In this document: positions 1 to 64,000 of the stretch, piece by piece
Layout of the letters: the number at the start of each line of letters is the position of its first letter
How positions within the stretch are numbered: position 1 is the first letter of the stretch
Assembly (NCBI RefSeq): GCF_020166335.1
Contig: NZ_JAIUJR010000001.1
Coordinates: forward strand, 62,001-126,000
Reading direction: 5' to 3'
DNA: 64,000 bases
From: Winogradskyella alexanderae
GTDB taxonomy: Bacteria > Bacteroidota > Bacteroidia > Flavobacteriales > Flavobacteriaceae
Notes under the pieces: model-generated
What the model saw: the letters and a program-made list of their open reading frames with translations, nothing else
Databases searched by the model: none
Told to the model about the DNA's origin: nothing
Made by a program: the position numbers and the translations under genes

Positions 1-289
1 CCTTTTTTAATATACCTGAAACAATCCCATCAAAATTGAGTTCTCTGCATAACGCAATGTCCTTTTGCATCTGCTCAAATTCCTCAGCGGTATAGATAAA
101 ATTACCTGACCTTGGTCGGATTAATATATGGATTGGAATATGAAGTTTTTCTTTTACTAATCGTAGTAATCCATACGACGGTGTTAGTCCACCAACTGAT
201 AATTCCTGACAAAGTTCAATACGATGGGCACCAGCCTCTTGTGCATTTTTTGCAGATTGAAACGAATTGGCACAAATTTCTAATAGCAT
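1..289 (-). CDS. cutC: CutC family protein (3' part lies outside the window)
   Basis: This is the N-terminal 96 residues of a CutC-family TIM-barrel protein; the gene runs off the left edge. The translation begins MLLEICANSFQSAKNAQ and carries the family blocks AGAHRIELCQ, SVGGLTPSYG and HILIRPRSGNF, which are typical of CutC. The start is ATG at 289-287, one base after the TGA stop of the hexosaminidase gene (TGA-T-ATG), so the two genes should be one transcript. CutC was named for copper tolerance in E. coli, but its biochemical role is unsettled. Here it is co-transcribed with glycan-degrading enzymes rather than copper genes, which suggests a sugar-related role; that is inference. The family call is secure and the function is not. 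Confidence 0.88.
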   Translation of the reverse strand, partial: MLLEICANSFQSAKNAQEAGAHRIELCQELSVGGLTPSYGLLRLVKEKLHIPIHILIRPRSGNFIYTAEEFEQMQKDIALCRELNFDGIVSGILKK

Positions 290-290
290 A

Positions 291-2585
291 TCAGTTTATA
301 ATAATTTCATCTATAAATGTCCATGCCTTATTTCCTGATCCCTGTTTTCCTTCTGGAATTATCCCATAATTTGGAACTATAAGCTCAATAGATCTCACCT
401 TAACATCAAGTGCTTTTGGCGTTTTAAATTCGTAATCGAAATCAATCAAAACATCGTCTCGTGCATCAACCGATATCTGATCCGTTACTATGGTCCCATC
501 GTCTAAAACAAATTGTAATTTTACTTCTTTTGGTGCATAGATCCATTGGCCATTACCATTGTAAAACCTAGTGCTGATATAATTGACCTCTTTGTTTTTA
601 CCTAAATCAATAGATACAGAAATATCCTCACCCCAAAAGCCTAACCATTCTTTATCGCCATAGCGACTATCACTTCCGCTGATACCATTTACTAATCCTA
701 TGGCACCACTACCAGCATAAGCCTTGTGGGGTTGTTTATTTATTTCAATCTTTGAACCAACAGCTTTATGAAGCTTGATTTCTTGAGTAAAAATTGTACC
801 CAATTTTTCATCACCACCATAAACTTGGGCCTTAATGGTTGTAGAATTTGAAATAGGGATTTTTTCTGAATACATTATTGAGCTAGAACTAGGTTCAGTA
901 CCATCTGTAGTATATCGGATTGATTTATTTTTAGACTGTGTTTTTAACTCAAAGAAAGACAAGCCTTCTTCCGATGACATATTTCCTTCAATTTCATATA
1001 AGTGATTTGCATAATTTATATCTAAGGCATCTAATCTGTTGTGAAAATATTCTACTCGAGTAACAAAATCTTCATAGTTCTTATCTTTAGTATTAGACCA
1101 TACCACTTCACTCATGGCTAATATCCTGGGAAATGCCATATATTCTACTTGGTCTTCATTCGGCATATACTCAGTCCAAACATTTCCTTGAGCGCCCAGA
1201 ACATATTTTGATTCTTCTTTTGTCAATTCCTCTGGAATAGGATTAAAACTATATACCTTTTCTAGCGGTAAAAAACCACCAATTGCTATGGGCTCATTAT
1301 AATTCTCAGATTGGTAATAATCAAAGTAGCAATGCGATGTTGGCGTCATAACAACATTATGACCAGCTTTTGCAGCTTCAATTGCTCCATCCATACCACG
1401 CCAAGACATTACCGTAGCATTTGGTGCCAATCCGCCTTCGAGAATTTCATCCCAACCAATAATTTGCTTACCCTTAGTGTTAATGTATCTTTCCATTCGA
1501 GCTATGAAATAACTCTGTAAACCATGTTCGTCTTTTAAACCTTTTTGTTTAATCAAATCCTGACAATGATCACAGTTTTTCCAGCGTGTTTTAGGTGCTT
1601 CATCGCCTCCAATATGGATATACTTTCCTGGAAACAGTTCAATTACCTCATCGATTACATCCTCTAAAAATTTAAAGGTAGTTTCACTTGGGCAGTAGAC
1701 TTCCTCAAAAACACCCCATTTTTTTGCAGCTTCAACTTGTTCTCCTGTACATCCTAATTCCGGATAGGCGGCTATTGCCGCCTGACTATGGCCAGGCATC
1801 TCAATTTCTGGAATTATAGTTACAAATCGATTATTGGCATAAGAAACAACTTCTTTGATTTCTTCTTGTGAATAAAATCCACCATATCGCTTTCCATCAA
1901 AATTATGGGGTTGATCGCTATAATGACCGACCAAAGTTTCATTTCTAAATGCCGCTACCGTTTGTAGCTTTGGATACTTCTTAATTTCTATACGCCAACC
2001 TTGATCTTCAGTCAAATGCCAATGAAAGCTATTCATCTTAAGCATCGCTAGAGCATCAATGTATTTCTTTATAAAATCTACAGAATACATATGTCTCCCA
2101 ACATCCAAGTGCATACCACGATACCCAAACGCTGGACTGTCTTCAATGGTTACTGTTGGTATTTTAAAGTGCTTAGGGCCTTTACCTTTTTCAATCGAAA
2201 CAGGCATTAATTGCCTTAAAGTCTGTACTGCATAAAATGCACCTCTGTCATTATTTGCCTCAATTCTAATTTTTGATTTTGAAACAGTTAAACGATAAGC
2301 CTCTTCATTTAACATCGTGTCTTTTAAAAACTCGATATCGCTACCCGATTTTAAATCCAGTCCTGTTCCATCCTTTATAAAGCTCCGAAGAAAATCAGAA
2401 CTAACAGTAAATGATATATTTGAATTTAGAGTCGTTGCACTGTTAAGCGTAAACATCCCATCATTAACCACTACAGATTTTGGAATGGGGATTATTGCTA
2501 TGTCCTCAGTCTTGGTGTTCTGTTGTTTACAAGCAGTACATAACAGCAATAAAATACAAAGGCTTAGGAAGGTCTTGAGTTGCAT
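291..2585 (-). CDS. GH20 beta-N-acetylhexosaminidase, lipoprotein
   Basis: A 764-aa glycoside hydrolase family 20 enzyme that should remove terminal beta-linked GlcNAc or GalNAc from glycans. The N-terminus is a lipoprotein signal with lipobox LCTAC (Cys19), so it is anchored in the periplasm or at the surface. A GH20 N-terminal domain covers roughly residues 30-150. The catalytic barrel (about 155-505) contains the HIGGDEAP motif with the Asp328-Glu329 pair that in this family stabilises the oxazolinium intermediate and acts as acid/base. A chitobiase-like segment (RYTTDGTEPS, near 560) and a C-terminal discoidin-like domain (about 625-764), possibly sugar binding, follow. The gene is divergent from the GH92 gene, with only 39 bp between starts, and is followed by cutC after one base. 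The exact substrate cannot be read from sequence. Confidence 0.95.
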   Translation of the reverse strand: MQLKTFLSLCILLLLCTACKQQNTKTEDIAIIPIPKSVVVNDGMFTLNSATTLNSNISFTVSSDFLRSFIKDGTGLDLKSGSDIEFLKDTMLNEEAYRLTVSKSKIRIEANNDRGAFYAVQTLRQLMPVSIEKGKGPKHFKIPTVTIEDSPAFGYRGMHLDVGRHMYSVDFIKKYIDALAMLKMNSFHWHLTEDQGWRIEIKKYPKLQTVAAFRNETLVGHYSDQPHNFDGKRYGGFYSQEEIKEVVSYANNRFVTIIPEIEMPGHSQAAIAAYPELGCTGEQVEAAKKWGVFEEVYCPSETTFKFLEDVIDEVIELFPGKYIHIGGDEAPKTRWKNCDHCQDLIKQKGLKDEHGLQSYFIARMERYINTKGKQIIGWDEILEGGLAPNATVMSWRGMDGAIEAAKAGHNVVMTPTSHCYFDYYQSENYNEPIAIGGFLPLEKVYSFNPIPEELTKEESKYVLGAQGNVWTEYMPNEDQVEYMAFPRILAMSEVVWSNTKDKNYEDFVTRVEYFHNRLDALDINYANHLYEIEGNMSSEEGLSFFELKTQSKNKSIRYTTDGTEPSSSSIMYSEKIPISNSTTIKAQVYGGDEKLGTIFTQEIKLHKAVGSKIEINKQPHKAYAGSGAIGLVNGISGSDSRYGDKEWLGFWGEDISVSIDLGKNKEVNYISTRFYNGNGQWIYAPKEVKLQFVLDDGTIVTDQISVDARDDVLIDFDYEFKTPKALDVKVRSIELIVPNYGIIPEGKQGSGNKAWTFIDEIIIN

Positions 2586-2624
2586 TTTAGTATATTAGAT
2601 GGATTAAATTTAGGAATCTTTTTC

Positions 2625-5570
2625 ATGAACTTTAAGCCAACCTTTGTTTTTATTATTCTTACCTCATTCTTAAGTTGTAAAGAATCTTCTACAATCACCA
2701 AAGCAGAAAAAGACCAACCACTAATTAATTACGTCAATACTTTTATCGGAACGGGTGGTCATGGCCATACCTATCCTGGTGCAACACTGCCATTTGGAAT
2801 GATGCAATTAAGTCCAGATACACGACTCGAAGGTTGGGATGGATGCTCAGGATACCACTATACGGATAGTTATATCTATGGCTTTTCGCATACACATTTA
2901 AGCGGTACTGGAATTAGTGATTATGGTGATGTTTTACTTATGCCAACTAATAGTATTAATTTCAACAATGGTGCAAACGGAAAACCAGGATATAGAGCAC
3001 ATTTTAGTCATGAATATGAGAGTGCTTCACCTGGTTATTATAAGGTAAAACTAGATTCTACGAATATCGATGTGGAATTGACTGTATCACTGCGAAGCGG
3101 TATTCATAAATATCGATATCCCTCAGAAGATAACCAATATCTCGTCTTAGATCTTGAACATAGAGACAAACTTCTAGACTACAAAATTCAAAGACTCAAT
3201 GATTATGAAATCAATGGTTATCGTCATTCCTCAGCTTGGGCAAAAGATCAACGTTTGTATTATCATTTAAAGTTTTCGCATCCAATAAGTGACATTGTTT
3301 ACGATGAAGGCGATGGTATTCCGGTGGTAAAAAACTACAAATTTGAAAGTAAAAAAGCGGTTTTAAAGTTTGATAACCCAAATAATGAACCTGTCGTAAT
3401 TAAGGTTGGAATTTCGGCTGTTGACGAACAAGGTGCAAAAGACAACCTAAATGCCGAAATAGGAAATAAATCCTTTGATACTGTTAAAAAAGAAGCGGAA
3501 GATTACTGGGAAAGCCAGCTTAATAAAATAGTTGTTGAAAGTGATGCTATTGATAAAAAAACCAACTTCTACACCGCATTGTACCATACAATGATTGCTC
3601 CAAATCGCTACCAGGATGTTGATGGCCGCTACAGAGGTATGGACTTAAATATTCATCATGCAGATTTCGATTATTACACCGTCTTTTCTCTTTGGGATAC
3701 GTATAGAGCGGCCCATCCACTGTATACCTTAATTGAACAAGATCGTACCAATCATTTCATTAATACATTTTTAGCAAAATACGATGAAGGTGGGATTATG
3801 CCTATGTGGGATTTGTCCGCAAATTATACCGATTGTATGATTGGCTATCACGCAGTACCAGTTATCGCTGATGCTTATTTAAAAGGCATAAAAAATTATG
3901 ATGCTGAAAAGGCCCTTGATGCCATGAAGCATTCTGCCACAAGAAATAAATTTGGCTTGGAGGCTTACAAAAGATATGGGTTTATTCCAGTTGATGAAGA
4001 AAGTGAATCGGTTTCAAAAACTTTAGAATATGCTTATGATGATTGGACGATTGCTCAAATGGCAAAGAAATTGGGCAAAGTGGACGATTACAAAACTTAT
4101 ATTCAACGTGCTCAGTACTATAAAAATGTATTCGACCCAGAATCTAAATTTATGAGAGGGCGTTTCAGAAACACCTGGTTCTCCCCATTTGATCCTTACG
4201 AGGTTAATTTTAATTATACCGAAGCTAACGCCTGGCAATATAGTTTTTATGTCCCTCAAGATATTAATGGATTCATGAACTTACTTGGAGGACCCGAAGC
4301 TCTTGAAACTCAATTGGATGAATTATTCACTGCAAAATCTGAAACTTCGGGCAGAGATCAGGCAGATATCACAGGGTTAATTGGGCAATATGCACATGGC
4401 AATGAACCAAGTCATCACATGGCGTACTTATACAATTTTGTTGGCCGACCAGACAAAACTCAAGAACGTGTTTATGAGATTTTGACTCAACTTTACAAAA
4501 ACGAGCCTGACGGAATTTCAGGAAATGAAGATTGTGGTCAGATGAGTGCTTGGTATGTATTTTCATCCATGGGATTTTATCCTGTAACTCCGGGAAATAA
4601 TCAATATATCATAGGAGTACCATTTTTTGATAAAGCTTCTATTAATCTTGAAAATGGTAATGTATTTACCATTAAAACTTATGACCTTAGCGAAACCAAC
4701 AGATATATCGACTATGTGTATTTGAATGGTGAAAAATTGCATCGCACTTATCTCATGCACGATGAAATAATGGATGGTGGAACCTTAGAATTCTATATGA
4801 CTGATAATGCTGCAGTATGGGGAAGTAGAGATAGACAACGACCAACTACCGAAATTACGGACCATATTATTTTGCCATCGCCTTACATTGAAAAGGGTAA
4901 TATTACGTTTAGGGATTCGACACAAGTCGTTTTAAACACCTCAGAGGACGATGCGAAAATCTACTTTGCATTAAATGGTCAAGACTTTGAATTGTATGAG
5001 GAACCATTCCTCATTACCGAAAATTCAGAAGTAAAACTCTATTCTGAAAAAGGCAATTTAAAAAGCCCAGTACTAACTACGCCTTTTTTTAAAATAAATC
5101 CCAACCTGAGTATAAAATTAGAAAGTGAGTATGCCAACCAATACGCGGCCGGTGGTAATGATGCGCTTATTGATGGTATTAGAAGTACCAAAAACTACAG
5201 AACAGGAAGTTGGCAAGGCTATTGGAATACAGATCTCATTGCAACAGTAGATTTAGGTTCAGTAAAACCAATTTATAATTTAGAAGTGAATTTTTTAAGA
5301 GATCAAGGGGCATGGATATTTTTACCAAAGGCTGTTGATATTTTCACGTCCGTTGATGGAAATAATTTTCAAAAACAGATGACTTGGAAATTTAATGCAG
5401 AAGGTAAAAACGAGACAATTGATATAGAAACAGTCCACCTTTCAAAATTAGGTGAAGCAAGATTTGTAAAAATCATTGCAAAAAAACTTGGTGATTTACC
5501 AGAATGGCATATCGGTCATCCAATGAATGGTAAAAGTTGGATATTTGTTGATGAAATATCTATTGAGTAA
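2625..5570 (+). CDS. GH92 family alpha-mannosidase, lipoprotein
   Basis: A 981-aa GH92 enzyme, a family of calcium-dependent exo-alpha-mannosidases acting on N-glycan and other mannosides. I place the start at ATG 2625 rather than the in-frame codon at 2580, because it gives a clean lipoprotein signal (MNFKPTFVFIILTSFLSCK, lipobox FLSC) and avoids overlap with the divergent GH20 start. Family blocks are visible: GTGGHGHTYPGATLPFG near residue 45, GNEPSHH at 592-598 (the segment bearing the catalytic acid in characterised members) and GNEDCGQMSAWY from 633. The C-terminus carries a chitobiase-like segment and a discoidin-like domain (about 840-981) with the WIFVDEISIE ending, resembling the end of the neighbouring GH20. 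The sugar transporter follows 15 bp downstream, so the two are probably co-transcribed. Linkage specificity is not predictable here. Confidence 0.95.
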   Translation: MNFKPTFVFIILTSFLSCKESSTITKAEKDQPLINYVNTFIGTGGHGHTYPGATLPFGMMQLSPDTRLEGWDGCSGYHYTDSYIYGFSHTHLSGTGISDYGDVLLMPTNSINFNNGANGKPGYRAHFSHEYESASPGYYKVKLDSTNIDVELTVSLRSGIHKYRYPSEDNQYLVLDLEHRDKLLDYKIQRLNDYEINGYRHSSAWAKDQRLYYHLKFSHPISDIVYDEGDGIPVVKNYKFESKKAVLKFDNPNNEPVVIKVGISAVDEQGAKDNLNAEIGNKSFDTVKKEAEDYWESQLNKIVVESDAIDKKTNFYTALYHTMIAPNRYQDVDGRYRGMDLNIHHADFDYYTVFSLWDTYRAAHPLYTLIEQDRTNHFINTFLAKYDEGGIMPMWDLSANYTDCMIGYHAVPVIADAYLKGIKNYDAEKALDAMKHSATRNKFGLEAYKRYGFIPVDEESESVSKTLEYAYDDWTIAQMAKKLGKVDDYKTYIQRAQYYKNVFDPESKFMRGRFRNTWFSPFDPYEVNFNYTEANAWQYSFYVPQDINGFMNLLGGPEALETQLDELFTAKSETSGRDQADITGLIGQYAHGNEPSHHMAYLYNFVGRPDKTQERVYEILTQLYKNEPDGISGNEDCGQMSAWYVFSSMGFYPVTPGNNQYIIGVPFFDKASINLENGNVFTIKTYDLSETNRYIDYVYLNGEKLHRTYLMHDEIMDGGTLEFYMTDNAAVWGSRDRQRPTTEITDHIILPSPYIEKGNITFRDSTQVVLNTSEDDAKIYFALNGQDFELYEEPFLITENSEVKLYSEKGNLKSPVLTTPFFKINPNLSIKLESEYANQYAAGGNDALIDGIRSTKNYRTGSWQGYWNTDLIATVDLGSVKPIYNLEVNFLRDQGAWIFLPKAVDIFTSVDGNNFQKQMTWKFNAEGKNETIDIETVHLSKLGEARFVKIIAKKLGDLPEWHIGHPMNGKSWIFVDEISIE

Positions 5571-5585
5571 TAAAACCAACTAAAA

Positions 5586-6893
5586 ATGAATCAATCTAAA
5601 TCCTATCGCTCATCTTTTATCCTGTTAACTACCCTTTTCTTTTTATGGGGTTTTATTACAGTACTTGTAGATTCTCTTATTCCAAGACTTAGAGAATTAT
5701 TTACGCTTACCTATTTTCAAGCCGGAATGGTTCAGTTCGCATTTTTTGGAGCCTACTTTTTACTATCCATACCAGCTAGTTATATTCTCTCAAAGATTGG
5801 ATATAAACGAGGAATTATTCTAGGATTGTTTACCATGGCTTTGGGTTGTCTGTTATTTTATCCTGCAGCATCCTTTCGTGTTTTTGGTATATTTATGTTG
5901 GCTTATTTCATACTGGCTGGTGGCATGACAATTTTACAAGTTGCCGCTAATCCTTATGTTGCTGTATTGGGTTCTGAAGATGGTGCTTCTAGTCGTTTGA
6001 ACTTATCCCAAGCTTTCAATTCATTAGGTACAGCAATTGCTCCTGCTGTCGGTGCCTTGTTTATCTTAAGCGATACCATAAAATCAAAAGAGGAAATTGC
6101 TTCACTATCTGCAAATGCAAAAGAAACCTATCTGGCAAATGAAGCTTCAGCCGTACAAAACCCATTTCTTGGTTTGGCTGTGTTTATTTTAGCCATTGCT
6201 GGTATATTCTTTTTTGCAAAGCTTCCAAAGCTAATAAGTGAAACTTATACAGGCACATATTTTGAAGCCTTCAAACAAAAAAACTTGATGCTAGGTGTCC
6301 TTGGAATTTTCTTTTATGTCGGTGCCGAAGTAGCCATAGGCAGTTATTTAGTCAACTACTTTCTGGATATGAACATGGTAGATGTCATAAAAAATAACAA
6401 CTTGATGAAGTCTATTGCCGAAAGTATTCTTAACTCAGGACTTACTGAAAACGACAACAAAGCTATTGTTGGTGTATTTGTGACATTCTACTGGTCTGGC
6501 GCTATGGTTGGTAGGTTTATTGGATCTTATTTAACTAAAATCATGAAGCCTGGTAAAGTCCTGGGCATATTTGCTACATTGGCCATTTCACTTATCCTTG
6601 TATCAGTAAGTACTACTGGATTAGTTAGTATGTGGAGTATTTTAGCTGTTGGGCTTTTCAACTCAATAATGTTCCCAACTATTTTCACTTTAGCCATTGA
6701 TGGAATTGGTGAATTAAAACCAAAAGGTTCAGGATTATTATGCACTGCCATTGTAGGTGGCGCTATCATTCCTCCTTTATATGGGAAATTTACGGATAAT
6801 TTCGGATTTAAAATTGCACTACTATTTATTGTCTTGTGTTACACCTACATTTTATGGTACGGTTATAGAAACTCAAAAAAAACAACAGCATGA
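5586..6893 (+). CDS. FucP-type sugar MFS transporter
   Basis: A 435-aa inner-membrane transporter of the major facilitator superfamily, in the fucose/glucose/galactose permease group. About twelve hydrophobic segments are visible. Family features include FFLWGFITVLVDSLIPRL at the N-terminus, SKIGYKRGI in the loop after helix 2, and LAGGMTILQVAANPYVAVLG in helix 4. It should import a monosaccharide by proton symport. From its neighbours (mannosidase, hexosaminidase, glycosylasparaginase), mannose or GlcNAc is the most plausible substrate, but this is inferred from context. The gene starts 15 bp after the GH92 stop and its own stop overlaps the next start by four bases (ATGA), consistent with translational coupling in a three-gene operon. 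Confidence 0.92.
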   Translation: MNQSKSYRSSFILLTTLFFLWGFITVLVDSLIPRLRELFTLTYFQAGMVQFAFFGAYFLLSIPASYILSKIGYKRGIILGLFTMALGCLLFYPAASFRVFGIFMLAYFILAGGMTILQVAANPYVAVLGSEDGASSRLNLSQAFNSLGTAIAPAVGALFILSDTIKSKEEIASLSANAKETYLANEASAVQNPFLGLAVFILAIAGIFFFAKLPKLISETYTGTYFEAFKQKNLMLGVLGIFFYVGAEVAIGSYLVNYFLDMNMVDVIKNNNLMKSIAESILNSGLTENDNKAIVGVFVTFYWSGAMVGRFIGSYLTKIMKPGKVLGIFATLAISLILVSVSTTGLVSMWSILAVGLFNSIMFPTIFTLAIDGIGELKPKGSGLLCTAIVGGAIIPPLYGKFTDNFGFKIALLFIVLCYTYILWYGYRNSKKTTA

Positions 6894-7906
6894 ATCGACG
6901 AAAATTTATAAAAAATGCATCGCTTTCAGGTGTAGGTATTGCTCTAGGTAATACTTTGATGTCTTGTAAAGAGACCCCTGAAACTCAATCAGAAATTGCT
7001 TTAGAAAATTCGGCAAATGGATCTTTGCCCTTAGTTATTGCAACTTGGCATGTTGAAAATGCTACAGCCAAAGCAATGGAAGTATTGCAATCTGGCGGAT
7101 CATCTTTGGATGCTGTAGAACAAGGATGTATGGTCGAAGAAGCTAATGAAAAAGGACAATCGGTCGGCAAGGGTGGCTTGCCGGATAGAGATGGAAATGT
7201 AACCTTGGATGCCTGTATTATGGACAAATATGGCAACTGTGGTTCTGTTGTATTTCTTAAAGACATCAAACATGCTGTTTCTGTTGCGCGCAAGGTAATG
7301 GAGGATACACCTCACGTAATGCTTGCTGGCGATGGTGCTAAACAATTTGCCATCTCAAAAGGCTTTGAAGTTGAAAATCTTTTAACCGAAGCATCAAAGA
7401 AAGCTTGGGAGGAATGGAAAGTTAAAAGCGAATATAAACCCATCATCAATATTGAAAATCATGATACTATTGGTATGCTTGCCATTGACAAAAACGGCGA
7501 TATATCAGGTGCCTGCACCACTAGTGGTCTTGCGTACAAAATGGCTGGACGTGTAGGTGATTCACCCATTATTGGTTCTGGATTATTTGTAGATAATGAG
7601 ATTGGTGCATGTGTAGCAACAGGTCTCGGTGAAGAGGTAGTTAAAACTGTAGGTAGCTTTTTGGTTGTGGAGTTAATGCGTCAAGGCAAATCGCCACAAC
7701 AAGCCTGCGAAGAAGCTATTGGTAGAATTGTAAATAAACCAAATAGCAACTACAAAGACTTCCAAGTTGGTTATATCGCGGTGAATAAACAAGGTGAAAC
7801 AGGCAGTTACTCCATCCATCAATGGTTTAGCATGACTAAGTTTCAAGATGGTAAAAATGAGCAAATACAGTCTGACTTTTATAATAAAGCTAAAACCACT
7901 TTATAA
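6890..7906 (+). CDS. N4-(beta-N-acetylglucosaminyl)-L-asparaginase
   Basis: A 338-aa Ntn-hydrolase of the glycosylasparaginase family. It should cleave the GlcNAc-Asn bond left after an N-glycan and its peptide are trimmed, releasing GlcNAc and aspartate. The precursor is expected to self-cleave before the nucleophilic threonine in the motif NHDTIGM (Thr193), followed by DISGACTTSG and GRVGDSPIIGSG. The N-terminus MNRRKFIKNASLSGVG resembles a Tat signal and continues to a lipobox-like LMSC at residue 25, so export via Tat is likely, possibly as a lipoprotein. The start overlaps the transporter stop (ATGA). The 3' end overlaps the convergent aldehyde dehydrogenase by 17 bp. Length and motifs fit the bacterial enzyme, and its presence is the strongest pointer to N-glycans as the substrate of the locus. 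Confidence 0.93.
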   Translation: MNRRKFIKNASLSGVGIALGNTLMSCKETPETQSEIALENSANGSLPLVIATWHVENATAKAMEVLQSGGSSLDAVEQGCMVEEANEKGQSVGKGGLPDRDGNVTLDACIMDKYGNCGSVVFLKDIKHAVSVARKVMEDTPHVMLAGDGAKQFAISKGFEVENLLTEASKKAWEEWKVKSEYKPIINIENHDTIGMLAIDKNGDISGACTTSGLAYKMAGRVGDSPIIGSGLFVDNEIGACVATGLGEEVVKTVGSFLVVELMRQGKSPQQACEEAIGRIVNKPNSNYKDFQVGYIAVNKQGETGSYSIHQWFSMTKFQDGKNEQIQSDFYNKAKTTL

Positions 7907-9302
7907 CGAGCTTAGCCATTTTTTCTTTAAAGTCGTTGTAAGGAGGAAATAAAAACTCTGTCGCACCAAAAAAGTGTTGTTTAATAACGGCACGTTCATT
8001 ACTAAAGGCTTTAAAACCGAAGAAACCGTGGCTTTTTCCAATACCGCTATTATTAGTACCGCCAAAAGGTAAATTATGATTGGCATAATGAATAATATTA
8101 TTATTTACACAAGTACCTCCTGCCCTGGTATTAGAAATCACCTTGTTAATATTCGTTTTACTTTTACTGTAAATATAAAGTGCTAATGGACGTTCTTTAG
8201 AGTTAATGCAATCAATTGCTTCCTCTAATTCATTAAATGAAATAATCGGCATAATGGGTCCAAAGATTTCCTCATTCAACAATTTTGAGTCATGACTAAG
8301 GTCAGTTACAACAGTTGGCGCAATATATTTTGAATCTTCATTGTGTTCGCCCTCTAAAATGAATTTTGCATCGAGCGATTTTGCGTTTTCTAAATGCGCC
8401 ATTAAGCGTTTGTAATGCTTAGGTGTAACAATTCTTGCAAAAGCATTAGACGTTTCAGGGTTTTTAGAATAGAAGTGTTCAATCCAATTTAAACAGGCAT
8501 CGATAAATTGTGTTTTTACACTTTCTTGGATCAAAATATAATCTGGAGCGACACATATCTGGCCAGCGTTTAGAAACTTGCCCCAAACTATTTTTTTAGC
8601 TGCTTCTTTAATATTTGCACTCTCATCAATAACTGTAGGAGACTTACCTCCAAGTTCTAAAGTTACGGAAGCTAGGTTCTTGGCTGCAGCTGTCATAACA
8701 ATTTTCCCGACATTGGGTGAACCCGTAAAGAATATGTGATTAAATGGAAGTTCTAATAATTGAGTGGAAGTTTCAACTTCGCCTTCTATTAATGCGATTT
8801 CGTCCTCATCAAAAAGGTCATCAATAATCTTAGCCATCAATGCTGATGAGTTGGGTGTCATCTCTGACGGCTTTATTATAGCAGTATTTCCAGCAGCAAT
8901 TGCCGAAATTAAAGGACCAAAGGTGAGGTTAAAGGGAAAATTCCATGGCGATATGATTAAACAAACACCCTTAGGCTCATAAATATAGTATGAACTGGAA
9001 CCCAACAAAGACAAAGGTGTTTGAACCTTCTGCTTACGCATCCATTTGTGCAAATGCTTCTTCACATAGCGTATGTCACTCAGTATTTGATAGATTTCTG
9101 ACAGCTCTGACTCAATAATAGGTTTACCTAAATCCTTACTTAAAGCTTCTTTTATTTGCTCTCGATAAGTGATTTCTATCGCTCGACGAAGTGCATTTAA
9201 CTTCTTAACTCTCTCATTATAAGTACTTTGTGCAATGTTGAATTGATTAGCTTTTTGCTTTGTAAAAAGCCCAAAATATGGGTTTTTAGTAAATTGTGTC
9301 AT
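7890..9302 (-). CDS. Aldehyde dehydrogenase (class 3-like)
   Basis: A 470-aa NAD(P)-dependent aldehyde dehydrogenase oxidising an aldehyde to its acid. The cofactor and active-site motifs are intact: ISPWNFPF near the N-terminal third, LELGGKSP with the catalytic-base Glu216, and NAGQICVAPDY with the nucleophile Cys250. The length (about 470) and the C-terminal GKSHGFFGFKAFSNERAV segment fit the class 3/fatty-aldehyde branch, whose members often act on medium or long aliphatic aldehydes. The N-terminus has no signal peptide, so it is cytoplasmic unless the C-terminus binds membrane. It is convergent with and overlaps the glycosylasparaginase 3' end by 17 bp, so it is probably not functionally part of the glycan operon. 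Substrate unknown. Confidence 0.93.
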   Translation of the reverse strand: MTQFTKNPYFGLFTKQKANQFNIAQSTYNERVKKLNALRRAIEITYREQIKEALSKDLGKPIIESELSEIYQILSDIRYVKKHLHKWMRKQKVQTPLSLLGSSSYYIYEPKGVCLIISPWNFPFNLTFGPLISAIAAGNTAIIKPSEMTPNSSALMAKIIDDLFDEDEIALIEGEVETSTQLLELPFNHIFFTGSPNVGKIVMTAAAKNLASVTLELGGKSPTVIDESANIKEAAKKIVWGKFLNAGQICVAPDYILIQESVKTQFIDACLNWIEHFYSKNPETSNAFARIVTPKHYKRLMAHLENAKSLDAKFILEGEHNEDSKYIAPTVVTDLSHDSKLLNEEIFGPIMPIISFNELEEAIDCINSKERPLALYIYSKSKTNINKVISNTRAGGTCVNNNIIHYANHNLPFGGTNNSGIGKSHGFFGFKAFSNERAVIKQHFFGATEFLFPPYNDFKEKMAKLVIKWF

Positions 9303-9337
9303 AATTCGCTCTGATGTTTACTGGGATTCAAGCCGAT

Positions 9338-9463
9338 TTTGTGTATTTCATCGATGTTTTTGCATTTATTTATCCATTCATCCCTAAAAGAGATTATGTT
9401 ATCCTAAAAACAGCCTATTTTTGGGGGCTGCAGGCCCAATTTGTGTATTTCATCGATGTTTTT
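9338..9463. repeat. Pair of 24-bp exact direct repeats
   Basis: The same 24 bases occur at 9338-9361 and 9440-9463, 102 bp apart start to start. The core is TGTATTTCATCGATG, containing the palindrome ATCGAT, followed by a T run. After each copy there is also a looser shared stretch (TATTTATC, then TTCATCC). The pair lies between the aldehyde dehydrogenase start (9302, minus) and the small secreted protein (9582, plus), so it could be a regulatory site for either. I did not see further copies in the window. Confidence 0.8.
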
Positions 9464-9581
9464 TGCGACGCTAAACACGTTATCTATTTATCGTCTTGAT
9501 TCATCCAAAAAATTAAGTCCCTTCATCGTCTTTGTCATTTCTTTGTGTCGAAGTTAATAGAAAAAATATCTTCAAACAATT

Positions 9582-9842
9582 ATGAAAAAAGGTTTAGTAC
9601 TTATATTATTTTTAACGATGTCGCTAGCGAGCTTTGCGCAGCAAGAAACAGTTGCAAATAATGAAACTGAACTTGTTGAGACTTCGAAAATGGAAAAAGC
9701 CGAAGCTAAGAAATTTACTATTTCTCCTAAGGCTAAAGCAAAATTTTTGAAGATCAATCGTAAAAAGAACAATGAAATCATAAGCATTAAGGCTTACAGA
9801 AAAAGTCTTCAAATAAAAACAAAGACTGTAAAACTTTGCTAA
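9582..9842 (+). CDS. Small secreted protein of unknown function
   Basis: An 86-aa protein with a clear Sec signal peptide (MKKGLVLILFLTMSLASFAQ, cleavage probably after SFA or AQ), leaving a mature part of about 65 residues that is rich in Lys and Glu and has no cysteines before the final residue. I recognise no family. It is likely real: the signal peptide is convincing, the spacing to the start codon is sensible, and a strong intrinsic terminator begins about 22 bp after the stop, making a monocistronic unit. The long upstream spacer contains a 24-bp direct repeat that may control it. The C-terminus is Leu-Cys, which is odd but carries no obvious meaning. Confidence 0.7.
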   Translation: MKKGLVLILFLTMSLASFAQQETVANNETELVETSKMEKAEAKKFTISPKAKAKFLKINRKKNNEIISIKAYRKSLQIKTKTVKLC

Positions 9843-9864
9843 GAGCTAATTTTAGATAGTAATT

Positions 9865-9896
9865 AAGCCGAAACAAATTGTTTCGGCTTTTTTTAT
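9865..9896 (+). terminator. Intrinsic terminator
   Basis: Eleven-base perfect arms AAGCCGAAACA (9865-9875) and TGTTTCGGCTT (9879-9889) around a three-base loop, followed by a T run. It ends the small secreted protein gene and insulates polA. Confidence 0.9.
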
Positions 9897-9968
9897 TGCT
9901 CATTCCTCATTCCTCCGAGAATAAACTTGAAGTTTTTCGTAATTTTATAGACTTCAAAACTTAAATAC

Positions 9969-12815
9969 ATGTCGGACCAAAAACGCCTTTTTCTTGTTGA
10001 TGCCTATGCATTAATTTTTCGTGGGTATTACGCCTTTATAAAAAACCCGAGGATAAATTCTAAAGGAGAGGATACCTCAGCCATTATGGGTTTTATGAAC
10101 TCGTTATTGGATGTTATAAAACGTGAGCGACCAGACCACTTGGCGGTTTGTTTTGATAAAGGGGGCAGTTCGGACCGTGTTGAAATGTACGAAGCTTACA
10201 AAGCAAATAGAGATGAAACTCCCGAGGGTATTAGAACTGCAGTACCACATATTCATAATATCTTAAAAGCCATGCACATCCCGATTCTTGAAAAAGAAGG
10301 CTATGAAGCAGATGATATTATTGGGACCTTATCTAGACAGGCAGAAAAAGAAGGATACAAAGTATTTATGGTAACACCAGACAAAGACTTTGCCCAGTTG
10401 GTAACAGACAACATATTTATGTACAAACCTGTTTTTGGTGGTGGTTACGAAACTTGGGGAATTCCCGAAGTAAAAAAGAAGTTTGAAGTAGAAAAGCCAG
10501 AACAAGTTATTGATTTTCTTGGCATGATGGGAGACTCTAGTGACAACATTCCTGGTCTACCCGGTGTTGGTGAAAAAACAGCTAAAAAATTCATTAACCA
10601 ATTTGGCAGTATGGAAGGGCTTCTCGCCAATACAGACCAGCTTAAAGGGAAGATGAAAGAAAAGATTGAGGCCAATGGTGAATTAGGCGTGCTATCTAAG
10701 GAATTAGCAAGGATTATGCTAGATGTACCTGTAACCTTCGATGCTAAAGATTTTGAACTAGATCACCCAGATATTGAAAAGGTGAAGGAAATCTTTCAGG
10801 ATTTAGAATTTAGAAGATTGACGGAGAACTTCATCAAAACCTTCAATGGCAATGGTGAAACAACAGTAGCGACTCCAACCGAAACAAATAAAACGGAAAA
10901 CAAACCAACACCTAAAAAACCACAATCTGCTGGTGCAGGTCAATTTTCATTGTTTGGTGGTGGTGATAATAATGATGGAGAAGAAACTAATCAATATGTA
11001 AGAAAGACAGCTGAAACTACGTCACATTTTTACCAGAGTGTCGCTTCTGTAATGGCAACCAAACTCTTTGTAAAAAATCTTCTTAACCAAACATCTGTTT
11101 GTTTCGATACAGAAACAACAAGTATCAATCCGCTTCAAGCGGAATTAGTTGGAATAGCATTTTCTTGGGAAGCCGGCAAAGGATTCTATGTGCCATTTCC
11201 TGAAGATAAAAATGAAGCGCAAATATTAATTGAGGAATTTAGACCGTTTTTCGAAGACGAAAACATTGAGAAAATTGGTCAGAATTTAAAGTACGATATT
11301 AAAGTACTTGCTAAATACAATATTGAGGTAAAAGGTAAATTGTTCGACACCATGTTGGCGCATTATTTAATTAATCCAGATATGCGTCATAACATGGACG
11401 TATTGGCAGAAACCTATCTCAACTACACACCTATTTCAATAACAGAATTAATTGGTAAAAAAGGTAAGAACCAACTGTCCATGCGCGACGTACCTATTGA
11501 AAAACAAACTGAATATGCCGTAGAAGACGCCGACATCACTTTGCAATTAAAAGAGCATTTTGAAAAGGAATTAGGTGAGGCCAATACCCAAAAACTCTTT
11601 GATGAAATAGAAGTTCCATTGCTTAGGGTTTTAGCATCTATGGAGCTCGAAGGCATCAATTTGGATATTGAATTTTTAAATGCCTTAGCTGAAGAATTAA
11701 ACGACGACATTCAAAACCTAGAACAAAAAATATATGATGAAGCTGGCGAGGAATTCAATATTGCGTCGCCAAAACAATTGGGAGTCATTCTTTTTGAAAA
11801 ACTAAAATTAGTCGATAAGCCTAAAAAGACAAAAACCGGTCAATACTCCACTGCGGAAGACGTTCTGAGTTATTTAGCCAAAGATCATGAAATTGTGCAA
11901 CACATTTTAGATTATCGTGGCTTGTCTAAACTTAAAAGTACTTATGTTGATGCATTACCAAATCAAGTTGAACCGCACACAGGCCGTGTTCATACCGACT
12001 ATATGCAAACCGTTGCAGCGACAGGTCGTCTAAGTAGTAATAATCCTAACCTGCAGAACATTCCTATTCGGACAGAACGTGGTCGTCAAGTACGCAAGGC
12101 ATTTATTCCAAGAGATGAAAATTACACGCTTTTGGCTGCAGATTATTCTCAAATTGAATTAAGAATTATTGCAGCATTAAGTAAGGAAGAAACCATGATT
12201 GAAGCTTTTAGGAATGGCGAGGACATTCATGCATCAACAGCTTCAAAGGTATTTAATGTGCCTATTTCAGAAGTGACTAGAGAACAACGTGGCAATGCCA
12301 AAACCGTTAATTTTGGAATAATATACGGAGTTTCTGCATTCGGTTTAAGTAATCAAACCAATTTAACCAGAAGTGAATCCAAAGAATTGATAGACACCTA
12401 CTACGCAACCTATCCAAAATTGAGAATTTATATTCAAGATCAAGTAGATTTTGCCAGAGACAATGGTTATGTTCAAACAGTTCTGGGTAGACGTCGTTAT
12501 TTAAAAGATATAAATTCTCGTAATGCCGTAGTAAGAGGTGCGGCAGAACGTAACGCCGTTAATGCACCTATTCAAGGTAGTGCCGCAGATATTATTAAGA
12601 TTGCCATGATTAGAATACATGACAAGTTAAAAGCTGGAAAATTCAAAAGTAAAATGTTGCTTCAAGTGCATGATGAATTGGTCTTTGATATTTACAGACC
12701 AGAGTTAGAAGACATGAAAGTTTTGATTAAAACCGAAATGGAGAATGCATACAAACTCGAAGTCCCATTAGATGTGGAGCTGGACATTGGAGATAATTGG
12801 TTAGAAGCCCATTAA
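9969..12815 (+). CDS. polA: DNA polymerase I
   Basis: A 948-aa family A DNA polymerase for Okazaki-fragment processing and repair. All three activities appear intact. The 5' nuclease domain spans about 1-300 (LFLVDAYALIFRGYYAF, YEADDIIGT, GDSSDNIPGLPGVGEKTA). The 3'-5' exonuclease (about 330-560) keeps FDTETTS and the YAVEDAD motif of the DEDDy class, so proofreading should be functional. The polymerase domain has motif A (DYSQIELRIIAALS, Asp725), motif B (RGNAKTVNFGIIYGVS) and motif C (QVHDELVFD, His901-Asp902-Glu903). A low-complexity linker of Thr, Pro and Gly joins the first two domains near 300-335, as is common in Bacteroidota. Sua5 follows 25 bp downstream. Confidence 0.98.
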   Translation: MSDQKRLFLVDAYALIFRGYYAFIKNPRINSKGEDTSAIMGFMNSLLDVIKRERPDHLAVCFDKGGSSDRVEMYEAYKANRDETPEGIRTAVPHIHNILKAMHIPILEKEGYEADDIIGTLSRQAEKEGYKVFMVTPDKDFAQLVTDNIFMYKPVFGGGYETWGIPEVKKKFEVEKPEQVIDFLGMMGDSSDNIPGLPGVGEKTAKKFINQFGSMEGLLANTDQLKGKMKEKIEANGELGVLSKELARIMLDVPVTFDAKDFELDHPDIEKVKEIFQDLEFRRLTENFIKTFNGNGETTVATPTETNKTENKPTPKKPQSAGAGQFSLFGGGDNNDGEETNQYVRKTAETTSHFYQSVASVMATKLFVKNLLNQTSVCFDTETTSINPLQAELVGIAFSWEAGKGFYVPFPEDKNEAQILIEEFRPFFEDENIEKIGQNLKYDIKVLAKYNIEVKGKLFDTMLAHYLINPDMRHNMDVLAETYLNYTPISITELIGKKGKNQLSMRDVPIEKQTEYAVEDADITLQLKEHFEKELGEANTQKLFDEIEVPLLRVLASMELEGINLDIEFLNALAEELNDDIQNLEQKIYDEAGEEFNIASPKQLGVILFEKLKLVDKPKKTKTGQYSTAEDVLSYLAKDHEIVQHILDYRGLSKLKSTYVDALPNQVEPHTGRVHTDYMQTVAATGRLSSNNPNLQNIPIRTERGRQVRKAFIPRDENYTLLAADYSQIELRIIAALSKEETMIEAFRNGEDIHASTASKVFNVPISEVTREQRGNAKTVNFGIIYGVSAFGLSNQTNLTRSESKELIDTYYATYPKLRIYIQDQVDFARDNGYVQTVLGRRRYLKDINSRNAVVRGAAERNAVNAPIQGSAADIIKIAMIRIHDKLKAGKFKSKMLLQVHDELVFDIYRPELEDMKVLIKTEMENAYKLEVPLDVELDIGDNWLEAH

Positions 12816-12840
12816 TTCTCTTATTTTAAGTATATTTTTT

Positions 12841-13800
12841 ATGAGCATTATTTCTAAGGACATATCAAAAGCTGTCAAGCTCCTTAACAATGAAGAATTG
12901 GTGGCTATACCAACAGAAACTGTTTATGGCCTTGCTGGAAATATATTTAGTGAAAAAGCTGTGAATGCCATTTTTACCACCAAAGGTCGTCCGAGTTTTA
13001 ATCCGTTGATTGTTCATGTTGGTTCAAAAGATTGGCTCAAAGAAATAGTAACAACTATTCCTCCAAAAGCAAAACTTTTAGCAGATGCCTTCTGGCCAGG
13101 ACCAGTTACCTTGGTCCTCCCAAAAAAGGATATTATTCCAAATTCAATTACTGCTGGCAAACCAACTGTTGCTGTGCGTGTTCCAAATCATCCTGTTACC
13201 TTAGAGTTACTCAATAAATTAGACTTTCCATTGGCCGCACCAAGCGCAAATCCATTCGGTAGTATCAGTCCAACACTGCCTGAACATGTGGAAAACTACT
13301 TTAAAAAAACCATTAAAATGGTGCTTGATGGTGGACCATGTAAGAGTGGCATTGAGTCCACAATTATTGGCTTTGAAGAAGGTGAACCTATAATATATAG
13401 ATTAGGATCCACTCCCTTGGAAGCAATTGAAACCATAGTGGGATCTGTAATTATTAAAAACAAAAAGGAATCAAGTCCAGACGCACCTGGAATGTTGGAA
13501 CGGCATTACGCTCCAAAGACTAAAACTATTTTAACAGATAATCTAGTTAAATCCATTAAGGAACACCGCAATAAACGTATTGGACTATTAATCTTTAATG
13601 ACATTCTTAATGACAGTGGTATTGATTATAAAATAGTCCTATCCGAAACGAATAATCTTGATGAAGCCGCCTCCAAATTATACAGTGCGCTACATTTACT
13701 GGACAAGCAAGATCTGGATATTATAATTGCGGAACAGCTCCCTGATTATGGTTTAGGCAAGTCAATTAACGATCGCCTTTTAAGAGCAACAAAAATCTAA
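12841..13800 (+). CDS. L-threonylcarbamoyladenylate synthase (Sua5 type)
   Basis: A 319-aa cytoplasmic enzyme of the YrdC/Sua5 family. It makes threonylcarbamoyl-AMP from threonine, bicarbonate and ATP, the first step of the tRNA t6A37 modification. The YrdC domain covers about residues 5-190 with KGRPSFNPLIVHV, SAPSANPFGSISPT and ESTIIGF. The interdomain linker APGMLERHYAPKT (about 218-230) and a C-terminal domain of roughly 90 residues show it is the long, two-domain Sua5 form rather than the short TsaC form. It starts 25 bp after polA with no terminator between, so it may be co-transcribed. Confidence 0.94.
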   Translation: MSIISKDISKAVKLLNNEELVAIPTETVYGLAGNIFSEKAVNAIFTTKGRPSFNPLIVHVGSKDWLKEIVTTIPPKAKLLADAFWPGPVTLVLPKKDIIPNSITAGKPTVAVRVPNHPVTLELLNKLDFPLAAPSANPFGSISPTLPEHVENYFKKTIKMVLDGGPCKSGIESTIIGFEEGEPIIYRLGSTPLEAIETIVGSVIIKNKKESSPDAPGMLERHYAPKTKTILTDNLVKSIKEHRNKRIGLLIFNDILNDSGIDYKIVLSETNNLDEAASKLYSALHLLDKQDLDIIIAEQLPDYGLGKSINDRLLRATKI

Positions 13801-13886
13801 CCACCCTTATGCTTTTTGAACTGAAAAATTCTTAACTTATAGGATTAATTGATGCAAGGCAGTATGCTGATCTAATTTTCCTAGAC

Positions 13887-14321
13887 ATGAAGAATATTTT
13901 AATTCCCATAGATTTTAAGGGTAACGAACATCTACTTTTAGACAAGGCATTAGAATTTGCTTCAAATCTTAAGTCTAAGGTATGGTTGCTTCATGTGGCT
14001 GCGCCAGATCCTGATTATGTCGGTTTTGAAGCTGGACCACAGTCTGCAAGAGATCATCGAGCAAATAAATTAAAAGAAGAACGAAGGCAAATTCAAGGTT
14101 TTGCTAAAAAGTTCGAAGAAAAAGGAATAGATGCAGAAGCACTTCTGATACAAGGTATTACCGTTGAAACTATCTTGGAGAAAACAGAAACACTAAATAT
14201 TGATTTAATAATAATGGGATATCAAACCTACAGCTTATTCTACAAGATTATTTTTGGTAGTGTTTCTGATAGCTTGATCAAAAAGTCTAATATCCCTGTA
14301 TTAGTAGTACCCTTAGACTAA
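13887..14321 (+). CDS. Universal stress protein (UspA family)
   Basis: A 144-aa single-domain Usp protein. The N-terminal strand MKNILIPIDFKGNEHLLLDKALEFA and the C-terminal block IIMGYQTYSLFYKIIFGSVSDSLIKKSNIPVLVVP are the typical start and end of the fold; the segment GSVSDSLIKKSNIPV resembles the ATP-binding G-2x-G-9x-G(S/T) region only partly, so nucleotide binding is uncertain. The protein is cytoplasmic. The 86-bp spacer from sua5 shows no terminator. Usp proteins respond to starvation or stress; no more specific role can be read. Confidence 0.88.
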   Translation: MKNILIPIDFKGNEHLLLDKALEFASNLKSKVWLLHVAAPDPDYVGFEAGPQSARDHRANKLKEERRQIQGFAKKFEEKGIDAEALLIQGITVETILEKTETLNIDLIIMGYQTYSLFYKIIFGSVSDSLIKKSNIPVLVVPLD

Positions 14322-14417
14322 ATGTGCAACTATACGTTCAAAATGTGATTAGGTCTACAAAACATTCCTGAGTTCGAAGACATCTGATTTTCAGCTTAAA
14401 AAAACCTTAAACGCGGT

Positions 14418-14447
14418 TTGTTAATCCAATTGTTTATCGTAAATTTG
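14418..14447 (+). promoter_or_regulatory. rplM promoter (Bacteroidota type)
   Basis: TTG at 14418-14420, a 19-bp spacer, then TAAATTTG at 14440-14447: a perfect match to the TTG-N(17-23)-TAnnTTTG form. Transcription should begin near 14452. Confidence 0.8.
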
Positions 14448-14451
14448 CAAA

Positions 14452-14516
14452 CTCTTTTTTGAAGAGGAATGTTTAATCTGTTGCGCTATAAATGTGCAAC
14501 AATAAATCAAATTAGT
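14452..14516 (+). promoter_or_regulatory. Candidate L13 autoregulatory leader
   Basis: The roughly 65-nt untranslated stretch between the predicted transcription start and the GTG start of rplM. It contains a hairpin with arms GTTGC (14480-14484) and GCAAC (14496-14500) and an 11-base loop. L13 leaders are known in other bacteria, and I recall a Bacteroidia-type L13 leader being described, but I cannot match this one to a model here. Confidence 0.4.
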
Positions 14517-14972
14517 GTGGATACATTAAGCTACAAAACAGTTTCTGCTAACAAAGCTACCGTAAACAAGGAGTGGGTTTTGGTTGATGCTGAGGGACAA
14601 ACTTTAGGTCGTCTTGCTTCGAAAGTAGCAATACTTTTAAGAGGTAAGCACAAACCTAATTTTACGCCACACGTTGATTGCGGTGACAACGTTATTGTCG
14701 TAAACGCAGAAAAAATCAACTTAACGGGTAACAAATGGACCGAGAAAAATTATCTCCGTCACACAGGTTATCCAGGTGGACAAAGAAGTCTGTCAGCAAC
14801 TGAAATGTTTCAGAAAGACCCTACCAGGTTAGTAGAAAAATCAGTAAAAGGAATGTTGCCTAAAAATAAACTAGGGGCACAATTATTCCGAAATCTAACT
14901 GTTGTTGCTGGTGCTGAGCACGCTCATGAAGCTCAAAAACCAAAAACAATAAATTTAAACGAATTTAACTAA
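14517..14972 (+). CDS. rplM: 50S ribosomal protein L13
   Basis: A 151-aa large-subunit ribosomal protein. I choose the GTG at 14517 as the start, giving (M)[37 protein letters not shown], which matches the usual N-terminus and length in flavobacteria. The upstream in-frame ATG at 14469 would add 16 residues with no similarity to L13 and would translate through the leader hairpin. Family blocks include [34 protein letters not shown] and [11 protein letters not shown]. The stop overlaps the rpsI start by one base (TAATG), the standard rplM-rpsI operon arrangement. It has its own near-perfect promoter upstream. Confidence 0.97.
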
Positions 14973-15358
14973 TGGAAGTAATTCACAAAATTGGCCGTAG
15001 AAAGACGGCTGTTGCCCGTGTATATGTTGCCAAAGGTAAAGGTAACATTACGGTGAACAAAAAAGACATGGCAGATTACTTTACTACTGCTCCATTGCAG
15101 TACAAGGTAAATCAACCTTTAGTCATGACTAACAATGATGGCAACTTTGATATTACTGTTAACGTATATGGAGGTGGTATCACCGGCCAGGCGGAAGCGA
15201 TACGTTTAGCATTATCTCGTGCAATGTGCGAAGTTGATGCTGAAAACAGAGCAATATTAAAGCCAGAAGGTCTATTAACAAGAGATCCTAGAATGGTAGA
15301 GCGTAAAAAATTCGGTCAGAAGAAAGCGCGTAAGAAATTCCAGTTCTCTAAACGTTAA
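14972..15358 (+). CDS. rpsI: 30S ribosomal protein S9
   Basis: A 128-aa small-subunit ribosomal protein. It opens [19 protein letters not shown] and ends in the conserved basic tail ERKKFGQKKARKKFQFSKR, whose final Lys-Arg reaches the P-site tRNA in known structures. The VYGGGITGQAEAIRLALSRA block is diagnostic. Translation is coupled to rplM through a one-base TAATG overlap, and a terminator follows 15 bp after the stop. Confidence 0.98.
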   Translation: MEVIHKIGRRKTAVARVYVAKGKGNITVNKKDMADYFTTAPLQYKVNQPLVMTNNDGNFDITVNVYGGGITGQAEAIRLALSRAMCEVDAENRAILKPEGLLTRDPRMVERKKFGQKKARKKFQFSKR

Positions 15359-15373
15359 TATCCAACAACTCTT

Positions 15374-15411
15374 AATTCAGAATCTGAAAGCTCAGGTTCT
15401 GAATTATTTTA
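15374..15411 (+). terminator. Intrinsic terminator after rpsI
   Basis: Arms AATTCAGAATCTGA (15374-15387) and TCAGGTTCTGAATT (15392-15405), one G-U wobble, loop of four, followed by a T-rich stretch. It separates rplM-rpsI from rpsB, which therefore needs its own promoter; I see no clean TAnnTTTG match in 15412-15569. Confidence 0.8.
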
Positions 15412-15569
15412 TTTTATTGAAAAAATGCTGAATAGTTCAGCATAATTTAAACCAGTTATTGTTGTCCACAATGGAGACATTGGGATTTAGTTTAGCATCT
15501 AAATGGTAAAGGCCTTAAACATGACACTTTAACATTGCTAATTCAACAGAACGTAAACTATTACAAAAA

Positions 15570-16358
15570 ATGGAAAAAGTAGAAGTAAAAGAACTACTGG
15601 AAGCAGGTGTGCACTTCGGACACCTCACAAGAAAATGGAATCCAAACATGGCTCCCTACATTTATATGGAGCGTAACGGTATCCATATTATTAACCTTTA
15701 CAAAACTGCAGCTAAGATTGAAGAAACTTGCGCAGCATTGAGTAAAATTGCTGCTTCAGGTAAGAAAATCTTATTTGTTGCCACCAAAAAACAAGCAAAA
15801 GATATAGTTGCTGAGAAAGCAGGTGCTGTAAACCAGCCTTATATTACAGAACGTTGGCCAGGCGGTATGCTTACTAACTTTGTGACAATACGTAAGGCAG
15901 TTAAGAAAATGTCTTCTATTGACCGCATGAAAAAAGACGGTACATTTAATTCATTATCAAAAAGAGAGAAATTACAAATAGATCGCCAACGTGCAAAATT
16001 GGAGAAAAACTTAGGTTCTATATCTGATATGACACGTTTACCAGGTGCATTATTTGTAGTAGATATTATGAGAGAGCATATTGCAATTAAAGAAGCACAA
16101 AAATTGAATATTCCAATATTCGCGATGGTAGACACAAACTCGGATCCACGTCAGGTTGATTTTGTAATTCCATCAAACGATGATGCTTCAAAATCCATTA
16201 ACAAAGTGCTTTCTATTGTTTCTTCTGCCATTGAAGATGGATTAAATGAAAGAAAAGCAGAACGTGCTGACAAAGAAGGTAAACCTAAAAAAGAAAATGC
16301 TAAGCCTATAGCCAATAAAACAGAGGCTAAAGTAGCAGTTCAAGAGGAAGAAGAATAA
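15570..16358 (+). CDS. rpsB: 30S ribosomal protein S2
   Basis: A 262-aa S2 protein. Diagnostic segments include LLEAGVHFGHLTRKWNPNMAPYIY, ERWPGGMLTNFVTIRKAVKK, LPGALFVVDIMREHIAIKEA and FAMVDTNSDPRQVDFVIPSNDDA. The C-terminus has an acidic and lysine-rich extension (about 30 residues ending EEEE), common in Bacteroidota. The next gene is tsf, the usual rpsB-tsf pairing; a hairpin lies in the 82-bp gap between them. About 160 bp of leader between the rpsI terminator and the start shows no structure I can name. Confidence 0.98.
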   Translation: MEKVEVKELLEAGVHFGHLTRKWNPNMAPYIYMERNGIHIINLYKTAAKIEETCAALSKIAASGKKILFVATKKQAKDIVAEKAGAVNQPYITERWPGGMLTNFVTIRKAVKKMSSIDRMKKDGTFNSLSKREKLQIDRQRAKLEKNLGSISDMTRLPGALFVVDIMREHIAIKEAQKLNIPIFAMVDTNSDPRQVDFVIPSNDDASKSINKVLSIVSSAIEDGLNERKAERADKEGKPKKENAKPIANKTEAKVAVQEEEE

Positions 16359-16379
16359 AATAAACTTTAAAAAATATGT

Positions 16380-16430
16380 AAAAGTCGTTTAGTTCTTTTC
16401 TTGTAAGAGTAAATTATGCGACTTTTTAAA
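16380..16430 (+). promoter_or_regulatory. Hairpin between rpsB and tsf
   Basis: Perfect 8-base arms AAAAGTCG (16380-16387) and CGACTTTT (16419-16426) enclose a 31-base loop and run into a short T stretch. It could be a weak terminator or attenuator that sets the S2:EF-Ts ratio; the loop is long and the T run short, so this is tentative. Confidence 0.4.
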
Positions 16431-16440
16431 TTTAAAAATT

Positions 16441-17271
16441 ATGGAAAATACTGTAAAAATTACAGCAGCAGAAGTAAATAAATTAAGAAAAGCTACGGGT
16501 GCTGGAATGATGGATTGTAAAAAAGCATTAGTTGAGGCTAATGGAGATTTTGACAAAGCCATTGAAATATTGCGTAAAAAAGGTCAAAAAGTTGCGGCAA
16601 AGCGTGCAGATAGAGAATCTACTGAAGGTGCTGCTATCGCAAAAGTTAATGCTAACAAAACTATTGGAGTTTCAATTGTTTTAGGTTGCGAAACCGACTT
16701 TGTTGGTAAAAACGAAAACTTTGTTGCTTTAGCTCACGAATTGGCAGATTTAGCATTGACTGTAAATTCTAAAGAGGAATTACTTAAGGCAGAGATTGAC
16801 GGCATGACCGTAGCAGACAAACTAATTGAGCAAACTGGTGTTATTGGCGAGAAGTTAGACATAAATGCATTTGAGAAAATTGAAGCTCCTTATGTAGGCT
16901 CTTACATTCATGCTGGTAATAAAATTGCAACATTAGTTGGATTATCTGCCGATGTAGATGGTGCAGACGTTGTTGCTAAGGATGTTGCTATGCAGGCGGC
17001 AGCAATGAATCCTATCGCACTCAACGAGGAAGGTGTTGACGCCTCAATAGTTGAAAAAGAAATTGAAATTGCTAAGGATCAATTGCGTCAAGAAGGTAAG
17101 CCAGAGGCTATGCTAGATAATATTGCCAAAGGTAAATTAAACCGTTTCTTTAAAGACAACACTTTAGTTAACCAAGCATTTATTAAGGATAGCAAAGTTA
17201 GCGTTGCCGATTACGTTAAAACAATTGGCGATGTTAAGGTTACAACTTTTAAGCGTGTAGCTTTAGGATAA
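16441..17271 (+). CDS. tsf: Elongation factor Ts
   Basis: A 276-aa guanine-nucleotide exchange factor for EF-Tu. The N-terminal UBA-like domain is seen in EVNKLRKATGAGMMDCKKALVEANGDFDKAIEILRKKG. The exchange motif TDFVGKNENF (about residues 83-92) contains the Asp-Phe pair that inserts into the EF-Tu nucleotide pocket. The C-terminal KLNRFFKDNTLVNQAFIKDSKVSV block completes the family pattern. It starts 82 bp after rpsB and ends at a strong terminator. Confidence 0.98.
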   Translation: MENTVKITAAEVNKLRKATGAGMMDCKKALVEANGDFDKAIEILRKKGQKVAAKRADRESTEGAAIAKVNANKTIGVSIVLGCETDFVGKNENFVALAHELADLALTVNSKEELLKAEIDGMTVADKLIEQTGVIGEKLDINAFEKIEAPYVGSYIHAGNKIATLVGLSADVDGADVVAKDVAMQAAAMNPIALNEEGVDASIVEKEIEIAKDQLRQEGKPEAMLDNIAKGKLNRFFKDNTLVNQAFIKDSKVSVADYVKTIGDVKVTTFKRVALG

Positions 17272-17290
17272 AATCATTTTAACACTTATA

Positions 17291-17328
17291 AAAAAAAGCC
17301 TTCAAACCAGATTTGAAGGCTTTTTTTT
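17291..17328 (+). terminator. Intrinsic terminator after tsf
   Basis: Arms AAAAAAAGCCTTCAAA (17291-17306) and TTTGAAGGCTTTTTTT (17312-17327), five-base loop, ending in a long T run. Confidence 0.92.
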
Positions 17329-17365
17329 GATGGTTTTTTCACTTTTACAGATGCTAATAATTATG

Positions 17366-17373
17366 TAGCTTTG
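17366..17373 (+). promoter_or_regulatory. -7 element of the pyrH promoter
   Basis: TAGCTTTG matches TAnnTTTG perfectly, 20 bp before the pyrH ATG. No TTG lies at the usual distance upstream, so the promoter is only half supported. Confidence 0.5.
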
Positions 17374-17393
17374 TTGAACTTTCAAAACATCTC

Positions 17394-18101
17394 ATGAAAT
17401 ACAAAAGAATACTACTAAAGCTGTCTGGCGAAGCATTAATGGGAAGCCGTCAATATGGAATTGACCCAGAACGATTAGCAGAATATGCTCAAGACATAAA
17501 AGCAATAACAGATAAAGGCGTACAAGTTGCCATTGTTATTGGGGGCGGAAATATATTTAGAGGTGTTGCTGGAGCAAGTAACGGTATGGATCGTGTTCAA
17601 GGGGACCATATGGGCATGCTCGCTACTGTTATAAATGGTTTGGCTTTACAAAGCGCTTTAGAAGATGCCAATATACCAACAAGATTACAAACTGCCATTA
17701 AAATCAATGAGGTTGCAGAACCTTTTATTAGACGCAAAGCATTACGCCATCTTGAAAAAGGCAGAGTAGTGATTTTTGGTGGTGGCACAGGAAATCCGTA
17801 TTTCACAACAGATTCTGCTGCAGTCTTAAGAGCAATTGAGATTGAGGCTGATGTGATTTTGAAAGGAACTCGTGTAGATGGAATTTACAACGTGGACCCT
17901 GAAAAAGATACAAGTGCAATCAAGTTTGATCAAATAACCTTTGACGATGTTCTTAGCAAAGGACTTAAAGTAATGGACACAACAGCGTTTACATTAAGTC
18001 AGGAGAATAATTTACCAATTATAGTGTTTGATATGAACAAAAAAGGCAACTTGTACAAGGTTGTTTCTGGTGAAAATGTAGGTACAGTGGTCAATTTATA
18101 A
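17394..18101 (+). CDS. pyrH: UMP kinase
   Basis: A 235-aa bacterial UMP kinase that phosphorylates UMP to UDP with ATP; it is a hexameric cytoplasmic enzyme regulated by GTP and UTP in known cases. Amino-acid-kinase fold motifs are KLSGEALMG at the N-terminus, [10 protein letters not shown] for phosphate binding, [14 protein letters not shown], and the nucleotide-binding region [19 protein letters not shown]. It stands between a terminator and frr, with frr starting 43 bp later, the common pyrH-frr pairing. Confidence 0.97.
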
Positions 18102-18144
18102 ATTGGCTTAGATTTTGATAACGCTTATTTAAAAGTATAATACG

Positions 18145-18699
18145 ATGAATGAAGAAATTAATTTTATTATAGACACGGCTAAAGAAGCTATGGATGCTGC
18201 CATAAAACATTTGGAAAAACAACTAGTTAATATTAGGGCTGGAAAAGCAAGCCCAGCAATGTTGGGTAGTGTCATGGTAGATTACTATGGTGCTCAAACT
18301 CCACTTAATCAAGTTGCTAATGTTAACACGCCAGATGGCAGGACTATTTCAGTTCAACCATGGGAGAAAAGTATGCTTCAAGAAATTGAGCGCGGTATTA
18401 TGATTGCAAATCTAGGTTTTAACCCTATGAATAACGGTGAAACAATTATAATAAATGTTCCGCCATTGACAGAAGAACGTCGTAAAGACTTGGCAAAACA
18501 AGCAAAAGCTGAGGCAGAAGATGCTAAAATTGGTGTACGAAGTGCAAGAAAGGAAGCAATGCACGACATTAAAAAAACAGATGCTTCAGAAGATTTGCAA
18601 AGCAATGCCGAAATTGACATACAAGAATTAACAGATAAATACGTTAAAAAGATTGACAGCATACTAGACGTCAAAGAAAACGAAATCATGACAGTCTAG
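18145..18699 (+). CDS. frr: Ribosome recycling factor
   Basis: A 184-aa factor that, with EF-G, splits post-termination ribosomes. Conserved blocks include LVNIRAGKASPAMLG, VDYYGAQTPLNQVANV, DGRTISVQPWEKSML, GETIIINVPPLTEERRKDLAKQ and the C-terminal IQELTDKYVKKID. The length is usual. It follows pyrH by 43 bp and is closed by a strong terminator 18 bp past the stop. Confidence 0.98.
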   Translation: MNEEINFIIDTAKEAMDAAIKHLEKQLVNIRAGKASPAMLGSVMVDYYGAQTPLNQVANVNTPDGRTISVQPWEKSMLQEIERGIMIANLGFNPMNNGETIIINVPPLTEERRKDLAKQAKAEAEDAKIGVRSARKEAMHDIKKTDASEDLQSNAEIDIQELTDKYVKKIDSILDVKENEIMTV

Positions 18700-18717
18700 T
18701 CGGCACAAAAAAAATCT

Positions 18718-18749
18718 AAAAACATCCCGTAAATAGGGATGTTTTTTTT
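18718..18749 (+). terminator. Intrinsic terminator after frr
   Basis: Arms AAAAACATCCC (18718-18728) and GGGATGTTTTT (18736-18746), seven-base loop, then more T residues. Confidence 0.92.
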
Positions 18750-18763
18750 AACCTGTAATCAAT

Positions 18764-20044
18764 ATGATAAAGCATCTTTTTGTTGTTATTGCTTTCTTAT
18801 TCACAACAAATTGCTTTGCTCAAAACCCACTTGAAAAAGAAACCGATAGCGCTAAAGTCAAGCAAGATTCTATAAAAAAAATTGAATTTCTCAAAAAGCT
18901 TGGAAATGGGTATTTGCCTTTTAAATACTTCAATCTTGACTTAAGATATCTTATAAAATTTAACCAATATGAAGGTTTTAGAACAGGTTTAGGTGGCATT
19001 ACCAATGAGAAGTTTTCAGAACGTTATCGTTTAAATGGCTATCTAGTTTATGGATTTAAAGACAAGCGCTCTAAATACAGTATTGGTGGTGGGTTTAGAA
19101 TTCATGAGAACTCAAATAGCTGGATAAACTTATCCTACACTGATGATTTACAAGAAACAGGAAGTTCTACATTTTTAACAGACAAGCGTTTTTTTACATT
19201 TTTTGAACCTCGACTTCTCAATATAGATTTGTTCCATAGGCACATTACAAAATCTATTTCTCTAGAACACAAGATCTCTAATCATCTTTTATCCGAAACA
19301 CAATTTGCAACCAGCAAGATCAATCCCACCTACAATTACAATTTTGTCCTAGATGAGGTTAGTTATAATACATTTGATCTAAGTACAGCAAGAATAAGCT
19401 TGCAATGGAGCCCTTTTAGTTTATATAAATATCAAAAAGACCGTATCGTTGAAACCAAGGATGGATATCCAAAGTTTACATTGCAGTATACCCAAGGTAT
19501 AAGAAATATCTTGGGTAGTGATTTCAACTTTTCAAAACTCGATTTTAGAACTCAGCATCGCATAATCCACAAAAACGACGCACAAACTACATTAAGTTTA
19601 GTTGCAGGTATTGCTAGTGGTCAAACACCTTTAACGCATCTTTACCATGCCTACCCGAACAATATTAGAAAAGAAACTATTCTACAACGCTTTTCCGTTG
19701 CCGGACTAAACAGTTTTGAGACAATGTATTTTAATGAATTTTTTAGTGATAAGTTTAGTACTTTTCAGTTCAAACATTTTCTAAAACCATTCAAAATTTC
19801 TGAATGGTTTAAGCCTCAATTAGTTCTTATTTCAAGGCATGCTATTGGCAACATGAAGAGTATAGACAGACATCAAGGAATTAGCTTTGGCACGTTAGAC
19901 AAGTTTTATTCAGAATCTGGTTTTGAAATTAATAAACTACTATTTGGCTTCGGGCTTAGTTTTGCTTATCGTTATGGCGGTTACCACCTACCAATTTTAG
20001 AGGATAATATTGCATTTAAGTTTACCTTCAATTTATCTCTATAA
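18764..20044 (+). CDS. DUF5686-like outer-membrane beta-barrel, short form
   Basis: A 426-aa protein with a Sec signal peptide (MIKHLFVVIAFLFTTNCFAQ) and a body rich in alternating aromatic and polar strands ending in Leu (FTFNLSL), typical of an outer-membrane barrel. The segment NLDLRYLIKFNQYEGFRTGLGGITNEKFSERYRLNG closely resembles the C-terminal barrel region of DUF5686 proteins, which are normally around 800 residues with an N-terminal carboxypeptidase-regulatory-like domain. Here that domain is absent, so this is a barrel-only form. Function unknown. It lies just after the frr terminator, so it has its own promoter. Confidence 0.75.
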   Translation: MIKHLFVVIAFLFTTNCFAQNPLEKETDSAKVKQDSIKKIEFLKKLGNGYLPFKYFNLDLRYLIKFNQYEGFRTGLGGITNEKFSERYRLNGYLVYGFKDKRSKYSIGGGFRIHENSNSWINLSYTDDLQETGSSTFLTDKRFFTFFEPRLLNIDLFHRHITKSISLEHKISNHLLSETQFATSKINPTYNYNFVLDEVSYNTFDLSTARISLQWSPFSLYKYQKDRIVETKDGYPKFTLQYTQGIRNILGSDFNFSKLDFRTQHRIIHKNDAQTTLSLVAGIASGQTPLTHLYHAYPNNIRKETILQRFSVAGLNSFETMYFNEFFSDKFSTFQFKHFLKPFKISEWFKPQLVLISRHAIGNMKSIDRHQGISFGTLDKFYSESGFEINKLLFGFGLSFAYRYGGYHLPILEDNIAFKFTFNLSL

Positions 20045-20065
20045 CTAATATTATATTCATGTTAA

Positions 20066-20100
20066 TTGAATGGCAAATCCTTAGGTTTTTTCTACCTTTG
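20066..20100 (+). promoter_or_regulatory. Probable promoter of the RND exporter
   Basis: TACCTTTG at 20093-20100 is a perfect -7 element; TTG at 20066-20068 lies 24 bp upstream, slightly longer than usual. Transcription from about 20105 would leave a leader of about 105 nt before the ATG at 20210. Confidence 0.55.
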
Positions 20101-20209
20101 CGGCTCATTTTGAATGGGATGGGTTTTGTTTTTTGAAGGTTCCTCTCCAAATTGGGACAAAATCGTCAGATTATAAGCCAAAAGAAATGGCCTTTAACTT
20201 TTTGAATGC

Positions 20210-22630
20210 ATGTTTAAACTTTTTACAACAGGATTTTGGGAGGCGGTTGCGAGATTAATACTTCGTAATAAAATCTTCATTTTACTTGCTATTATAATAA
20301 GCACCATTCTGTTAAGTTTACAGTGGAAACACATGCGCTTCACCTACACTGAAGCCAACCTGCTGCCCGATGACCATGAGGTAAACTTAGTGTATAATAA
20401 TTTCCTAAATGTCTTTGGCGAGGAAGGTAATCTAGTTGTACTTGGTGTTAAAGATTCTACCCTTTACTCTGTAGAACAATTTAATGCATGGAACAATTTT
20501 TCCGATTCCTTTAAAGCCTTTGATGAAGTTGAAACTGTAATCTCCATTAAAGATCTTCAGAAACTCATTAAAAATAAAGCAAAGGAAGAGTTTGAACTCG
20601 AACCATTCATTAAAGATTCTATTTCAAGTATAGAAGAATTAAACAAACTTCAACAAGAACTTTTTAAACAATATCCATTTTACGATAATTTTCTGTTCAA
20701 TTCTGAAACAAAAACAGTACGAACTGCAATCTACCTAAAGAAAGATATTGTAAACACGTCCGCAAGAAAAGATTTCATCATAAATGACCTTGAATCTATG
20801 GTCTTTGATTTTGAAGAACAGACAGGATTAGATGTAAGAGTTTCTGGTATGCCATACATCAGAACATTAAACTCGCAGAATATTGTTGATGAAATTGGTC
20901 TATTTATAAGTGCTGCACTTTTAGTAACCTCATTAATTTTCTTTTTGTTCTTTAGGTCTTTTAGGGCAACATTTATATCGCTTATTGTAGTATGTATTGG
21001 AGTAATGTGGACCTTTGGAATACTTGGCCTTTTAAAATATGAGATAACGGTTTTAACCGCACTGATTCCGCCATTAATAATTGTTATTGGAATACCTAAC
21101 TGTATTTTTTTAATAAACAAGTATCAACATGAAGTAAAATCCCATGGTAACAAGGTTAAATCCCTACAAAGGGTTATTACTAAGATTGGTAATGCAACAT
21201 TAATGACCAACGTTACAACAGCATCTGGCTTTGCCACGTTCATTCTTACCCAAAGCAAACTCCTTAAGGAGTTTGGTATTGTTGCCTCACTGAGCATCCT
21301 AGCAATCTTTATTTTATGTTTGCTTATTATTCCAATTATATATACGTTTTTACCTTACCCAAAAGAGCGCCATTTAGAACATCTCAATAAGCGTTGGATT
21401 GGTGGTTTCGTAGACTGGATGGAGCGCATGGTAAAACATAAAAAAATTACAATTTATGTTACAGGTCTTGTTCTAATCATAGCAAGTATGATAGGTATAA
21501 ATAAGATTACCATTTCTGGAAGTCTTATTGAAGATATGCCGAAAAACAAACAATTCTTTAAGGATATTCGTTTTTTTGAAAACGAGTTTAATGGCATTAT
21601 GCCACTTGAAATAATGGTAGACACCAAACGCAAAAAAGGTGTTATGAAACTAAGCACACTAAGGCGCATTAATGAACTTGAAGAGCTTATAATAGAAACA
21701 CCAGAACTTTCAAAACCGATATCTGTGTCGAGCTTGGTAAAGTACAGTAAACAAGCCTATTATAACGGCAATCCTAAATATTATCAATTACCTACGAGTC
21801 AGGAAAATAGTTTTATACTTTCTTATGCTAAAAACTCCAATACAGATGTTGACTTACTTAAAAATTTTGTAGATAGTACGGGTCAGTATGCCCGAATAAC
21901 TACATTCATGAAAGATATCGGTACCGATAAAATGGAGCGCATTCAAGAGAATCTTCAAAATAAAGTAGATAAAGTTTTTCCAAAAGAACGGTATGACGTA
22001 ACGCTTACAGGAAAAGCTTTAGTTTTTCAGAAAGGCACTAAGTTTCTAGTTAGGAATCTCGTTATTTCACTAAGCCTTGCCATATTCTTAATTTCCTTGT
22101 TTATGGCCTATATGTTCCGTTCGTTCCGAATGATTATTGTATCGCTTGTACCAAACCTATTGCCACTATTAGTTACTGCAGGTCTAATGGGTTATATTGG
22201 TGTTCCCATTAAACCATCAACGATCCTAGTTTTTAGTATAGCATTTGGGATATCAGTAGACGATACAATTCACTTTTTGGCAAAGTACCGGCAAGAACTA
22301 CAAGCAAACCATTGGAAAATTAGAAAATCGGTTTATGCGGCACTGCGGGAAACGGGTGTTAGTATGTTCTACACATCCATTGTTCTGTTCTTTGGATTTT
22401 CAGTATTCACAATTTCAAGTTTTGGTGGTACCGTAGCACTAGGCGCATTAGTTTCTGCCACATTGCTTTTTGCAATGCTTTCAAATCTGTTATTATTACC
22501 TTCATTATTATTGTCGCTGGAGCGTAATATTGCAAACAAAGAGGTATTAAGGGAGCCAGCAATTAATATTATTCCAGAGGAAGATGATGACGAGGATGAA
22601 ATTGAAAATAAAGAAGAAAATATATCTTAG
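20210..22630 (+). CDS. MMPL/RND-superfamily exporter
   Basis: An 806-aa inner-membrane protein of the RND superfamily, in the MMPL/HpnN-like branch. The architecture is one N-terminal helix, a large periplasmic loop (about 50-230), a block of five or six helices (about 230-385), a second periplasmic loop (about 430-610) and a final helix block (about 615-780). The conserved helix-4-type motif appears as FSIAFGISVDDTIHFLAKYRQEL with Asp-Asp, which in related proteins carries the proton relay. The C-terminus is a short highly acidic tail. Such proteins export lipids or other hydrophobic molecules without needing TolC; the substrate here is unknown. asnS begins 21 bp downstream. Confidence 0.88.
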   Translation: MFKLFTTGFWEAVARLILRNKIFILLAIIISTILLSLQWKHMRFTYTEANLLPDDHEVNLVYNNFLNVFGEEGNLVVLGVKDSTLYSVEQFNAWNNFSDSFKAFDEVETVISIKDLQKLIKNKAKEEFELEPFIKDSISSIEELNKLQQELFKQYPFYDNFLFNSETKTVRTAIYLKKDIVNTSARKDFIINDLESMVFDFEEQTGLDVRVSGMPYIRTLNSQNIVDEIGLFISAALLVTSLIFFLFFRSFRATFISLIVVCIGVMWTFGILGLLKYEITVLTALIPPLIIVIGIPNCIFLINKYQHEVKSHGNKVKSLQRVITKIGNATLMTNVTTASGFATFILTQSKLLKEFGIVASLSILAIFILCLLIIPIIYTFLPYPKERHLEHLNKRWIGGFVDWMERMVKHKKITIYVTGLVLIIASMIGINKITISGSLIEDMPKNKQFFKDIRFFENEFNGIMPLEIMVDTKRKKGVMKLSTLRRINELEELIIETPELSKPISVSSLVKYSKQAYYNGNPKYYQLPTSQENSFILSYAKNSNTDVDLLKNFVDSTGQYARITTFMKDIGTDKMERIQENLQNKVDKVFPKERYDVTLTGKALVFQKGTKFLVRNLVISLSLAIFLISLFMAYMFRSFRMIIVSLVPNLLPLLVTAGLMGYIGVPIKPSTILVFSIAFGISVDDTIHFLAKYRQELQANHWKIRKSVYAALRETGVSMFYTSIVLFFGFSVFTISSFGGTVALGALVSATLLFAMLSNLLLLPSLLLSLERNIANKEVLREPAINIIPEEDDDEDEIENKEENIS

Positions 22631-22651
22631 CATTTAAAAATTTAAATAGAG

Positions 22652-24085
22652 ATGATGACTAAAACTGTAGCAGAATTACTTTCACAAGAGGTGACCTTGC
22701 AAGATGTTACCGTAAAAGGATGGGTTAGAACATTTAGAGCAAATCGATTTATTGCTTTAAACGATGGTTCTACCCTAAATAATATCCAGTGTGTAGTAGA
22801 TTTCGAAAATTTTGATGAGGCTACATTAAAACGTGTTACAACTGGTGCCGCAATTCATATATCTGGTGATTTGGTTGAGAGTCAAGGAAAAGGACAAAAA
22901 GTTGAAATCCAAGTAAAAAAACTTGAGATTTTAGGTGACTCAGATCCTGAAACATATCCCATTCAACCAAAGAAACATTCGTTTGAGTTTTTAAGAGAAA
23001 ATGCGCATTTAAGAACAAGGACAAGTACATTTAGTGCGATTATGCGAGTGAAGTCATCTCTTTCCTTTGCGGTACACAAATATTTTACTGAGAATGGTTT
23101 TTATAATATGCATACACCAATGATAACTGCAAGTGATGCTGAAGGAGCTGGTGAAATGTTTAGAGTCACAACATTAGATGCAAAGAATCCACCACTTAAT
23201 AAAAATGGCGAAGTTGATTTTAGCCAAGATTTCTTTGGAAAAGAAGCTAATCTTACGGTTTCTGGTCAATTGGAAGCGGAGACTTACGCTATGTCCTTAG
23301 GTAAAGTTTACACTTTTGGGCCAACTTTTAGAGCTGAGAATTCTAATACTTCACGTCATCTGGCCGAATTCTGGATGATTGAGCCCGAAGTCGCTTTTAT
23401 GGATTTAGCAGGTAATATGGATTTAGCTGAAGACTTTGTCAAGTCTGTTATCAATTATATCCTAGAGCATAATCAGGAAGATTTAGATTTTTTAGATAAT
23501 CGTTTATTTAACGAAGAAAAAACCAAGCCCCAGGCAGAACGAAGCCCAATGCGTCTAATCGAAAAATTAAAGTTTGTCACAGACAATAATTTTAAGCGTG
23601 TCAGCTATACCGAAGCCATTGATATTTTACGACAAAGCAAGCCAAATAAGAAAAAGAAATTTAAATATCTAATTGAAGAATGGGGAGCTGACCTTCAATC
23701 GGAACACGAGCGTTTTCTAGTTGAGAAACACTTTAAATGTCCTGTGATTCTTTTTGATTATCCAGCTAACATCAAAGCCTTTTATATGCGGTTAAATGAC
23801 GATGGTAAAACAGTAAGAGCCATGGACGTACTTTTTCCTGGCATAGGAGAAATAATAGGTGGGTCCCAACGCGAGGAGCGATTAGATGTTTTAAAAGAAA
23901 AAATGAAAGCATTGGATATTCCCGAAGAAGAATTATGGTGGTACCTTGACCTTCGCAAATATGGTACAGCTGTTCATTCTGGTTTTGGTCTAGGGTTTGA
24001 AAGATTAGTGATGTTTGCAACCGGAATGGGCAATATCAGAGATGTAATACCATATCCTAGAACACCGCAAAACGCTGAATTTTAA
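22652..24085 (+). CDS. asnS: Asparaginyl-tRNA synthetase
   Basis: A 477-aa class IIb aminoacyl-tRNA synthetase charging tRNA-Asn. The OB-fold anticodon-binding domain occupies about residues 15-105 (VKGWVRTFRANRFIALNDGS). Class II motifs are motif 2 (TFRAENSNTSRHLAEFWMIEPE) and motif 3 (SGFGLGFERLVMFATG). Two adjacent ATGs (22652, 22655) are possible starts; I take the first. Presence of a dedicated AsnRS together with AspRS later in the window implies direct asparaginylation rather than only the amidotransferase route. It ends at a terminator. Confidence 0.97.
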   Translation: MMTKTVAELLSQEVTLQDVTVKGWVRTFRANRFIALNDGSTLNNIQCVVDFENFDEATLKRVTTGAAIHISGDLVESQGKGQKVEIQVKKLEILGDSDPETYPIQPKKHSFEFLRENAHLRTRTSTFSAIMRVKSSLSFAVHKYFTENGFYNMHTPMITASDAEGAGEMFRVTTLDAKNPPLNKNGEVDFSQDFFGKEANLTVSGQLEAETYAMSLGKVYTFGPTFRAENSNTSRHLAEFWMIEPEVAFMDLAGNMDLAEDFVKSVINYILEHNQEDLDFLDNRLFNEEKTKPQAERSPMRLIEKLKFVTDNNFKRVSYTEAIDILRQSKPNKKKKFKYLIEEWGADLQSEHERFLVEKHFKCPVILFDYPANIKAFYMRLNDDGKTVRAMDVLFPGIGEIIGGSQREERLDVLKEKMKALDIPEEELWWYLDLRKYGTAVHSGFGLGFERLVMFATGMGNIRDVIPYPRTPQNAEF

Positions 24086-24093
24086 ATTCACAG

Positions 24094-24131
24094 AAACCTG
24101 TCTAGTATTAAAAGCCTGACAGGTTTTTTTA
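24094..24131 (+). terminator. Intrinsic terminator after asnS
   Basis: Arms AAACCTGTC (24094-24102) and GACAGGTTT (24118-24126), 15-base loop, then a T run. Confidence 0.85.
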
Positions 24132-24162
24132 TTATTTTTAAAGTTATAAGAGATCTATTTAA

Positions 24163-25629
24163 ATGGCCCTAAAACAATATTTACAATTTAAACTTTCACA
24201 AAAGCTTTCCCCTCAGCAAATACAACTGATGAAGCTCATTCAATTACCTACACAGGCTTTTGAACAACGCTTAAAACAAGAGCTAGAGGAAAACCCAGCA
24301 TTAGATACCGGAAAGGAAAATGATCCCTCAGATGACACCTTTGATGAGTTTGATAACAGTAACGAGGACTATAATGACAACGATACCATTGACGCAGAAG
24401 ATATTAATGTGGACGAGTATTTGAGTGATGACGAAATCCCTGACTACAGAACACAGGCAAACAATTACAGTACGGATGATGATGAAAAAAGTATTCCTTA
24501 TGCATCCGGCACCTCCTTTACCCAGCATCTCATAAATCAATTAAATACGTTTAGGCTAACAGATCAGCAAGAAGAAATAGCGCATTTTTTGGTTGGCAGT
24601 GTAGATGAAAGTGGTTATATAAGGCGGTCCTTATCCGATATTACAGATGATCTTGCATTCACCCAAAATGTATATACAAACGAAGAAGAGGTAGAAGACG
24701 TTCTTAAAATTGTGCAACAATTAGATCCTGCTGGTGTTGGCGCTCGCAATTTACAGGAATGCTTGAGTATTCAGTTACACAGAAAAGAGCAAAACTCAGA
24801 TGTAGAATTAGCGATTGATATAATTGACAAAGCGTTTGAACAATTTACAAAGAAGCATTACAAGAAATTGATGCAAAAATTTAGCATTAATGAAGAACAG
24901 CTAAAAGATGCCATAGAAGAAATTGAACGGCTTAATCCTAAGCCAGGAGGATCTTATGCAGGCAATAATAAAATCATAGAACATATAGTTCCTGACTTTG
25001 CAATTAAAATTATAGATGGCGAATTAGAGTTAACACTAAATGGTAGAAATGCGCCCGAACTTCACGTATCTAGGGAATACAACAATATGCTCAAAGGCTA
25101 CAAAGACGCAAAAGAGAAGTCTAAAGCTCAAAAAGACGCAATACTATTTATAAAGCAGAAACTTGATGCGGCAAAGTGGTTTATTGAAGCTGTAAGGCAA
25201 AGACAGCAAACTCTTTTTGTTACCATGAGTGCCATAATGAACTATCAAAAAGAGTATTTCCTCACGGGTGATGAGCGTAAGCTAAGACCAATGATATTAA
25301 AAGATATTGCTGATGAAATTGACATGGACGTTTCTACGATTTCTCGTGTGGCAAATAGTAAATACGTAGATACGCCTTATGGTACAAAATTGATAAAAGA
25401 ATTTTTCTCTGAATCAATGATAAACGATCAAGGTGAAGAAGTTTCTACAAGAGAAATCAAAAAAATCCTTGAAACGGTTATTGAAGAAGAGAATAAGAAA
25501 AAACCGTTAACTGACGACGCACTCTCAAAGATACTAAAAGAAAAAGGGTACCCTATCGCAAGACGCACTGTGGCAAAATATCGTGAGCAATTAGATATCC
25601 CTGTAGCCAGATTAAGAAAAAAGATTTAA
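24163..25629 (+). CDS. rpoN: RNA polymerase sigma-54 factor
   Basis: A 488-aa sigma-54. Region I (about 1-50) is the Gln/Leu-rich activator-responsive segment (LKQYLQFKLSQKLSPQQIQLMKLIQLP). Region II is a very acidic stretch (about 50-110). The core-binding domain follows, then the HTH (LKDIADEIDMDVSTISRVANSKYVDTPYG) and the C-terminal RpoN box ARRTVAKYRE that reads the -24 element. No enhancer-binding activator is encoded nearby. It is monocistronic or co-transcribed with the membrane protein that follows 9 bp later. Confidence 0.97.
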   Translation: MALKQYLQFKLSQKLSPQQIQLMKLIQLPTQAFEQRLKQELEENPALDTGKENDPSDDTFDEFDNSNEDYNDNDTIDAEDINVDEYLSDDEIPDYRTQANNYSTDDDEKSIPYASGTSFTQHLINQLNTFRLTDQQEEIAHFLVGSVDESGYIRRSLSDITDDLAFTQNVYTNEEEVEDVLKIVQQLDPAGVGARNLQECLSIQLHRKEQNSDVELAIDIIDKAFEQFTKKHYKKLMQKFSINEEQLKDAIEEIERLNPKPGGSYAGNNKIIEHIVPDFAIKIIDGELELTLNGRNAPELHVSREYNNMLKGYKDAKEKSKAQKDAILFIKQKLDAAKWFIEAVRQRQQTLFVTMSAIMNYQKEYFLTGDERKLRPMILKDIADEIDMDVSTISRVANSKYVDTPYGTKLIKEFFSESMINDQGEEVSTREIKKILETVIEEENKKKPLTDDALSKILKEKGYPIARRTVAKYREQLDIPVARLRKKI

Positions 25630-25638
25630 ATTCCTGGG

Positions 25639-26247
25639 ATGAAGAATTTCATTTTAAAAAGTATTTCATTCGTTTTTCATCCTTTGATCATGCCATTATT
25701 GGGTGTGTTGTTTTATTTTTCAAAAACACCGAGATTCATACCTGACCCAATCATAAAGGCCAAAATATTTTCAGTAGTAATACTAACCATAATATTGCCA
25801 ATTTTACTTTTCTTTTTACTTAAAACGATCAATAAAGTAGAAACCATTTACTTAAAAACAACAAGAGAACGAGTTGTTCCCCTATTAATTAATTCAATCA
25901 TTATTGCACTAATAATTATTCGTGTTATGACGCCGAGTGAAATTGAGGAGCTTTTTTATTTCTTTTTAGGTATTTTGTTTTCTAATATTATTTGTTTAAT
26001 TCTAGCGCTCTCAAAGATTAAAGCTAGCATTCATATGATCGCTGCATCAGGCTTTTTTATGTTTGCCGTTGGCATTGGTATTCATTATCAAATTAATATC
26101 AATGGTACTATAGCATTAATGATGATCATTTTGGGTGCAATTGCTACTTCCAGGCTACATTTAAATGCCCATACAAATCAAGAGCTGATTACAGGGATTT
26201 TTACTGGTTTACTACCACAATTATTGCTTTTGAATTTTTGGTTATAA
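25639..26247 (+). CDS. Polytopic membrane protein, PAP2-like
   Basis: A 202-aa protein with about six hydrophobic segments and no signal peptide. Two places recall the PAP2 phosphatase fold: KASIHMIAASGFFMF around residues 127-141, in the position of the PSGH motif, and SRLHLNAHTNQELITG around 170-185, resembling the SR-x5-H motif. The first motif is degenerate, so activity on lipid phosphates is uncertain. It starts 9 bp after rpoN and converges with the PorT-like gene, overlapping its 3' end by 6 bp. Confidence 0.7.
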   Translation: MKNFILKSISFVFHPLIMPLLGVLFYFSKTPRFIPDPIIKAKIFSVVILTIILPILLFFLLKTINKVETIYLKTTRERVVPLLINSIIIALIIIRVMTPSEIEELFYFFLGILFSNIICLILALSKIKASIHMIAASGFFMFAVGIGIHYQININGTIALMMIILGAIATSRLHLNAHTNQELITGIFTGLLPQLLLLNFWL

Positions 26248-26931
26248 GATGTAAAACATCAGGCCTAGCCTTACAATACCCATATCAAGCGTATCACTAT
26301 CGAGTCTCGCGTTTTCATTAAAAATTGAATTTAACCCATAATAGGCGTGGAAGTTCCATGTCCCATAACCTACACTAAGAGTTAGTCCATATTGAAACCT
26401 ATTAAAAGCGTCAATATTGTACAATTTAACATCTTCTATATTACTTGTAAGCTTTGTTGAATTGTAAATCATATAGCCAAGTTTAAATCCAGTATATATG
26501 CGCCAAAAATTATAGTCTGTAGCTGTTGAGGTTCTCCATCGCAGTTCAAGAGGCACCTCGATTAAATAAGTTGAAAATTTATTTTTAGAGACGTTTAATT
26601 CATTTTCATTAAGTATATCAAAACGAATCTCCTTTCCCTCTTCAGTTATTCCCAAATTTTGATTGTAGGAATTTGATGAAAACCCTATACCTAATCCTAC
26701 AGCAAAATCTCTATCAGAATTAATAGGCATATCTCTAATAAATCCAATATGAAAGCCGGTTGAAAAACCGCTCTGTGATAGTCCATCCGGTTTAGAATTC
26801 AGTAGATTATAAGTTACCGATGCATAGAACTGATCCTCTCTATAATTCTTATATAACTCAGAATTATCAATAGATTGGGCCATCCCAATACCCCAATAAA
26901 TTAGTGCATATAAAAGAATTAAGTATTTCAT
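26242..26931 (-). CDS. PorT-like outer-membrane beta-barrel protein
   Basis: A 229-aa protein with a signal peptide (MKYLILLYALIYWGIGMAQS) and an eight-strand-type barrel pattern (alternating Gly, Tyr and Phe strands such as GFSTGFHIGFI, RIYTGFKLGYMIY, GLTLSVGYG) ending in LGLMFYIL. Size and sequence character fit the PorT family linked to the type IX secretion system in Bacteroidota (SprT in Flavobacterium johnsoniae). The proximity to exbD genes also fits what I know of flavobacterial gene order. T9SS is in use in this organism, because an M36 peptidase in the window carries a T9SS sorting tail. Assigning it as the true PorT rather than a paralogue needs comparison. Confidence 0.72.
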   Translation of the reverse strand: MKYLILLYALIYWGIGMAQSIDNSELYKNYREDQFYASVTYNLLNSKPDGLSQSGFSTGFHIGFIRDMPINSDRDFAVGLGIGFSSNSYNQNLGITEEGKEIRFDILNENELNVSKNKFSTYLIEVPLELRWRTSTATDYNFWRIYTGFKLGYMIYNSTKLTSNIEDVKLYNIDAFNRFQYGLTLSVGYGTWNFHAYYGLNSIFNENARLDSDTLDMGIVRLGLMFYIL

Positions 26932-26965
26932 TTGTTTAAATCTACAAAAACTTTGACTGCAAAAT

Positions 26966-26997
26966 AAAAAACGCCTTGATTACTCAAGACGTTTTTC
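26966..26997 (-). terminator. Terminator after the exbB/exbD cluster
   Basis: Read on minus: arms AAAAACGTCTTGA and TCAAGGCGTTTTT with one U-G wobble around a four-base loop, then more T. It ends the exb operon before the PorT-like gene; on plus the same hairpin has one mismatch. Confidence 0.85.
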
Positions 26998-27017
26998 TAA
27001 ATTAAGATTTTCTATTT

Positions 27018-27482
27018 CTATTGCTCAGCTTTTGCATTAGTTATATACATAACTTTTAATGTGTTTGCCTTGCGCAACTCTTGCTTAATATCAGAAACGA
27101 GACCAGCATGAGTATCTTTATCTACTTTAAGTCCAACAACAATTTTACTTTTCAACTCCTCGTTCATATCTGCTTGAGCTTGCAGTACTGAGGCCTGAAT
27201 ATCTTCTACACCAATAAAAGCATCATTAAACTGTATTCTTGGCTCTTCACCAAATTGTTTAAATTGACTACTCGGTTTACCTGCATAGATAAACGTTGTT
27301 CTATCTTTCTTTAATTTTTCTACCTGATCAGCGCTTGGTAGTCTGTTCTCTATCATAAGGGAACTATCTCTCATTACTGTTGCTACCATGAAAAAGAAAA
27401 GCAACATAAATACAATATCAGGTAAGGATGCCGTAGAAATAGCTGGCAATTCGCTTTTACCTCCTTTTTTAAACTTTGACAT
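27018..27482 (-). CDS. ExbD/TolR family biopolymer transporter
   Basis: A 154-aa ExbD-type protein. One transmembrane helix (SLPDIVFMLLFFFMVATVM, about residues 21-39) contains the Asp24 that should be the proton-responsive aspartate of the ExbB-ExbD motor; the rest is a periplasmic domain. It works with ExbB to energise TonB-dependent outer-membrane transport. Eleven bases separate it from the preceding exbD, and a terminator follows. Confidence 0.92.
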   Translation of the reverse strand: MSKFKKGGKSELPAISTASLPDIVFMLLFFFMVATVMRDSSLMIENRLPSADQVEKLKKDRTTFIYAGKPSSQFKQFGEEPRIQFNDAFIGVEDIQASVLQAQADMNEELKSKIVVGLKVDKDTHAGLVSDIKQELRKANTLKVMYITNAKAEQ

Positions 27483-27493
27483 AATTGTTACTT

Positions 27494-28129
27494 TTAATTT
27501 TTATCTGGTTCTGCTTCAGAAAGTTTAAGTGGGAAAAGTGTCTTAATGGTTTCTATACGTTCATTAAGTACCTCATCTTTCTTAAATTGGTTCTTTTCTT
27601 TCTCTGCAAGCATTGCTGCAAAGACCTTCTCCTCGTTCGGATAAAACCGCTTGTAAAGTCTTGCCGCTTCTCTTTCTCTTAAAAAGTTATACGCCGCAAC
27701 AAGTTCATTTTGTACCTCTATGTATTTTTCATAAGATGTTTCCCTATCATGCTTCATAGAAATAATAGCCTTATCGGGATGATCCGAAGAACTTGGTGAC
27801 CTTTTCCCTTGGCAATAGTCACAACGCTTTCCTTCCGCATTTTCGCCTCCACCATTATCTAGAAATTCTATTGCTGCCTTTCTGAGGTCTTTCAATTCCA
27901 TTTGCTCATCCTCAACTAACAACTGGTTTCTGCGGTTAATGAGAACAGTAAATAAGTTCTTTTCTTTAATAATAGGAGGTTCAACCTCAGAATCATCAAT
28001 TGGAGGTAAACTTCTTAGGATTCCCTTGTCCTTTTCGATCGTAGTTGTTACCAAGAAAAAGATAAGTAATAAGAAGGCAATGTCAGCCATTGATCCTGCA
28101 TTTACTTCGGGTGCTGCTCTTTTTGCCAT
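27494..28129 (-). CDS. ExbD/TolR family protein, long form
   Basis: A 211-aa second ExbD. The helix GSMADIAFLLLIFFLVTTTI (about residues 12-31) has the conserved Asp. Compared with the first copy, it has an insertion after the core periplasmic fold with two cysteines (CDYCQGKRSPSSSDHPD, about 112-128) and a charged helical tail of about 80 residues. Two unlike ExbDs next to one ExbB are usual in flavobacteria and suggest a heteromeric motor. The CxxC could form a disulfide in the periplasm; this is inference. Confidence 0.92.
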   Translation of the reverse strand: MAKRAAPEVNAGSMADIAFLLLIFFLVTTTIEKDKGILRSLPPIDDSEVEPPIIKEKNLFTVLINRRNQLLVEDEQMELKDLRKAAIEFLDNGGGENAEGKRCDYCQGKRSPSSSDHPDKAIISMKHDRETSYEKYIEVQNELVAAYNFLREREAARLYKRFYPNEEKVFAAMLAEKEKNQFKKDEVLNERIETIKTLFPLKLSEAEPDKN

Positions 28130-28135
28130 ATTCTA

Positions 28136-28588
28136 TTATTTACTAATTACTTTTTTAACTCCTGAGAAAATCATTGCTAATGCCGCAACAATTATTAATA
28201 TGTAAAAAGCTGTTAATCCTGCTCCTACCATTTGAGATTGACCTTCTGTAGCCATTCCTTCTTGTAACTTATATTGTACCGGATCTCCACCAGACATTGC
28301 GTAAGAAATAACTAAAACTGCTGCAAAAGCTCCAAAACCAATTAACGTATTTTTTAATCCAGAAGTATTTGTAAATAAATTTTTGACTACAAAAACAACT
28401 ACAAAAAACAATACAAGTCCAAGGATTATGTACGCCACAAATGCAATTGGATCTACTATGGCAGTGTCTCCGTTTAGCGCTGCAGCTTTGATCTCGTCGT
28501 CACCCTTTGATATTATTCTCGCCAGGAAAACAATACCGGCAACACCAAGTAAGCCAGCTACTATTTTTAATATTTTGTGTAAATTCAT
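28136..28588 (-). CDS. Four-helix membrane protein in the exbB/exbD operon
   Basis: A 150-aa protein with four predicted transmembrane helices (about 5-23, 47-68, 80-97, 122-145), short loops and no enzyme motif. I do not recognise a named family. It sits between exbB and exbD with gaps of 15 and 6 bp, in the same direction, so it is almost certainly part of the motor operon and may be an accessory subunit. Confidence 0.75.
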   Translation of the reverse strand: MNLHKILKIVAGLLGVAGIVFLARIISKGDDEIKAAALNGDTAIVDPIAFVAYIILGLVLFFVVVFVVKNLFTNTSGLKNTLIGFGAFAAVLVISYAMSGGDPVQYKLQEGMATEGQSQMVGAGLTAFYILIIVAALAMIFSGVKKVISK

Positions 28589-28603
28589 AATTAAAGTGGT
28601 CTT

Positions 28604-29374
28604 TTATTTTTTGTGTCTTACTAATAAGTCCATCAGTGTGATAGATGCATCTTCCATATCATTTACAATACTATCGATTTTAGCAATGATGTAGTTGTAG
28701 AAAATTTGAAGAATAATTGCAACAATAAGACCAAATACCGTTGTTAAAAGTGCTACTTTAATACCACCTGCTACCAATGAAGGTTGCATATCACCAGCAG
28801 CTTCAATTTTATCGAAAGCTTGAATCATACCAATTACCGTACCCATGAAACCAAGCATTGGTGCTAGAGCAATAAATAATGAAATCCAAGATACATTTTT
28901 CTCTAACTGACCCATCTGCACACCACCGTAAGCAACAACAGCCTTTTCAGCAGCATCAATATCCTCATCTGCTCTGTCAAGTCCTTGATAGAATATAGAT
29001 GCAACCGGTCCTTTTGTGTTTCTACAAACTTCTTTAGCTGCTTCAATACCACCTGATGCTAAAGCGTCTTCTACATTCTGGGTTAATTTTTTAGTGTTTG
29101 TTGTTGAAAGATTTAAAAAGATAATTCTCTCTATTGCTATTGCTAGTCCTAATATTAAACATAAAAGTACAATTCCCATGAAACCAGGGCCACCTTCTAT
29201 AAAACGCTTTTTTAATTCTTGGTGGAAACTCAAATCTTCACCAGATGCCTCTGCATCATCTTGAGTCATTGTTGTTACAGTTGCTGTTGCCGTTGCATAT
29301 GTTGTAGCATTAGCATTAACAGTTCCGATAGCCATTAAACAAGTTATGGCAAGGATAGAAAATAATCTTTTCAT
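28604..29374 (-). CDS. MotA/TolQ/ExbB proton channel family protein
   Basis: A 256-aa ExbB-type protein. An N-terminal signal-like segment (MKRLFSILAITCLMAIGTVNA) and a Thr/Ala-rich stretch precede the three core helices: about 60-82 (GFMGIVLLCLILGLAIAIER), 160-182 (LFIALAPMLGFMGTVIGMI) and 200-228 (GGIKVALLTTVFGLIVAIILQIFYNYI). The block APMLGFMGTVIGMIQAF is the family signature. It forms the channel that with ExbD converts proton flow into TonB movement. First gene of a minus-strand operon ending at 26966. Confidence 0.95.
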   Translation of the reverse strand: MKRLFSILAITCLMAIGTVNANATTYATATATVTTMTQDDAEASGEDLSFHQELKKRFIEGGPGFMGIVLLCLILGLAIAIERIIFLNLSTTNTKKLTQNVEDALASGGIEAAKEVCRNTKGPVASIFYQGLDRADEDIDAAEKAVVAYGGVQMGQLEKNVSWISLFIALAPMLGFMGTVIGMIQAFDKIEAAGDMQPSLVAGGIKVALLTTVFGLIVAIILQIFYNYIIAKIDSIVNDMEDASITLMDLLVRHKK

Positions 29375-29449
29375 TGTTCTTAATCTTAATTTAATTAGTT
29401 AAAGTGTTAAAGATAAAAAAAATAATGTAATCAAGGCCTAAAATATAAG

Positions 29450-29537
29450 CAGAGAGGAAGGGATTCGAACCCTCGATACCCTTTTGAGGTATACACACTT
29501 TCCAGGCGTGCGCCTTCGACCACTCGGCCACCTCTCT
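29450..29537 (-). tRNA. tRNA-Ser (anticodon GGA)
   Basis: An 88-nt cloverleaf read on minus. Acceptor arms AGAGAGG and CCTCTCT plus discriminator G; D-arm GGCCGAGTGGTCGAAGGC; anticodon loop CTGGAAA with GGA at positions 34-36; long variable arm of serine tRNAs (ATACCTCAAAAGGGTAT); T-arm GAGGGTTCGAATCCCTT. The CCA end is not encoded. Confidence 0.96.
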
Positions 29538-29613
29538 GTACATTTTTAACATAAAATTACAGGCTGGCAAATAACGAAAAAAACTTTAAACACTAAAATT
29601 TGAGGCGTTAATT

Positions 29614-30642
29614 TTAGGACATTTCACCTCTAAGAGGCTTTTCAAAATAGTATTGAAATTCTTGGGGTTTAATATTATACCCTATAAGGTACATCAATTT
29701 TGCCACGGCCGCCTCTGTTGTAATATCCTTTCCTGAAATAACACCAATTGATTTTAGCTTGGCGCTTGTTTCATATTGTCCCATGATAACACTGCCACCA
29801 GAGCACTGGGTTACATTAATAATGTAAATACCCTTGTCTATAGCATTCTTTAACAAGTTAATAAACCATTCTTCGTTAGTAGCATTACCAGAACCATAAG
29901 TCTCAATAATTAAGCCCTTCAAATTTTTTGCATCTAAAACCGCTTCAACAAATGGTTGTGAAATACCTGGGAATAGTTTTAGTACTCCAATATTGGTGTC
30001 TAATTGGGTTCTCACAATAAGATTGTTTCCCGTAAAATCCTCCCGTCGCAAGAATTCATGGTTAATCTTAAGATGAACGCCAGACTCAGCAAGCATGGGG
30101 TAATTTGGTGAGGCAAAAGCTTCGAAGTGATCTGCATTTATTTTTGTCGTTCTGTTTCCTCGGTAAAGTTTGTATTCAAAATATAGGCAAACTTCTCTTA
30201 TTATTGGCTTGCCATCCTTGTGAAGAGATGCCAGTTGTATTGAGGTAATTAAATTTTCTTTGGCATCTGTACGTAAATCTCCAATTGGTAATTGAGATCC
30301 TGTAAAAATTACAGGTTTGTCTAAATACTCCAACATGAAACTTAATACCGATGCAGAGTAACTCATTGTATCACTTCCATGAAGTACAATAAAACCGCTA
30401 TAATTTTCATAGTTTATCTCGATGATCCTTGCAATGGCCTCCCAATAGATTGGGCTCATATTAGAAGAATCTATTGGATCATCAAAAGACACTGTTTCAA
30501 TATTGCAGTCCAACAGTCTTATTTCAGGAATTTTGACTAATAAGCTATTGAAGTCAAACGCTTTTAAAGTACCTGTTGTGGGTTCTTTAATCATCCCAAT
30601 TGTTCCACCTGTATAAATAAGAAGTATGTTTTGCCTATCCAT
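29614..30642 (-). CDS. ansA: Type I L-asparaginase
   Basis: A 342-aa cytoplasmic L-asparaginase hydrolysing asparagine to aspartate and ammonia. The catalytic threonine motifs are both present: LLIYTGGTIGMI (about residues 7-18) and VLHGSDTMSYSASVLSFML (about 86-105), as is GSQLPIGDLRTDA. There is no signal peptide, which fits the type I (AnsA) form. It starts two bases after the TatD stop, so the two genes share the transcript that begins at the tatD promoter. It could complement the glycosylasparaginase of the left locus in nitrogen recovery, but the genes are far apart. Confidence 0.93.
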   Translation of the reverse strand: MDRQNILLIYTGGTIGMIKEPTTGTLKAFDFNSLLVKIPEIRLLDCNIETVSFDDPIDSSNMSPIYWEAIARIIEINYENYSGFIVLHGSDTMSYSASVLSFMLEYLDKPVIFTGSQLPIGDLRTDAKENLITSIQLASLHKDGKPIIREVCLYFEYKLYRGNRTTKINADHFEAFASPNYPMLAESGVHLKINHEFLRREDFTGNNLIVRTQLDTNIGVLKLFPGISQPFVEAVLDAKNLKGLIIETYGSGNATNEEWFINLLKNAIDKGIYIINVTQCSGGSVIMGQYETSAKLKSIGVISGKDITTEAAVAKLMYLIGYNIKPQEFQYYFEKPLRGEMS

Positions 30643-30644
30643 CT

Positions 30645-31412
30645 TTAAATGCCAAATACACTTTTCGAATTATCCGTTGTAATTTGTGCAATTTCTTTGA
30701 TATCCATATCATAAAGTTCGGATAATTTTTCTAATACTTTAATTATGTATAGACTTTCATTGCGTTTACCTCTGTAAGGCTTTGGTGCTAAATAAGGCGC
30801 ATCGGTTTCTATAACAATGTGCTTCAAGTCTATCTGATTAATAAACTGATCTATTTTACCATTTTTAAAGGTAACTACGCCACCAATCCCTAATTTCATA
30901 TTATAAGATAGTGCTTTTTGTGCTTGCTCTAAATTTCCCGTAAAACAGTGAAAAATCCCAAAGAGGTCATTAGAATTTTCTTCCTCGAGCACCTTAAATA
31001 TTTCGTCAAATGCGTCTCTACAATGAATAACAATGGGCAGGCCGTACTGCTTTGCCAATTTTATCTGATGTTTAAATGCCTCTATTTGAATTCCAAGTGT
31101 TGATTTATCCCAATACATGTCAATACCTATTTCACCAACAGCAAAAAATTTCCGCTTCGCGAGCATCTCTTCCACATGTGCCAATTCAGTTTTATAGTTT
31201 TCTTTGACATGCGTTGGATGAAGGCCCATCATAAGAAAAATATTCTCAGGAAATTGACGCTCTAGCTGTAGCATTGCATCTGTATAAGTTGAGTCTATCG
31301 CTGGAATGAAAAACCGCTTTATATCTGCATCAATTGCGCGCTTAATCATTTCGTTTCTATCATCTTCAAAAGCTTCGCTATACAAATGGGTATGTGTGTC
31401 TGTTATAATCAT
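30645..31412 (-). CDS. TatD family metal-dependent hydrolase
   Basis: A 255-aa TIM-barrel hydrolase of the TatD DNase family. Metal-binding motifs are THTHLY at the N-terminus, AVGEIGID (Glu), IVIHCRDAF (His) and VIETDAPYLAPKPYRGKRNE (Asp). Members act as 3'-5' exonucleases in DNA repair or as quality-control factors; the physiological substrate is not settled. I place the start at ATG 31412 and not at the upstream codon (31448), because it begins at the conserved barrel strand (MIITDTHTHL) and because a perfect promoter -7 element ends four bases before it. The mRNA is predicted to be leaderless. Confidence 0.93.
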   Translation of the reverse strand: MIITDTHTHLYSEAFEDDRNEMIKRAIDADIKRFFIPAIDSTYTDAMLQLERQFPENIFLMMGLHPTHVKENYKTELAHVEEMLAKRKFFAVGEIGIDMYWDKSTLGIQIEAFKHQIKLAKQYGLPIVIHCRDAFDEIFKVLEEENSNDLFGIFHCFTGNLEQAQKALSYNMKLGIGGVVTFKNGKIDQFINQIDLKHIVIETDAPYLAPKPYRGKRNESLYIIKVLEKLSELYDMDIKEIAQITTDNSKSVFGI

Positions 31413-31413
31413 T

Positions 31414-31443
31414 TTGCAAAAGTAACGGATTGGTATATATTTA
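31414..31443 (+). promoter_or_regulatory. Promoter of the retropepsin-like gene
   Basis: TTG at 31414-31416, 19-bp spacer, TATATTTA at 31436-31443 (one mismatch in TAnnTTTG). It is interleaved with the tatD promoter on the other strand. Confidence 0.5.
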
Positions 31444-31448
31444 CACAA
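31417..31448 (-). promoter_or_regulatory. tatD-ansA promoter
   Basis: On minus: TTG at 31448-31446, 21-bp spacer, TACTTTTG at 31424-31417, a perfect match to the Bacteroidota form. Only CAAA separates it from the ATG, so transcription should start at or next to the first codon. It overlaps the opposite promoter of the protease gene. Confidence 0.8.
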
Positions 31449-31457
31449 AGTGATACT

Positions 31458-31925
31458 ATGGAATCTTTACAGGACTTTCTTCTTAACAAGGGTTATTCTA
31501 AAATCAAACTAAAATTTACTAAAACCAACCATTTTGAAATTAGAGCATACATCAATGGTGTAAAAGGGCGTTTTATTTTAGACACAGGTGCATCCAGTAG
31601 TTGTGTTGGATTTGAAGCTGTAGATAGATTTAAATTAAAAGTTAAAGATTCTGAAATTAGAGCGGTTGGTGCTGGCGCATCTAATTTGGAAACTAAAATT
31701 TCAAAATCTAACAATTTGAAAATCGGTAGATGGAAAAGAAGCCGTGTTGTTCTTATATTATTTAACCTCTCGCATGTAAATAATGGTCTAATAAATCACA
31801 ATGCAGAGCCAGTTGATGGTATTATTGGTGCCGACATCCTCAAGAAAGGTAAAGCTGTGATAGATTATCAAAAAAAATACCTTTATTTAAAAATGAAGGA
31901 TGTTTCTTTACAGAATCATGCTTAG
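31458..31925 (+). CDS. Retropepsin-like aspartic protease
   Basis: A 155-aa protein with a single aspartic-protease half-domain. The active-site motif is GRFILDTGASSSCVG (Asp42, the DTGA signature) and the second conserved element is PVDGIIGADIL (about 124-134), together the pattern of clan AA proteases, which work as dimers. The start ATG 31458 is preferred over an in-frame start at 31386, which lies inside tatD. No signal peptide is seen, so it is probably cytoplasmic. The response regulator follows 31 bp downstream, likely in the same transcript; substrate unknown. Confidence 0.85.
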   Translation: MESLQDFLLNKGYSKIKLKFTKTNHFEIRAYINGVKGRFILDTGASSSCVGFEAVDRFKLKVKDSEIRAVGAGASNLETKISKSNNLKIGRWKRSRVVLILFNLSHVNNGLINHNAEPVDGIIGADILKKGKAVIDYQKKYLYLKMKDVSLQNHA

Positions 31926-31956
31926 TATCAAATTAAAGGTAAAAACGAATTAAGTC

Positions 31957-32583
31957 ATGAAACCAGCTATTGTTATTGCAGATGATCATCCTTTGGTCTT
32001 AAAAGGCTTGACGGACTTTTTAACTGAAAAGAAATATAATCTCATCGCCAGTGCCAACAATGGAAAAGTAGCGCTCTCTTTAATAAAAGCACATCAACCA
32101 GATATAGCTATACTTGATATTAAAATGCCTTTTTATACTGGTTTAGAAATCGCACAAAAGTGCAAGGAATCTAATTTGCCTACAAAAATCATTTTGATAA
32201 CTCTGGAAAAAGAAGAATCAACATACAAAGAAGCCAAAAACCTTGGTATTTATGGTTATGTTTTAAAAGAGTTTGCGCTGGAAGAAATTGAAAACTGTAT
32301 TGCCTCAGTGGTTAACGGACACGCCTATTTTAGCCCAGAGCTTATCGCCTATATAAAAAGAGATGATACTCCAAAGCAATTAAAAAATCTCACTCCAACA
32401 GAATTGAAAATTCTAAAACGAATCTCAAAAAATAAGACTGCAAAAGAAATTGGTGAGGAATTATGCTGTTCCCCTCGTACAGTCGAAAAACATAAAAGCC
32501 ATATTATCAGAAAACTAAATATTTCGAAAACACCTAACAGCCTTCTTAAATGGGCTAAAGAACATCAAAAGCATTTGGCTTAA
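31957..32583 (+). CDS. NarL/LuxR-family response regulator
   Basis: A 208-aa two-domain transcription factor. The receiver domain (about 1-120) has the acidic pair Asp9-Asp10, the phospho-acceptor Asp54 in ILDIKMP, and a conserved Lys in VLKEF, so it should be phosphorylated by a histidine kinase. The DNA-binding domain (about 140-205) is a LuxR-type HTH (LTPTELKILKRISKNKTAKEIGEELCCSPRTVEKHKSHIIRKL). No kinase is encoded nearby, so it is an orphan here. The spacer just downstream holds two copies of a palindrome at fixed distance from promoter-like blocks; NarL-type regulators bind such palindromes as dimers, so these are plausible targets of this protein. Confidence 0.95.
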   Translation: MKPAIVIADDHPLVLKGLTDFLTEKKYNLIASANNGKVALSLIKAHQPDIAILDIKMPFYTGLEIAQKCKESNLPTKIILITLEKEESTYKEAKNLGIYGYVLKEFALEEIENCIASVVNGHAYFSPELIAYIKRDDTPKQLKNLTPTELKILKRISKNKTAKEIGEELCCSPRTVEKHKSHIIRKLNISKTPNSLLKWAKEHQKHLA

Positions 32584-32587
32584 AATA

Positions 32588-32603
32588 TACGTAAGGTTAC
32601 GTA
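32588..32603. promoter_or_regulatory. Palindromic operator, copy 1
   Basis: TACGTAAGGTTACGTA, 7-bp arms around GG. It is the core of a 23-bp exact repeat (32587-32609) whose second copy is at 32742-32764. It starts five bases after the response regulator stop codon (TAA at 32581-32583) and 43 bp before a TTTACATTG block that is also repeated. Confidence 0.8.
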
Positions 32604-32644
32604 TAGTATCGTATTAATTTATTTTTGATCTTTACATTGTTATT

Positions 32645-32727
32645 AATTAAGGGTTAATAACGAGCTATTAATTAGTTCTTAGGGGATTATTAGAGCCTTG
32701 AACAACTTGTTCGAGGCTCGTTTTTTT
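32645..32727 (+). ncRNA. Candidate small RNA 1
   Basis: A short stretch with no ORF, bounded upstream by operator copy 1 and a promoter-like TTTACATTG (32631-32639), and downstream by a strong terminator (arms 32693-32703 and 32709-32719, one G-U pair, then seven T). A further hairpin is seen at 32654-32671 (arms TTAATA and TATTAA). The 5' end is estimated from the promoter-like block. The same layout recurs 155 bp downstream, which argues for a functional module. It might instead be the trailer of the regulator gene, but the operator and promoter-like block make an independent transcript more likely. Confidence 0.5.
32693..32727 (+). terminator. Terminator of small RNA 1
   Basis: GAGCCTTGAAC (32693-32703) pairs with GTTCGAGGCTC (32709-32719) through one G-U wobble; loop AACTT; G then seven T. 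Confidence 0.9.
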
Positions 32728-32742
32728 ATGAACTATTAAAAA

Positions 32743-32758
32743 TACGTAAGGTTACGTA
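32743..32758. promoter_or_regulatory. Palindromic operator, copy 2
   Basis: Identical to copy 1, within the second copy of the 23-bp repeat (32742-32764). The distance to the downstream TTTACATTG block (32786-32794) is again exactly 43 bp from palindrome start to block start. Confidence 0.8.
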
Positions 32759-32799
32759 TAGTATGGCTTTGTTATTATCCTCATCTTTACATTGCTATT

Positions 32800-32863
32800 A
32801 ATCGGACGCCTCAGATTAAATTCTGAAAAGCTCTGGATTAATTGCTTTTTCCAGAGCTTTTTT
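32800..32863 (+). ncRNA. Candidate small RNA 2 or attenuated leader
   Basis: About 64 nt between the second promoter-like block and a terminator (arms AAAAGCTCTGG at 32826-32836 and CCAGAGCTTTT at 32851-32861). There is no ORF inside. The 37-aa membrane protein begins 12 bp after the terminator, so this could be either an independent small RNA or a leader whose read-through controls that gene. Apart from the TATTAAT just after the promoter block, its sequence differs from candidate 1, so the promoter modules are duplicated but the RNAs are not. Confidence 0.45.
32826..32863 (+). terminator. Terminator of small RNA 2
   Basis: AAAAGCTCTGG (32826-32836) pairs perfectly with CCAGAGCTTTT (32851-32861); 14-base loop; T run to 32863. 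Confidence 0.88.
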
Positions 32864-32875
32864 AAATATCATATT

Positions 32876-32989
32876 ATGAATACGTTAAACAAAAATGCTA
32901 CTAAAAAGGATAAGATAGTTATAGGTTTTTTAATTGTATGTTCAATTATAGTAGTATCAGCCAACGTTGCAGTTAATTTTTTTAGTTAA
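32876..32989 (+). CDS. 37-aa single-helix membrane protein
   Basis: A short ORF translating as MNTLNKNATKKDKIVIGFL and then a hydrophobic helix (IVIGFLIVCSIIVVSANVAVNFF), ending in Ser. The basic N-terminus and single helix suggest an N-in membrane peptide. I recognise no family. The in-frame start at 32792 is rejected because it would translate through the upstream terminator. Support for its being real is the membrane-protein composition and the terminator 40 bp after its stop. Its only visible promoter is the module carrying operator copy 2, so it may be under the response regulator's control with attenuation. Confidence 0.5.
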   Translation: MNTLNKNATKKDKIVIGFLIVCSIIVVSANVAVNFFS

Positions 32990-33028
32990 TTTTAGTTAGT
33001 TGTTCTTTAAGTAAGTAATTACAAGAAC

Positions 33029-33063
33029 AAAAAAAGCGCAATCTATCCAGTTGCGCTTTTTTT
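33029..33063. terminator. Bidirectional terminator
   Basis: Arms AAAAAAAGCGCAA (33029-33041) and TTGCGCTTTTTTT (33051-33063), nine-base loop. A- and T-runs on both flanks let it serve both the small membrane gene (plus) and odhB (minus). Confidence 0.92.
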
Positions 33064-33084
33064 ATTCTGTCCATTTAAAATACT

Positions 33085-34311
33085 TTACATCTCCAAAGCT
33101 TTCTTTGGATCATTATCCATTAACAACTCTATTGGATTTTCTAAGGCTTCTTTAACTGCTACCAAGAATCCTACAGACTCCTTGCCATCAATTATTCTAT
33201 GATCGTAAGATAAGGCAACATACATTATAGGACGTATTTCCACCTTACCATTTACTGCAACAGGTCGCTCAACAATATTGTGCATACCAAGGATACCACT
33301 TTGCGGTGGATTTATAATGGGTGTAGAAAGCATACTTCCAAAAACACCTCCGTTAGATATTGTAAACGTACCTCCTGTCATTTCATCTACTGTGATTTGA
33401 CCATCTCGTGCTCTAATTGCCAAACGCTTCACCTCAGATTCAACACCTCTGAACGTAAGGTTCTCAGCATTTCTTATCACTGGAACCATTAATCCTTTTG
33501 GACCAGACACTGCAATACTTATATCACAAAAATCATAGGATATCATTTCCTTTCCATCTATCATTGAATTCACAGCAGGATACATTTTAAGTGCCCTTAC
33601 AACAGCTAACGAAAAGAAGCTCATAAAGCCTAAACTTACGCCGTGTTTTGCTTTAAAATCCTCCTTGTACTGTTTTCTAAGATCAAAAATTGGCGTCATG
33701 TCTACCTCATTAAATGTGGTTAACATTGCTGTTGTGTTCTTGGCTTCAACTAGTCGCTCTGCAACCTTGCGTCTTAGCAAAGACATTTTTGTGCGTGAAC
33801 TACTTCTATTGCCTCCTGTTGGCGTTCCCATTGAAGGCACAGCATTTACAGCATCATCTTTTGTTATTCTTCCATCTTTACCTGTACCCTGTACCGTTGA
33901 AGCATCTATACCTTTTTCTGCCAATATCTTTTTAGCTGCTGGACTCGCTGTACCAGTAGCATACGTTTTGGTTTCTTGGGTGACTGCTGCAGGTTTACCC
34001 TCTTCCTTCTTAGGTGTTTCTTCCGTCTTCTTTTCTTCAGTAGGTGCTCCGTTACCATCACCTTCCGGTTTTGATGCACTCGTATCAATTAAACAAACTA
34101 CCTCACCAACTGCTACGGCATCACCTTCTTCAGCTTTTAAAGTAATTGTGCCACTCGCTTCTGCAGGTAGTTCTAGGGTTGCCTTATCACTATCTACTTC
34201 TGCAATTGCTTGGTCTTTTTCTACATAATCCCCATCTTCTACCAACCACTCTGCAATTTCTACTTCTGTAATGGATTCGCCTGGTGAAGGCACTTTCATT
34301 TCTAAAATCAT
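33085..34311 (-). CDS. odhB: 2-oxoglutarate dehydrogenase E2 (dihydrolipoyl succinyltransferase)
   Basis: A 408-aa E2 component of the 2-oxoglutarate dehydrogenase complex of the TCA cycle, transferring succinyl groups to CoA. It has one lipoyl domain (about 1-78; lipoylated Lys in [17 protein letters not shown]), a Lys/Glu/Pro-rich linker, an E3/E1-binding domain ([26 protein letters not shown], about 122-150) and the catalytic core with [16 protein letters not shown], whose His is the active-site base. It lies 19 bp after odhA in the usual order and ends at a shared terminator. Confidence 0.97.
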
Positions 34312-34330
34312 GGACTTATTTATTTAAGCT

Positions 34331-37108
34331 CTATTTTGAGTTTTTATTGTACTTCTTTTGATTGTTCTTGGTAATATCAAAAACAAAATCTATTACTTCT
34401 TGATGTCTCATCTTAGAGCGTAATGAACTTCCTGCTGCAGGTGCACTGTAAGGCCTTCTGCTTGCTGCCCTAAAATTTTTGGCTTCATCAAAATGCATTA
34501 AAATATGGCTGTACGCACCCATATTACGCGGTTCTTCCTGTGCCCAGACAATGTCGTCAGCGTTTTTATACTTTTTTATAACGTCTTTCATCGCTTCAAC
34601 TGGCAAAGGAAATAATTGCTCAACTCGCACTAAAGCAACATCTTGACGCTCTAGTTTTTCTCTTTCATCCAACAAATCATAGTAAAATTTACCTGTAACA
34701 AAAACCAGTGTTCTCACATTATTTTGCTCAACCTCAGCGTCATCAATCAAGGTTTGAAAACTACCGTTTGCAAATTCATCGACAGTTGAAATTACTTTAG
34801 GATGTCTCAATAAGCTTTTTGGCGTAAAAACAATTAGAGGTTTTCGGTAATTGGCCTTCATTTGTCTTCTCAAAAGATGGAACATATTTGCAGGTGTGGT
34901 ACAATCTGCCACAAACATATTGTCCATGGCACATAGTTGTAGATAACGCTCCATACGACCTGATGAGTGCTCTGCCCCTTGCCCTTCATAACCATGAGGT
35001 AGTAACATGACAAGTCCATTCTGTGTTTTCCATTTATCCTCTCCTGCAGATATGTACTGATCTATCATAATTTGGGCTCCATTACTAAAATCCCCAAATT
35101 GTGCTTCCCAAATGGTGAGCGTATTAGGACTTGCCATGGCATAGCCATAGTCAAATCCAACAACTCCATATTCTGATAATGAAGAATTAAAAATATTAAA
35201 CTGTCCCTGATCCTCTGCGACGTTTTTTAATAAAATGATTTCTTCCTCACTATCTTCTACTTTCACAACCGCATGTCGGTGTGAGAACGTTCCTCGCTCT
35301 ACATCCTGACCTGAAATTCTAACATTATAGCCTTCTTTTAAAAGTGTACCATAAGCCAAATGCTCTGCCATTGACCAGTCTAAACGGTTTTCGTCAAACA
35401 TGGTTTGTCTAGACTCTACCAAACGTTGTATTTTTCTTATAAATTTTTTGTCTTTTGGTAATGAGGAGATCGCTTTAGTTACCGCCTTGAGGCTTTTTTG
35501 TGAAACCCTAGTGTCTATCGGTTTCATCATTTCCACCTCATCAACCCGCACAAAATCCTTCCATTGCTCTTGCATGAATGGAGAAATAATTGTCTTTTCT
35601 ATCTTTCTGGAATCTACTAATTTTTCTTCAAGTTTTTCCTTGTATTCTTTTTCTATTTGAGACACATATTCCTTGTCTATTATGCCTTCAGCCAGCAGTC
35701 GTGCGGCATAAATATCTCGTGGATTTTTGTGTTTGGATATTGCTTTATACAAAAGTGGTTGGGTAAACTTAGGTTCGTCACCTTCATTATGTCCATATTT
35801 TCTGTAGCCAAGTAAATCAATGAACACATCACGTTTAAATTGCATTCTAAAATCTAACGCAAAGAGTGTGGCATGCACGACGGCTTCTGCATCGTCTGCA
35901 TTAACGTGCATTACAGGTGATAAGGTAACTTTACCCACATCTGTACAATAGGTACTTGAACGACCATCTAGATAATTAGTAGTAAATCCTATTTGATTAT
36001 TCACCACAATATGCACAGTGCCATTGGTTTTATAGCCATCTAGTTTGGCCATTTGTACAACCTCGTACACTAATCCTTGTCCGGCGATGGCGGCGTCTCC
36101 ATGCACTACTATTGGCAAAACTTGAGATTTGTCCTTAATCTCATTTTTATCTTGCTTGGCCCTTGCTATCCCTTCTACAACAGCACCAACAGTTTCTAAA
36201 TGTGAAGGATTTGGTGCGATACTTAAATTTATGCGTTTCCCTGTATCAGTTGCTCTATCACTTGTCCATCCTAAATGGTATTTTACATCACCATCAAAGA
36301 TTTCTTCTTCATAATCCTTACCGTCAAATTCGCTGAAAATGTCCTTTGCAGATTTTCCAAAAATATTTGTGAGTGTATTAAGTCTTCCTCTATGCGCCAT
36401 CCCCATTACAAATTCCTTAACACCATATTCTGCTGCTTTTTCTATCATGGCATCAAGCGCAGGAATAAGTGATTCATTCCCTTCTAATGAAAATCGTTTT
36501 TGCCCTACATATTTAGTGTGTAAGAAGGACTCAAAGGAGACCGCTTCGTTTAGTTTTCTAAGTATATTTTTCTTTTGATCTGACGTAAACTGAGGGTGAT
36601 TATCGTTAACGTTCAGTTTATCCTGAATCCATTGGATTTCCTCAGGCTTTCTTATATACATGTACTCAACACCAATTGAATCACAATAAATTCGCTCTAG
36701 GTGATCAATTATAACTTGTAAGGTATTTGGTCCTAAACCAATAACTTCTCCAGCAGAAAAAACGGTTTGTAAATCATCCTGGGATAATTCAAAATTCTCA
36801 AGTGCTAAAGTTGGCACATATTTACGTCTTGCACGGACCGGATTGGTTTTGGTAAACAAATGGCCCCTACTTCTGTAACCATCAATTAATTTAACAACCT
36901 GAAATTCCTTGTGAAGTTGTTCTGGGATCTGGGTAGAAACACCTTCGACTATTTCACCGTCGAAACCATAATTTTCAGAGCCAAAATCATACCCTTGAAA
37001 AAAGGCTCTCCAGCTAGGTTCTACAGAATCAGGATTTTTTAAATATTGGTCGTATAAATCAGCAAAATAAGCTGTGTGCGCTGCGTTGAGAAAGGAATAT
37101 TTATCCAT
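34331..37108 (-). CDS. odhA: 2-oxoglutarate dehydrogenase E1
   Basis: A 925-aa thiamine-diphosphate-dependent E1 that decarboxylates 2-oxoglutarate and passes succinyl to E2. The N-terminal segment YFADLYDQYLKNPDSVEPSW is the typical E2-binding helix. Core motifs include FVMGMAHRGRLNTL, HLGWTSD, IVHGDAAIAGQGLVYE (thiamine-diphosphate binding), NNQIGFTTN, RKYGHNEGDEP and LPHGYEGQGAEHSSGRMERYLQLC. The length is normal for a full E1o. First gene of the odhA-odhB operon. Confidence 0.97.
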   Translation of the reverse strand: MDKYSFLNAAHTAYFADLYDQYLKNPDSVEPSWRAFFQGYDFGSENYGFDGEIVEGVSTQIPEQLHKEFQVVKLIDGYRSRGHLFTKTNPVRARRKYVPTLALENFELSQDDLQTVFSAGEVIGLGPNTLQVIIDHLERIYCDSIGVEYMYIRKPEEIQWIQDKLNVNDNHPQFTSDQKKNILRKLNEAVSFESFLHTKYVGQKRFSLEGNESLIPALDAMIEKAAEYGVKEFVMGMAHRGRLNTLTNIFGKSAKDIFSEFDGKDYEEEIFDGDVKYHLGWTSDRATDTGKRINLSIAPNPSHLETVGAVVEGIARAKQDKNEIKDKSQVLPIVVHGDAAIAGQGLVYEVVQMAKLDGYKTNGTVHIVVNNQIGFTTNYLDGRSSTYCTDVGKVTLSPVMHVNADDAEAVVHATLFALDFRMQFKRDVFIDLLGYRKYGHNEGDEPKFTQPLLYKAISKHKNPRDIYAARLLAEGIIDKEYVSQIEKEYKEKLEEKLVDSRKIEKTIISPFMQEQWKDFVRVDEVEMMKPIDTRVSQKSLKAVTKAISSLPKDKKFIRKIQRLVESRQTMFDENRLDWSMAEHLAYGTLLKEGYNVRISGQDVERGTFSHRHAVVKVEDSEEEIILLKNVAEDQGQFNIFNSSLSEYGVVGFDYGYAMASPNTLTIWEAQFGDFSNGAQIMIDQYISAGEDKWKTQNGLVMLLPHGYEGQGAEHSSGRMERYLQLCAMDNMFVADCTTPANMFHLLRRQMKANYRKPLIVFTPKSLLRHPKVISTVDEFANGSFQTLIDDAEVEQNNVRTLVFVTGKFYYDLLDEREKLERQDVALVRVEQLFPLPVEAMKDVIKKYKNADDIVWAQEEPRNMGAYSHILMHFDEAKNFRAASRRPYSAPAAGSSLRSKMRHQEVIDFVFDITKNNQKKYNKNSK

Positions 37109-37165
37109 TACTTTTTTTGAGCCGTTGACGTTTCAACAAAATTTCTCCAAAAATACAACTTTTAC

Positions 37166-37200
37166 CAAATATAGATATGGTTTTATTATATTTATAACAA
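37166..37200 (-). promoter_or_regulatory. Probable odhA promoter
   Basis: On minus: TATATTTG at 37173-37166, a perfect -7 element, with TTG at 37200-37198, 24 bp upstream. It would give a 5' untranslated region of about 50 nt. Confidence 0.55.
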
Positions 37201-37222
37201 ATAGAAAACCCGAATTATAGAG

Positions 37223-37768
37223 ATGGCAAAATTGAACACCAATAACCTCAAAAGATTATGTTTTTATTTAATATTTACTGCGTTTTTTAGCACTTTTTCA
37301 TTTGCGCAAAACACCTTTAATGGTCCAAGTAATTTTTGGGATAATGTCCAGTTTGGAGGTGGCCTTGGTCTAAACTTTGGCAACGGCTTTTTTACGGGAG
37401 CCATTTCACCAAATGCATTATATAGATTTAGCCCATTTGTAGCGACAGGCGTTGGACTAAACTTTCAATACAGTTCACAACGCGATGTTTTTAAATCTAC
37501 TGTAGTTGGTGGAAGTGTCATTGGTTTATTTAGTCCGGCAAGGGAAATTCAACTTTCCACGGAATTCGAGCAGCTTTATGTAAATAGGGATTTTGATCAA
37601 CAGTTTATTTCCAATGCAGATGACAGCTATTGGTATCCAGCCCTTTTTCTTGGTGTGGGCTATACTAGTGGGCGCATGACATTTGGTATACGGTATGATG
37701 TACTTTATGACGAAGATAAAAGCATTCAGCCCGAAGCTTGGATGCCCTTTGTGAGATTTTGGTTTTAA
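37223..37768 (+). CDS. Outer-membrane beta-barrel protein
   Basis: A 181-aa protein with a signal peptide (ending FFSTFSFAQ) and barrel-like strands rich in Gly and aromatics (VQFGGGLGLNFGNGFF, FVATGVGLNFQYSS, LFLGVGYTSGRMTFGIRYDVLY), ending in the terminal motif FVRFWF. It is divergent from odhA with 114 bp between starts. In flavobacterial annotations similar genes beside odhA sometimes bear the label alpha-ketoglutarate decarboxylase, which the sequence does not support. Function unknown. Confidence 0.8.
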   Translation: MAKLNTNNLKRLCFYLIFTAFFSTFSFAQNTFNGPSNFWDNVQFGGGLGLNFGNGFFTGAISPNALYRFSPFVATGVGLNFQYSSQRDVFKSTVVGGSVIGLFSPAREIQLSTEFEQLYVNRDFDQQFISNADDSYWYPALFLGVGYTSGRMTFGIRYDVLYDEDKSIQPEAWMPFVRFWF

Positions 37769-37927
37769 CAAAAATTACACCCATATTAAAACTATTCCCA
37801 TACTAAAAGAAAGTAACAAACAGAATCTCCTGTCAAAATTTTACGATTAACTAAAATTGGGCTCTTAACCTTAATTATTAATTAGAAATACAAAAAAAAA
37901 CAAGTTGCCTTCTAGTGTTTAATTTTT

Positions 37928-37943
37928 ACTGATAAATATCAGT
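37928..37943. promoter_or_regulatory. Palindrome upstream of the copper locus
   Basis: ACTGATAAATATCAGT, 7-bp arms around AA. It lies 22 bp before a near-consensus -7 element (GAAATTTG, 37965-37972), in the position of a -33 element, so a bound protein would block or recruit polymerase for the next gene. Confidence 0.5.
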
Positions 37944-37976
37944 TAATTAAAAATATTATAATCTGAAATTTGCAGG

Positions 37977-38375
37977 GTGATATCACAATTATTACATAAA
38001 ACCACTGCCCTGCTTCTTACCATTCTATTATTAGCAAATAATCTCAATAATATTATTATTGTAACCGATTTTGTGGTTAATCAAGATTTTATTGCGAAAA
38101 CGCTCTGTATTCAAAAAGAGGAACAAAAAGGATGCATGGGTAAATGCTATTTAAAAAAACAATTGGAGGAAGCGTCTACACAAGACGAGAAGCAACCTTT
38201 ACAAATTCAAAACAGAATTGAATTATCGTTATTTATTTTAGCTGACAAAGATTTGTCAGTCAAAACAAAATCATCTTTTCAATTTAATAAAAAGAATCTT
38301 TTCTTTTATAACAAAGGCTTAACACCTTTTCAGATCGTTTTTGAAATAACACATCCTCCAGAAAAATCTGCATAA
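37977..38375 (+). CDS. Small Cys-containing membrane-anchored protein of the copper locus
   Basis: A 132-aa protein with an N-terminal hydrophobic segment (LLHKTTALLLTILLLANNL) followed by FVVNQDFIAKTLCIQKEEQKGCMGKCYLKKQL, with Cys at about residues 43, 52 and 56. The CxxxC plus nearby Met and Lys could bind a metal. I recall similar proteins next to TonB receptors in flavobacteria, without a known function. The only start that keeps the membrane segment is GTG at 37977, four bases after TTTG of a -7-like element, so the mRNA may be leaderless with a GTG start. The TonB receptor follows 73 bp downstream. Confidence 0.7.
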   Translation: MISQLLHKTTALLLTILLLANNLNNIIIVTDFVVNQDFIAKTLCIQKEEQKGCMGKCYLKKQLEEASTQDEKQPLQIQNRIELSLFILADKDLSVKTKSSFQFNKKNLFFYNKGLTPFQIVFEITHPPEKSA

Positions 38376-38448
38376 CGCATTTTATTTAACCCAATGATTT
38401 ACAATCAAGCGGTTGCTTCAAGAATATAACATAAACAAAAAAGCAGTT

Positions 38449-40716
38449 ATGTATTTTTATAAAACATTACTAATTAGGGCAGTCTTGACCCTAGTGCTTG
38501 CATTTGTATCAATTTCAACAAATGCTCAAAAAAAGATAAAAGCACAACTTCTTGACATTTCAAATGCGGCACCCATTGTAGGAGCTTCCTTTAAATATGG
38601 AACCCAAAATGGCACAACCGATACAAATGGCAATTTTTATTTTATTTACGAAAAAGGTGAGACATTATATCTTTCGCATATAAACTATAGTGAATGGTCT
38701 TTGGACGATTCTCAAGTAATTGATCTTAGTAACCTAGGCATTATATATAAAGAACAAGTAACCATTGACCTTTATCCCGTCACTGTAATTTCATTACGAT
38801 CAAAGAAAAGTCCAATAGAAGAAGTTCAGCTAGAGTATAGCGATCAACTAGCTCATGATGCAGCATCAATTTTACGCAAAAACCCTTCAATAAATGCCGT
38901 CATAAAAGGAGGTAGCTATGGATTTGATCCTGTTTTTAGAGGATTCAAATACGATCAACTCAACATTGTATTAAACGGAGCACAAAGTGCTACAGCGGCA
39001 TGTCCTAACCGTATGGATCCTCCGACAAGCCAAATGGCACCAAATATGTTAAATCGTATTGAAATACTCAAAGGTCCTCATGCATTGCGCTATGGCACTG
39101 GCTTTGGCGCAACCATCAATTTCATACCTGAAGAGCTCAGATTTACAAACAAAAACGACCTTTACGGTAGAGTGTCTACCGGTTACGATGGTAACGGAAA
39201 TGTATTCAGAAATGAAGGCTTGGTAGGTTTTAGCGGAAAATTTCACGATGTTGCGTTTTTTAGTTCTTGGTCACAAGGCAATGACTATACCACAGGTAAT
39301 GGTGATGAAGTAGCTTCTGATTTTAACAGAGGTAGCTTTGGAACAAATTTAGGTTTCAAAATTACCGAAAATCAGCAACTGAGACTATCTGCAGTGTATA
39401 ACGTTGCTAGGGATGCCGATTTTCCCGCTTTGCCAATGGACTTAAGAAAGGATGATACGTGGTTATTTAATTTGAGGCATGATGTAACAATTGAGAAAAA
39501 ACATTTAAACTCTTGGAACACCACGGTATTTGGCTCCTTTGTTGATCATTTAATGGATAACTTGCTTAAACCTTTAGACCCAAGAATGCTAAATGCCCAG
39601 ACCAACGCAACCACCTACAATTTTGGCGGTAGAACAGAGGGAATCTGGTATTTTAATAAATCTAAACTTTTTGCTGGTGCAGATTTTAGACAAGAAGGTG
39701 CAGATGGCACACGAGAGCGAGAATTTCTTATGGGCCCAAATGCAGGGAATACGTTTAACGATAATGTATGGTTAGATAGTAATATTGCAAAAACAAGTCT
39801 ATTTGCAGAATATCATTTTAAAATCAATAAAATGAAAGCTGTTGTATCATCACGTCTAGAATATAACAATGGTACTATTAATAATCTTGCAGAGGAATTT
39901 GAACAAACCAATGACAATTTGGACATTTCACAATTTAATCCTAGTTTCAGTTTTGGCTTAACGAGAAAATTAGATAACAAAGCTTCGCTAGGTCTTTGGA
40001 TAGCTAGAGCTCAACGTAGTGGTGGTCTTACCGAGCGTTATATCAATTTTTTTCCTGTAGGCCAGGATCCATATGAATTAGTTGGTAATCCGCAATTAGC
40101 TCCAGAGGTTAACAATCAAGTTGACCTCACATTTCAGTGGCAAGACAAAAAGACTTCTCTTAATGTCGATATTTTTGCAGGTTATCTTCAAGATTTCATA
40201 TCATCTTTCATTGATACAGATCTTTCTCCAAGACTACCTATGAGCCCAGGCGTAAGGCGCTTTACAAATATTAAAGACGCTTTTAAAACAGGATTTGAGA
40301 TCAATTGGCATCAGCAAATACTTAATAATCTAGTTCACCAAGTTGGCGTTGCTTACACCTATGCTGAAGACTTAGAACGTGACCAGCCACTGCCAGAAAT
40401 TGCACCTTTAGATTTTAGATACACCTTAACAGGCAATTTTCTCAATGAAAAGTTATTACCAGAGATAGCTTTTAGACACGTGTTGGAACAATCGCGTATT
40501 TCTCCAGAATTTGGCGAAACAGAGACACCATCATTTTCCAGACTAGATTTTAGAGTAGCATATCAATTTTCAGAATCTAGTAATATTACTGGTGGTATAA
40601 ATAACATATTTAATGCTTACTATTATGAGCATCTTAATAGATCTGTAAGAGGAAATAATCTTCCTATCTATGCTCCAGGACGAAACGCATATGTTTCGGT
40701 TAATTTTACTTTCTAA
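38449..40716 (+). CDS. TonB-dependent copper receptor (OprC/NosA type)
   Basis: A 755-aa outer-membrane TonB-dependent receptor. Start ATG 38449 gives a signal peptide ending ISTNAQ; the in-frame TTG at 38413 is not needed. An N-terminal CarboxypepD-reg-like domain (about 25-105) precedes the plug and 22-strand barrel. The plug carries GGSYGFDPVFRGFKYDQLNIVLNG and ACPNRMDPPTS, nearly the OprC/NosA signature. OprC binds copper through CxxxM and HxM motifs. Here Cys185 and Met189 form CxxxM, and HLM (His367, Met369) supplies HxM at almost the same spacing as in OprC. That supports copper import specifically. Flanked by a Cys-rich small protein and a cytochrome c, and closed by a hairpin terminator. 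Confidence 0.9.
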   Translation: MYFYKTLLIRAVLTLVLAFVSISTNAQKKIKAQLLDISNAAPIVGASFKYGTQNGTTDTNGNFYFIYEKGETLYLSHINYSEWSLDDSQVIDLSNLGIIYKEQVTIDLYPVTVISLRSKKSPIEEVQLEYSDQLAHDAASILRKNPSINAVIKGGSYGFDPVFRGFKYDQLNIVLNGAQSATAACPNRMDPPTSQMAPNMLNRIEILKGPHALRYGTGFGATINFIPEELRFTNKNDLYGRVSTGYDGNGNVFRNEGLVGFSGKFHDVAFFSSWSQGNDYTTGNGDEVASDFNRGSFGTNLGFKITENQQLRLSAVYNVARDADFPALPMDLRKDDTWLFNLRHDVTIEKKHLNSWNTTVFGSFVDHLMDNLLKPLDPRMLNAQTNATTYNFGGRTEGIWYFNKSKLFAGADFRQEGADGTREREFLMGPNAGNTFNDNVWLDSNIAKTSLFAEYHFKINKMKAVVSSRLEYNNGTINNLAEEFEQTNDNLDISQFNPSFSFGLTRKLDNKASLGLWIARAQRSGGLTERYINFFPVGQDPYELVGNPQLAPEVNNQVDLTFQWQDKKTSLNVDIFAGYLQDFISSFIDTDLSPRLPMSPGVRRFTNIKDAFKTGFEINWHQQILNNLVHQVGVAYTYAEDLERDQPLPEIAPLDFRYTLTGNFLNEKLLPEIAFRHVLEQSRISPEFGETETPSFSRLDFRVAYQFSESSNITGGINNIFNAYYYEHLNRSVRGNNLPIYAPGRNAYVSVNFTF

Positions 40717-40748
40717 GCAAACTCTTTAAGGGCTCAATTATTTTATTG

Positions 40749-40794
40749 CCTCATTCAATTTTTAAAATTTTAAAAATTGAATGAGGTTTTATTT
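40749..40794. terminator. Perfect 38-bp palindrome acting as terminator
   Basis: Two 19-bp arms meet without a spacer (40749-40767 and 40768-40786); the outer part is CCTCATTCAATTTTT and its complement. It is followed by TTTTATTT. The A/T-rich centre would form the loop. It separates the receptor from the cytochrome gene. Confidence 0.85.
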
Positions 40795-40845
40795 AAGAAA
40801 TAATAATTTAATTTTAACTTGTGACTACTATATAAACTATCCCAT

Positions 40846-41313
40846 ATGAAATCAATAGAAAAACTTATTTATCTGTTAGCAATCGCATTTTTTTTCAATT
40901 GTGGTGAAAACAAAAAAACCGAAAATGTTAGCTATGGCAAAACTGACACACAGAAGGTACCAGCATCAGAGCGTGTAGATTTAAAAAACAAGGGTGTAGG
41001 TCCTATTACATCCGTAGACTTACCGTTAGTAGTTGACGAAGAATTAGCCAAAAATGGGGAAGAAGTTTATAGCAAATTATGTCTTGCCTGCCATATGGTT
41101 GATCAAAAATTCATAGGTCCTTCACCTAAAGGTATCCTTAAACGCAGGAGCCCTGAATGGGTAATGAATATGATTATAAATCCCGAAAAAATGGTAAAGG
41201 AAGATCCGCTGGCTAAAGACTTATTGGAAGAATATAATGGCTCACCAATGGTAAGTCAAAATGTAAGCAAGGAAGAAGCAAGAGCAATTTTAGAATACTT
41301 TAGGACACTTTAA
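40846..41313 (+). CDS. Class I cytochrome c, lipoprotein
   Basis: A 155-aa c-type cytochrome with a lipoprotein signal (lipobox FFNC, Cys19), so anchored in the periplasm. The haem motif is CLACH (about residues 80-84) followed by KFIGPSPKGI, and the likely axial Met is in GSPMV near 134. It should be a small electron-transfer protein. Its position after the copper receptor suggests a role with a copper enzyme such as a terminal oxidase or nitrous-oxide-type reductase, but no such enzyme gene is in the window. The stop overlaps the convergent gene by four bases. Confidence 0.85.
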   Translation: MKSIEKLIYLLAIAFFFNCGENKKTENVSYGKTDTQKVPASERVDLKNKGVGPITSVDLPLVVDEELAKNGEEVYSKLCLACHMVDQKFIGPSPKGILKRRSPEWVMNMIINPEKMVKEDPLAKDLLEEYNGSPMVSQNVSKEEARAILEYFRTL

Positions 41314-41657
41314 TATACATTTCGAAACCATACCTTTTGCCACTCGCGTTGAAGAATTAAAAAAGTAACCGCTTCAGATATTTTTTGAGTATTGGTTTCC
41401 TCTATTTGCCTAATTTTTAGTTCGGACACATCTACTTGATATAGCAAATTGAGATAATCTGAAAACTTATTTTCAATAAGATATTGTATAGTTTCTTGCA
41501 GTACTAATTTTAGGCTTGTTGGTAAGGTTTCCTTGTCAAACTCCAAATCTATATTGGCGTATAGCAAATCTTTATTGAGCTGAACTATTAGCTTTTTGTA
41601 TAGATTTAGTTCTTCGGCCTTAACTATGAGCTCATTAAACGTTGCAGGCAAAGCCAT
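41310..41657 (-). CDS. Conserved hypothetical protein coupled to polyprenyl synthase
   Basis: A 115-aa protein, mostly helical and charged, with no signal peptide, membrane helix or motif I can name. Its start overlaps the polyprenyl synthase stop by one base (TAATG), so the two are translationally coupled. Its 3' end overlaps the convergent cytochrome gene by four bases. Similar short genes follow this synthase in other flavobacteria as far as I recall, but no function is known to me. Confidence 0.7.
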   Translation of the reverse strand: MALPATFNELIVKAEELNLYKKLIVQLNKDLLYANIDLEFDKETLPTSLKLVLQETIQYLIENKFSDYLNLLYQVDVSELKIRQIEETNTQKISEAVTFLILQREWQKVWFRNVY

Positions 41658-42631
41658 TATACACGTCGTTTCATTAATTGTTCGCCAAAAAGTCGCAAAA
41701 CTTGCTTATTCTCATTTGCAATATTAATTGAATCTAAAACGCTGAAAGCGCTATTCGTATAGTCTTTAACAGCAACTTGGGTTGCTTCTTCTGCGCCGGA
41801 AGCTTCGAACAAAGCCTTGACCTTGTTAACTTTTTCATCTTTTTCTATACTTTGGTTGCCCATAATATCAATTAAGGAGTCTTGTTGCTTTTGTGTTCCT
41901 AATTCCAAAGTTTTAAGATAGAGGTATGTTTTTTTATTCTCAATGATATCGCCACCTACTTGCTTGCCAAAAGTTTCGGGATTACCAAAGGCATCTAAAT
42001 AATCGTCTTGCAACTGAAAAGCAATACCTAAAAGACGCCCAAAATCATAAATGGCTTTCTGATCAGTATGAGATGCATTCGCAACAATTGCTCCCATTTG
42101 CATTGCGGCACCCACCAGTACAGCTGTCTTGTACTCAATCATTTTGAGATACTCTTGTATGGTTACATCATTTCTTGTTTCAAAATCTATATCGTACTGT
42201 TGCCCTTCACATACTTCCAGTGCTGTTCTACTAAAAAGTGTAATGAGCGACTTGAAAGTATCTGAATCATAACTTTCAAAAAACTGATATGCCATAATCA
42301 ACATTGCATCTCCAGAAAGGATTCCTGTATTTAAATCCCACTTGTCATGTACGGTTTGCTTTCCCCTTCTAATGGGAGCTTCGTCCATTATATCGTCATG
42401 AACTAAAGTAAAGTTATGAAACACCTCTACAGCCAATGCAGCATTAAGTGCTTGTTTTGCATCTACTCCAAAAACCTCAGCAGACATTAACGTCAAAACA
42501 GGTCTTAAACGCTTACCTCCTAATTTAAGGATGTATGTTATAGGCTCATATAAGTTTGATGGATCCTTGGATACTGCATAATTCTCAAGGTAATCGATAA
42601 CTAAACTCTGATAGGTCTCAATCTTTTGCAT
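41657..42631 (-). CDS. Polyprenyl diphosphate synthase
   Basis: A 324-aa trans-isoprenyl diphosphate synthase. It condenses isopentenyl diphosphate with an allylic primer. The first Asp-rich motif is LVHDDIMDEAPIRRG (DDxxD) and the second is FQLQDDYLDAFG, both binding the diphosphate through magnesium. The length fits either a short-chain (farnesyl or geranylgeranyl) or a longer chain enzyme for menaquinone side chains; residues before the first motif (AVEVFHNFT) do not settle the product length. Cytoplasmic. It pairs functionally with dxs further right, which feeds the same pathway. Confidence 0.93.
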   Translation of the reverse strand: MQKIETYQSLVIDYLENYAVSKDPSNLYEPITYILKLGGKRLRPVLTLMSAEVFGVDAKQALNAALAVEVFHNFTLVHDDIMDEAPIRRGKQTVHDKWDLNTGILSGDAMLIMAYQFFESYDSDTFKSLITLFSRTALEVCEGQQYDIDFETRNDVTIQEYLKMIEYKTAVLVGAAMQMGAIVANASHTDQKAIYDFGRLLGIAFQLQDDYLDAFGNPETFGKQVGGDIIENKKTYLYLKTLELGTQKQQDSLIDIMGNQSIEKDEKVNKVKALFEASGAEEATQVAVKDYTNSAFSVLDSINIANENKQVLRLFGEQLMKRRV

Positions 42632-42698
42632 AATACAAATTAAAGCTTTAAGCCTCTTTTAAGCTAATGTTAATCATGTTAAATTAATATTAAAACTT

Positions 42699-42728
42699 AG
42701 GAAACTTTTTTTGTTTTTAAAGTTTCCT
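42699..42728. promoter_or_regulatory. Inverted-repeat operator of the TetR-efflux operon
   Basis: Arms AGGAAACTTT (42699-42708) and AAAGTTTCCT (42719-42728), perfect, with a 10-bp spacer. The TTG -33 element of the promoter (42711-42713) lies in the spacer, so a bound TetR dimer would block polymerase. Confidence 0.7.
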
Positions 42729-42740
42729 CGTTTAAATTTG
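42711..42740 (+). promoter_or_regulatory. Promoter of the TetR-efflux operon
   Basis: TTG at 42711-42713, 19-bp spacer, TAAATTTG at 42733-42740: a perfect match to the Bacteroidota form. Only 11 bp separate it from the ATG of the regulator, leaving a very short leader. Confidence 0.8.
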
Positions 42741-42751
42741 CCATTTCAATT

Positions 42752-43357
42752 ATGAGAGAAAAGATTATACATAAGGCATCTGAATTATTTCTAACACTTG
42801 GTTTTAAAAGTGTAACGATGGACGATATTGCTTCCGCGATGGGCATATCTAAAAAAACTATATATGTTCATTTTAATAATAAAACTAAACTAGTTGAGGC
42901 TGTAACATTTACATTATTTGAAAATATCTGCGATGGTATCGATTGCATTTGTTTAGACGCAAAAAACCCTATTGAAGAGTTATACGATATAAAGATGTTT
43001 GTGATGCAACATTTAAAAAATGAACAAGCATCACCCATTTTTCAATTAAAAAAATATTACCCAAATATTCATGATGCATTAAAAAGCAAGCAATTTGAAA
43101 AAATGCACCAGTCCGTTTCAGAAAGTCTTACAAAAGGCATAGAAACAAAATTGTTTAGACCAAATATAGACGTAGAGTTTATCGCTAGACTTTATTTCAA
43201 CGGGATGACTGGTATTAAAGATGAAACCATCTTTCCTAGGGATAAATTTTCTATGGAATATTTAATTGAAAACTTCTTAGAGTACCATCTAAGAGCCATT
43301 GTAACTGAAAGAGGGTTCGAAATCCTAACTCAATTTATAACTAAAAATCAATCTTAA
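42752..43357 (+). CDS. TetR-family repressor
   Basis: A 201-aa transcription regulator. The N-terminal TetR helix-turn-helix covers about residues 8-55 (KASELFLTLGFKSVTMDDIASAMGISKKTIYVHFNNKTKLVEAV). The rest is a helical ligand-binding and dimer domain. It begins the operon that continues with TolC, membrane fusion and RND genes, 3 bp before tolC, so it almost certainly controls its own transcript through the inverted repeat at 42699-42728. Inducer unknown. Confidence 0.94.
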   Translation: MREKIIHKASELFLTLGFKSVTMDDIASAMGISKKTIYVHFNNKTKLVEAVTFTLFENICDGIDCICLDAKNPIEELYDIKMFVMQHLKNEQASPIFQLKKYYPNIHDALKSKQFEKMHQSVSESLTKGIETKLFRPNIDVEFIARLYFNGMTGIKDETIFPRDKFSMEYLIENFLEYHLRAIVTERGFEILTQFITKNQS

Positions 43358-43360
43358 GAA

Positions 43361-44767
43361 ATGAAATATATACCTAACCTGTTTTTTCTTTTATTTTTTA
43401 TAACTGGGTTTGCTCAAGATATTCCAAGCAGTTTAAGCCTTCAAGAAGCCATAGATTATGCATTAAAGAATAATAGACAAGCTAAAAATGCAGCTAGAGA
43501 CATTGAAGCTGCTAAACAACAAAAATGGGAAACTACCGCGACAGGATTACCTCAGATAAATGCTAATGTCAATTACCAAAACTTTCTAAAGCAACAGGTT
43601 TCTTTACTCCCAAACGCCGCTTTTGATAATAGGCAAGGAATAATTGATACTGTTGAAGAATTTTTTAATCTTAGTGCTAATGGTTCACCTCAACCGCTTG
43701 ATGGCTTCACCGAGATTATCTTTGGCACAAAACAAAATGTTAATGCATCTGCCTCATTGAGCCAACTCTTGTTTGATGGTTCGTATTTGGTCGGATTACA
43801 ATCTGCAAAGGTATTTCTTGAAATATCAAAAAATGCCAAAGATAAAACCGATCTCGAAGTAAGAGAAAGTGTAATTAATGCATACGGTAATGTTTTATTG
43901 GCTCAAGAAAGTGTCATTATTTTAGAAAAAAATATTAGCGTTCTTCAAAAAAATCTAGATGAAACAACCAAGATTTTCGAAAATGGTCTTGAAGAAGAAG
44001 AAAGTGTAGAGCAATTACAAATCACATTAGCGAATCTTCAAAGTAATCTAAATAATAGCAAACGTCTTAGTGGAATTGCATATCAGATGTTTAATATCGC
44101 TATTGGTGTAGACTACAATGCTAATATTGCACTCACTGACAATCTTGAAAGTCTTACCGAAAAAAATATCTCCTTAGACGTTATAGTAGAAGAAAATGAT
44201 GTAACCTCAACGGTAGAATATAAGATTGCTGCGAACGATAAAGAATCTAAAGCGCTCTTACTTAAGCTTGAAAAAAGTAAAGCGCTTCCTAGATTAAGTG
44301 CTTTTCTAAATGGTGGTTATTTAGGTTTTAGTGACCAATTTACATTCTTTGACAGTGATCAAAGATGGGCCGGTTTTTCAGCATTTGGATTTAATCTTGA
44401 TATTCCGATATTTAGTTCGGGAATGCGCAGTGCCGCAACACAACGTGCACGCATTAATCTTGAAAAGGCAAAGGACGATTTAACTGAGACAGAGCAGTTA
44501 TTAAATTTACAAATCCAGACTGCAAAAAGCAATTATAAATTTGCATCTGAAGATTACTTCAACAAAAAACGAAATCTAGAACTTGCAGAACGTATTGCAC
44601 AAAAAAACGAAACTAAATTCTTTGAAGGTATTGGCTCTAGTTTTGAGTTAAGACAAGCACAAACACAGCTTTATGATGCCCAACAGCAAATACTTCAAAC
44701 CATGCTAGACGTAATTAATACGAAAGCAGAATTAGAAACTATAACAAATACACCATCCAAATTTTAA
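43361..44767 (+). CDS. TolC-family outer-membrane efflux protein
   Basis: A 468-aa TolC/OprM-type protein with a signal peptide (ending FITGFAQD). Two outer-membrane-efflux repeats are visible, each beginning with long coiled helices (LSLQEAIDYALKNNRQAKNAARDIEAAKQQ and the segment around 370-440 with AKSNYKFASEDYFNKKRNLELAE). It forms the trimeric exit duct of a tripartite pump with the next two genes. It starts 3 bp after the tetR stop and 10 bp before the adaptor gene. Confidence 0.94.
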   Translation: MKYIPNLFFLLFFITGFAQDIPSSLSLQEAIDYALKNNRQAKNAARDIEAAKQQKWETTATGLPQINANVNYQNFLKQQVSLLPNAAFDNRQGIIDTVEEFFNLSANGSPQPLDGFTEIIFGTKQNVNASASLSQLLFDGSYLVGLQSAKVFLEISKNAKDKTDLEVRESVINAYGNVLLAQESVIILEKNISVLQKNLDETTKIFENGLEEEESVEQLQITLANLQSNLNNSKRLSGIAYQMFNIAIGVDYNANIALTDNLESLTEKNISLDVIVEENDVTSTVEYKIAANDKESKALLLKLEKSKALPRLSAFLNGGYLGFSDQFTFFDSDQRWAGFSAFGFNLDIPIFSSGMRSAATQRARINLEKAKDDLTETEQLLNLQIQTAKSNYKFASEDYFNKKRNLELAERIAQKNETKFFEGIGSSFELRQAQTQLYDAQQQILQTMLDVINTKAELETITNTPSKF

Positions 44768-44777
44768 AATAATCATC

Positions 44778-45944
44778 ATGAGAAAAATAGCAACTGTTTC
44801 TATAATAAGCGTCCTTTTATTTACCTGTTCAGGATCCGATAAAAAGCAGAGTATTGAAGACATTATAGGCTCCAACGATATCACTACCATTCAAGCCAAA
44901 AAGAACGAATTGGTAAATGAACAGCAACTACTAGCTCAGGAAATTAAGCAACTAGATGAAAAACTAAAGGAGATAAGTCCAGATAGAAATATTCCTTTAA
45001 TTACTACACTAACTGCTAAGGCAGAAGAGTTTAAACATTATATTGAACTTCAGGGCAGTGTAGAAACCAAAAAAAATGTAGTAATTACTCCAGAGATGCC
45101 AGGAATTTTAACACGCGTTTACGTAAAGGAAGGAGATAAGGTGTACAAAGGACAGCTACTCGCAAAAATTGATGATGGTGGATTAAGTCAACAATTGTCA
45201 GCGTTGCAAATTCAGGTAGATTTGGCAAAAACTACATATGAACGCCAAAAGAGATTATGGGAACAACAAATAGGCAGTGAAATTCAGTTCTTACAAGCCA
45301 AATCAACTTACGAAAGCAATTTAGAATCTATAAATCAACTAAAACAGCAATTGGCAAAGTCTAACGTAAGAGCTCCATTCTCTGGGGTTATAGACGATGT
45401 TATAACAGAGCAAGGTAATGTTGTTGCTGCTGGCCAAACACAACTTATGCGAATTGTTAATCTTAACGATATGTATATAGAAACAGATGTCCCAGAAAGT
45501 TATATAACTAGCGTTGTCAAGGGTAAAGAAGTAGAGATTACCTTTCCCGTGTTGGGAGAAACTGTTTTCTCTTCTGTTAGACAAACAGGAAATTTCATAA
45601 ATCCAGCAAATAGAACATTCAAAGCAGAAGTTGTTGTGCCAAATAAAAGCAAGAACATTAAACCTAACCTTACCGCGAGATTAAAGATAAATGACTATAG
45701 TAGTGAAAACGCCATTCTCATACCTCAAAGTATTATTTCCGAGAATTCATTAGGTGATCAGTATGTATATGTAATAAAAGATAAAGAAGATGACAACGCA
45801 GTAGCGCACCAAACCATTATCCAAACGGGTAAAACACAAGGCGACAAAATTGAAATATTATCTGGAATAAAAGCTGGTGAAGAACTTATAGTGGAAGGTG
45901 CAAGAAGTGTAAAAAACAAACAATCTGTTAAGGTTAAAAACTAA
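44778..45944 (+). CDS. RND efflux periplasmic adaptor
   Basis: A 388-aa membrane fusion protein, a lipoprotein by its N-terminus (lipobox FTC at Cys17). A short coiled coil (about 38-65) precedes the barrel-sandwich domain (VVITPEMPGILTRVYVKEGDKVYKGQLLAKID), an alpha-hairpin (about 135-195), the beta-barrel domain (RAPFSGVIDDVITEQGNVVAAGQT) and the membrane-proximal domain. It joins the RND pump to TolC. Close spacing on both sides (10 and 5 bp) supports the operon. Confidence 0.94.
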   Translation: MRKIATVSIISVLLFTCSGSDKKQSIEDIIGSNDITTIQAKKNELVNEQQLLAQEIKQLDEKLKEISPDRNIPLITTLTAKAEEFKHYIELQGSVETKKNVVITPEMPGILTRVYVKEGDKVYKGQLLAKIDDGGLSQQLSALQIQVDLAKTTYERQKRLWEQQIGSEIQFLQAKSTYESNLESINQLKQQLAKSNVRAPFSGVIDDVITEQGNVVAAGQTQLMRIVNLNDMYIETDVPESYITSVVKGKEVEITFPVLGETVFSSVRQTGNFINPANRTFKAEVVVPNKSKNIKPNLTARLKINDYSSENAILIPQSIISENSLGDQYVYVIKDKEDDNAVAHQTIIQTGKTQGDKIEILSGIKAGEELIVEGARSVKNKQSVKVKN

Positions 45945-45949
45945 CATCA

Positions 45950-48900
45950 ATGACTAAAAAGAAATTCAAAAAGGTAGTTGATAAAGAGTTTAAATTATCC
46001 TCTTGGGCCATACACAACAAAACCACAATGTATGTAGCCATAGTTATGATTTTATTCCTGGGTATATCTGCGTATTTTAATATGCCGAGAGAGAGCTTCC
46101 CAGAAATAAAGGAAACCAAGATTTATATAAGCACGTTATTTCCAGGAAATACGGCTGAAGACATTGAAAAATTACTTACTGACCCACTAGAAGACAAACT
46201 AAAAAATGTAAGTAATGTTGTAGAGATTACCTCAACCTCACAGGAAGATTACTCTATGGTCATTGTAGAATTTGATGAAGACATTTCAGTAGAAGCCGCT
46301 AAGCAGAAAGTCAAAGATGAAATAGATAGTGAGACTGCAGGAGAAGACTGGCCTACATTTAACGGTGCTAAAGTTGAACCAAATGTTTTTGAATTGAGCT
46401 TGTCTGAAGAAATGCCAATATTAAACATAAACATTTCTGGGGATTACCCCGTTGAGCGCTTAAAAGAATTTGGTGAATATCTTGAAGACGAAATTGAAGA
46501 CTTACCAGAAATCAAGCAGGTAGATATTCGTGGTGCACAGGAAAAAGAAGTAGAAGTTGCAGTAGATGTCTATAAAATGATGGCATCTAGGGTAAATTTT
46601 AATGATATAACAGGTGCTATTAGTAACGGCAACATGACTATGTCTGCTGGAAATTTTATTACTAGTGGACAAAGAAGAACAATAAGGATAATAGGTGAAA
46701 TCGAATCTCCAGACGACTTAGAAAACTTTGTGGTTAAGTCAGAAAATAATAGTCCCATTTACCTTAAAGATATTGCTACAATTAAATTTAGACCAAAAGA
46801 CAAAACAACATATGCAAGAGAATTAAACCCGGAAACTAATATCGGTGAAGCCGTTGTTATGCTGGATGTTAAAAAGCGATCTGGCAAAAACATGGTTGCT
46901 GCAGCAGAAAAGATTGAACAAATTGTTAATAAAGCAAAAACAGAAATTTTTCCGCCAGATTTAAGGATTACAACAACAAATGATCAATCATCTAAAACAA
47001 TAGGGCAAGTTGATGATCTTGTTAACAACATCATCTTCGGGATTATTCTAGTAGTTACCGTTCTCATGTTTTTCTTAGGATTTAAAAATGCTCTTTTCGT
47101 AGGGTTTGCCATACCAATGTCAATGTTTATGTCCTTAATGATTTTAAATCTATTAGGATATACTATGAACACCATGATTCTTTTTGGCTTAATAATGGGG
47201 TTGGGTATGTTAGTAGATAACGGAATTGTTGTTGTAGAAAACGTTTACAGGCTTATGGATGAAGAAGGCTTGTCCAGATTAGAAGCCGCTAAAAAAGGAA
47301 TAAGTGAAATCGCTTTTCCAATTATTATTTCTACTGCAACCACAGTGGCTGCATTTATTCCTTTGGGATTATGGCCAGGACTGATGGGACAATTTATGAT
47401 TTACTTCCCAATTACGCTTTCTGTTGTTTTAGGATCTTCTTTAGTTGTTGCAATATTCTTTAATTCCGTTTTAGTTTCTCAGTTTATGACAACTGAAGAC
47501 AAAGAAATGCCTCTTAAACAAATAGTGAGAATATCTATTATACTAATTGGTTTTGGTGCAATTATAGTAATTTTTGGTGGCGCATATAGAGGATTGGGAA
47601 CTTTAATGATTGTTACTGTAATACTACTTTGGATTTATAGATTAATTTTAAGAAACGCTTCAATTGGTTTTCAAACTAAAGTTTTAACCAGACTTGAAAA
47701 CGCTTATGAAAACACCCTTACTACATCCTTAAGAAGTTGGAGACCGGTTGCAATAGCAATAGGAAGTCTGTTATTATTTTTTATAGCATCTGGAAGTTTT
47801 GGCGCATCAGTAGCTAGCCAACGCACAAAAATTGAGTTCTTCCCAGATAATAAGCCAAATCAGATTATAGTATATATTGAATATCCTGAAGGAACCGATA
47901 TAGAAAAAACAAATAAAATTACAAAAGATATCGAGAGCAAGGTTTATGCTATTCTGAATAACCCAGAATATATTTCGGAGGGAAGTAATTTTATGGTTGA
48001 AAGCGCCGTGTCCCAAGTTGGTGAAGGGGCAGGAAATCCTATGACAGACGGTGGATCTGTAGCAGAAATGCCGCACAAAGGTAAAATTACGGCATCTATG
48101 CGAGAGTATAAATTTCGTAAGGGTAAAGATAGCGAAGATCTACGTCAAAAAGTACAACAGGCCCTTACAGGAATTTATCCAGGTGTTTTAATTTCTGTTG
48201 AAAAGGATGCCAACGGCCCACCGGTTGGACCACCAATTAATATTGAAATTGAAGGAGACGATTATGACGAGCTAATTGCTGTTGCAGAGCGTATGCGTAC
48301 GTTTATAAATTCAAAAAATATTGCGGCAATAGACGAGCTGAAGATTGATGTAAATAAAGACAAACCTGCAATGCAAGTGGTTGTTGATCGCGAAAAAGCC
48401 GGTGAATTAGGCGTTAGTTCAGGACAAGTTGGCCAGCAATTAAGGAATTCCTTATTTGGCACTAAAGCAGGTATCTATAAAGAAAACGGTGACGATTTTG
48501 ATATTTACGTCCGATTTAATGAAGACCTGCGCTATAACAAAAGTGCGCTGTTCAATCAAAAAATAATATTTAGGGATATGGCTTCAGGCCAAATCAGGGA
48601 GATTCCGGTTTCGACTGTTGCAAAACAAAACAATAATTCCGGCTTCAGTGCAATAAAGCATAGAGATACTAAACGTGTTGTAACAGTTTACTCTTCACTA
48701 GCACCTGGTTATGTAGATGCACAAGCTGTGGTAACCCGAATTCAAAATGAAATGAAAAATTTTGAAGAACTACCAATGGATATAAAAATTGACTATACAG
48801 GTCAAATTGAAGAACAAAATAAGGAACAGGCATTCTTGATGAGTGCATTTTTCGCTGGACTCTTTTTAATTTTCCTTATCCTTATATTTCAATTTAACTC

Positions 48901-49492
48901 AGTATCAAAACCTGCGATTATTATGATTGCGATATTCTTAAGTTTAATTGGTGTATTTGGTGGCATTGTAATTACAGGTGCATCATTTGTTATTTTAATG
49001 ACAATGATGGGTATAATATCCCTCGCTGGTATTGTGGTGAATAATGGTGTTGTTTTATTGGATTATGCACAATTGTTAATTGACAGAAGAAAGAACGAGT
49101 TAGATTTAGACACCTCAGAATTTTTACCAAAAAATGAATTATTGCAACAAATTATAAAAGCTGGTAAAGCGCGTTTAAGACCAGTATTGCTAACTGCGAT
49201 TACAACAATTTTAGGTTTGATACCATTGGCAATAGGACTTAACATTAATTTCTTCACTTTAATGAGTGAGCTAGATGCAAACATTTATTTTGGTGGTGAC
49301 AACGTTATATTTTGGGGTCCATTAGCATGGACAGTTATCTATGGTTTGTTTATTGCAACGTTCTTAACGCTAATTGTTGTACCTGTTCTATTCTATTTAG
49401 CTATGAGTTTTAAATTCTGGTTAAAGACCAAATTTGGTGCAAATGAAATCAAGTTAGAAACCATAGAAGAACAAACTCCTATACTTGAGTAA
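45950..49492 (+). CDS. RND efflux pump permease
   Basis: A 1180-aa inner-membrane pump of the AcrB/HAE group, slightly longer than the usual 1040 because of an insertion of about 70 residues after helix 6 (two extra hydrophobic segments, IVRISIILIGFGAIIVIFGGA and TLMIVTVILLWIYRLIL). The helix-4 motif is MGLGMLVDNGIVVVENVYRLMDE; it has a single Asp where AcrB has two. Two large periplasmic loops (about 55-345 and 640-960) carry the porter domains. Proton-driven export of drugs or other toxic molecules is expected; substrate unknown. It is the last gene of the tetR operon and ends at a perfect palindromic terminator. Confidence 0.95.
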   Translation: MTKKKFKKVVDKEFKLSSWAIHNKTTMYVAIVMILFLGISAYFNMPRESFPEIKETKIYISTLFPGNTAEDIEKLLTDPLEDKLKNVSNVVEITSTSQEDYSMVIVEFDEDISVEAAKQKVKDEIDSETAGEDWPTFNGAKVEPNVFELSLSEEMPILNINISGDYPVERLKEFGEYLEDEIEDLPEIKQVDIRGAQEKEVEVAVDVYKMMASRVNFNDITGAISNGNMTMSAGNFITSGQRRTIRIIGEIESPDDLENFVVKSENNSPIYLKDIATIKFRPKDKTTYARELNPETNIGEAVVMLDVKKRSGKNMVAAAEKIEQIVNKAKTEIFPPDLRITTTNDQSSKTIGQVDDLVNNIIFGIILVVTVLMFFLGFKNALFVGFAIPMSMFMSLMILNLLGYTMNTMILFGLIMGLGMLVDNGIVVVENVYRLMDEEGLSRLEAAKKGISEIAFPIIISTATTVAAFIPLGLWPGLMGQFMIYFPITLSVVLGSSLVVAIFFNSVLVSQFMTTEDKEMPLKQIVRISIILIGFGAIIVIFGGAYRGLGTLMIVTVILLWIYRLILRNASIGFQTKVLTRLENAYENTLTTSLRSWRPVAIAIGSLLLFFIASGSFGASVASQRTKIEFFPDNKPNQIIVYIEYPEGTDIEKTNKITKDIESKVYAILNNPEYISEGSNFMVESAVSQVGEGAGNPMTDGGSVAEMPHKGKITASMREYKFRKGKDSEDLRQKVQQALTGIYPGVLISVEKDANGPPVGPPINIEIEGDDYDELIAVAERMRTFINSKNIAAIDELKIDVNKDKPAMQVVVDREKAGELGVSSGQVGQQLRNSLFGTKAGIYKENGDDFDIYVRFNEDLRYNKSALFNQKIIFRDMASGQIREIPVSTVAKQNNNSGFSAIKHRDTKRVVTVYSSLAPGYVDAQAVVTRIQNEMKNFEELPMDIKIDYTGQIEEQNKEQAFLMSAFFAGLFLIFLILIFQFNSVSKPAIIMIAIFLSLIGVFGGIVITGASFVILMTMMGIISLAGIVVNNGVVLLDYAQLLIDRRKNELDLDTSEFLPKNELLQQIIKAGKARLRPVLLTAITTILGLIPLAIGLNINFFTLMSELDANIYFGGDNVIFWGPLAWTVIYGLFIATFLTLIVVPVLFYLAMSFKFWLKTKFGANEIKLETIEEQTPILE

Positions 49493-49514
49493 TTAAGTGT
49501 AGTGATTAATAGCC

Positions 49515-49548
49515 AAAAGCCTTAACAATTGTTAAGGCTTTTTATTTA
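49515..49548. terminator. Terminator after the efflux operon
   Basis: Perfect arms AAAAGCCTTAACAA (49515-49528) and TTGTTAAGGCTTTT (49529-49542), no spacer, then T-rich sequence. Confidence 0.9.
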
Positions 49549-49567
49549 TTTATCTTCTGAAGTTGAT

Positions 49568-49575
49568 TAAATTTG
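49568..49575 (+). promoter_or_regulatory. -7 element of the aspS promoter
   Basis: TAAATTTG, a perfect match, 50 bp before the ATG. No TTG lies at 17-23 bp upstream, so the -33 element is weak or absent. Confidence 0.5.
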
Positions 49576-49625
49576 CAGCGCTCTTCGACAGAGATTACAA
49601 CAAAGTCGATATTTAATTTTTCAAT

Positions 49626-51383
49626 ATGTTTAGAAGTCATACTTGTGGTGAGTTAAGAACCGCACATAGCAAAACTGAAGTAACTTTAAGTGGCTGGGTG
49701 CAAGGTGTAAGGGATAAAGGATTCATGATTTATGTAGACCTTAGGGATCGCTATGGTATTACACAATTGTATTTTGATGAAGAAAGCACACCAAAAGCAA
49801 TTATGCTAAAAGCCCAGAAACTTGGGCGTGAATTTGTAATACAAGCCAAAGGTACCGTTGTTGAGCGCGCATCAAAAAATCCAAATATCCCAACTGGAGA
49901 TATAGAAGTTCTGGTTTCTGAGCTTACCATTTTAAATACATCTTTGGTACCACCATTCACAATTGAAGATAAAACCGATGGTGGTGACGATTTACGCATG
50001 AAATACCGCTATCTGGATATTCGTCGTAATCCTGTTAAGGAGAGTCTAATTTTTAGGCATAAAGTAGCTCAGGCAGTTAGAAATTACCTTTCAAATGAAG
50101 GCTTTATTGAAGTCGAAACGCCCTATTTGATTAAATCTACACCCGAAGGCGCACGTGATTTTGTTGTACCTTCTCGTATGAATGAGGGACAATTTTATGC
50201 ACTGCCTCAATCACCACAAACCTTCAAACAGTTGTTAATGGTGGGTGGTATGGATAAATACTTTCAAATTGTAAAATGTTTCAGAGATGAAGATTTAAGA
50301 GCTGACCGTCAACCAGAATTTACACAGATTGACTGTGAAATGGCTTTCGTTGAGCAAGAAGATATTTTAAACACGTTTGAAGGATTAACGCGCCATTTAC
50401 TTAAAGAAATTAACGGTGTAGAAGTTGAAAAATTTCCGAGAATGCTCTATGATGACGCTATGCGACTCTACGGAAATGATAAGCCAGACATTCGTTTTGG
50501 AATGCAATTTGGCGAATTAAATGACGTGGCTCAGCATAAAGACTTCAATGTTTTTAATAATGCTGAATTGGTAGTTGGTATTGCTGTACCTGGTGCAAAT
50601 TCGTTCACTAGAAAAGAAATCGATAAACTCATTGATTGGGTTAAACGTCCACAAATTGGTGCCTTAGGTATGGTATACTGTCGTTGTAATGAGGATGGCA
50701 CCTTTAAATCATCAGTTGATAAATTTTACAATCAAGAGGATTTAGCCAAATGGGCGGAAATTACAAGAGCAAAGCCAGGTGATTTAATTTGTGTATTATC
50801 CGGCGAAACAGATAAGGTAAGAGCGCAACTTAGCGCACTGCGCATGGAAATGGCAGAACGCCTAGGTTTACGCAAATCAAACGAATTTGCACCACTTTGG
50901 ATTATGGATTTTCCATTATTAGAGTGGGATGAAGAAACAGAACGATTCCATGCGATGCATCATCCTTTTACCTCTCCCAAACCCGGTCAGTTAGACTTGT
51001 TAGACACAAACCCAGGAGATGTTAAGGCTAACGCCTACGACTTAGTGTTAAACGGTAATGAGATTGGTGGCGGATCCATACGTATTCACGACAAACCAAC
51101 TCAAGCCATAATGCTAAAACATTTAGGATTTTCTGAAAAGGAGGCAAGAGCCCAATTTGGGTTTTTAATGGATGCATTTGAATATGGTGCACCACCTCAT
51201 GGTGGAATTGCATTTGGACTTGACAGACTAGTTGCTATTTTAGGAGGACAAGAGACCATAAGGGATTTTATTGCGTTCCCAAAAAATAATTCTGGCAGAG
51301 ATGTTATGATAGATGCACCTGCACCGATAGATGAAGAACAACTTGAAGAATTGAGCTTAAAACTCAATCTGAAGGCTAAATAA
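49626..51383 (+). CDS. aspS: Aspartyl-tRNA synthetase
   Basis: A 585-aa class IIb synthetase of the bacterial type. The N-terminal OB-fold anticodon domain occupies about 1-105 ([24 protein letters not shown]). Motif 2 is [20 protein letters not shown]; the bacterial GAD insertion domain lies about 285-410; motif 3 is [16 protein letters not shown]. The length is normal. A terminator follows 5 bp after the stop, so the gene is monocistronic. Confidence 0.98.
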
Positions 51384-51388
51384 TTATG

Positions 51389-51412
51389 ATCCTGCTTAGT
51401 GCAGGATTTTTT
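51389..51412 (+). terminator. Intrinsic terminator after aspS
   Basis: Arms ATCCTGC (51389-51395) and GCAGGAT (51401-51407), five-base loop, T run. Confidence 0.88.
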
Positions 51413-51424
51413 ATAGTTTAGGGT

Positions 51425-53206
51425 ATGCCAATAAATTCTAAATTTTTCAAGCGTATTCATATTTGGAGGTATAAACATATCTCCGAAAAAAACTTCATTT
51501 TTTTATTGAGTTTGATTATTGGCTTACTGGCAGGAATTATTTCTGTCTTTATTAAAAATATCACTTTCGCAATAGAGGCTATTTTTGAAAAAGGTGTTAT
51601 TCTATCCGAAAACAGTATTTATTTTATTCTACCCATTCTGGGTTTACTTTTGGTTTACCTGTTCGTAAAATATGTGTCAAAAAAACCTAGTGAACACGCC
51701 ATCCCGTCCATATTATTTTCATTGTCAAAACGAGATGGTATTATAAATAAAAGAAACATTTACCTCCCTCTAATTACCGCACCCTTAACTGTAGGTTTTG
51801 GAGGTTCTGTAGGATTATTAGGCCCAGCAATTGCATCAGCTTCGGCAATGAGCTCTAATATTGGTAGATTGTTACATATTGACAGAAAGACAAGAAGTTT
51901 GTTAATTGGTTGCGCCGCGGCAGGAGCAATTGCTTCGATTTTTAAGTCGCCTATTGCTGCCATAATTTTCGCAATAGAAGTCTTTAGTTTAGATCTCACA
52001 TTTGCTTCACTTTTACCACTTTTGATTGCATCGGTATCATCTGTCATTACATCGTATTTCTTTTTAGGTGACAGTGTCTTATTCAACTTTAACGTTACCG
52101 AAAAATTTGTTATTAAGGATACCTTATTTTATATCGTCCTTGGAATAGGTACAGGTATCGCATCAATATATTTTTCGAAAATCTATTTTGGGATCACCTC
52201 TCTTTTTAATCGCTTTAAATCAGCAAGACAAAAACTCATATTTGGTGGAATTGCTATTGGTGTCATGTTATTCTTTATTCCACCGCTTTATGGCGAAGGC
52301 TTTGGATTTATTAATGACTTACTACTTGGAAATGACATTAAAGCACTTGGCAGTAATCCTTTTGAAGAATATTTGGATAATATTTGGATTGTAATAGGAT
52401 TACTTTTTGGTATTACCATTTTTAAGGCCATCGCAATGACTACAACTTTTGCCGCTGGTGGAACTGGTGGAATTATCATACCAACTTTAGTAATGGGCAG
52501 TGCCTTAGGTAATGTTGTTGCAAAGGTTATCAATAACTGTGGTTTGGGTTTCTCGGTTTCAGAAGCAAATTTCACTCTGATTGGTATGGCAGGATTAATT
52601 GCTGGTGTACTACATGCTCCATTAACAGCAATTTTTTTAATTGCTGAAATTACAGGTGGCTACGAACTGTTTGTCCCACTAATGATAACTGCTTCCATGT
52701 CTTTTATCATAAACAAAAATGGTTTAGATCACACTATTTATACGAAAGAATTACTTGAAAAGGGTGCTCTGCTAACACAAGACAAGGATAAAAGTGTTCT
52801 TACGTTGATGAAGCTGGATGCGGTTATCGAAACGGATTTTATTCAATTACATCCCGAGATGACTCTTGGCGATATGCTAAAGGAAGGTGTTTCGAAGTCT
52901 AACAGAAACCTTTTTCCCGTAACAGATCACGAAAATAACTTTATGGGAATAATTATGTTAGATAGCATTAGAACTGTGATGTTTGATCAAACCCTTTATA
53001 ATTCCACAACGGTTGAAACATTCATGCAAAAACCGCCTGAGTTTATTCATTATGAAAATGATTCAATGGAGGTTATCATGAAAAAATTTCAATCGTCTGG
53101 TGCATGGAACCTACCAGTTATTAAAAAGAATAAGTATTACGGATTTGTTTCAAAATCTAAACTTTTAACGGCATATCGCCGTGAATTAATTAATTTCACA
53201 TCATGA
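51425..53206 (+). CDS. CLC-family chloride channel/transporter with CBS domains
   Basis: A 593-aa CLC protein: an integral membrane domain of about 20-445 and two CBS domains (about 455-590) that may bind nucleotides. The family loop after helix E reads GSVGLLGP, where the usual form is G(R/K)EGP. The gating glutamate (Glu148 in the E. coli protein) is therefore replaced by Leu132. The helix-H segment reads AIEVF (Glu185-Val186), so the internal proton glutamate (Glu203 in E. coli) is replaced by Val, as in eukaryotic channels. Both features suggest passive anion conduction rather than proton-coupled exchange. The small membrane gene overlaps its 3' end by four bases. Confidence 0.93.
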   Translation: MPINSKFFKRIHIWRYKHISEKNFIFLLSLIIGLLAGIISVFIKNITFAIEAIFEKGVILSENSIYFILPILGLLLVYLFVKYVSKKPSEHAIPSILFSLSKRDGIINKRNIYLPLITAPLTVGFGGSVGLLGPAIASASAMSSNIGRLLHIDRKTRSLLIGCAAAGAIASIFKSPIAAIIFAIEVFSLDLTFASLLPLLIASVSSVITSYFFLGDSVLFNFNVTEKFVIKDTLFYIVLGIGTGIASIYFSKIYFGITSLFNRFKSARQKLIFGGIAIGVMLFFIPPLYGEGFGFINDLLLGNDIKALGSNPFEEYLDNIWIVIGLLFGITIFKAIAMTTTFAAGGTGGIIIPTLVMGSALGNVVAKVINNCGLGFSVSEANFTLIGMAGLIAGVLHAPLTAIFLIAEITGGYELFVPLMITASMSFIINKNGLDHTIYTKELLEKGALLTQDKDKSVLTLMKLDAVIETDFIQLHPEMTLGDMLKEGVSKSNRNLFPVTDHENNFMGIIMLDSIRTVMFDQTLYNSTTVETFMQKPPEFIHYENDSMEVIMKKFQSSGAWNLPVIKKNKYYGFVSKSKLLTAYRRELINFTS

Positions 53207-53448
53207 AGTTGTTAAAAGGATTCACATTTATAGCATTTATTGCCGCTTTGGCAAGTATTGTGTGCGGTTTTGTTTTGGAAACAGAATATGCCCAAAAACT
53301 TATTGGTTTTGGCGTAATTGGTATTTTCTTTATTGTATTCCCTCTATTCTCTTATTACCGATGGAAGGGTAAAAGCATGAAAGACTACATGCTTACTAAG
53401 GAAAACCTGGATAAAATGAGAGAAAATCAAAGAATTAACAAATATTAA
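53203..53448 (+). CDS. Small two-helix membrane protein
   Basis: An 81-aa protein with two hydrophobic helices (about 6-24 and 33-51) and a basic cytoplasmic tail (RWKGKSMKDYMLTKENLDKMRENQ). I recognise no named family. It overlaps the CLC stop by ATGA, so it is translationally coupled and may be an accessory to the CLC protein; that is inference from position. Confidence 0.75.
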   Translation: MKLLKGFTFIAFIAALASIVCGFVLETEYAQKLIGFGVIGIFFIVFPLFSYYRWKGKSMKDYMLTKENLDKMRENQRINKY

Positions 53449-53574
53449 TTTTCTATTTTAATATTGTTCTCTTACTCCTTAATTGCTTTATTTATAGGCC
53501 CTAGCTAGGTATTTTCTTAAATATTTATAACGTTTTAGTTTTCACATAATTAAAATAAAACAATAATTTAACCT

Positions 53575-53601
53575 TTGGCATTGGTTAATCCCCTACCTTT
53601 G
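53575..53601 (+). promoter_or_regulatory. Promoter of the cold-shock gene
   Basis: TTG at 53575-53577 and TACCTTTG at 53594-53601 with a 16-bp spacer. Transcription near 53606 gives a leader of only about 20 nt, much shorter than the long cold-shock leader of E. coli cspA. The rest of 53449-53574 is A/T-rich with nothing I can name. Confidence 0.65.
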
Positions 53602-53626
53602 AATTTTAATTTTTTATTTATTTATA

Positions 53627-53818
53627 ATGACTGGAACAGTTAAATTTTTCAATGATTCAAAAGGATTTGGATTCATTACAAACGACGAAACAGGAAAAGA
53701 CATTTTCGTACACGTATCAAACCTTAATGGTTTAGAACTTCGTGAAGGTGATAATGTAGAGTACACAGAAGAAGAAGGAAGAAAAGGTATGGTTGCATCA
53801 AACGTAAGCATCCTTTAA
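53627..53818 (+). CDS. Cold-shock domain protein
   Basis: A 63-aa single cold-shock domain that binds single-stranded RNA and DNA. RNP1 is KGFGFI (about 12-17) and RNP2 is DIFVHV (about 25-30). The start MTGTVKFFNDSKGFGFIT is standard. Such proteins act as RNA chaperones; not all are cold-induced. It is monocistronic, with its own promoter and terminator. Confidence 0.96.
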   Translation: MTGTVKFFNDSKGFGFITNDETGKDIFVHVSNLNGLELREGDNVEYTEEEGRKGMVASNVSIL

Positions 53819-53841
53819 GATATACTTTATTACAGTTTCAG

Positions 53842-53870
53842 CGCCCAACCAATGGTTGGGCGTTTTTTTT
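53842..53870. terminator. Terminator after the cold-shock gene
   Basis: Arms CGCCCAACC (53842-53850) and GGTTGGGCG (53854-53862), loop AAT, then eight T. tadA on the other strand ends at its edge, but the reverse side lacks a strong T run. Confidence 0.9.
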
Positions 53871-54318
53871 AATTTAAGTTTCGTTTTTCAATAAAAAAGC
53901 GTTTTAGGAGATTTGAAGCTTCATTCTCTAATATTCCTCCTAGTACTTCTGTTTTTGGATGGAGTTTGGTTCCCATAGTTCTAAAACCTCGTTTCTCATC
54001 CGTTGCCCCAAAAACAACTCTAGAAATTTGGCTCCAAAAAAGTGCTCCTGCACACATTTGACAAGGCTCTAATGTAACATACATAGTACAACCCGTAAGA
54101 TATTTTCCTCCCAAAAAATTAGAAGCCGATGTTATAGCTTGCATTTCTGCATGAGCAGTAACATCGTTCAAAAGTTCTGTTAGGTTGTGAGATCTCGCAA
54201 TTATTTTATTCTTAATCACAATAATTGCTCCGACTGGTACTTCGCCTTTATGAAAAGCCTCTTCTGCTTCCTGAAGGGCTTTTTTCATAAAGTAAGTATC
54301 GTCATATGGGTTAATCAT
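53869..54318 (-). CDS. tadA: tRNA-specific adenosine deaminase
   Basis: A 149-aa zinc-dependent deaminase converting A34 to inosine in tRNA-Arg(ACG). The zinc and catalytic motifs are TAHAEMQAI (His and catalytic Glu) and PCQMCAGAL (two Cys). The start MINPYDDTYFMKKALQEA fits the family; a later in-frame ATG would remove part of the first helix. A perfect -7 element (TATCTTTG, minus 54330-54323) ends four bases before the ATG, so the mRNA is predicted to be leaderless. The adjacent M36 gene ends 13 bp upstream on the same strand. Confidence 0.95.
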   Translation of the reverse strand: MINPYDDTYFMKKALQEAEEAFHKGEVPVGAIIVIKNKIIARSHNLTELLNDVTAHAEMQAITSASNFLGGKYLTGCTMYVTLEPCQMCAGALFWSQISRVVFGATDEKRGFRTMGTKLHPKTEVLGGILENEASNLLKRFFIEKRNLN

Positions 54319-54322
54319 ACCT

Positions 54323-54330
54323 CAAAGATA
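54323..54330 (-). promoter_or_regulatory. -7 element of tadA, four bases before ATG
   Basis: TATCTTTG on minus, perfect TAnnTTTG, then AGGT and the ATG. No TTG is found 17-23 bp upstream, so only half the promoter is supported. Confidence 0.5.
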
Positions 54331-54331
54331 A

Positions 54332-56965
54332 TTAGTTCTTAATTATCTTCTCATTATAGTTTACCGTATCACTTTTAATGTTAAGAATATAAATACCTGT
54401 CTTAAGATTTGCCGTATTAATTGTAATTGAACCAAGCAGACTGCTTTCTTGACTTAATACAACTCTTCCATTAACATCTATTAAAGTAATCGAAGCCTTC
54501 CCTAGATTCTCAGTAGTACTTATGGTTAGTTCTGTTTGTGTTGGATTCGGATAAACATTAAAATTACCAATTGCGAATTCATCAACACTTAATAGGTCAG
54601 AACAATTATTAAGAGAAGGGTCGTCACTCGGTGGCATTGAAAAATCTTCTGTTTGATCTGTGCGGATATCTGCATCCCCCTGTGTAGCGTTATACCCAAG
54701 TCCACGCGCTGCAAAAACTTCCCATATTGTACATTGGTCTACTCCACCAGTTAATAAAGTATCTGCAGCCAAAAGGGCATCTCTACCATCAATAAATCCA
54801 GGACTGCATGGTTGCATTTTAAGGGCTTGTACTACAAGTTCCATTATTTTATTGTTTCCTCCATCACCATTAAACAGATCTGGATCAAAACCATACTTAT
54901 CAATATAGGCCCAAGTTAGGTCCCAAAGTGCTGTTGCCCAAACTGAACCTATTCCATGAGGCTGACTAATGCTTGGATTATTAGTAACACCATAAGTCAA
55001 TTCATTTATTGCAAAATCAGGACTATAACGTCTAGGTCTAATTCCACCACCTGTTGTAGGTTGGCTAATGGCAAACGTACCAATACCTCGGGCATCATCG
55101 GCAGTATCTGTTTCGTACATAGTAATCATTAATCCAAACCAATCGGACCATCCTTCACCCATTTGCTCTGCATTAAATAAGCAATTGGCTGCCGAAGGCC
55201 CTCCGGTTGTTCTATTAGATATTCCATGACCATATTCATGCGCAATAATTCCGTTGTCAAAGTCTCCATCTACTTGAAATGGGCCATTATTTACAAGTGT
55301 TGCATTAATTGTATTAGCATTATTAGCAAGCGATGCAATTATAGCTTCACCATCTGCTTGATTAACCATTATTGATGGTATTGTTACGGAAGCACCTACT
55401 GCACCTGGACCCATTATTATAGGATCATCAGGAACATTATTCACCATTATTACTGCTACTGCACCAGCATTTTGTGCTGCTAGCACCTTTACTCCAAATT
55501 CGCACTCGCCTCTTCTGATAATAGCAATTTTGCCATTTAAAAAAGCTGTATTTGTTATTGGATCACAAGCGTCCAAAACATCAGCCGCTAAATCCGTAGC
55601 TAACGCTAATTGAGTGGCGATTGGTGTGGTTGACAGAGGATTACCAAAACTAGCTTGTACGCCAGAATAGCTCCCCGTAGCGGTTCCATTTAGTATTTCT
55701 AGAGGATCGTTTAATGGTCCTACAGGAGACCACAAAAACATTGTCATAACAGGATTTTGACCATCCGGAGGCGTACCAAATGTTGCATTATTTAGGCCAC
55801 TTCCGTCCTGTGCATCAGCAACCACCTCATCTCTCTGCAAACCTTGATTACCATAATTGTTTGCTTGAAAATTACCTGCTCTTTCATCAAAACCATGATG
55901 ATACCAAATATCATGCATCATATTATTTAAGTAGAACAAATTGGTAATTGCAACATCTTCATAGCCCGCTGGTGGCTGGTTCAAATCCAAAGGAAAATCA
56001 AAGGTTAAACTTGATGTTCCATCTGGTTGATAACCAGGAGTAAAAACTTGTCCATCCCTATCTTCCTGTGCAAAAACGTTGTTCCCTCTTGTTGTGGTAT
56101 GTTCTGGTCCAGGTACTCCGTTTTCGTCATGCCAGCCAAAAGGTGAGGCAACAGGACTTGCAGGATTTACAACTAACTGACGTGGACCATGATTAGGACT
56201 TTCTGCTGGCAATGCAAATACATTGTAACTTGCACCATCAACTAAAACTGAGGATGGTGAAATCATTTGATTGTAAAAATTCATCTCCTCCTCTTGGTCT
56301 AGATGTGTATGATCCTTTTCAAATGTACATGTAAGCAAAAAGTCGTTAATAGTAATAATGTCATTATTGGTTGCGTCAATTCTAACACTATACCAATGTG
56401 AGTTATCATTTGCAAATACTACAACATCCCATGCTAAAGTTAAACCATCATTTGTTGGCGCATATACTAGCTCTACATTAATATCCCTTTGTGATATGCC
56501 GGCTTTTGAATACACATATGTATTTCCTGTCTTTTCTAATTGTACCAATCCATTCACCATACCTAACTCAAAGTGGTTTGCCAATGCATAGATAGCAGAC
56601 TCAGGTGATTGAGATGCGGTATTTGTATTGATTTTATTTGCAATGTCATTCATGAACCTATTCGCATAGTAAAACACTTTATTGTCCTTAACTACTACAG
56701 TAGAAATGGCATTAAAAATATCTATACCTTGATATGTCTGATTTAAATAAATATAATTTACTCCTGCATCATCTTGGTATGAATCTCTTACTACAATATC
56801 TTCTATATCTGCGGTTTCAAGATTCAATTCTTCTTTGTTATACTTTAAATAGTCTATTATCAAAGTTCCAAATTCTGATTCTTCAAGAGCGGCCTGTGAG
56901 AATGAAATTTGAGATACGAATAAGAGCATAAAAAGCCACGCAAAACCAAAGTAGTTTTTTTTCAT
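54332..56965 (-). CDS. Secreted M36 (fungalysin) metallopeptidase with T9SS tail
   Basis: An 877-aa secreted zinc peptidase. A Sec signal peptide (ending ISFSQA) is followed by a propeptide with an FTP-type region (about 30-200). The catalytic domain has the zinc motif IIAHEYGHGISNR (His576, Glu577, His580) and downstream EQMGEGWSDW with the likely third ligand. A PA domain of about 110 residues (about 435-545) is inserted before the active site. The C-terminus (about 800-877) is a type A T9SS sorting domain (FNVYPNPTQTELTIS, then KTGIYILNIKSD and KIIKN), so the protein crosses the outer membrane by T9SS. It probably degrades external protein for nutrition. Confidence 0.95.
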   Translation of the reverse strand: MKKNYFGFAWLFMLLFVSQISFSQAALEESEFGTLIIDYLKYNKEELNLETADIEDIVVRDSYQDDAGVNYIYLNQTYQGIDIFNAISTVVVKDNKVFYYANRFMNDIANKINTNTASQSPESAIYALANHFELGMVNGLVQLEKTGNTYVYSKAGISQRDINVELVYAPTNDGLTLAWDVVVFANDNSHWYSVRIDATNNDIITINDFLLTCTFEKDHTHLDQEEEMNFYNQMISPSSVLVDGASYNVFALPAESPNHGPRQLVVNPASPVASPFGWHDENGVPGPEHTTTRGNNVFAQEDRDGQVFTPGYQPDGTSSLTFDFPLDLNQPPAGYEDVAITNLFYLNNMMHDIWYHHGFDERAGNFQANNYGNQGLQRDEVVADAQDGSGLNNATFGTPPDGQNPVMTMFLWSPVGPLNDPLEILNGTATGSYSGVQASFGNPLSTTPIATQLALATDLAADVLDACDPITNTAFLNGKIAIIRRGECEFGVKVLAAQNAGAVAVIMVNNVPDDPIIMGPGAVGASVTIPSIMVNQADGEAIIASLANNANTINATLVNNGPFQVDGDFDNGIIAHEYGHGISNRTTGGPSAANCLFNAEQMGEGWSDWFGLMITMYETDTADDARGIGTFAISQPTTGGGIRPRRYSPDFAINELTYGVTNNPSISQPHGIGSVWATALWDLTWAYIDKYGFDPDLFNGDGGNNKIMELVVQALKMQPCSPGFIDGRDALLAADTLLTGGVDQCTIWEVFAARGLGYNATQGDADIRTDQTEDFSMPPSDDPSLNNCSDLLSVDEFAIGNFNVYPNPTQTELTISTTENLGKASITLIDVNGRVVLSQESSLLGSITINTANLKTGIYILNIKSDTVNYNEKIIKN

Positions 56966-57170
56966 TTTGAATTTTAAATTAGTGATTAGTCAAGAAGGCA
57001 ATACATTAGTATGACTTCGCAATTTTTTTTACGAAAATAACAAATAATTGAAAAATTCTGAAAAAGTGATGCTAATCATTAAGAAAATTGGTCTTTTTCG
57101 ACCTACGAACTCAACAATATAAAAGTCACCTCGTTGTTATTATAATTTTTTACCTCAGCTCAAATTCTTG

Positions 57171-57178
57171 TATTTTTG
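57171..57178 (+). promoter_or_regulatory. -7 element of dxs, four bases before ATG
   Basis: TATTTTTG, a perfect TAnnTTTG, followed by TTTG and the ATG at 57183. No TTG lies at 17-23 bp. Predicts a leaderless mRNA. Confidence 0.5.
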
Positions 57179-57182
57179 TTTG

Positions 57183-58967
57183 ATGAAAGAAGGACTCTTA
57201 GATCATATAAATACACCTGATGATTTACGCAAGTTACCTGTTGAAAGTTTAGCAGAAGTATGCAAGGAACTAAGACGTTTTATCATCAGTATTGTAGCAG
57301 CCAAAGAAGGCCATCTTGGCGCTAGTCTTGGAGTTGTAGAGCTTACCATTGCATTACATTATGTTTACAATACACCTGATGATTTACTAATTTGGGATGT
57401 TGGTCACCAGGCTTATGGTCATAAAATACTAACAGAAAGAAAACATCTATTTGATACCAATAGACAACTCAACGGATTAAGCGGATTTCCGACAAGAAGC
57501 GAAAGCAAATATGATACCTTTGGTGTTGGCCATTCGTCTACCTCTATTTCTGCTGCACTTGGCATGGCTATAGCTTCAAAATTAAAAAATGAGCAACGAC
57601 ATCATATTGCGGTAATTGGCGATGCTTCTATTGCAAGCGGTATGGCCTTTGAAGGTTTAAATCATGCAGGTGTCACAGATGCAAATCTATTGGTGATTTT
57701 AAATGATAATGCTATTGGGATAGACCCGAGTGTAGGTGCATTAAAGCAATACCTTACCAATGTTAAGAAAGGCACCCAAAAGCAGGATAATATTTTTGAG
57801 GCCTTAAATTTTAATTATTCAGGACCGGTTGATGGCCACAATTTGCCTTTGCTCATTGACGAACTTGAACGCTTAAAAACGATTGAAGGCCCAAAACTGT
57901 TACACATTATAACAACTAAGGGCAAAGGCTTAAAACAGGCTGAAGAAAATCAAGTACAGTATCATGCGCCTGGAAAATTCGATGCTACCACAGGTGAATT
58001 AATTAGTAAATCTACTTCTAATGCGCCACCAAAATATCAAGATGTTTTCGGTGAAACCATAGTTGAGCTTGCATCTAAGAATGAGCGAATAATAGGCATT
58101 ACACCAGCTATGCCAACAGGAAGTTCACTTAGATACATGATGGATAAATTTCCTGACAGAGCTTTTGATGTAGGTATTGCCGAGCAACATGCCGTGACAC
58201 TGGCAGCAGGAATGGCTACTCAAGGTTTCATACCATTCTGTAATATTTATTCAACTTTTTTGCAACGGGCTTATGACCAAGTAATACACGATGTGGCACT
58301 TCAAAATTTACCCGTAGTCTTTTGCTTAGACAGAGCAGGTTTGGTTGGTGAGGATGGCGCTACGCATCACGGTGTATTTGATTTGGCTTACCTAAATTGC
58401 ATTCCTAATCTTGTGATTTTTGCGCCTCGCAATGCCATAGCTTTGCGCAATATTATGTATACCGTACAATTAGGAATTGACTTCCCGATTGCAATTCGCT
58501 ATCCACGAGGTAGAGGACATATTATTGATTGGAAACAAGAATTTAAGATTATTGAAATTGGCAAAGGGATTTGCCTAAAAGAGGGAGAGGATATTGCAAT
58601 TTTATCCATTGGGACAACAGCTAGAAATGTAGAACTCGCTCTCACTGACATTGAACATAGTACTCAAATTGGGCATTTTGATATGCAATTTGTGAAACCT
58701 CTTGATGAGGATTTATTACATGATATTTTCAGAAAATACAAAGCTGTAATTACAATAGAAGACGGCACAGTGAATGGTGGTTTTGGTAGTGCAATACTGC
58801 GTTTTGCAAACACCAATAATTACAAGCACCCCATAAAAATAATGGGCATTAAAGATAAATTTGTTGAGCATGGCAGTGTAGCTCAACTACAACAACTTCA
58901 AAAATTAGATGTACCAAGTATTATAGTAGAAATAGAAAATTTAAGATTCGCTTTCAATAACTGCTAG
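57183..58967 (+). CDS. dxs: 1-deoxy-D-xylulose-5-phosphate synthase
   Basis: A 594-aa thiamine-diphosphate enzyme joining pyruvate and glyceraldehyde-3-phosphate, the first step of the MEP isoprenoid pathway. The ThDP-binding region is GDASIASGMAFEGLNHAG followed by LNDNAIGI; other blocks are VGHQAYGHKILTER, GVGHSSTSISAALGMA, FDVGIAEQHAVTLAAGMA and CLDRAGLVGEDGATHHGVFD. The start is ATG 57183; the in-frame TTG at 57168 would overlap the -7 element. The 3' end overlaps a possible opposite 56-aa ORF. Confidence 0.97.
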   Translation: MKEGLLDHINTPDDLRKLPVESLAEVCKELRRFIISIVAAKEGHLGASLGVVELTIALHYVYNTPDDLLIWDVGHQAYGHKILTERKHLFDTNRQLNGLSGFPTRSESKYDTFGVGHSSTSISAALGMAIASKLKNEQRHHIAVIGDASIASGMAFEGLNHAGVTDANLLVILNDNAIGIDPSVGALKQYLTNVKKGTQKQDNIFEALNFNYSGPVDGHNLPLLIDELERLKTIEGPKLLHIITTKGKGLKQAEENQVQYHAPGKFDATTGELISKSTSNAPPKYQDVFGETIVELASKNERIIGITPAMPTGSSLRYMMDKFPDRAFDVGIAEQHAVTLAAGMATQGFIPFCNIYSTFLQRAYDQVIHDVALQNLPVVFCLDRAGLVGEDGATHHGVFDLAYLNCIPNLVIFAPRNAIALRNIMYTVQLGIDFPIAIRYPRGRGHIIDWKQEFKIIEIGKGICLKEGEDIAILSIGTTARNVELALTDIEHSTQIGHFDMQFVKPLDEDLLHDIFRKYKAVITIEDGTVNGGFGSAILRFANTNNYKHPIKIMGIKDKFVEHGSVAQLQQLQKLDVPSIIVEIENLRFAFNNC

Positions 58968-59111
58968 ATTGTTTTCGTTTTCCGTTTTCTCAATCTGAGT
59001 TTTTATTGGCTCTACTTCGTGATTTTTATCGGTTGAAAGGTCATCAATCAAAATTAGGCAGGTCACAACAACAAAGAAAATGACCAGGCCTCCTAAGATA
59101 TTATTTTTCAT
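58941..59111 (-). CDS. Possible 56-aa single-helix membrane protein
   Basis: A short minus-strand ORF, ATG at 59111-59109 and TAA at 58943-58941. It reads MKNNILGGLVIFFVVVTCLIL, one hydrophobic helix, followed by an acidic Glu/Asn/Lys tail. It lies 81 bp after the dgt stop in the same direction and overlaps the dxs 3' end by 27 bp. The membrane-helix composition favours a real gene, but there is no family match, and the ribosome-binding site is not visible. It could be chance. Confidence 0.4.
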   Translation of the reverse strand: MKNNILGGLVIFFVVVTCLILIDDLSTDKNHEVEPIKTQIEKTENENNLAVIESES

Positions 59112-59192
59112 AAGTAGGTTTTTTTGAGGCTAATTCGTCTCTAAGAAAGGTTATTAAACGATAAAAAACAAATAATTTCGATGAAATGCAAT

Positions 59193-60533
59193 CTACAAAA
59201 TAGTGCCTTTCAATCTTTTATAAAGTAGCATGGCATTTGTATCAGATAATTTTGAAATAAAAAGACATATGGTAATTAGATTTTTGTACAAAGACGCGTT
59301 GCTCAGTTTTACATTTTCTGGAAGTGTTTTTAATAGTAACTTATCATAATTAGACATTTCATCTTTAAAAGAATGATATGCCACTTCACCGTATGCGATT
59401 AAAAGCTGATTTAAAATTTCATAACCGGCAATTTCCTTATCTATAACTTCTTTTGATTGATAAACATTTTTGATACTTATTGTAATGATATCTTCTATTT
59501 GAGCCTTGTATTTACACACATCCAGAAGCGCAGTTTCAAACTTACCCTCTAATATGAGCGTTTCGTTTTGCATGAATACATTCGCCGCCTCTTCTATTAA
59601 ATTACCTATAGCCAAAGCTCTTAAATAACTAACACGATCTTCTTTGGTACTTAATTGATTGTATTTTGTCGCGTTTATGTTGTCCCTCACCAAATTGATG
59701 AGATATTCCAACGCATATTCTTCTTCAATCAAACCTAAATTAATGCCATCTTCAAAATCAATTATGGTATAACATATATCGTCAGCAGCTTCTACGAGAT
59801 AGGCTAAGGGATGTCTGCAAAAACTTAAGTGTTCTTTGTTGCGTTTTAACAACCCTAGCTCATTGGCCACATCAATAAACATGTCTTTTTCGCTTTGAAA
59901 AAATCCGTATTTCTTATCAGCAATATGTGAAGTAGGTTTTGTTGGAAGCGATTCTTTTGGATATTTCATAAATGCACCTAAAGTGGCATAGCTTAATCTT
60001 AATCCTCCTTCTCTTCCATTTCGGCTTTCTGTGAGTATCTTAAATCCATTGGCATTCCCTTCAAAATCACACAAGTCTTGATACTCCTTAGCACTTAAAT
60101 ACGATTTAAATTTAGCACCTTTACCCTCTTTAAAATATGACCCAATGGCTTTTTCTCCGGAATGCCCAAAAGGTGGATTACCAATATCGTGAGCCAAGGA
60201 AGCCGCTGCTACGATTGTGCCAAAATCGTTCATCTTGTAACCATGTATGGTTTCCAAATGAGGGTGCTTTTTGAGGAGGAGTTCACCTACTTTACGGCCA
60301 AGTGATCTTCCAACAACGCTAACTTCAAGGCTATGGGTTAGGCGTGTATGCACAAAATCTGTTTTAGATAATGGTACAACCTGTGTTTTATCTTGTAAGC
60401 TTCTAAATTCTGAAGAAAATATTATCCGATCATAGTCTACTTCAAATCCTAAACGTGCTTCATCTTGTTCTTTTCTTAACCTTTTATTTGTATCGCCAAA
60501 GCGTTTAAGAGATAGTAATTGGTCCCAATTCAT
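59193..60533 (-). CDS. dgt: Deoxyguanosinetriphosphate triphosphohydrolase-like protein
   Basis: A 446-aa HD-domain enzyme that hydrolyses dNTPs to deoxynucleosides and triphosphate. The metal motif is HTRLTHSLEVSVVGR (first His) and AHDIGNPPFGHSGEKAI (the HD pair), with a further Asp in VEAADDICYTIIDFEDG. Start ATG 60533 gives MNWDQLLSLKRFGD, the usual N-terminus; the in-frame codon at 60557 adds eight unlikely residues. Length is as usual for this group. Substrate preference among dNTPs cannot be told. Confidence 0.93.
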   Translation of the reverse strand: MNWDQLLSLKRFGDTNKRLRKEQDEARLGFEVDYDRIIFSSEFRSLQDKTQVVPLSKTDFVHTRLTHSLEVSVVGRSLGRKVGELLLKKHPHLETIHGYKMNDFGTIVAAASLAHDIGNPPFGHSGEKAIGSYFKEGKGAKFKSYLSAKEYQDLCDFEGNANGFKILTESRNGREGGLRLSYATLGAFMKYPKESLPTKPTSHIADKKYGFFQSEKDMFIDVANELGLLKRNKEHLSFCRHPLAYLVEAADDICYTIIDFEDGINLGLIEEEYALEYLINLVRDNINATKYNQLSTKEDRVSYLRALAIGNLIEEAANVFMQNETLILEGKFETALLDVCKYKAQIEDIITISIKNVYQSKEVIDKEIAGYEILNQLLIAYGEVAYHSFKDEMSNYDKLLLKTLPENVKLSNASLYKNLITICLFISKLSDTNAMLLYKRLKGTIL

Positions 60534-60781
60534 TATAGATAATTTACTGAAATGCAAGATAGAAATTTGACTTTTAAATCTGTAAAATATTAGACGTCAA
60601 TATAGATGGATTTTCAATGTTAAGTTAATGCTGCTTCATTATGTGAGTGCTTAAAGTTTAGCTAACACACTACTAACCTTTTAATTACAAACGTTTAATT
60701 TTTGATTAACTCTAGAGTGTGATTATCAGTGTTTCTTTGCATCACAATTATAAAACAAAACTGTTATTTAAATTTTAAATC

Positions 60782-62053
60782 ATGAAAAAATTAATTTTAA
60801 TCGCGTTAGTAGCTTCAACACTTGTATTTACAGGTTGTTTTAAGGACGATGATACTCCCATAATAATTGAAGAAATTACAATTATAAACAACAACAATCC
60901 AAATGGTGGTGACGACTGCCCGATTATATCAGTAACAGGACTTATTAGTGAAAGTACCACATGGACTCCCGATAACATTTACCAACTTAACCAAAAGGTG
61001 GTAGTTGGCGATGGTGTTACGCTTACAATTAATCCAGGCACCATTATAAAAGGTTCTGCAGGAACAGGCTCTCTAGCTTCTGCATTAATCGTTGCAAGAG
61101 GTGGAACACTAAATGCACAAGGAACGGCAGACCAACCAATCATTTTTACATCAACTAGTGACAATATTACTTGCGGACAAACCGCAGGGACCAACTTAGA
61201 TCAAGATGATCGAGGACTTTGGGGAGGCCTTATCGTATTAGGGAATGCACCTTGTTCTTTCTCAGGTGATATCACAGAAGCTCAAATTGAAGGTATTCCT
61301 GCTGATGATACGTTTGGTTTATATGGTGGTACTGATTCAGAAGATAGCTCTGGCGCAATCAGTTATGTCTCTATTCGTCACGGTGGTGCATTAATTGGTG
61401 AAGGAAACGAGATTAATGGTTTAACACTTGGTGGTGTTGGAAGTGGCACTTTGATTGATAATATCGAAGTTGTCGCTAATGTTGATGACGGAATTGAATT
61501 TTTTGGTGGTACAGTAAATGCAACAAACCTATTAGTTTGGGCTCAAGGTGATGATGCCTTAGATATTGACCAAGCCTATTCAGGTACAATTGATAATGCA
61601 GTTGTTGTTCTTGGTGATATTTCTGATCACGCATTTGAAATTGATGGACCAGAAGGTACAGGAAATGGTGCATTTACGCTTAGAAATGCAACCATAATTG
61701 GAAATACGGTAACCTCTAATGGCGAGTACGCAGATTACAGAAGTAACGCACAAGGGTTTACTGAAAACGTTTTTGCTTTTGGATTCAAAGACAATTCTGA
61801 TGTAGAGTTAGATAACGATGGTGTAGCTACAAATTACAACGATGGTTTACTAACATTTGGTACTTGGGAAATAATTTTACCTCAAGGTGTTACTAATGTA
61901 GAAGATATTTTCGTTAATAGAGCAGAAAATGTTACCGTCACAGGTTTTGGTTCTACTGCAACAGCAGTTACTGCCGGCACTGAAACAGTAGGTGCTACAA
62001 CTTCTAACTTAAGCTGGACTTACGCCAACATAGCAGGTGGCTTAGGTTTCTAA
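60782..62053 (+). CDS. Outer-surface-type lipoprotein, beta-helix-like repeats
   Basis: A 423-aa lipoprotein (lipobox LVFTGC, Cys19) followed by an Asp-rich, Asn-rich linker (about 22-50). The body is made of parallel-beta-helix-like repeats with short strands and many Gly, Asn and Asp (VTLTINPGTIIKGSAG, GTLNAQGTADQPIIFTS, GLWGGLIVLGNAP, LIDNIEVVANVDDGIEFFGG). Databases sometimes label such proteins as multidrug transporters, which the sequence does not support. It sits 64 bp before a TonB receptor in the same direction, a pairing that suggests a surface binding partner. Function unknown. The 248-bp upstream spacer (60534-60781) holds no structure I can name. Confidence 0.75.
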   Translation: MKKLILIALVASTLVFTGCFKDDDTPIIIEEITIINNNNPNGGDDCPIISVTGLISESTTWTPDNIYQLNQKVVVGDGVTLTINPGTIIKGSAGTGSLASALIVARGGTLNAQGTADQPIIFTSTSDNITCGQTAGTNLDQDDRGLWGGLIVLGNAPCSFSGDITEAQIEGIPADDTFGLYGGTDSEDSSGAISYVSIRHGGALIGEGNEINGLTLGGVGSGTLIDNIEVVANVDDGIEFFGGTVNATNLLVWAQGDDALDIDQAYSGTIDNAVVVLGDISDHAFEIDGPEGTGNGAFTLRNATIIGNTVTSNGEYADYRSNAQGFTENVFAFGFKDNSDVELDNDGVATNYNDGLLTFGTWEIILPQGVTNVEDIFVNRAENVTVTGFGSTATAVTAGTETVGATTSNLSWTYANIAGGLGF

Positions 62054-62072
62054 AAATTTAATTTATACTCAT

Positions 62073-62101
62073 ACCCATCATTTACAAGGTAGGTGATGGG
62101 T
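62073..62101 (+). promoter_or_regulatory. Hairpin between lipoprotein and TonB receptor
   Basis: Arms ACCCATCA (62073-62080) and TGATGGGT (62094-62101) with a 13-base loop and no T run. It may stabilise the upstream mRNA or attenuate the receptor, giving unequal amounts of the two proteins. Confidence 0.45.
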
Positions 62102-62117
62102 TACTACAATTTTATAT

Positions 62118-64000
62118 ATGAAAAATACACAAAACATCTTAGTTTTTGTCTTATTTCTTGTAGGCTGTTTTGCTTTTTCGCAAGGAAAAGTAACTGGAAC
62201 AGTTATAGATGGTGAGTTTAACGAGCCTATGGCCTTTGCTAACATCTTAGTAAAAGGCACTACCACTGGTACGACTTCTGACTTTGATGGGAAATACGAG
62301 CTTGAATTAGATGAAGGTACTTATACTTTGGTATTTTCTTTCGTAGGTTACAATACAAAAGAAATTACCGATATTGTAGTAACTTCAGGAAGTTCAGTAA
62401 TTGTTGATGTCGTTTTAGAAACCAATTCTTTGGATACAGTTGTTATTACAACTTCAACGAAACGGAATACTGAAAGTGCAGTTTTAAACCTTCAGAAAAA
62501 ATCCGTAGTTGTATTAGATGGTTTATCTGCCCAAGCAATTCAGAGTACTGGTGCAGGCAATGTTGCCAGTGCAGTTAAAAGTGTGCCTGGTGTTTCTATC
62601 CAAGGTGGCAAATATGTTTATGTGCGTGGTTTAGGTGATCGTTATACCAAGTCTATACTAAATGGTGTGGACATACCTGGATTAGATCCTGATAGAAATA
62701 CCATTCAGATGGATTTATTTCCTACCAACATTTTAGACAATGTAATTGTATTAAAATCTGCCTCTGCCGAATATCCCGCTGATTTTACAGGTGGTATTGT
62801 TGATATTGTAACTAAGGATTATCCTTCAAGGCCTGAGTATTCAATCTCTCTTGGAAGCGGTTATAACCCAGATATGCACTTTAATAATCAGTATTTAACG
62901 TCATCTGGTAGTGATACTGATATATTAGGTTTTGATGATGGTACCAGAAATTTACCAATAAATAGATATCAACCAATACCCAGTACGTCTGAGAATAAAT
63001 TATTATTAACCTCGTTGACCAATAGATTCGCTAAAGAACTTAGAGCTAAGCAAGAAACTAGTGGAATGAACTTTGATTTTGGTTTTACACTCGGGAATCA
63101 ATACGATGTTGGTGATGATAAGCTCGGGTATTTGGCATCTTTTTCATACAAAAACAATACGACGTTTTATGAAAACAGAGTTGATGGGGCTTACATTAAA
63201 AATCCACTGGACAGATCAGTTAATGAGTTGCTTGCTTCTTTAGACTCTCAGGGTTCTGAAGGTATAAACAATGTTATTTTGAATGGTATGTTAGGTGTAG
63301 CGTACAAAACCGATAAATCTAAATTTAGAGTAAACCTTTTACACATTCAAAATGGTGAATCTACTGCTGGTTTTTTTAACCAGAACATTTCACAGGATGG
63401 TACAGGTGGCGGTTTTGAGCCATTGACAAAAAATTCAATCACTTATACAGAGCGTTCAATAACAAACTTGTTACTAAGTGGTCAGCACCGTTTGAGCGAT
63501 GATGAAAACGCATTGAATTTTGAATGGAAATTGTCACCGACCTTTTCTAAGGTTATGGATAAAGGGCATAGAATAACACCTTTGCAACAAAGTGATAATG
63601 GTGACTCCTTTTTATCACCATCTGCCTCAACCTTCCCAATTCAATTATGGAGAAACTTATTGGAGGAATCTTGGGCTGGTAAGGCAGATTTTGACAAAAC
63701 CATTGATTTATTTGGAAGACCTGCAAAAATTAAGTTTGGTGGTGCGTACACCTATAAATTCAGAGATTTTAGTATTGATGATTATACATTTAATATTCAA
63801 GGCGATCAATCATTTATTGCAAATGGTGATGTAGATAATTTGTTAGATTCTGACAATATTTGGAATCCAACCACAGATGCAGGAACTTATTTAATTTCAA
63901 TTGATGTTTTTAATCCTATAGATGCCTATGAAGGTGAGCAACATATTGGTGCTACATACTTTTCAACGGAATTTAACATCAATGATAATTTAAAAACGGT
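62118..64000 (+). CDS. TonB-dependent receptor (3' end outside window)
   Basis: An open frame of 627 codons without a stop, cut by the window end. A signal peptide (ending FAFSQG) is followed by a CarboxypepD-reg-like domain (about 22-100: GKVTGTVIDGEFNEPMAFANILVKGTTTGTTSDFDGKYELE), then the TonB-receptor plug (about 110-240; GAGNVASAVKSVPGVSIQGGKYVYVRGLGDRYTKSILNGVDIPG). The rest is the start of the beta-barrel. It starts 64 bp after the lipoprotein gene and is probably co-transcribed with it. Ligand unknown. Confidence 0.92.
   Translation, partial: MKNTQNILVFVLFLVGCFAFSQGKVTGTVIDGEFNEPMAFANILVKGTTTGTTSDFDGKYELELDEGTYTLVFSFVGYNTKEITDIVVTSGSSVIVDVVLETNSLDTVVITTSTKRNTESAVLNLQKKSVVVLDGLSAQAIQSTGAGNVASAVKSVPGVSIQGGKYVYVRGLGDRYTKSILNGVDIPGLDPDRNTIQMDLFPTNILDNVIVLKSASAEYPADFTGGIVDIVTKDYPSRPEYSISLGSGYNPDMHFNNQYLTSSGSDTDILGFDDGTRNLPINRYQPIPSTSENKLLLTSLTNRFAKELRAKQETSGMNFDFGFTLGNQYDVGDDKLGYLASFSYKNNTTFYENRVDGAYIKNPLDRSVNELLASLDSQGSEGINNVILNGMLGVAYKTDKSKFRVNLLHIQNGESTAGFFNQNISQDGTGGGFEPLTKNSITYTERSITNLLLSGQHRLSDDENALNFEWKLSPTFSKVMDKGHRITPLQQSDNGDSFLSPSASTFPIQLWRNLLEESWAGKADFDKTIDLFGRPAKIKFGGAYTYKFRDFSIDDYTFNIQGDQSFIANGDVDNLLDSDNIWNPTTDAGTYLISIDVFNPIDAYEGEQHIGATYFSTEFNINDNLKT

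Follow-up and report, generated by a model that had tools for sequence, protein, structure and literature searches.

Predicted operator and small RNA modules in tandem beside a NarL/LuxR-type response regulator gene of Winogradskyella alexanderae and its relatives in the Flavobacteriaceae

The window analyzed here, a stretch of 64,000 nucleotides from Winogradskyella alexanderae, contains a gene for a NarL/LuxR-type response regulator (forward strand, 31957 to 32583) with the Pfam domains Response_reg (PF00072, E 1.6e-25) and GerE (PF00196, E 2.3e-13). A retropepsin-like aspartyl protease gene (31458 to 31925) lies directly 5' of it. Downstream of the regulator, two units follow each other on the forward strand. 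The first begins with a predicted operator, the palindrome TACGTAAGGTTACGTA (32588 to 32603), which has the form TACGTA-N4-TACGTA kept in relatives, and continues with a putative -7 box, GATCTTTA (32627 to 32634), a variant of TAnnTTTG recognized by the motif in the relatives' modules and by its position in Flavobacterium psychrophilum. Alignments, a match to model R1 (32664 to 32720, E 3.3e-06) and the fold then mark RNA1 (32639 to 32727, start inferred), a two-unit small RNA body ending in an intrinsic terminator (32693 to 32727), which is backed by a terminator scan, by the fold and by helix covariation across genera. The second unit carries the same palindrome, TACGTAAGGTTACGTA, as predicted operator 2 (32743 to 32758, by sequence match), a -7 box, CATCTTTA (32782 to 32789, from the motif in the relatives' modules), and RNA2 (32794 to 32863, start likewise inferred), a small RNA or micro-ORF leader supported by alignment, helix covariation and a match to model R1 (32794 to 32861, E 7.9e-05). 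Its terminator, possibly conditional (32826 to 32863; fold and helix covariation), stands just 5' of a micro-ORF (32876 to 32989) predicted to encode a 37-amino-acid peptide with a single membrane span. Both RNA stretches folded better than shuffled sequences (z of -4.5 for RNA1 and -4.1 for RNA2). Searches against Rfam 15 at gathering and permissive thresholds gave no small RNA (sRNA) family above the gathering score, and in the window only a tRNA was found.

A sequence-only reading of this DNA had reported an exact 23-bp repeat containing the palindrome, a block shared by both copies at equal spacing from it, and a terminator after each copy. Both copies of the repeat and the equal spacing were confirmed, and each copy does have its terminator: the scan detected the first (32693 to 32719), and the second (about 32826 to 32862) was missed by the scan but folds. 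With up to three mismatches allowed, the palindrome matched the window four times, corresponding to the two sites on both strands, against 0.38 matches expected; none of 100 shuffles reached four, and a third site was absent from the window. In the whole genome (3.3 Mb), the exact palindrome occurs at this locus only, the next best match having two mismatches. The tandem repeat is real, beyond chance. Among exact TACGTNNNNNNACGTA or TACGTTGCTCAACGTA sites elsewhere in this genome, two on contig C22 were discarded as parts of coding repeats of an adhesin-like protein, and one more lies on C48.

Of 68 genomes from the genus, 60, the window's own among them, had an orthologue of the regulator with at least 62% identity, and a search at E <= 1e-35 gave matches, paralogues counted, in 140 of 299 genomes of the family. 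The loci of 69 of these 140 genomes were used (30 from the search and 39 added). One stretch without the regulator (L146) was left out, and where loci had identical regulator proteins the duplicates were removed ahead of the counts, giving 116 distinct loci. Modules were called by a script as a palindrome-like site with TTTA/TTTG or TTAGC and a CTATTAA-like start. The palindrome and spacing that the sequence-only reading had proposed to look for in related genomes are kept, together with the -7 box and RNA start, beside the regulator in 94 of the 116 loci. These hold 172 modules 3' of the regulator, each combining the TACGTA-N4-TACGTA palindrome with a -7 box resembling TAnnTTTG, a short RNA and, in most cases, a terminator; there are one to six per locus (two in 61 loci, one in 26, three in six and six in one). 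The 22 loci in which the script found no module include L139, whose operator variant falls outside the pattern, and distant paralogues. Five more main-locus RNAs also have operator variants outside the pattern (L147, L159, L167, L169 and the second of L160). This comparison shows that the putative operator, the -7 box, the short RNA and its terminator have been retained together as one module next to the regulator. The four central operator bases vary among genomes, and the first two modules of one locus agree in 47 of 68 cases, against a shuffled mean of 8.5 and maximum of 18 in a control that leaves relatedness uncontrolled. The agreement is in line with regulator and operator being matched to each other, or with gene conversion.

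The spacing within these modules was nearly fixed. From the palindrome start to the G of GCTATTAAT, 140 of the 172 modules measured 51 nt and another 23 measured 52 nt; a few starts with spacings of 26 to 31 or 72 nt are probably wrong picks. If that G is +1, the motif of the window and its relatives falls at the position of the flavobacterial -7 box, -12 to -5, where the accessible part of a published F. psychrophilum paper places the sigmaA TAnnTTTG box. In both copies of the window, the useful -7 element is kAnnTTTA at -12 to -5. Among the 140 modules with 51-nt spacing, A was found at -11 in all 140, TTT at -8 to -6 in at least 136, and A or G at -5; the script had demanded TTTA/TTTG or TTAGC no more than 16 nt from the start, and only the position of the -7 box is informative in these counts. 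The palindrome center had been placed about 50 bp upstream of the start, which has to be revised: it lies about 43 bp (about -43.5) from the likely starting G at 32639 or 32794, suggesting a class II-like spacing. The lack of a TTG -33 element, also claimed earlier, holds for the window, which has TAG at -35 to -33; among the relatives, TTG stands at -35 to -33, 20 nt 5' of the -7 box, in 52 of the 140 modules.

Across genera, the RNA body consists of GCUAUUAAUUAGUUCUUAGGGAGAAUUA followed by the terminator. In an unselected count, 77 of the 116 loci had TTCTTAGGG in the 700 nt that follow the regulator, and the reversed control gave 0. Within their first 48 nt, 97 of the 172 modules had AGGG, with at least one such module in 79 of the 94 loci, and the other 75, RNA2 among them, lacked it there. 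By type, 165 modules were sorted into 70 AGGG-type, 24 Winogradskyella RNA1-type and 71 others, and 7 more fitted no group. Alignment A1 was built from 43 of the 70 AGGG-type RNAs, in which AGGG is present by selection and atypical lengths were excluded. Its covariation over the whole structure was 0.411, compared with 0.241 in shuffled alignments (0 of 500 as high) and at most 0.149 for slid structures. Of the 13 terminator pairs, 12 had changes on both sides across this selected set of 43. Hairpin 1 (AGUUCU/AGAAUU, loop UAGGG) had a double change in one of its six pairs; because it is nearly invariant, covariation says little about it. Conservation spans the entire core and not merely a seed. 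Covariation, which the sequence-only reading had proposed to test on the two RNA bodies, was seen in the terminator helices, both for the AGGG type and, more weakly, for RNA2. Taken with the kept palindrome, spacing, -7 box and RNA start, the covarying terminators are as expected for regulator-controlled short transcripts and partly support that reading.

RNA1 of Winogradskyella consists of two units, GUUAUUAAUUAAGGGUUAAUAAC and GAGCUAUUAAUUAGUUCUUAGGGGAUUA; in an unselected count of 34 Winogradskyella-type loci, TTCTTAGGG was found in 33 and GGGTTAATAAC in 31. RNA2 retains GCUAUUAAUC, and the AGGG core is absent from it. Mean column identity was 86% for RNA1 (alignment A3, whose 23 rows were chosen by their first 23 nt, a stretch that is therefore constant by selection) and 78% for RNA2 (alignment A2, 23 of 30 relatives used). 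Support for the RNA2 terminator helix was weaker, with double changes in 3 of 10 pairs. Two small RNAs with divergent bodies had been predicted from the sequence; the bodies are indeed distinct, but the RNAs are not equivalent, RNA1 having the conserved AGGG core and RNA2 lacking it. RNA2, just 5' of the conserved membrane micro-ORF, may be its leader. In some species (L008, L014 and L019), an extra hairpin-like insertion was seen near RNA1, between the -7 box and the core. Pairing between RNA1 and RNA2 and anti-Shine-Dalgarno pairing of the core and of the Winogradskyella core were also tried and were no better than in shuffles (53, 90 and 252 of 500 as good).

The same RNA core was found behind other regulators. 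With a covariance model, matches at E <= 1e-3 were obtained in 49 of 149 genomes of the family and, within the genus, matches at E <= 0.05 in 32 of 37 genomes, leaving five without a match. Weak matches in the genus (L204 to L208, L210 to L213 and L215 to L219) were rejected as ordinary terminators, by eye, without an operator, and two candidate further cassettes (L209 and L214) proved to be RNA2 of the main cassette. The exact core 11-mer or its complement occurred at 59 places in 28 genomes, 47 of which are RNA genes of these cassettes: 46 coincide with model matches or cassettes (including G322:C1:1964721), and the 47th is a PAS-LuxR cassette. The remaining 12 places looked unrelated. Behind the PAS-LuxR protein, the core is preceded by the putative operator TACTCAAnTTGAGTA, with a center distance of 42.5 in 16 of 16 measured modules. 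Each of the 16 distinct loci examined (in 17 stretches, one locus being covered twice) had a PAS-LuxR orthologue 5' of the RNA in the same orientation; the nearest RNA lies 54 to 302 nt 3' of the orthologue's gene in 15 loci, the sixteenth being L195, and L187 has a second RNA at 484 nt. The genome of the window itself has such a second cassette, with a PAS-LuxR protein, the operator TACTCAAATTGAGTA and an sRNA (C49:106388-106451, or L177:989-1052). One further PAS-LuxR-type site, L270, was called from operator and RNA alone. In a third cassette type (L178 with two copies, L185 and L188), with the operator TTACGG..CCGTAA, the core follows 65 to 187 nt after a third regulator in all four modules, which come from three genomes, with center distances of 40.5 to 43 in three measured modules. 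A fifth third-type site with a changed RNA start, L271, was also called from operator and RNA alone. The third regulator had no Pfam match and looks like a response regulator; beside one of the L178 copies is a TPR protein with a weak HATPase match. Genome G247 holds all three cassette kinds (L159, L185 and L186), and the operator geometry is nearly equal across the three regulator types. Core RNAs without a recognized operator were seen at L190:1272-1343 and L220:516-582, possibly with further regulators. Another (L194:1375-1434, in genome G235, which is outside the regulator matches) lies by an aspartyl-protease-like gene, and a similar protease gene end was noted by eye upstream of the RNA in L192 and L194.

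A micro-ORF of 30 to 53 amino acids with a membrane span, similar to that of the window, was found in 100 of the 116 main loci by a filter on hydrophobicity and C-terminal criteria, for which the reverse strand yielded 3 and shuffled bases 1. It matched no Pfam family. Applied behind the PAS-LuxR and third-type RNAs, the same filter found none in 19 of 19 stretches, and the core is therefore not merely a micro-ORF leader. In six of the 22 loci without a called module (L104, L107, L112, L115, L117 and L120), exactly 51 nt separate the operator start from the ATG of the micro-ORF. As this places the ATG at the usual +1 position, the message would be leaderless, which supports the +1 assignment and a direct control of the peptide by the putative operator.

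We consider it quite probable that the locus is a regulator-sRNA cassette, in which several sensors would each drive a copy of one sibling sRNA in a Gac/Rsm-like manner without CsrA. The phosphorylated NarL-type regulator would bind TACGTA-N4-TACGTA as a dimer at about -43.5 and activate, in class II fashion, a sigmaA promoter with a poor -33 element. The products would be RNA1, of about 89 nt, and RNA2, perhaps with the 37-amino-acid membrane peptide. RNA1 would belong to a family of sibling sRNAs with the common core GCUAUUAAUUAGUUCUUAGGGAGAAUUA, which presents AGGG in a hairpin loop or single strand. Two other LuxR-type regulators would act from their own operators, at nearly the same position, before a copy of this core; with three regulators each having an RNA copy, a single RNA effector would thus receive several signals. 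Action in trans seems likeliest, through a common partner, probably a protein, that the AGGG elements would bind as in Gac/Rsm. We looked for three candidate partners in 30 genomes and found none of them: CsrA (PF02599) in 0 of 30, the genome of the window included, with positive controls in Escherichia coli, Bacillus subtilis and Thermotoga maritima; RRM proteins (PF00076) in 0 of 30, with positive controls in Bacteroides and Synechococcus; and Hfq (PF17209) in 0 of 30, with a control positive in five genomes. A wider proposal, which we hold tentatively and at somewhat less than even chance, is a CsrA-free hub across the Flavobacteriaceae, in which at least three sensory regulators with differing sensor parts, each bringing an sRNA gene, would feed one conserved RNA hairpin able to sequester a so far undiscovered RNA-binding protein, one branch adding a membrane micro-protein. 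Post-transcriptional control in flavobacteria is little charted, with Hfq, CsrA and RRM proteins not found in 30 of 30 genomes, and a core kept nearly letter for letter across genera behind several sensors offers a direct handle on the missing machinery, as a deletion target and as bait for the partner.

Many trans-acting sRNAs work by base-pairing, and a seed for several mRNAs might likewise lie in the AGGG loop or in the single-stranded 5' stretch GCUAUUAAU. FopS in Bacteroides, of the same phylum, offers a precedent, being described in the accessible text of PMC11697453 as a multicopy sRNA family with a common seed. Nevertheless, the exact 11-nt core complement was not enriched outside the sRNA genes, with 12 places in 28 genomes on both strands, compared with 47 for the reversed pattern, whose dinucleotides differ, and no recurring gene was seen among the 12. 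The conservation of the whole core rather than a seed, and the absence of an Hfq or RRM helper from the 30 genomes, also speak against base-pairing, which we regard as a real but rather unlikely alternative; a protein partner appears somewhat more likely. It is improbable that the RNAs are mainly leaders or attenuators of the membrane micro-ORF with no function in trans. RNA2 does lie directly 5' of the micro-ORF, and in six loci the operator would drive it with no RNA between, but RNA1 is followed by its own terminator and the second operator instead of the ORF, the core recurs behind the PAS-LuxR and third-type regulators with no micro-ORF passing the filter in 19 of 19 stretches, and RNA1 is conserved above RNA2 (86% versus 78%, the RNA1 rows being chosen by their first 23 nt).

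LuxR acts from -42.5, a class II activator position. The nearly fixed operator center of 42.5 to 43 corresponds to this position and, together with the poor -33 element of the window, argues against the palindromes being repressor sites through which the regulator silences the promoters, a reading suggested by the operator abutting the -33 region and one we give little credence. That the units are functionless repeated DNA, REP-like or remnants of insertions, might be proposed from the tandem copies with similar promoters. The confinement of the exact operator to this locus in its own genome, the retention of the modules beside the regulator across genera and the covariation of the terminators leave this idea next to no likelihood, and conservation refutes it in practice.

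With regard to described systems, the sequence-only reading knew of none matching this locus, and none was found in the open-license full-text literature. The comparison drew on PMC11697453, PMC12119571, PMC2375449 and an F. psychrophilum sRNA paper, as far as their accessible text extends. In Vibrio, LuxO drives the sibling sRNAs Qrr1-5, which are Hfq-dependent and sigma54-driven; one regulator with several sibling sRNAs is the likeness, whereas Hfq was not found in the 30 genomes here. The GacS/GacA system of Pseudomonas, with RsmX/RsmY/RsmZ and the CsrB-type sRNAs, likewise combines a response regulator with several sibling sRNAs. Its regulator is of the NarL/LuxR type, as the window's is by Pfam, and its sRNAs have G-rich hairpin loops. 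As for ANGGA loops, AGGG elements number one or two per RNA (97 of 172 modules have AGGG within their first 48 nt); many read AGGGA, which agrees with ANGGA, the first unit of the window excepted. A palindromic site upstream of the Gac/Rsm sRNA genes is described in the available part of PMC2375449, and a predicted operator at fixed spacing precedes each sRNA here, a likeness in presence and spacing only. In contrast to Gac/Rsm, the sRNA genes adjoin the regulator, copies occur with each of three different regulators, the core is another one, and CsrA/RsmA was found in 0 of 30 genomes. The proposed logic resembles that of Gac/Rsm; what differs is the RNA core, the pairing of every regulator with an sRNA gene of its own, and the lack of CsrA. 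Within the same phylum, the FopS/GibS family of Bacteroides, which works with RbpB, comprises multiple sRNA copies that share a conserved 5' part and end in an intrinsic terminator (PMC11697453, accessible text), as is the case here. Linked regulators or operators are not described for FopS in that text, an RRM protein was not found here, and our RNAs had no Rfam 15 match above the gathering score, although FopS may not be in Rfam 15. Lastly, the Rfp RNAs of F. psychrophilum (Rfp11, Rfp13, Rfp15 and Rfp18), compared by description only, are conserved structured sRNAs of the same bacterial family. Rfp18 differs by a third stem-loop in the accessible description, and the Rfp RNAs may include members of the sRNA family reported here.
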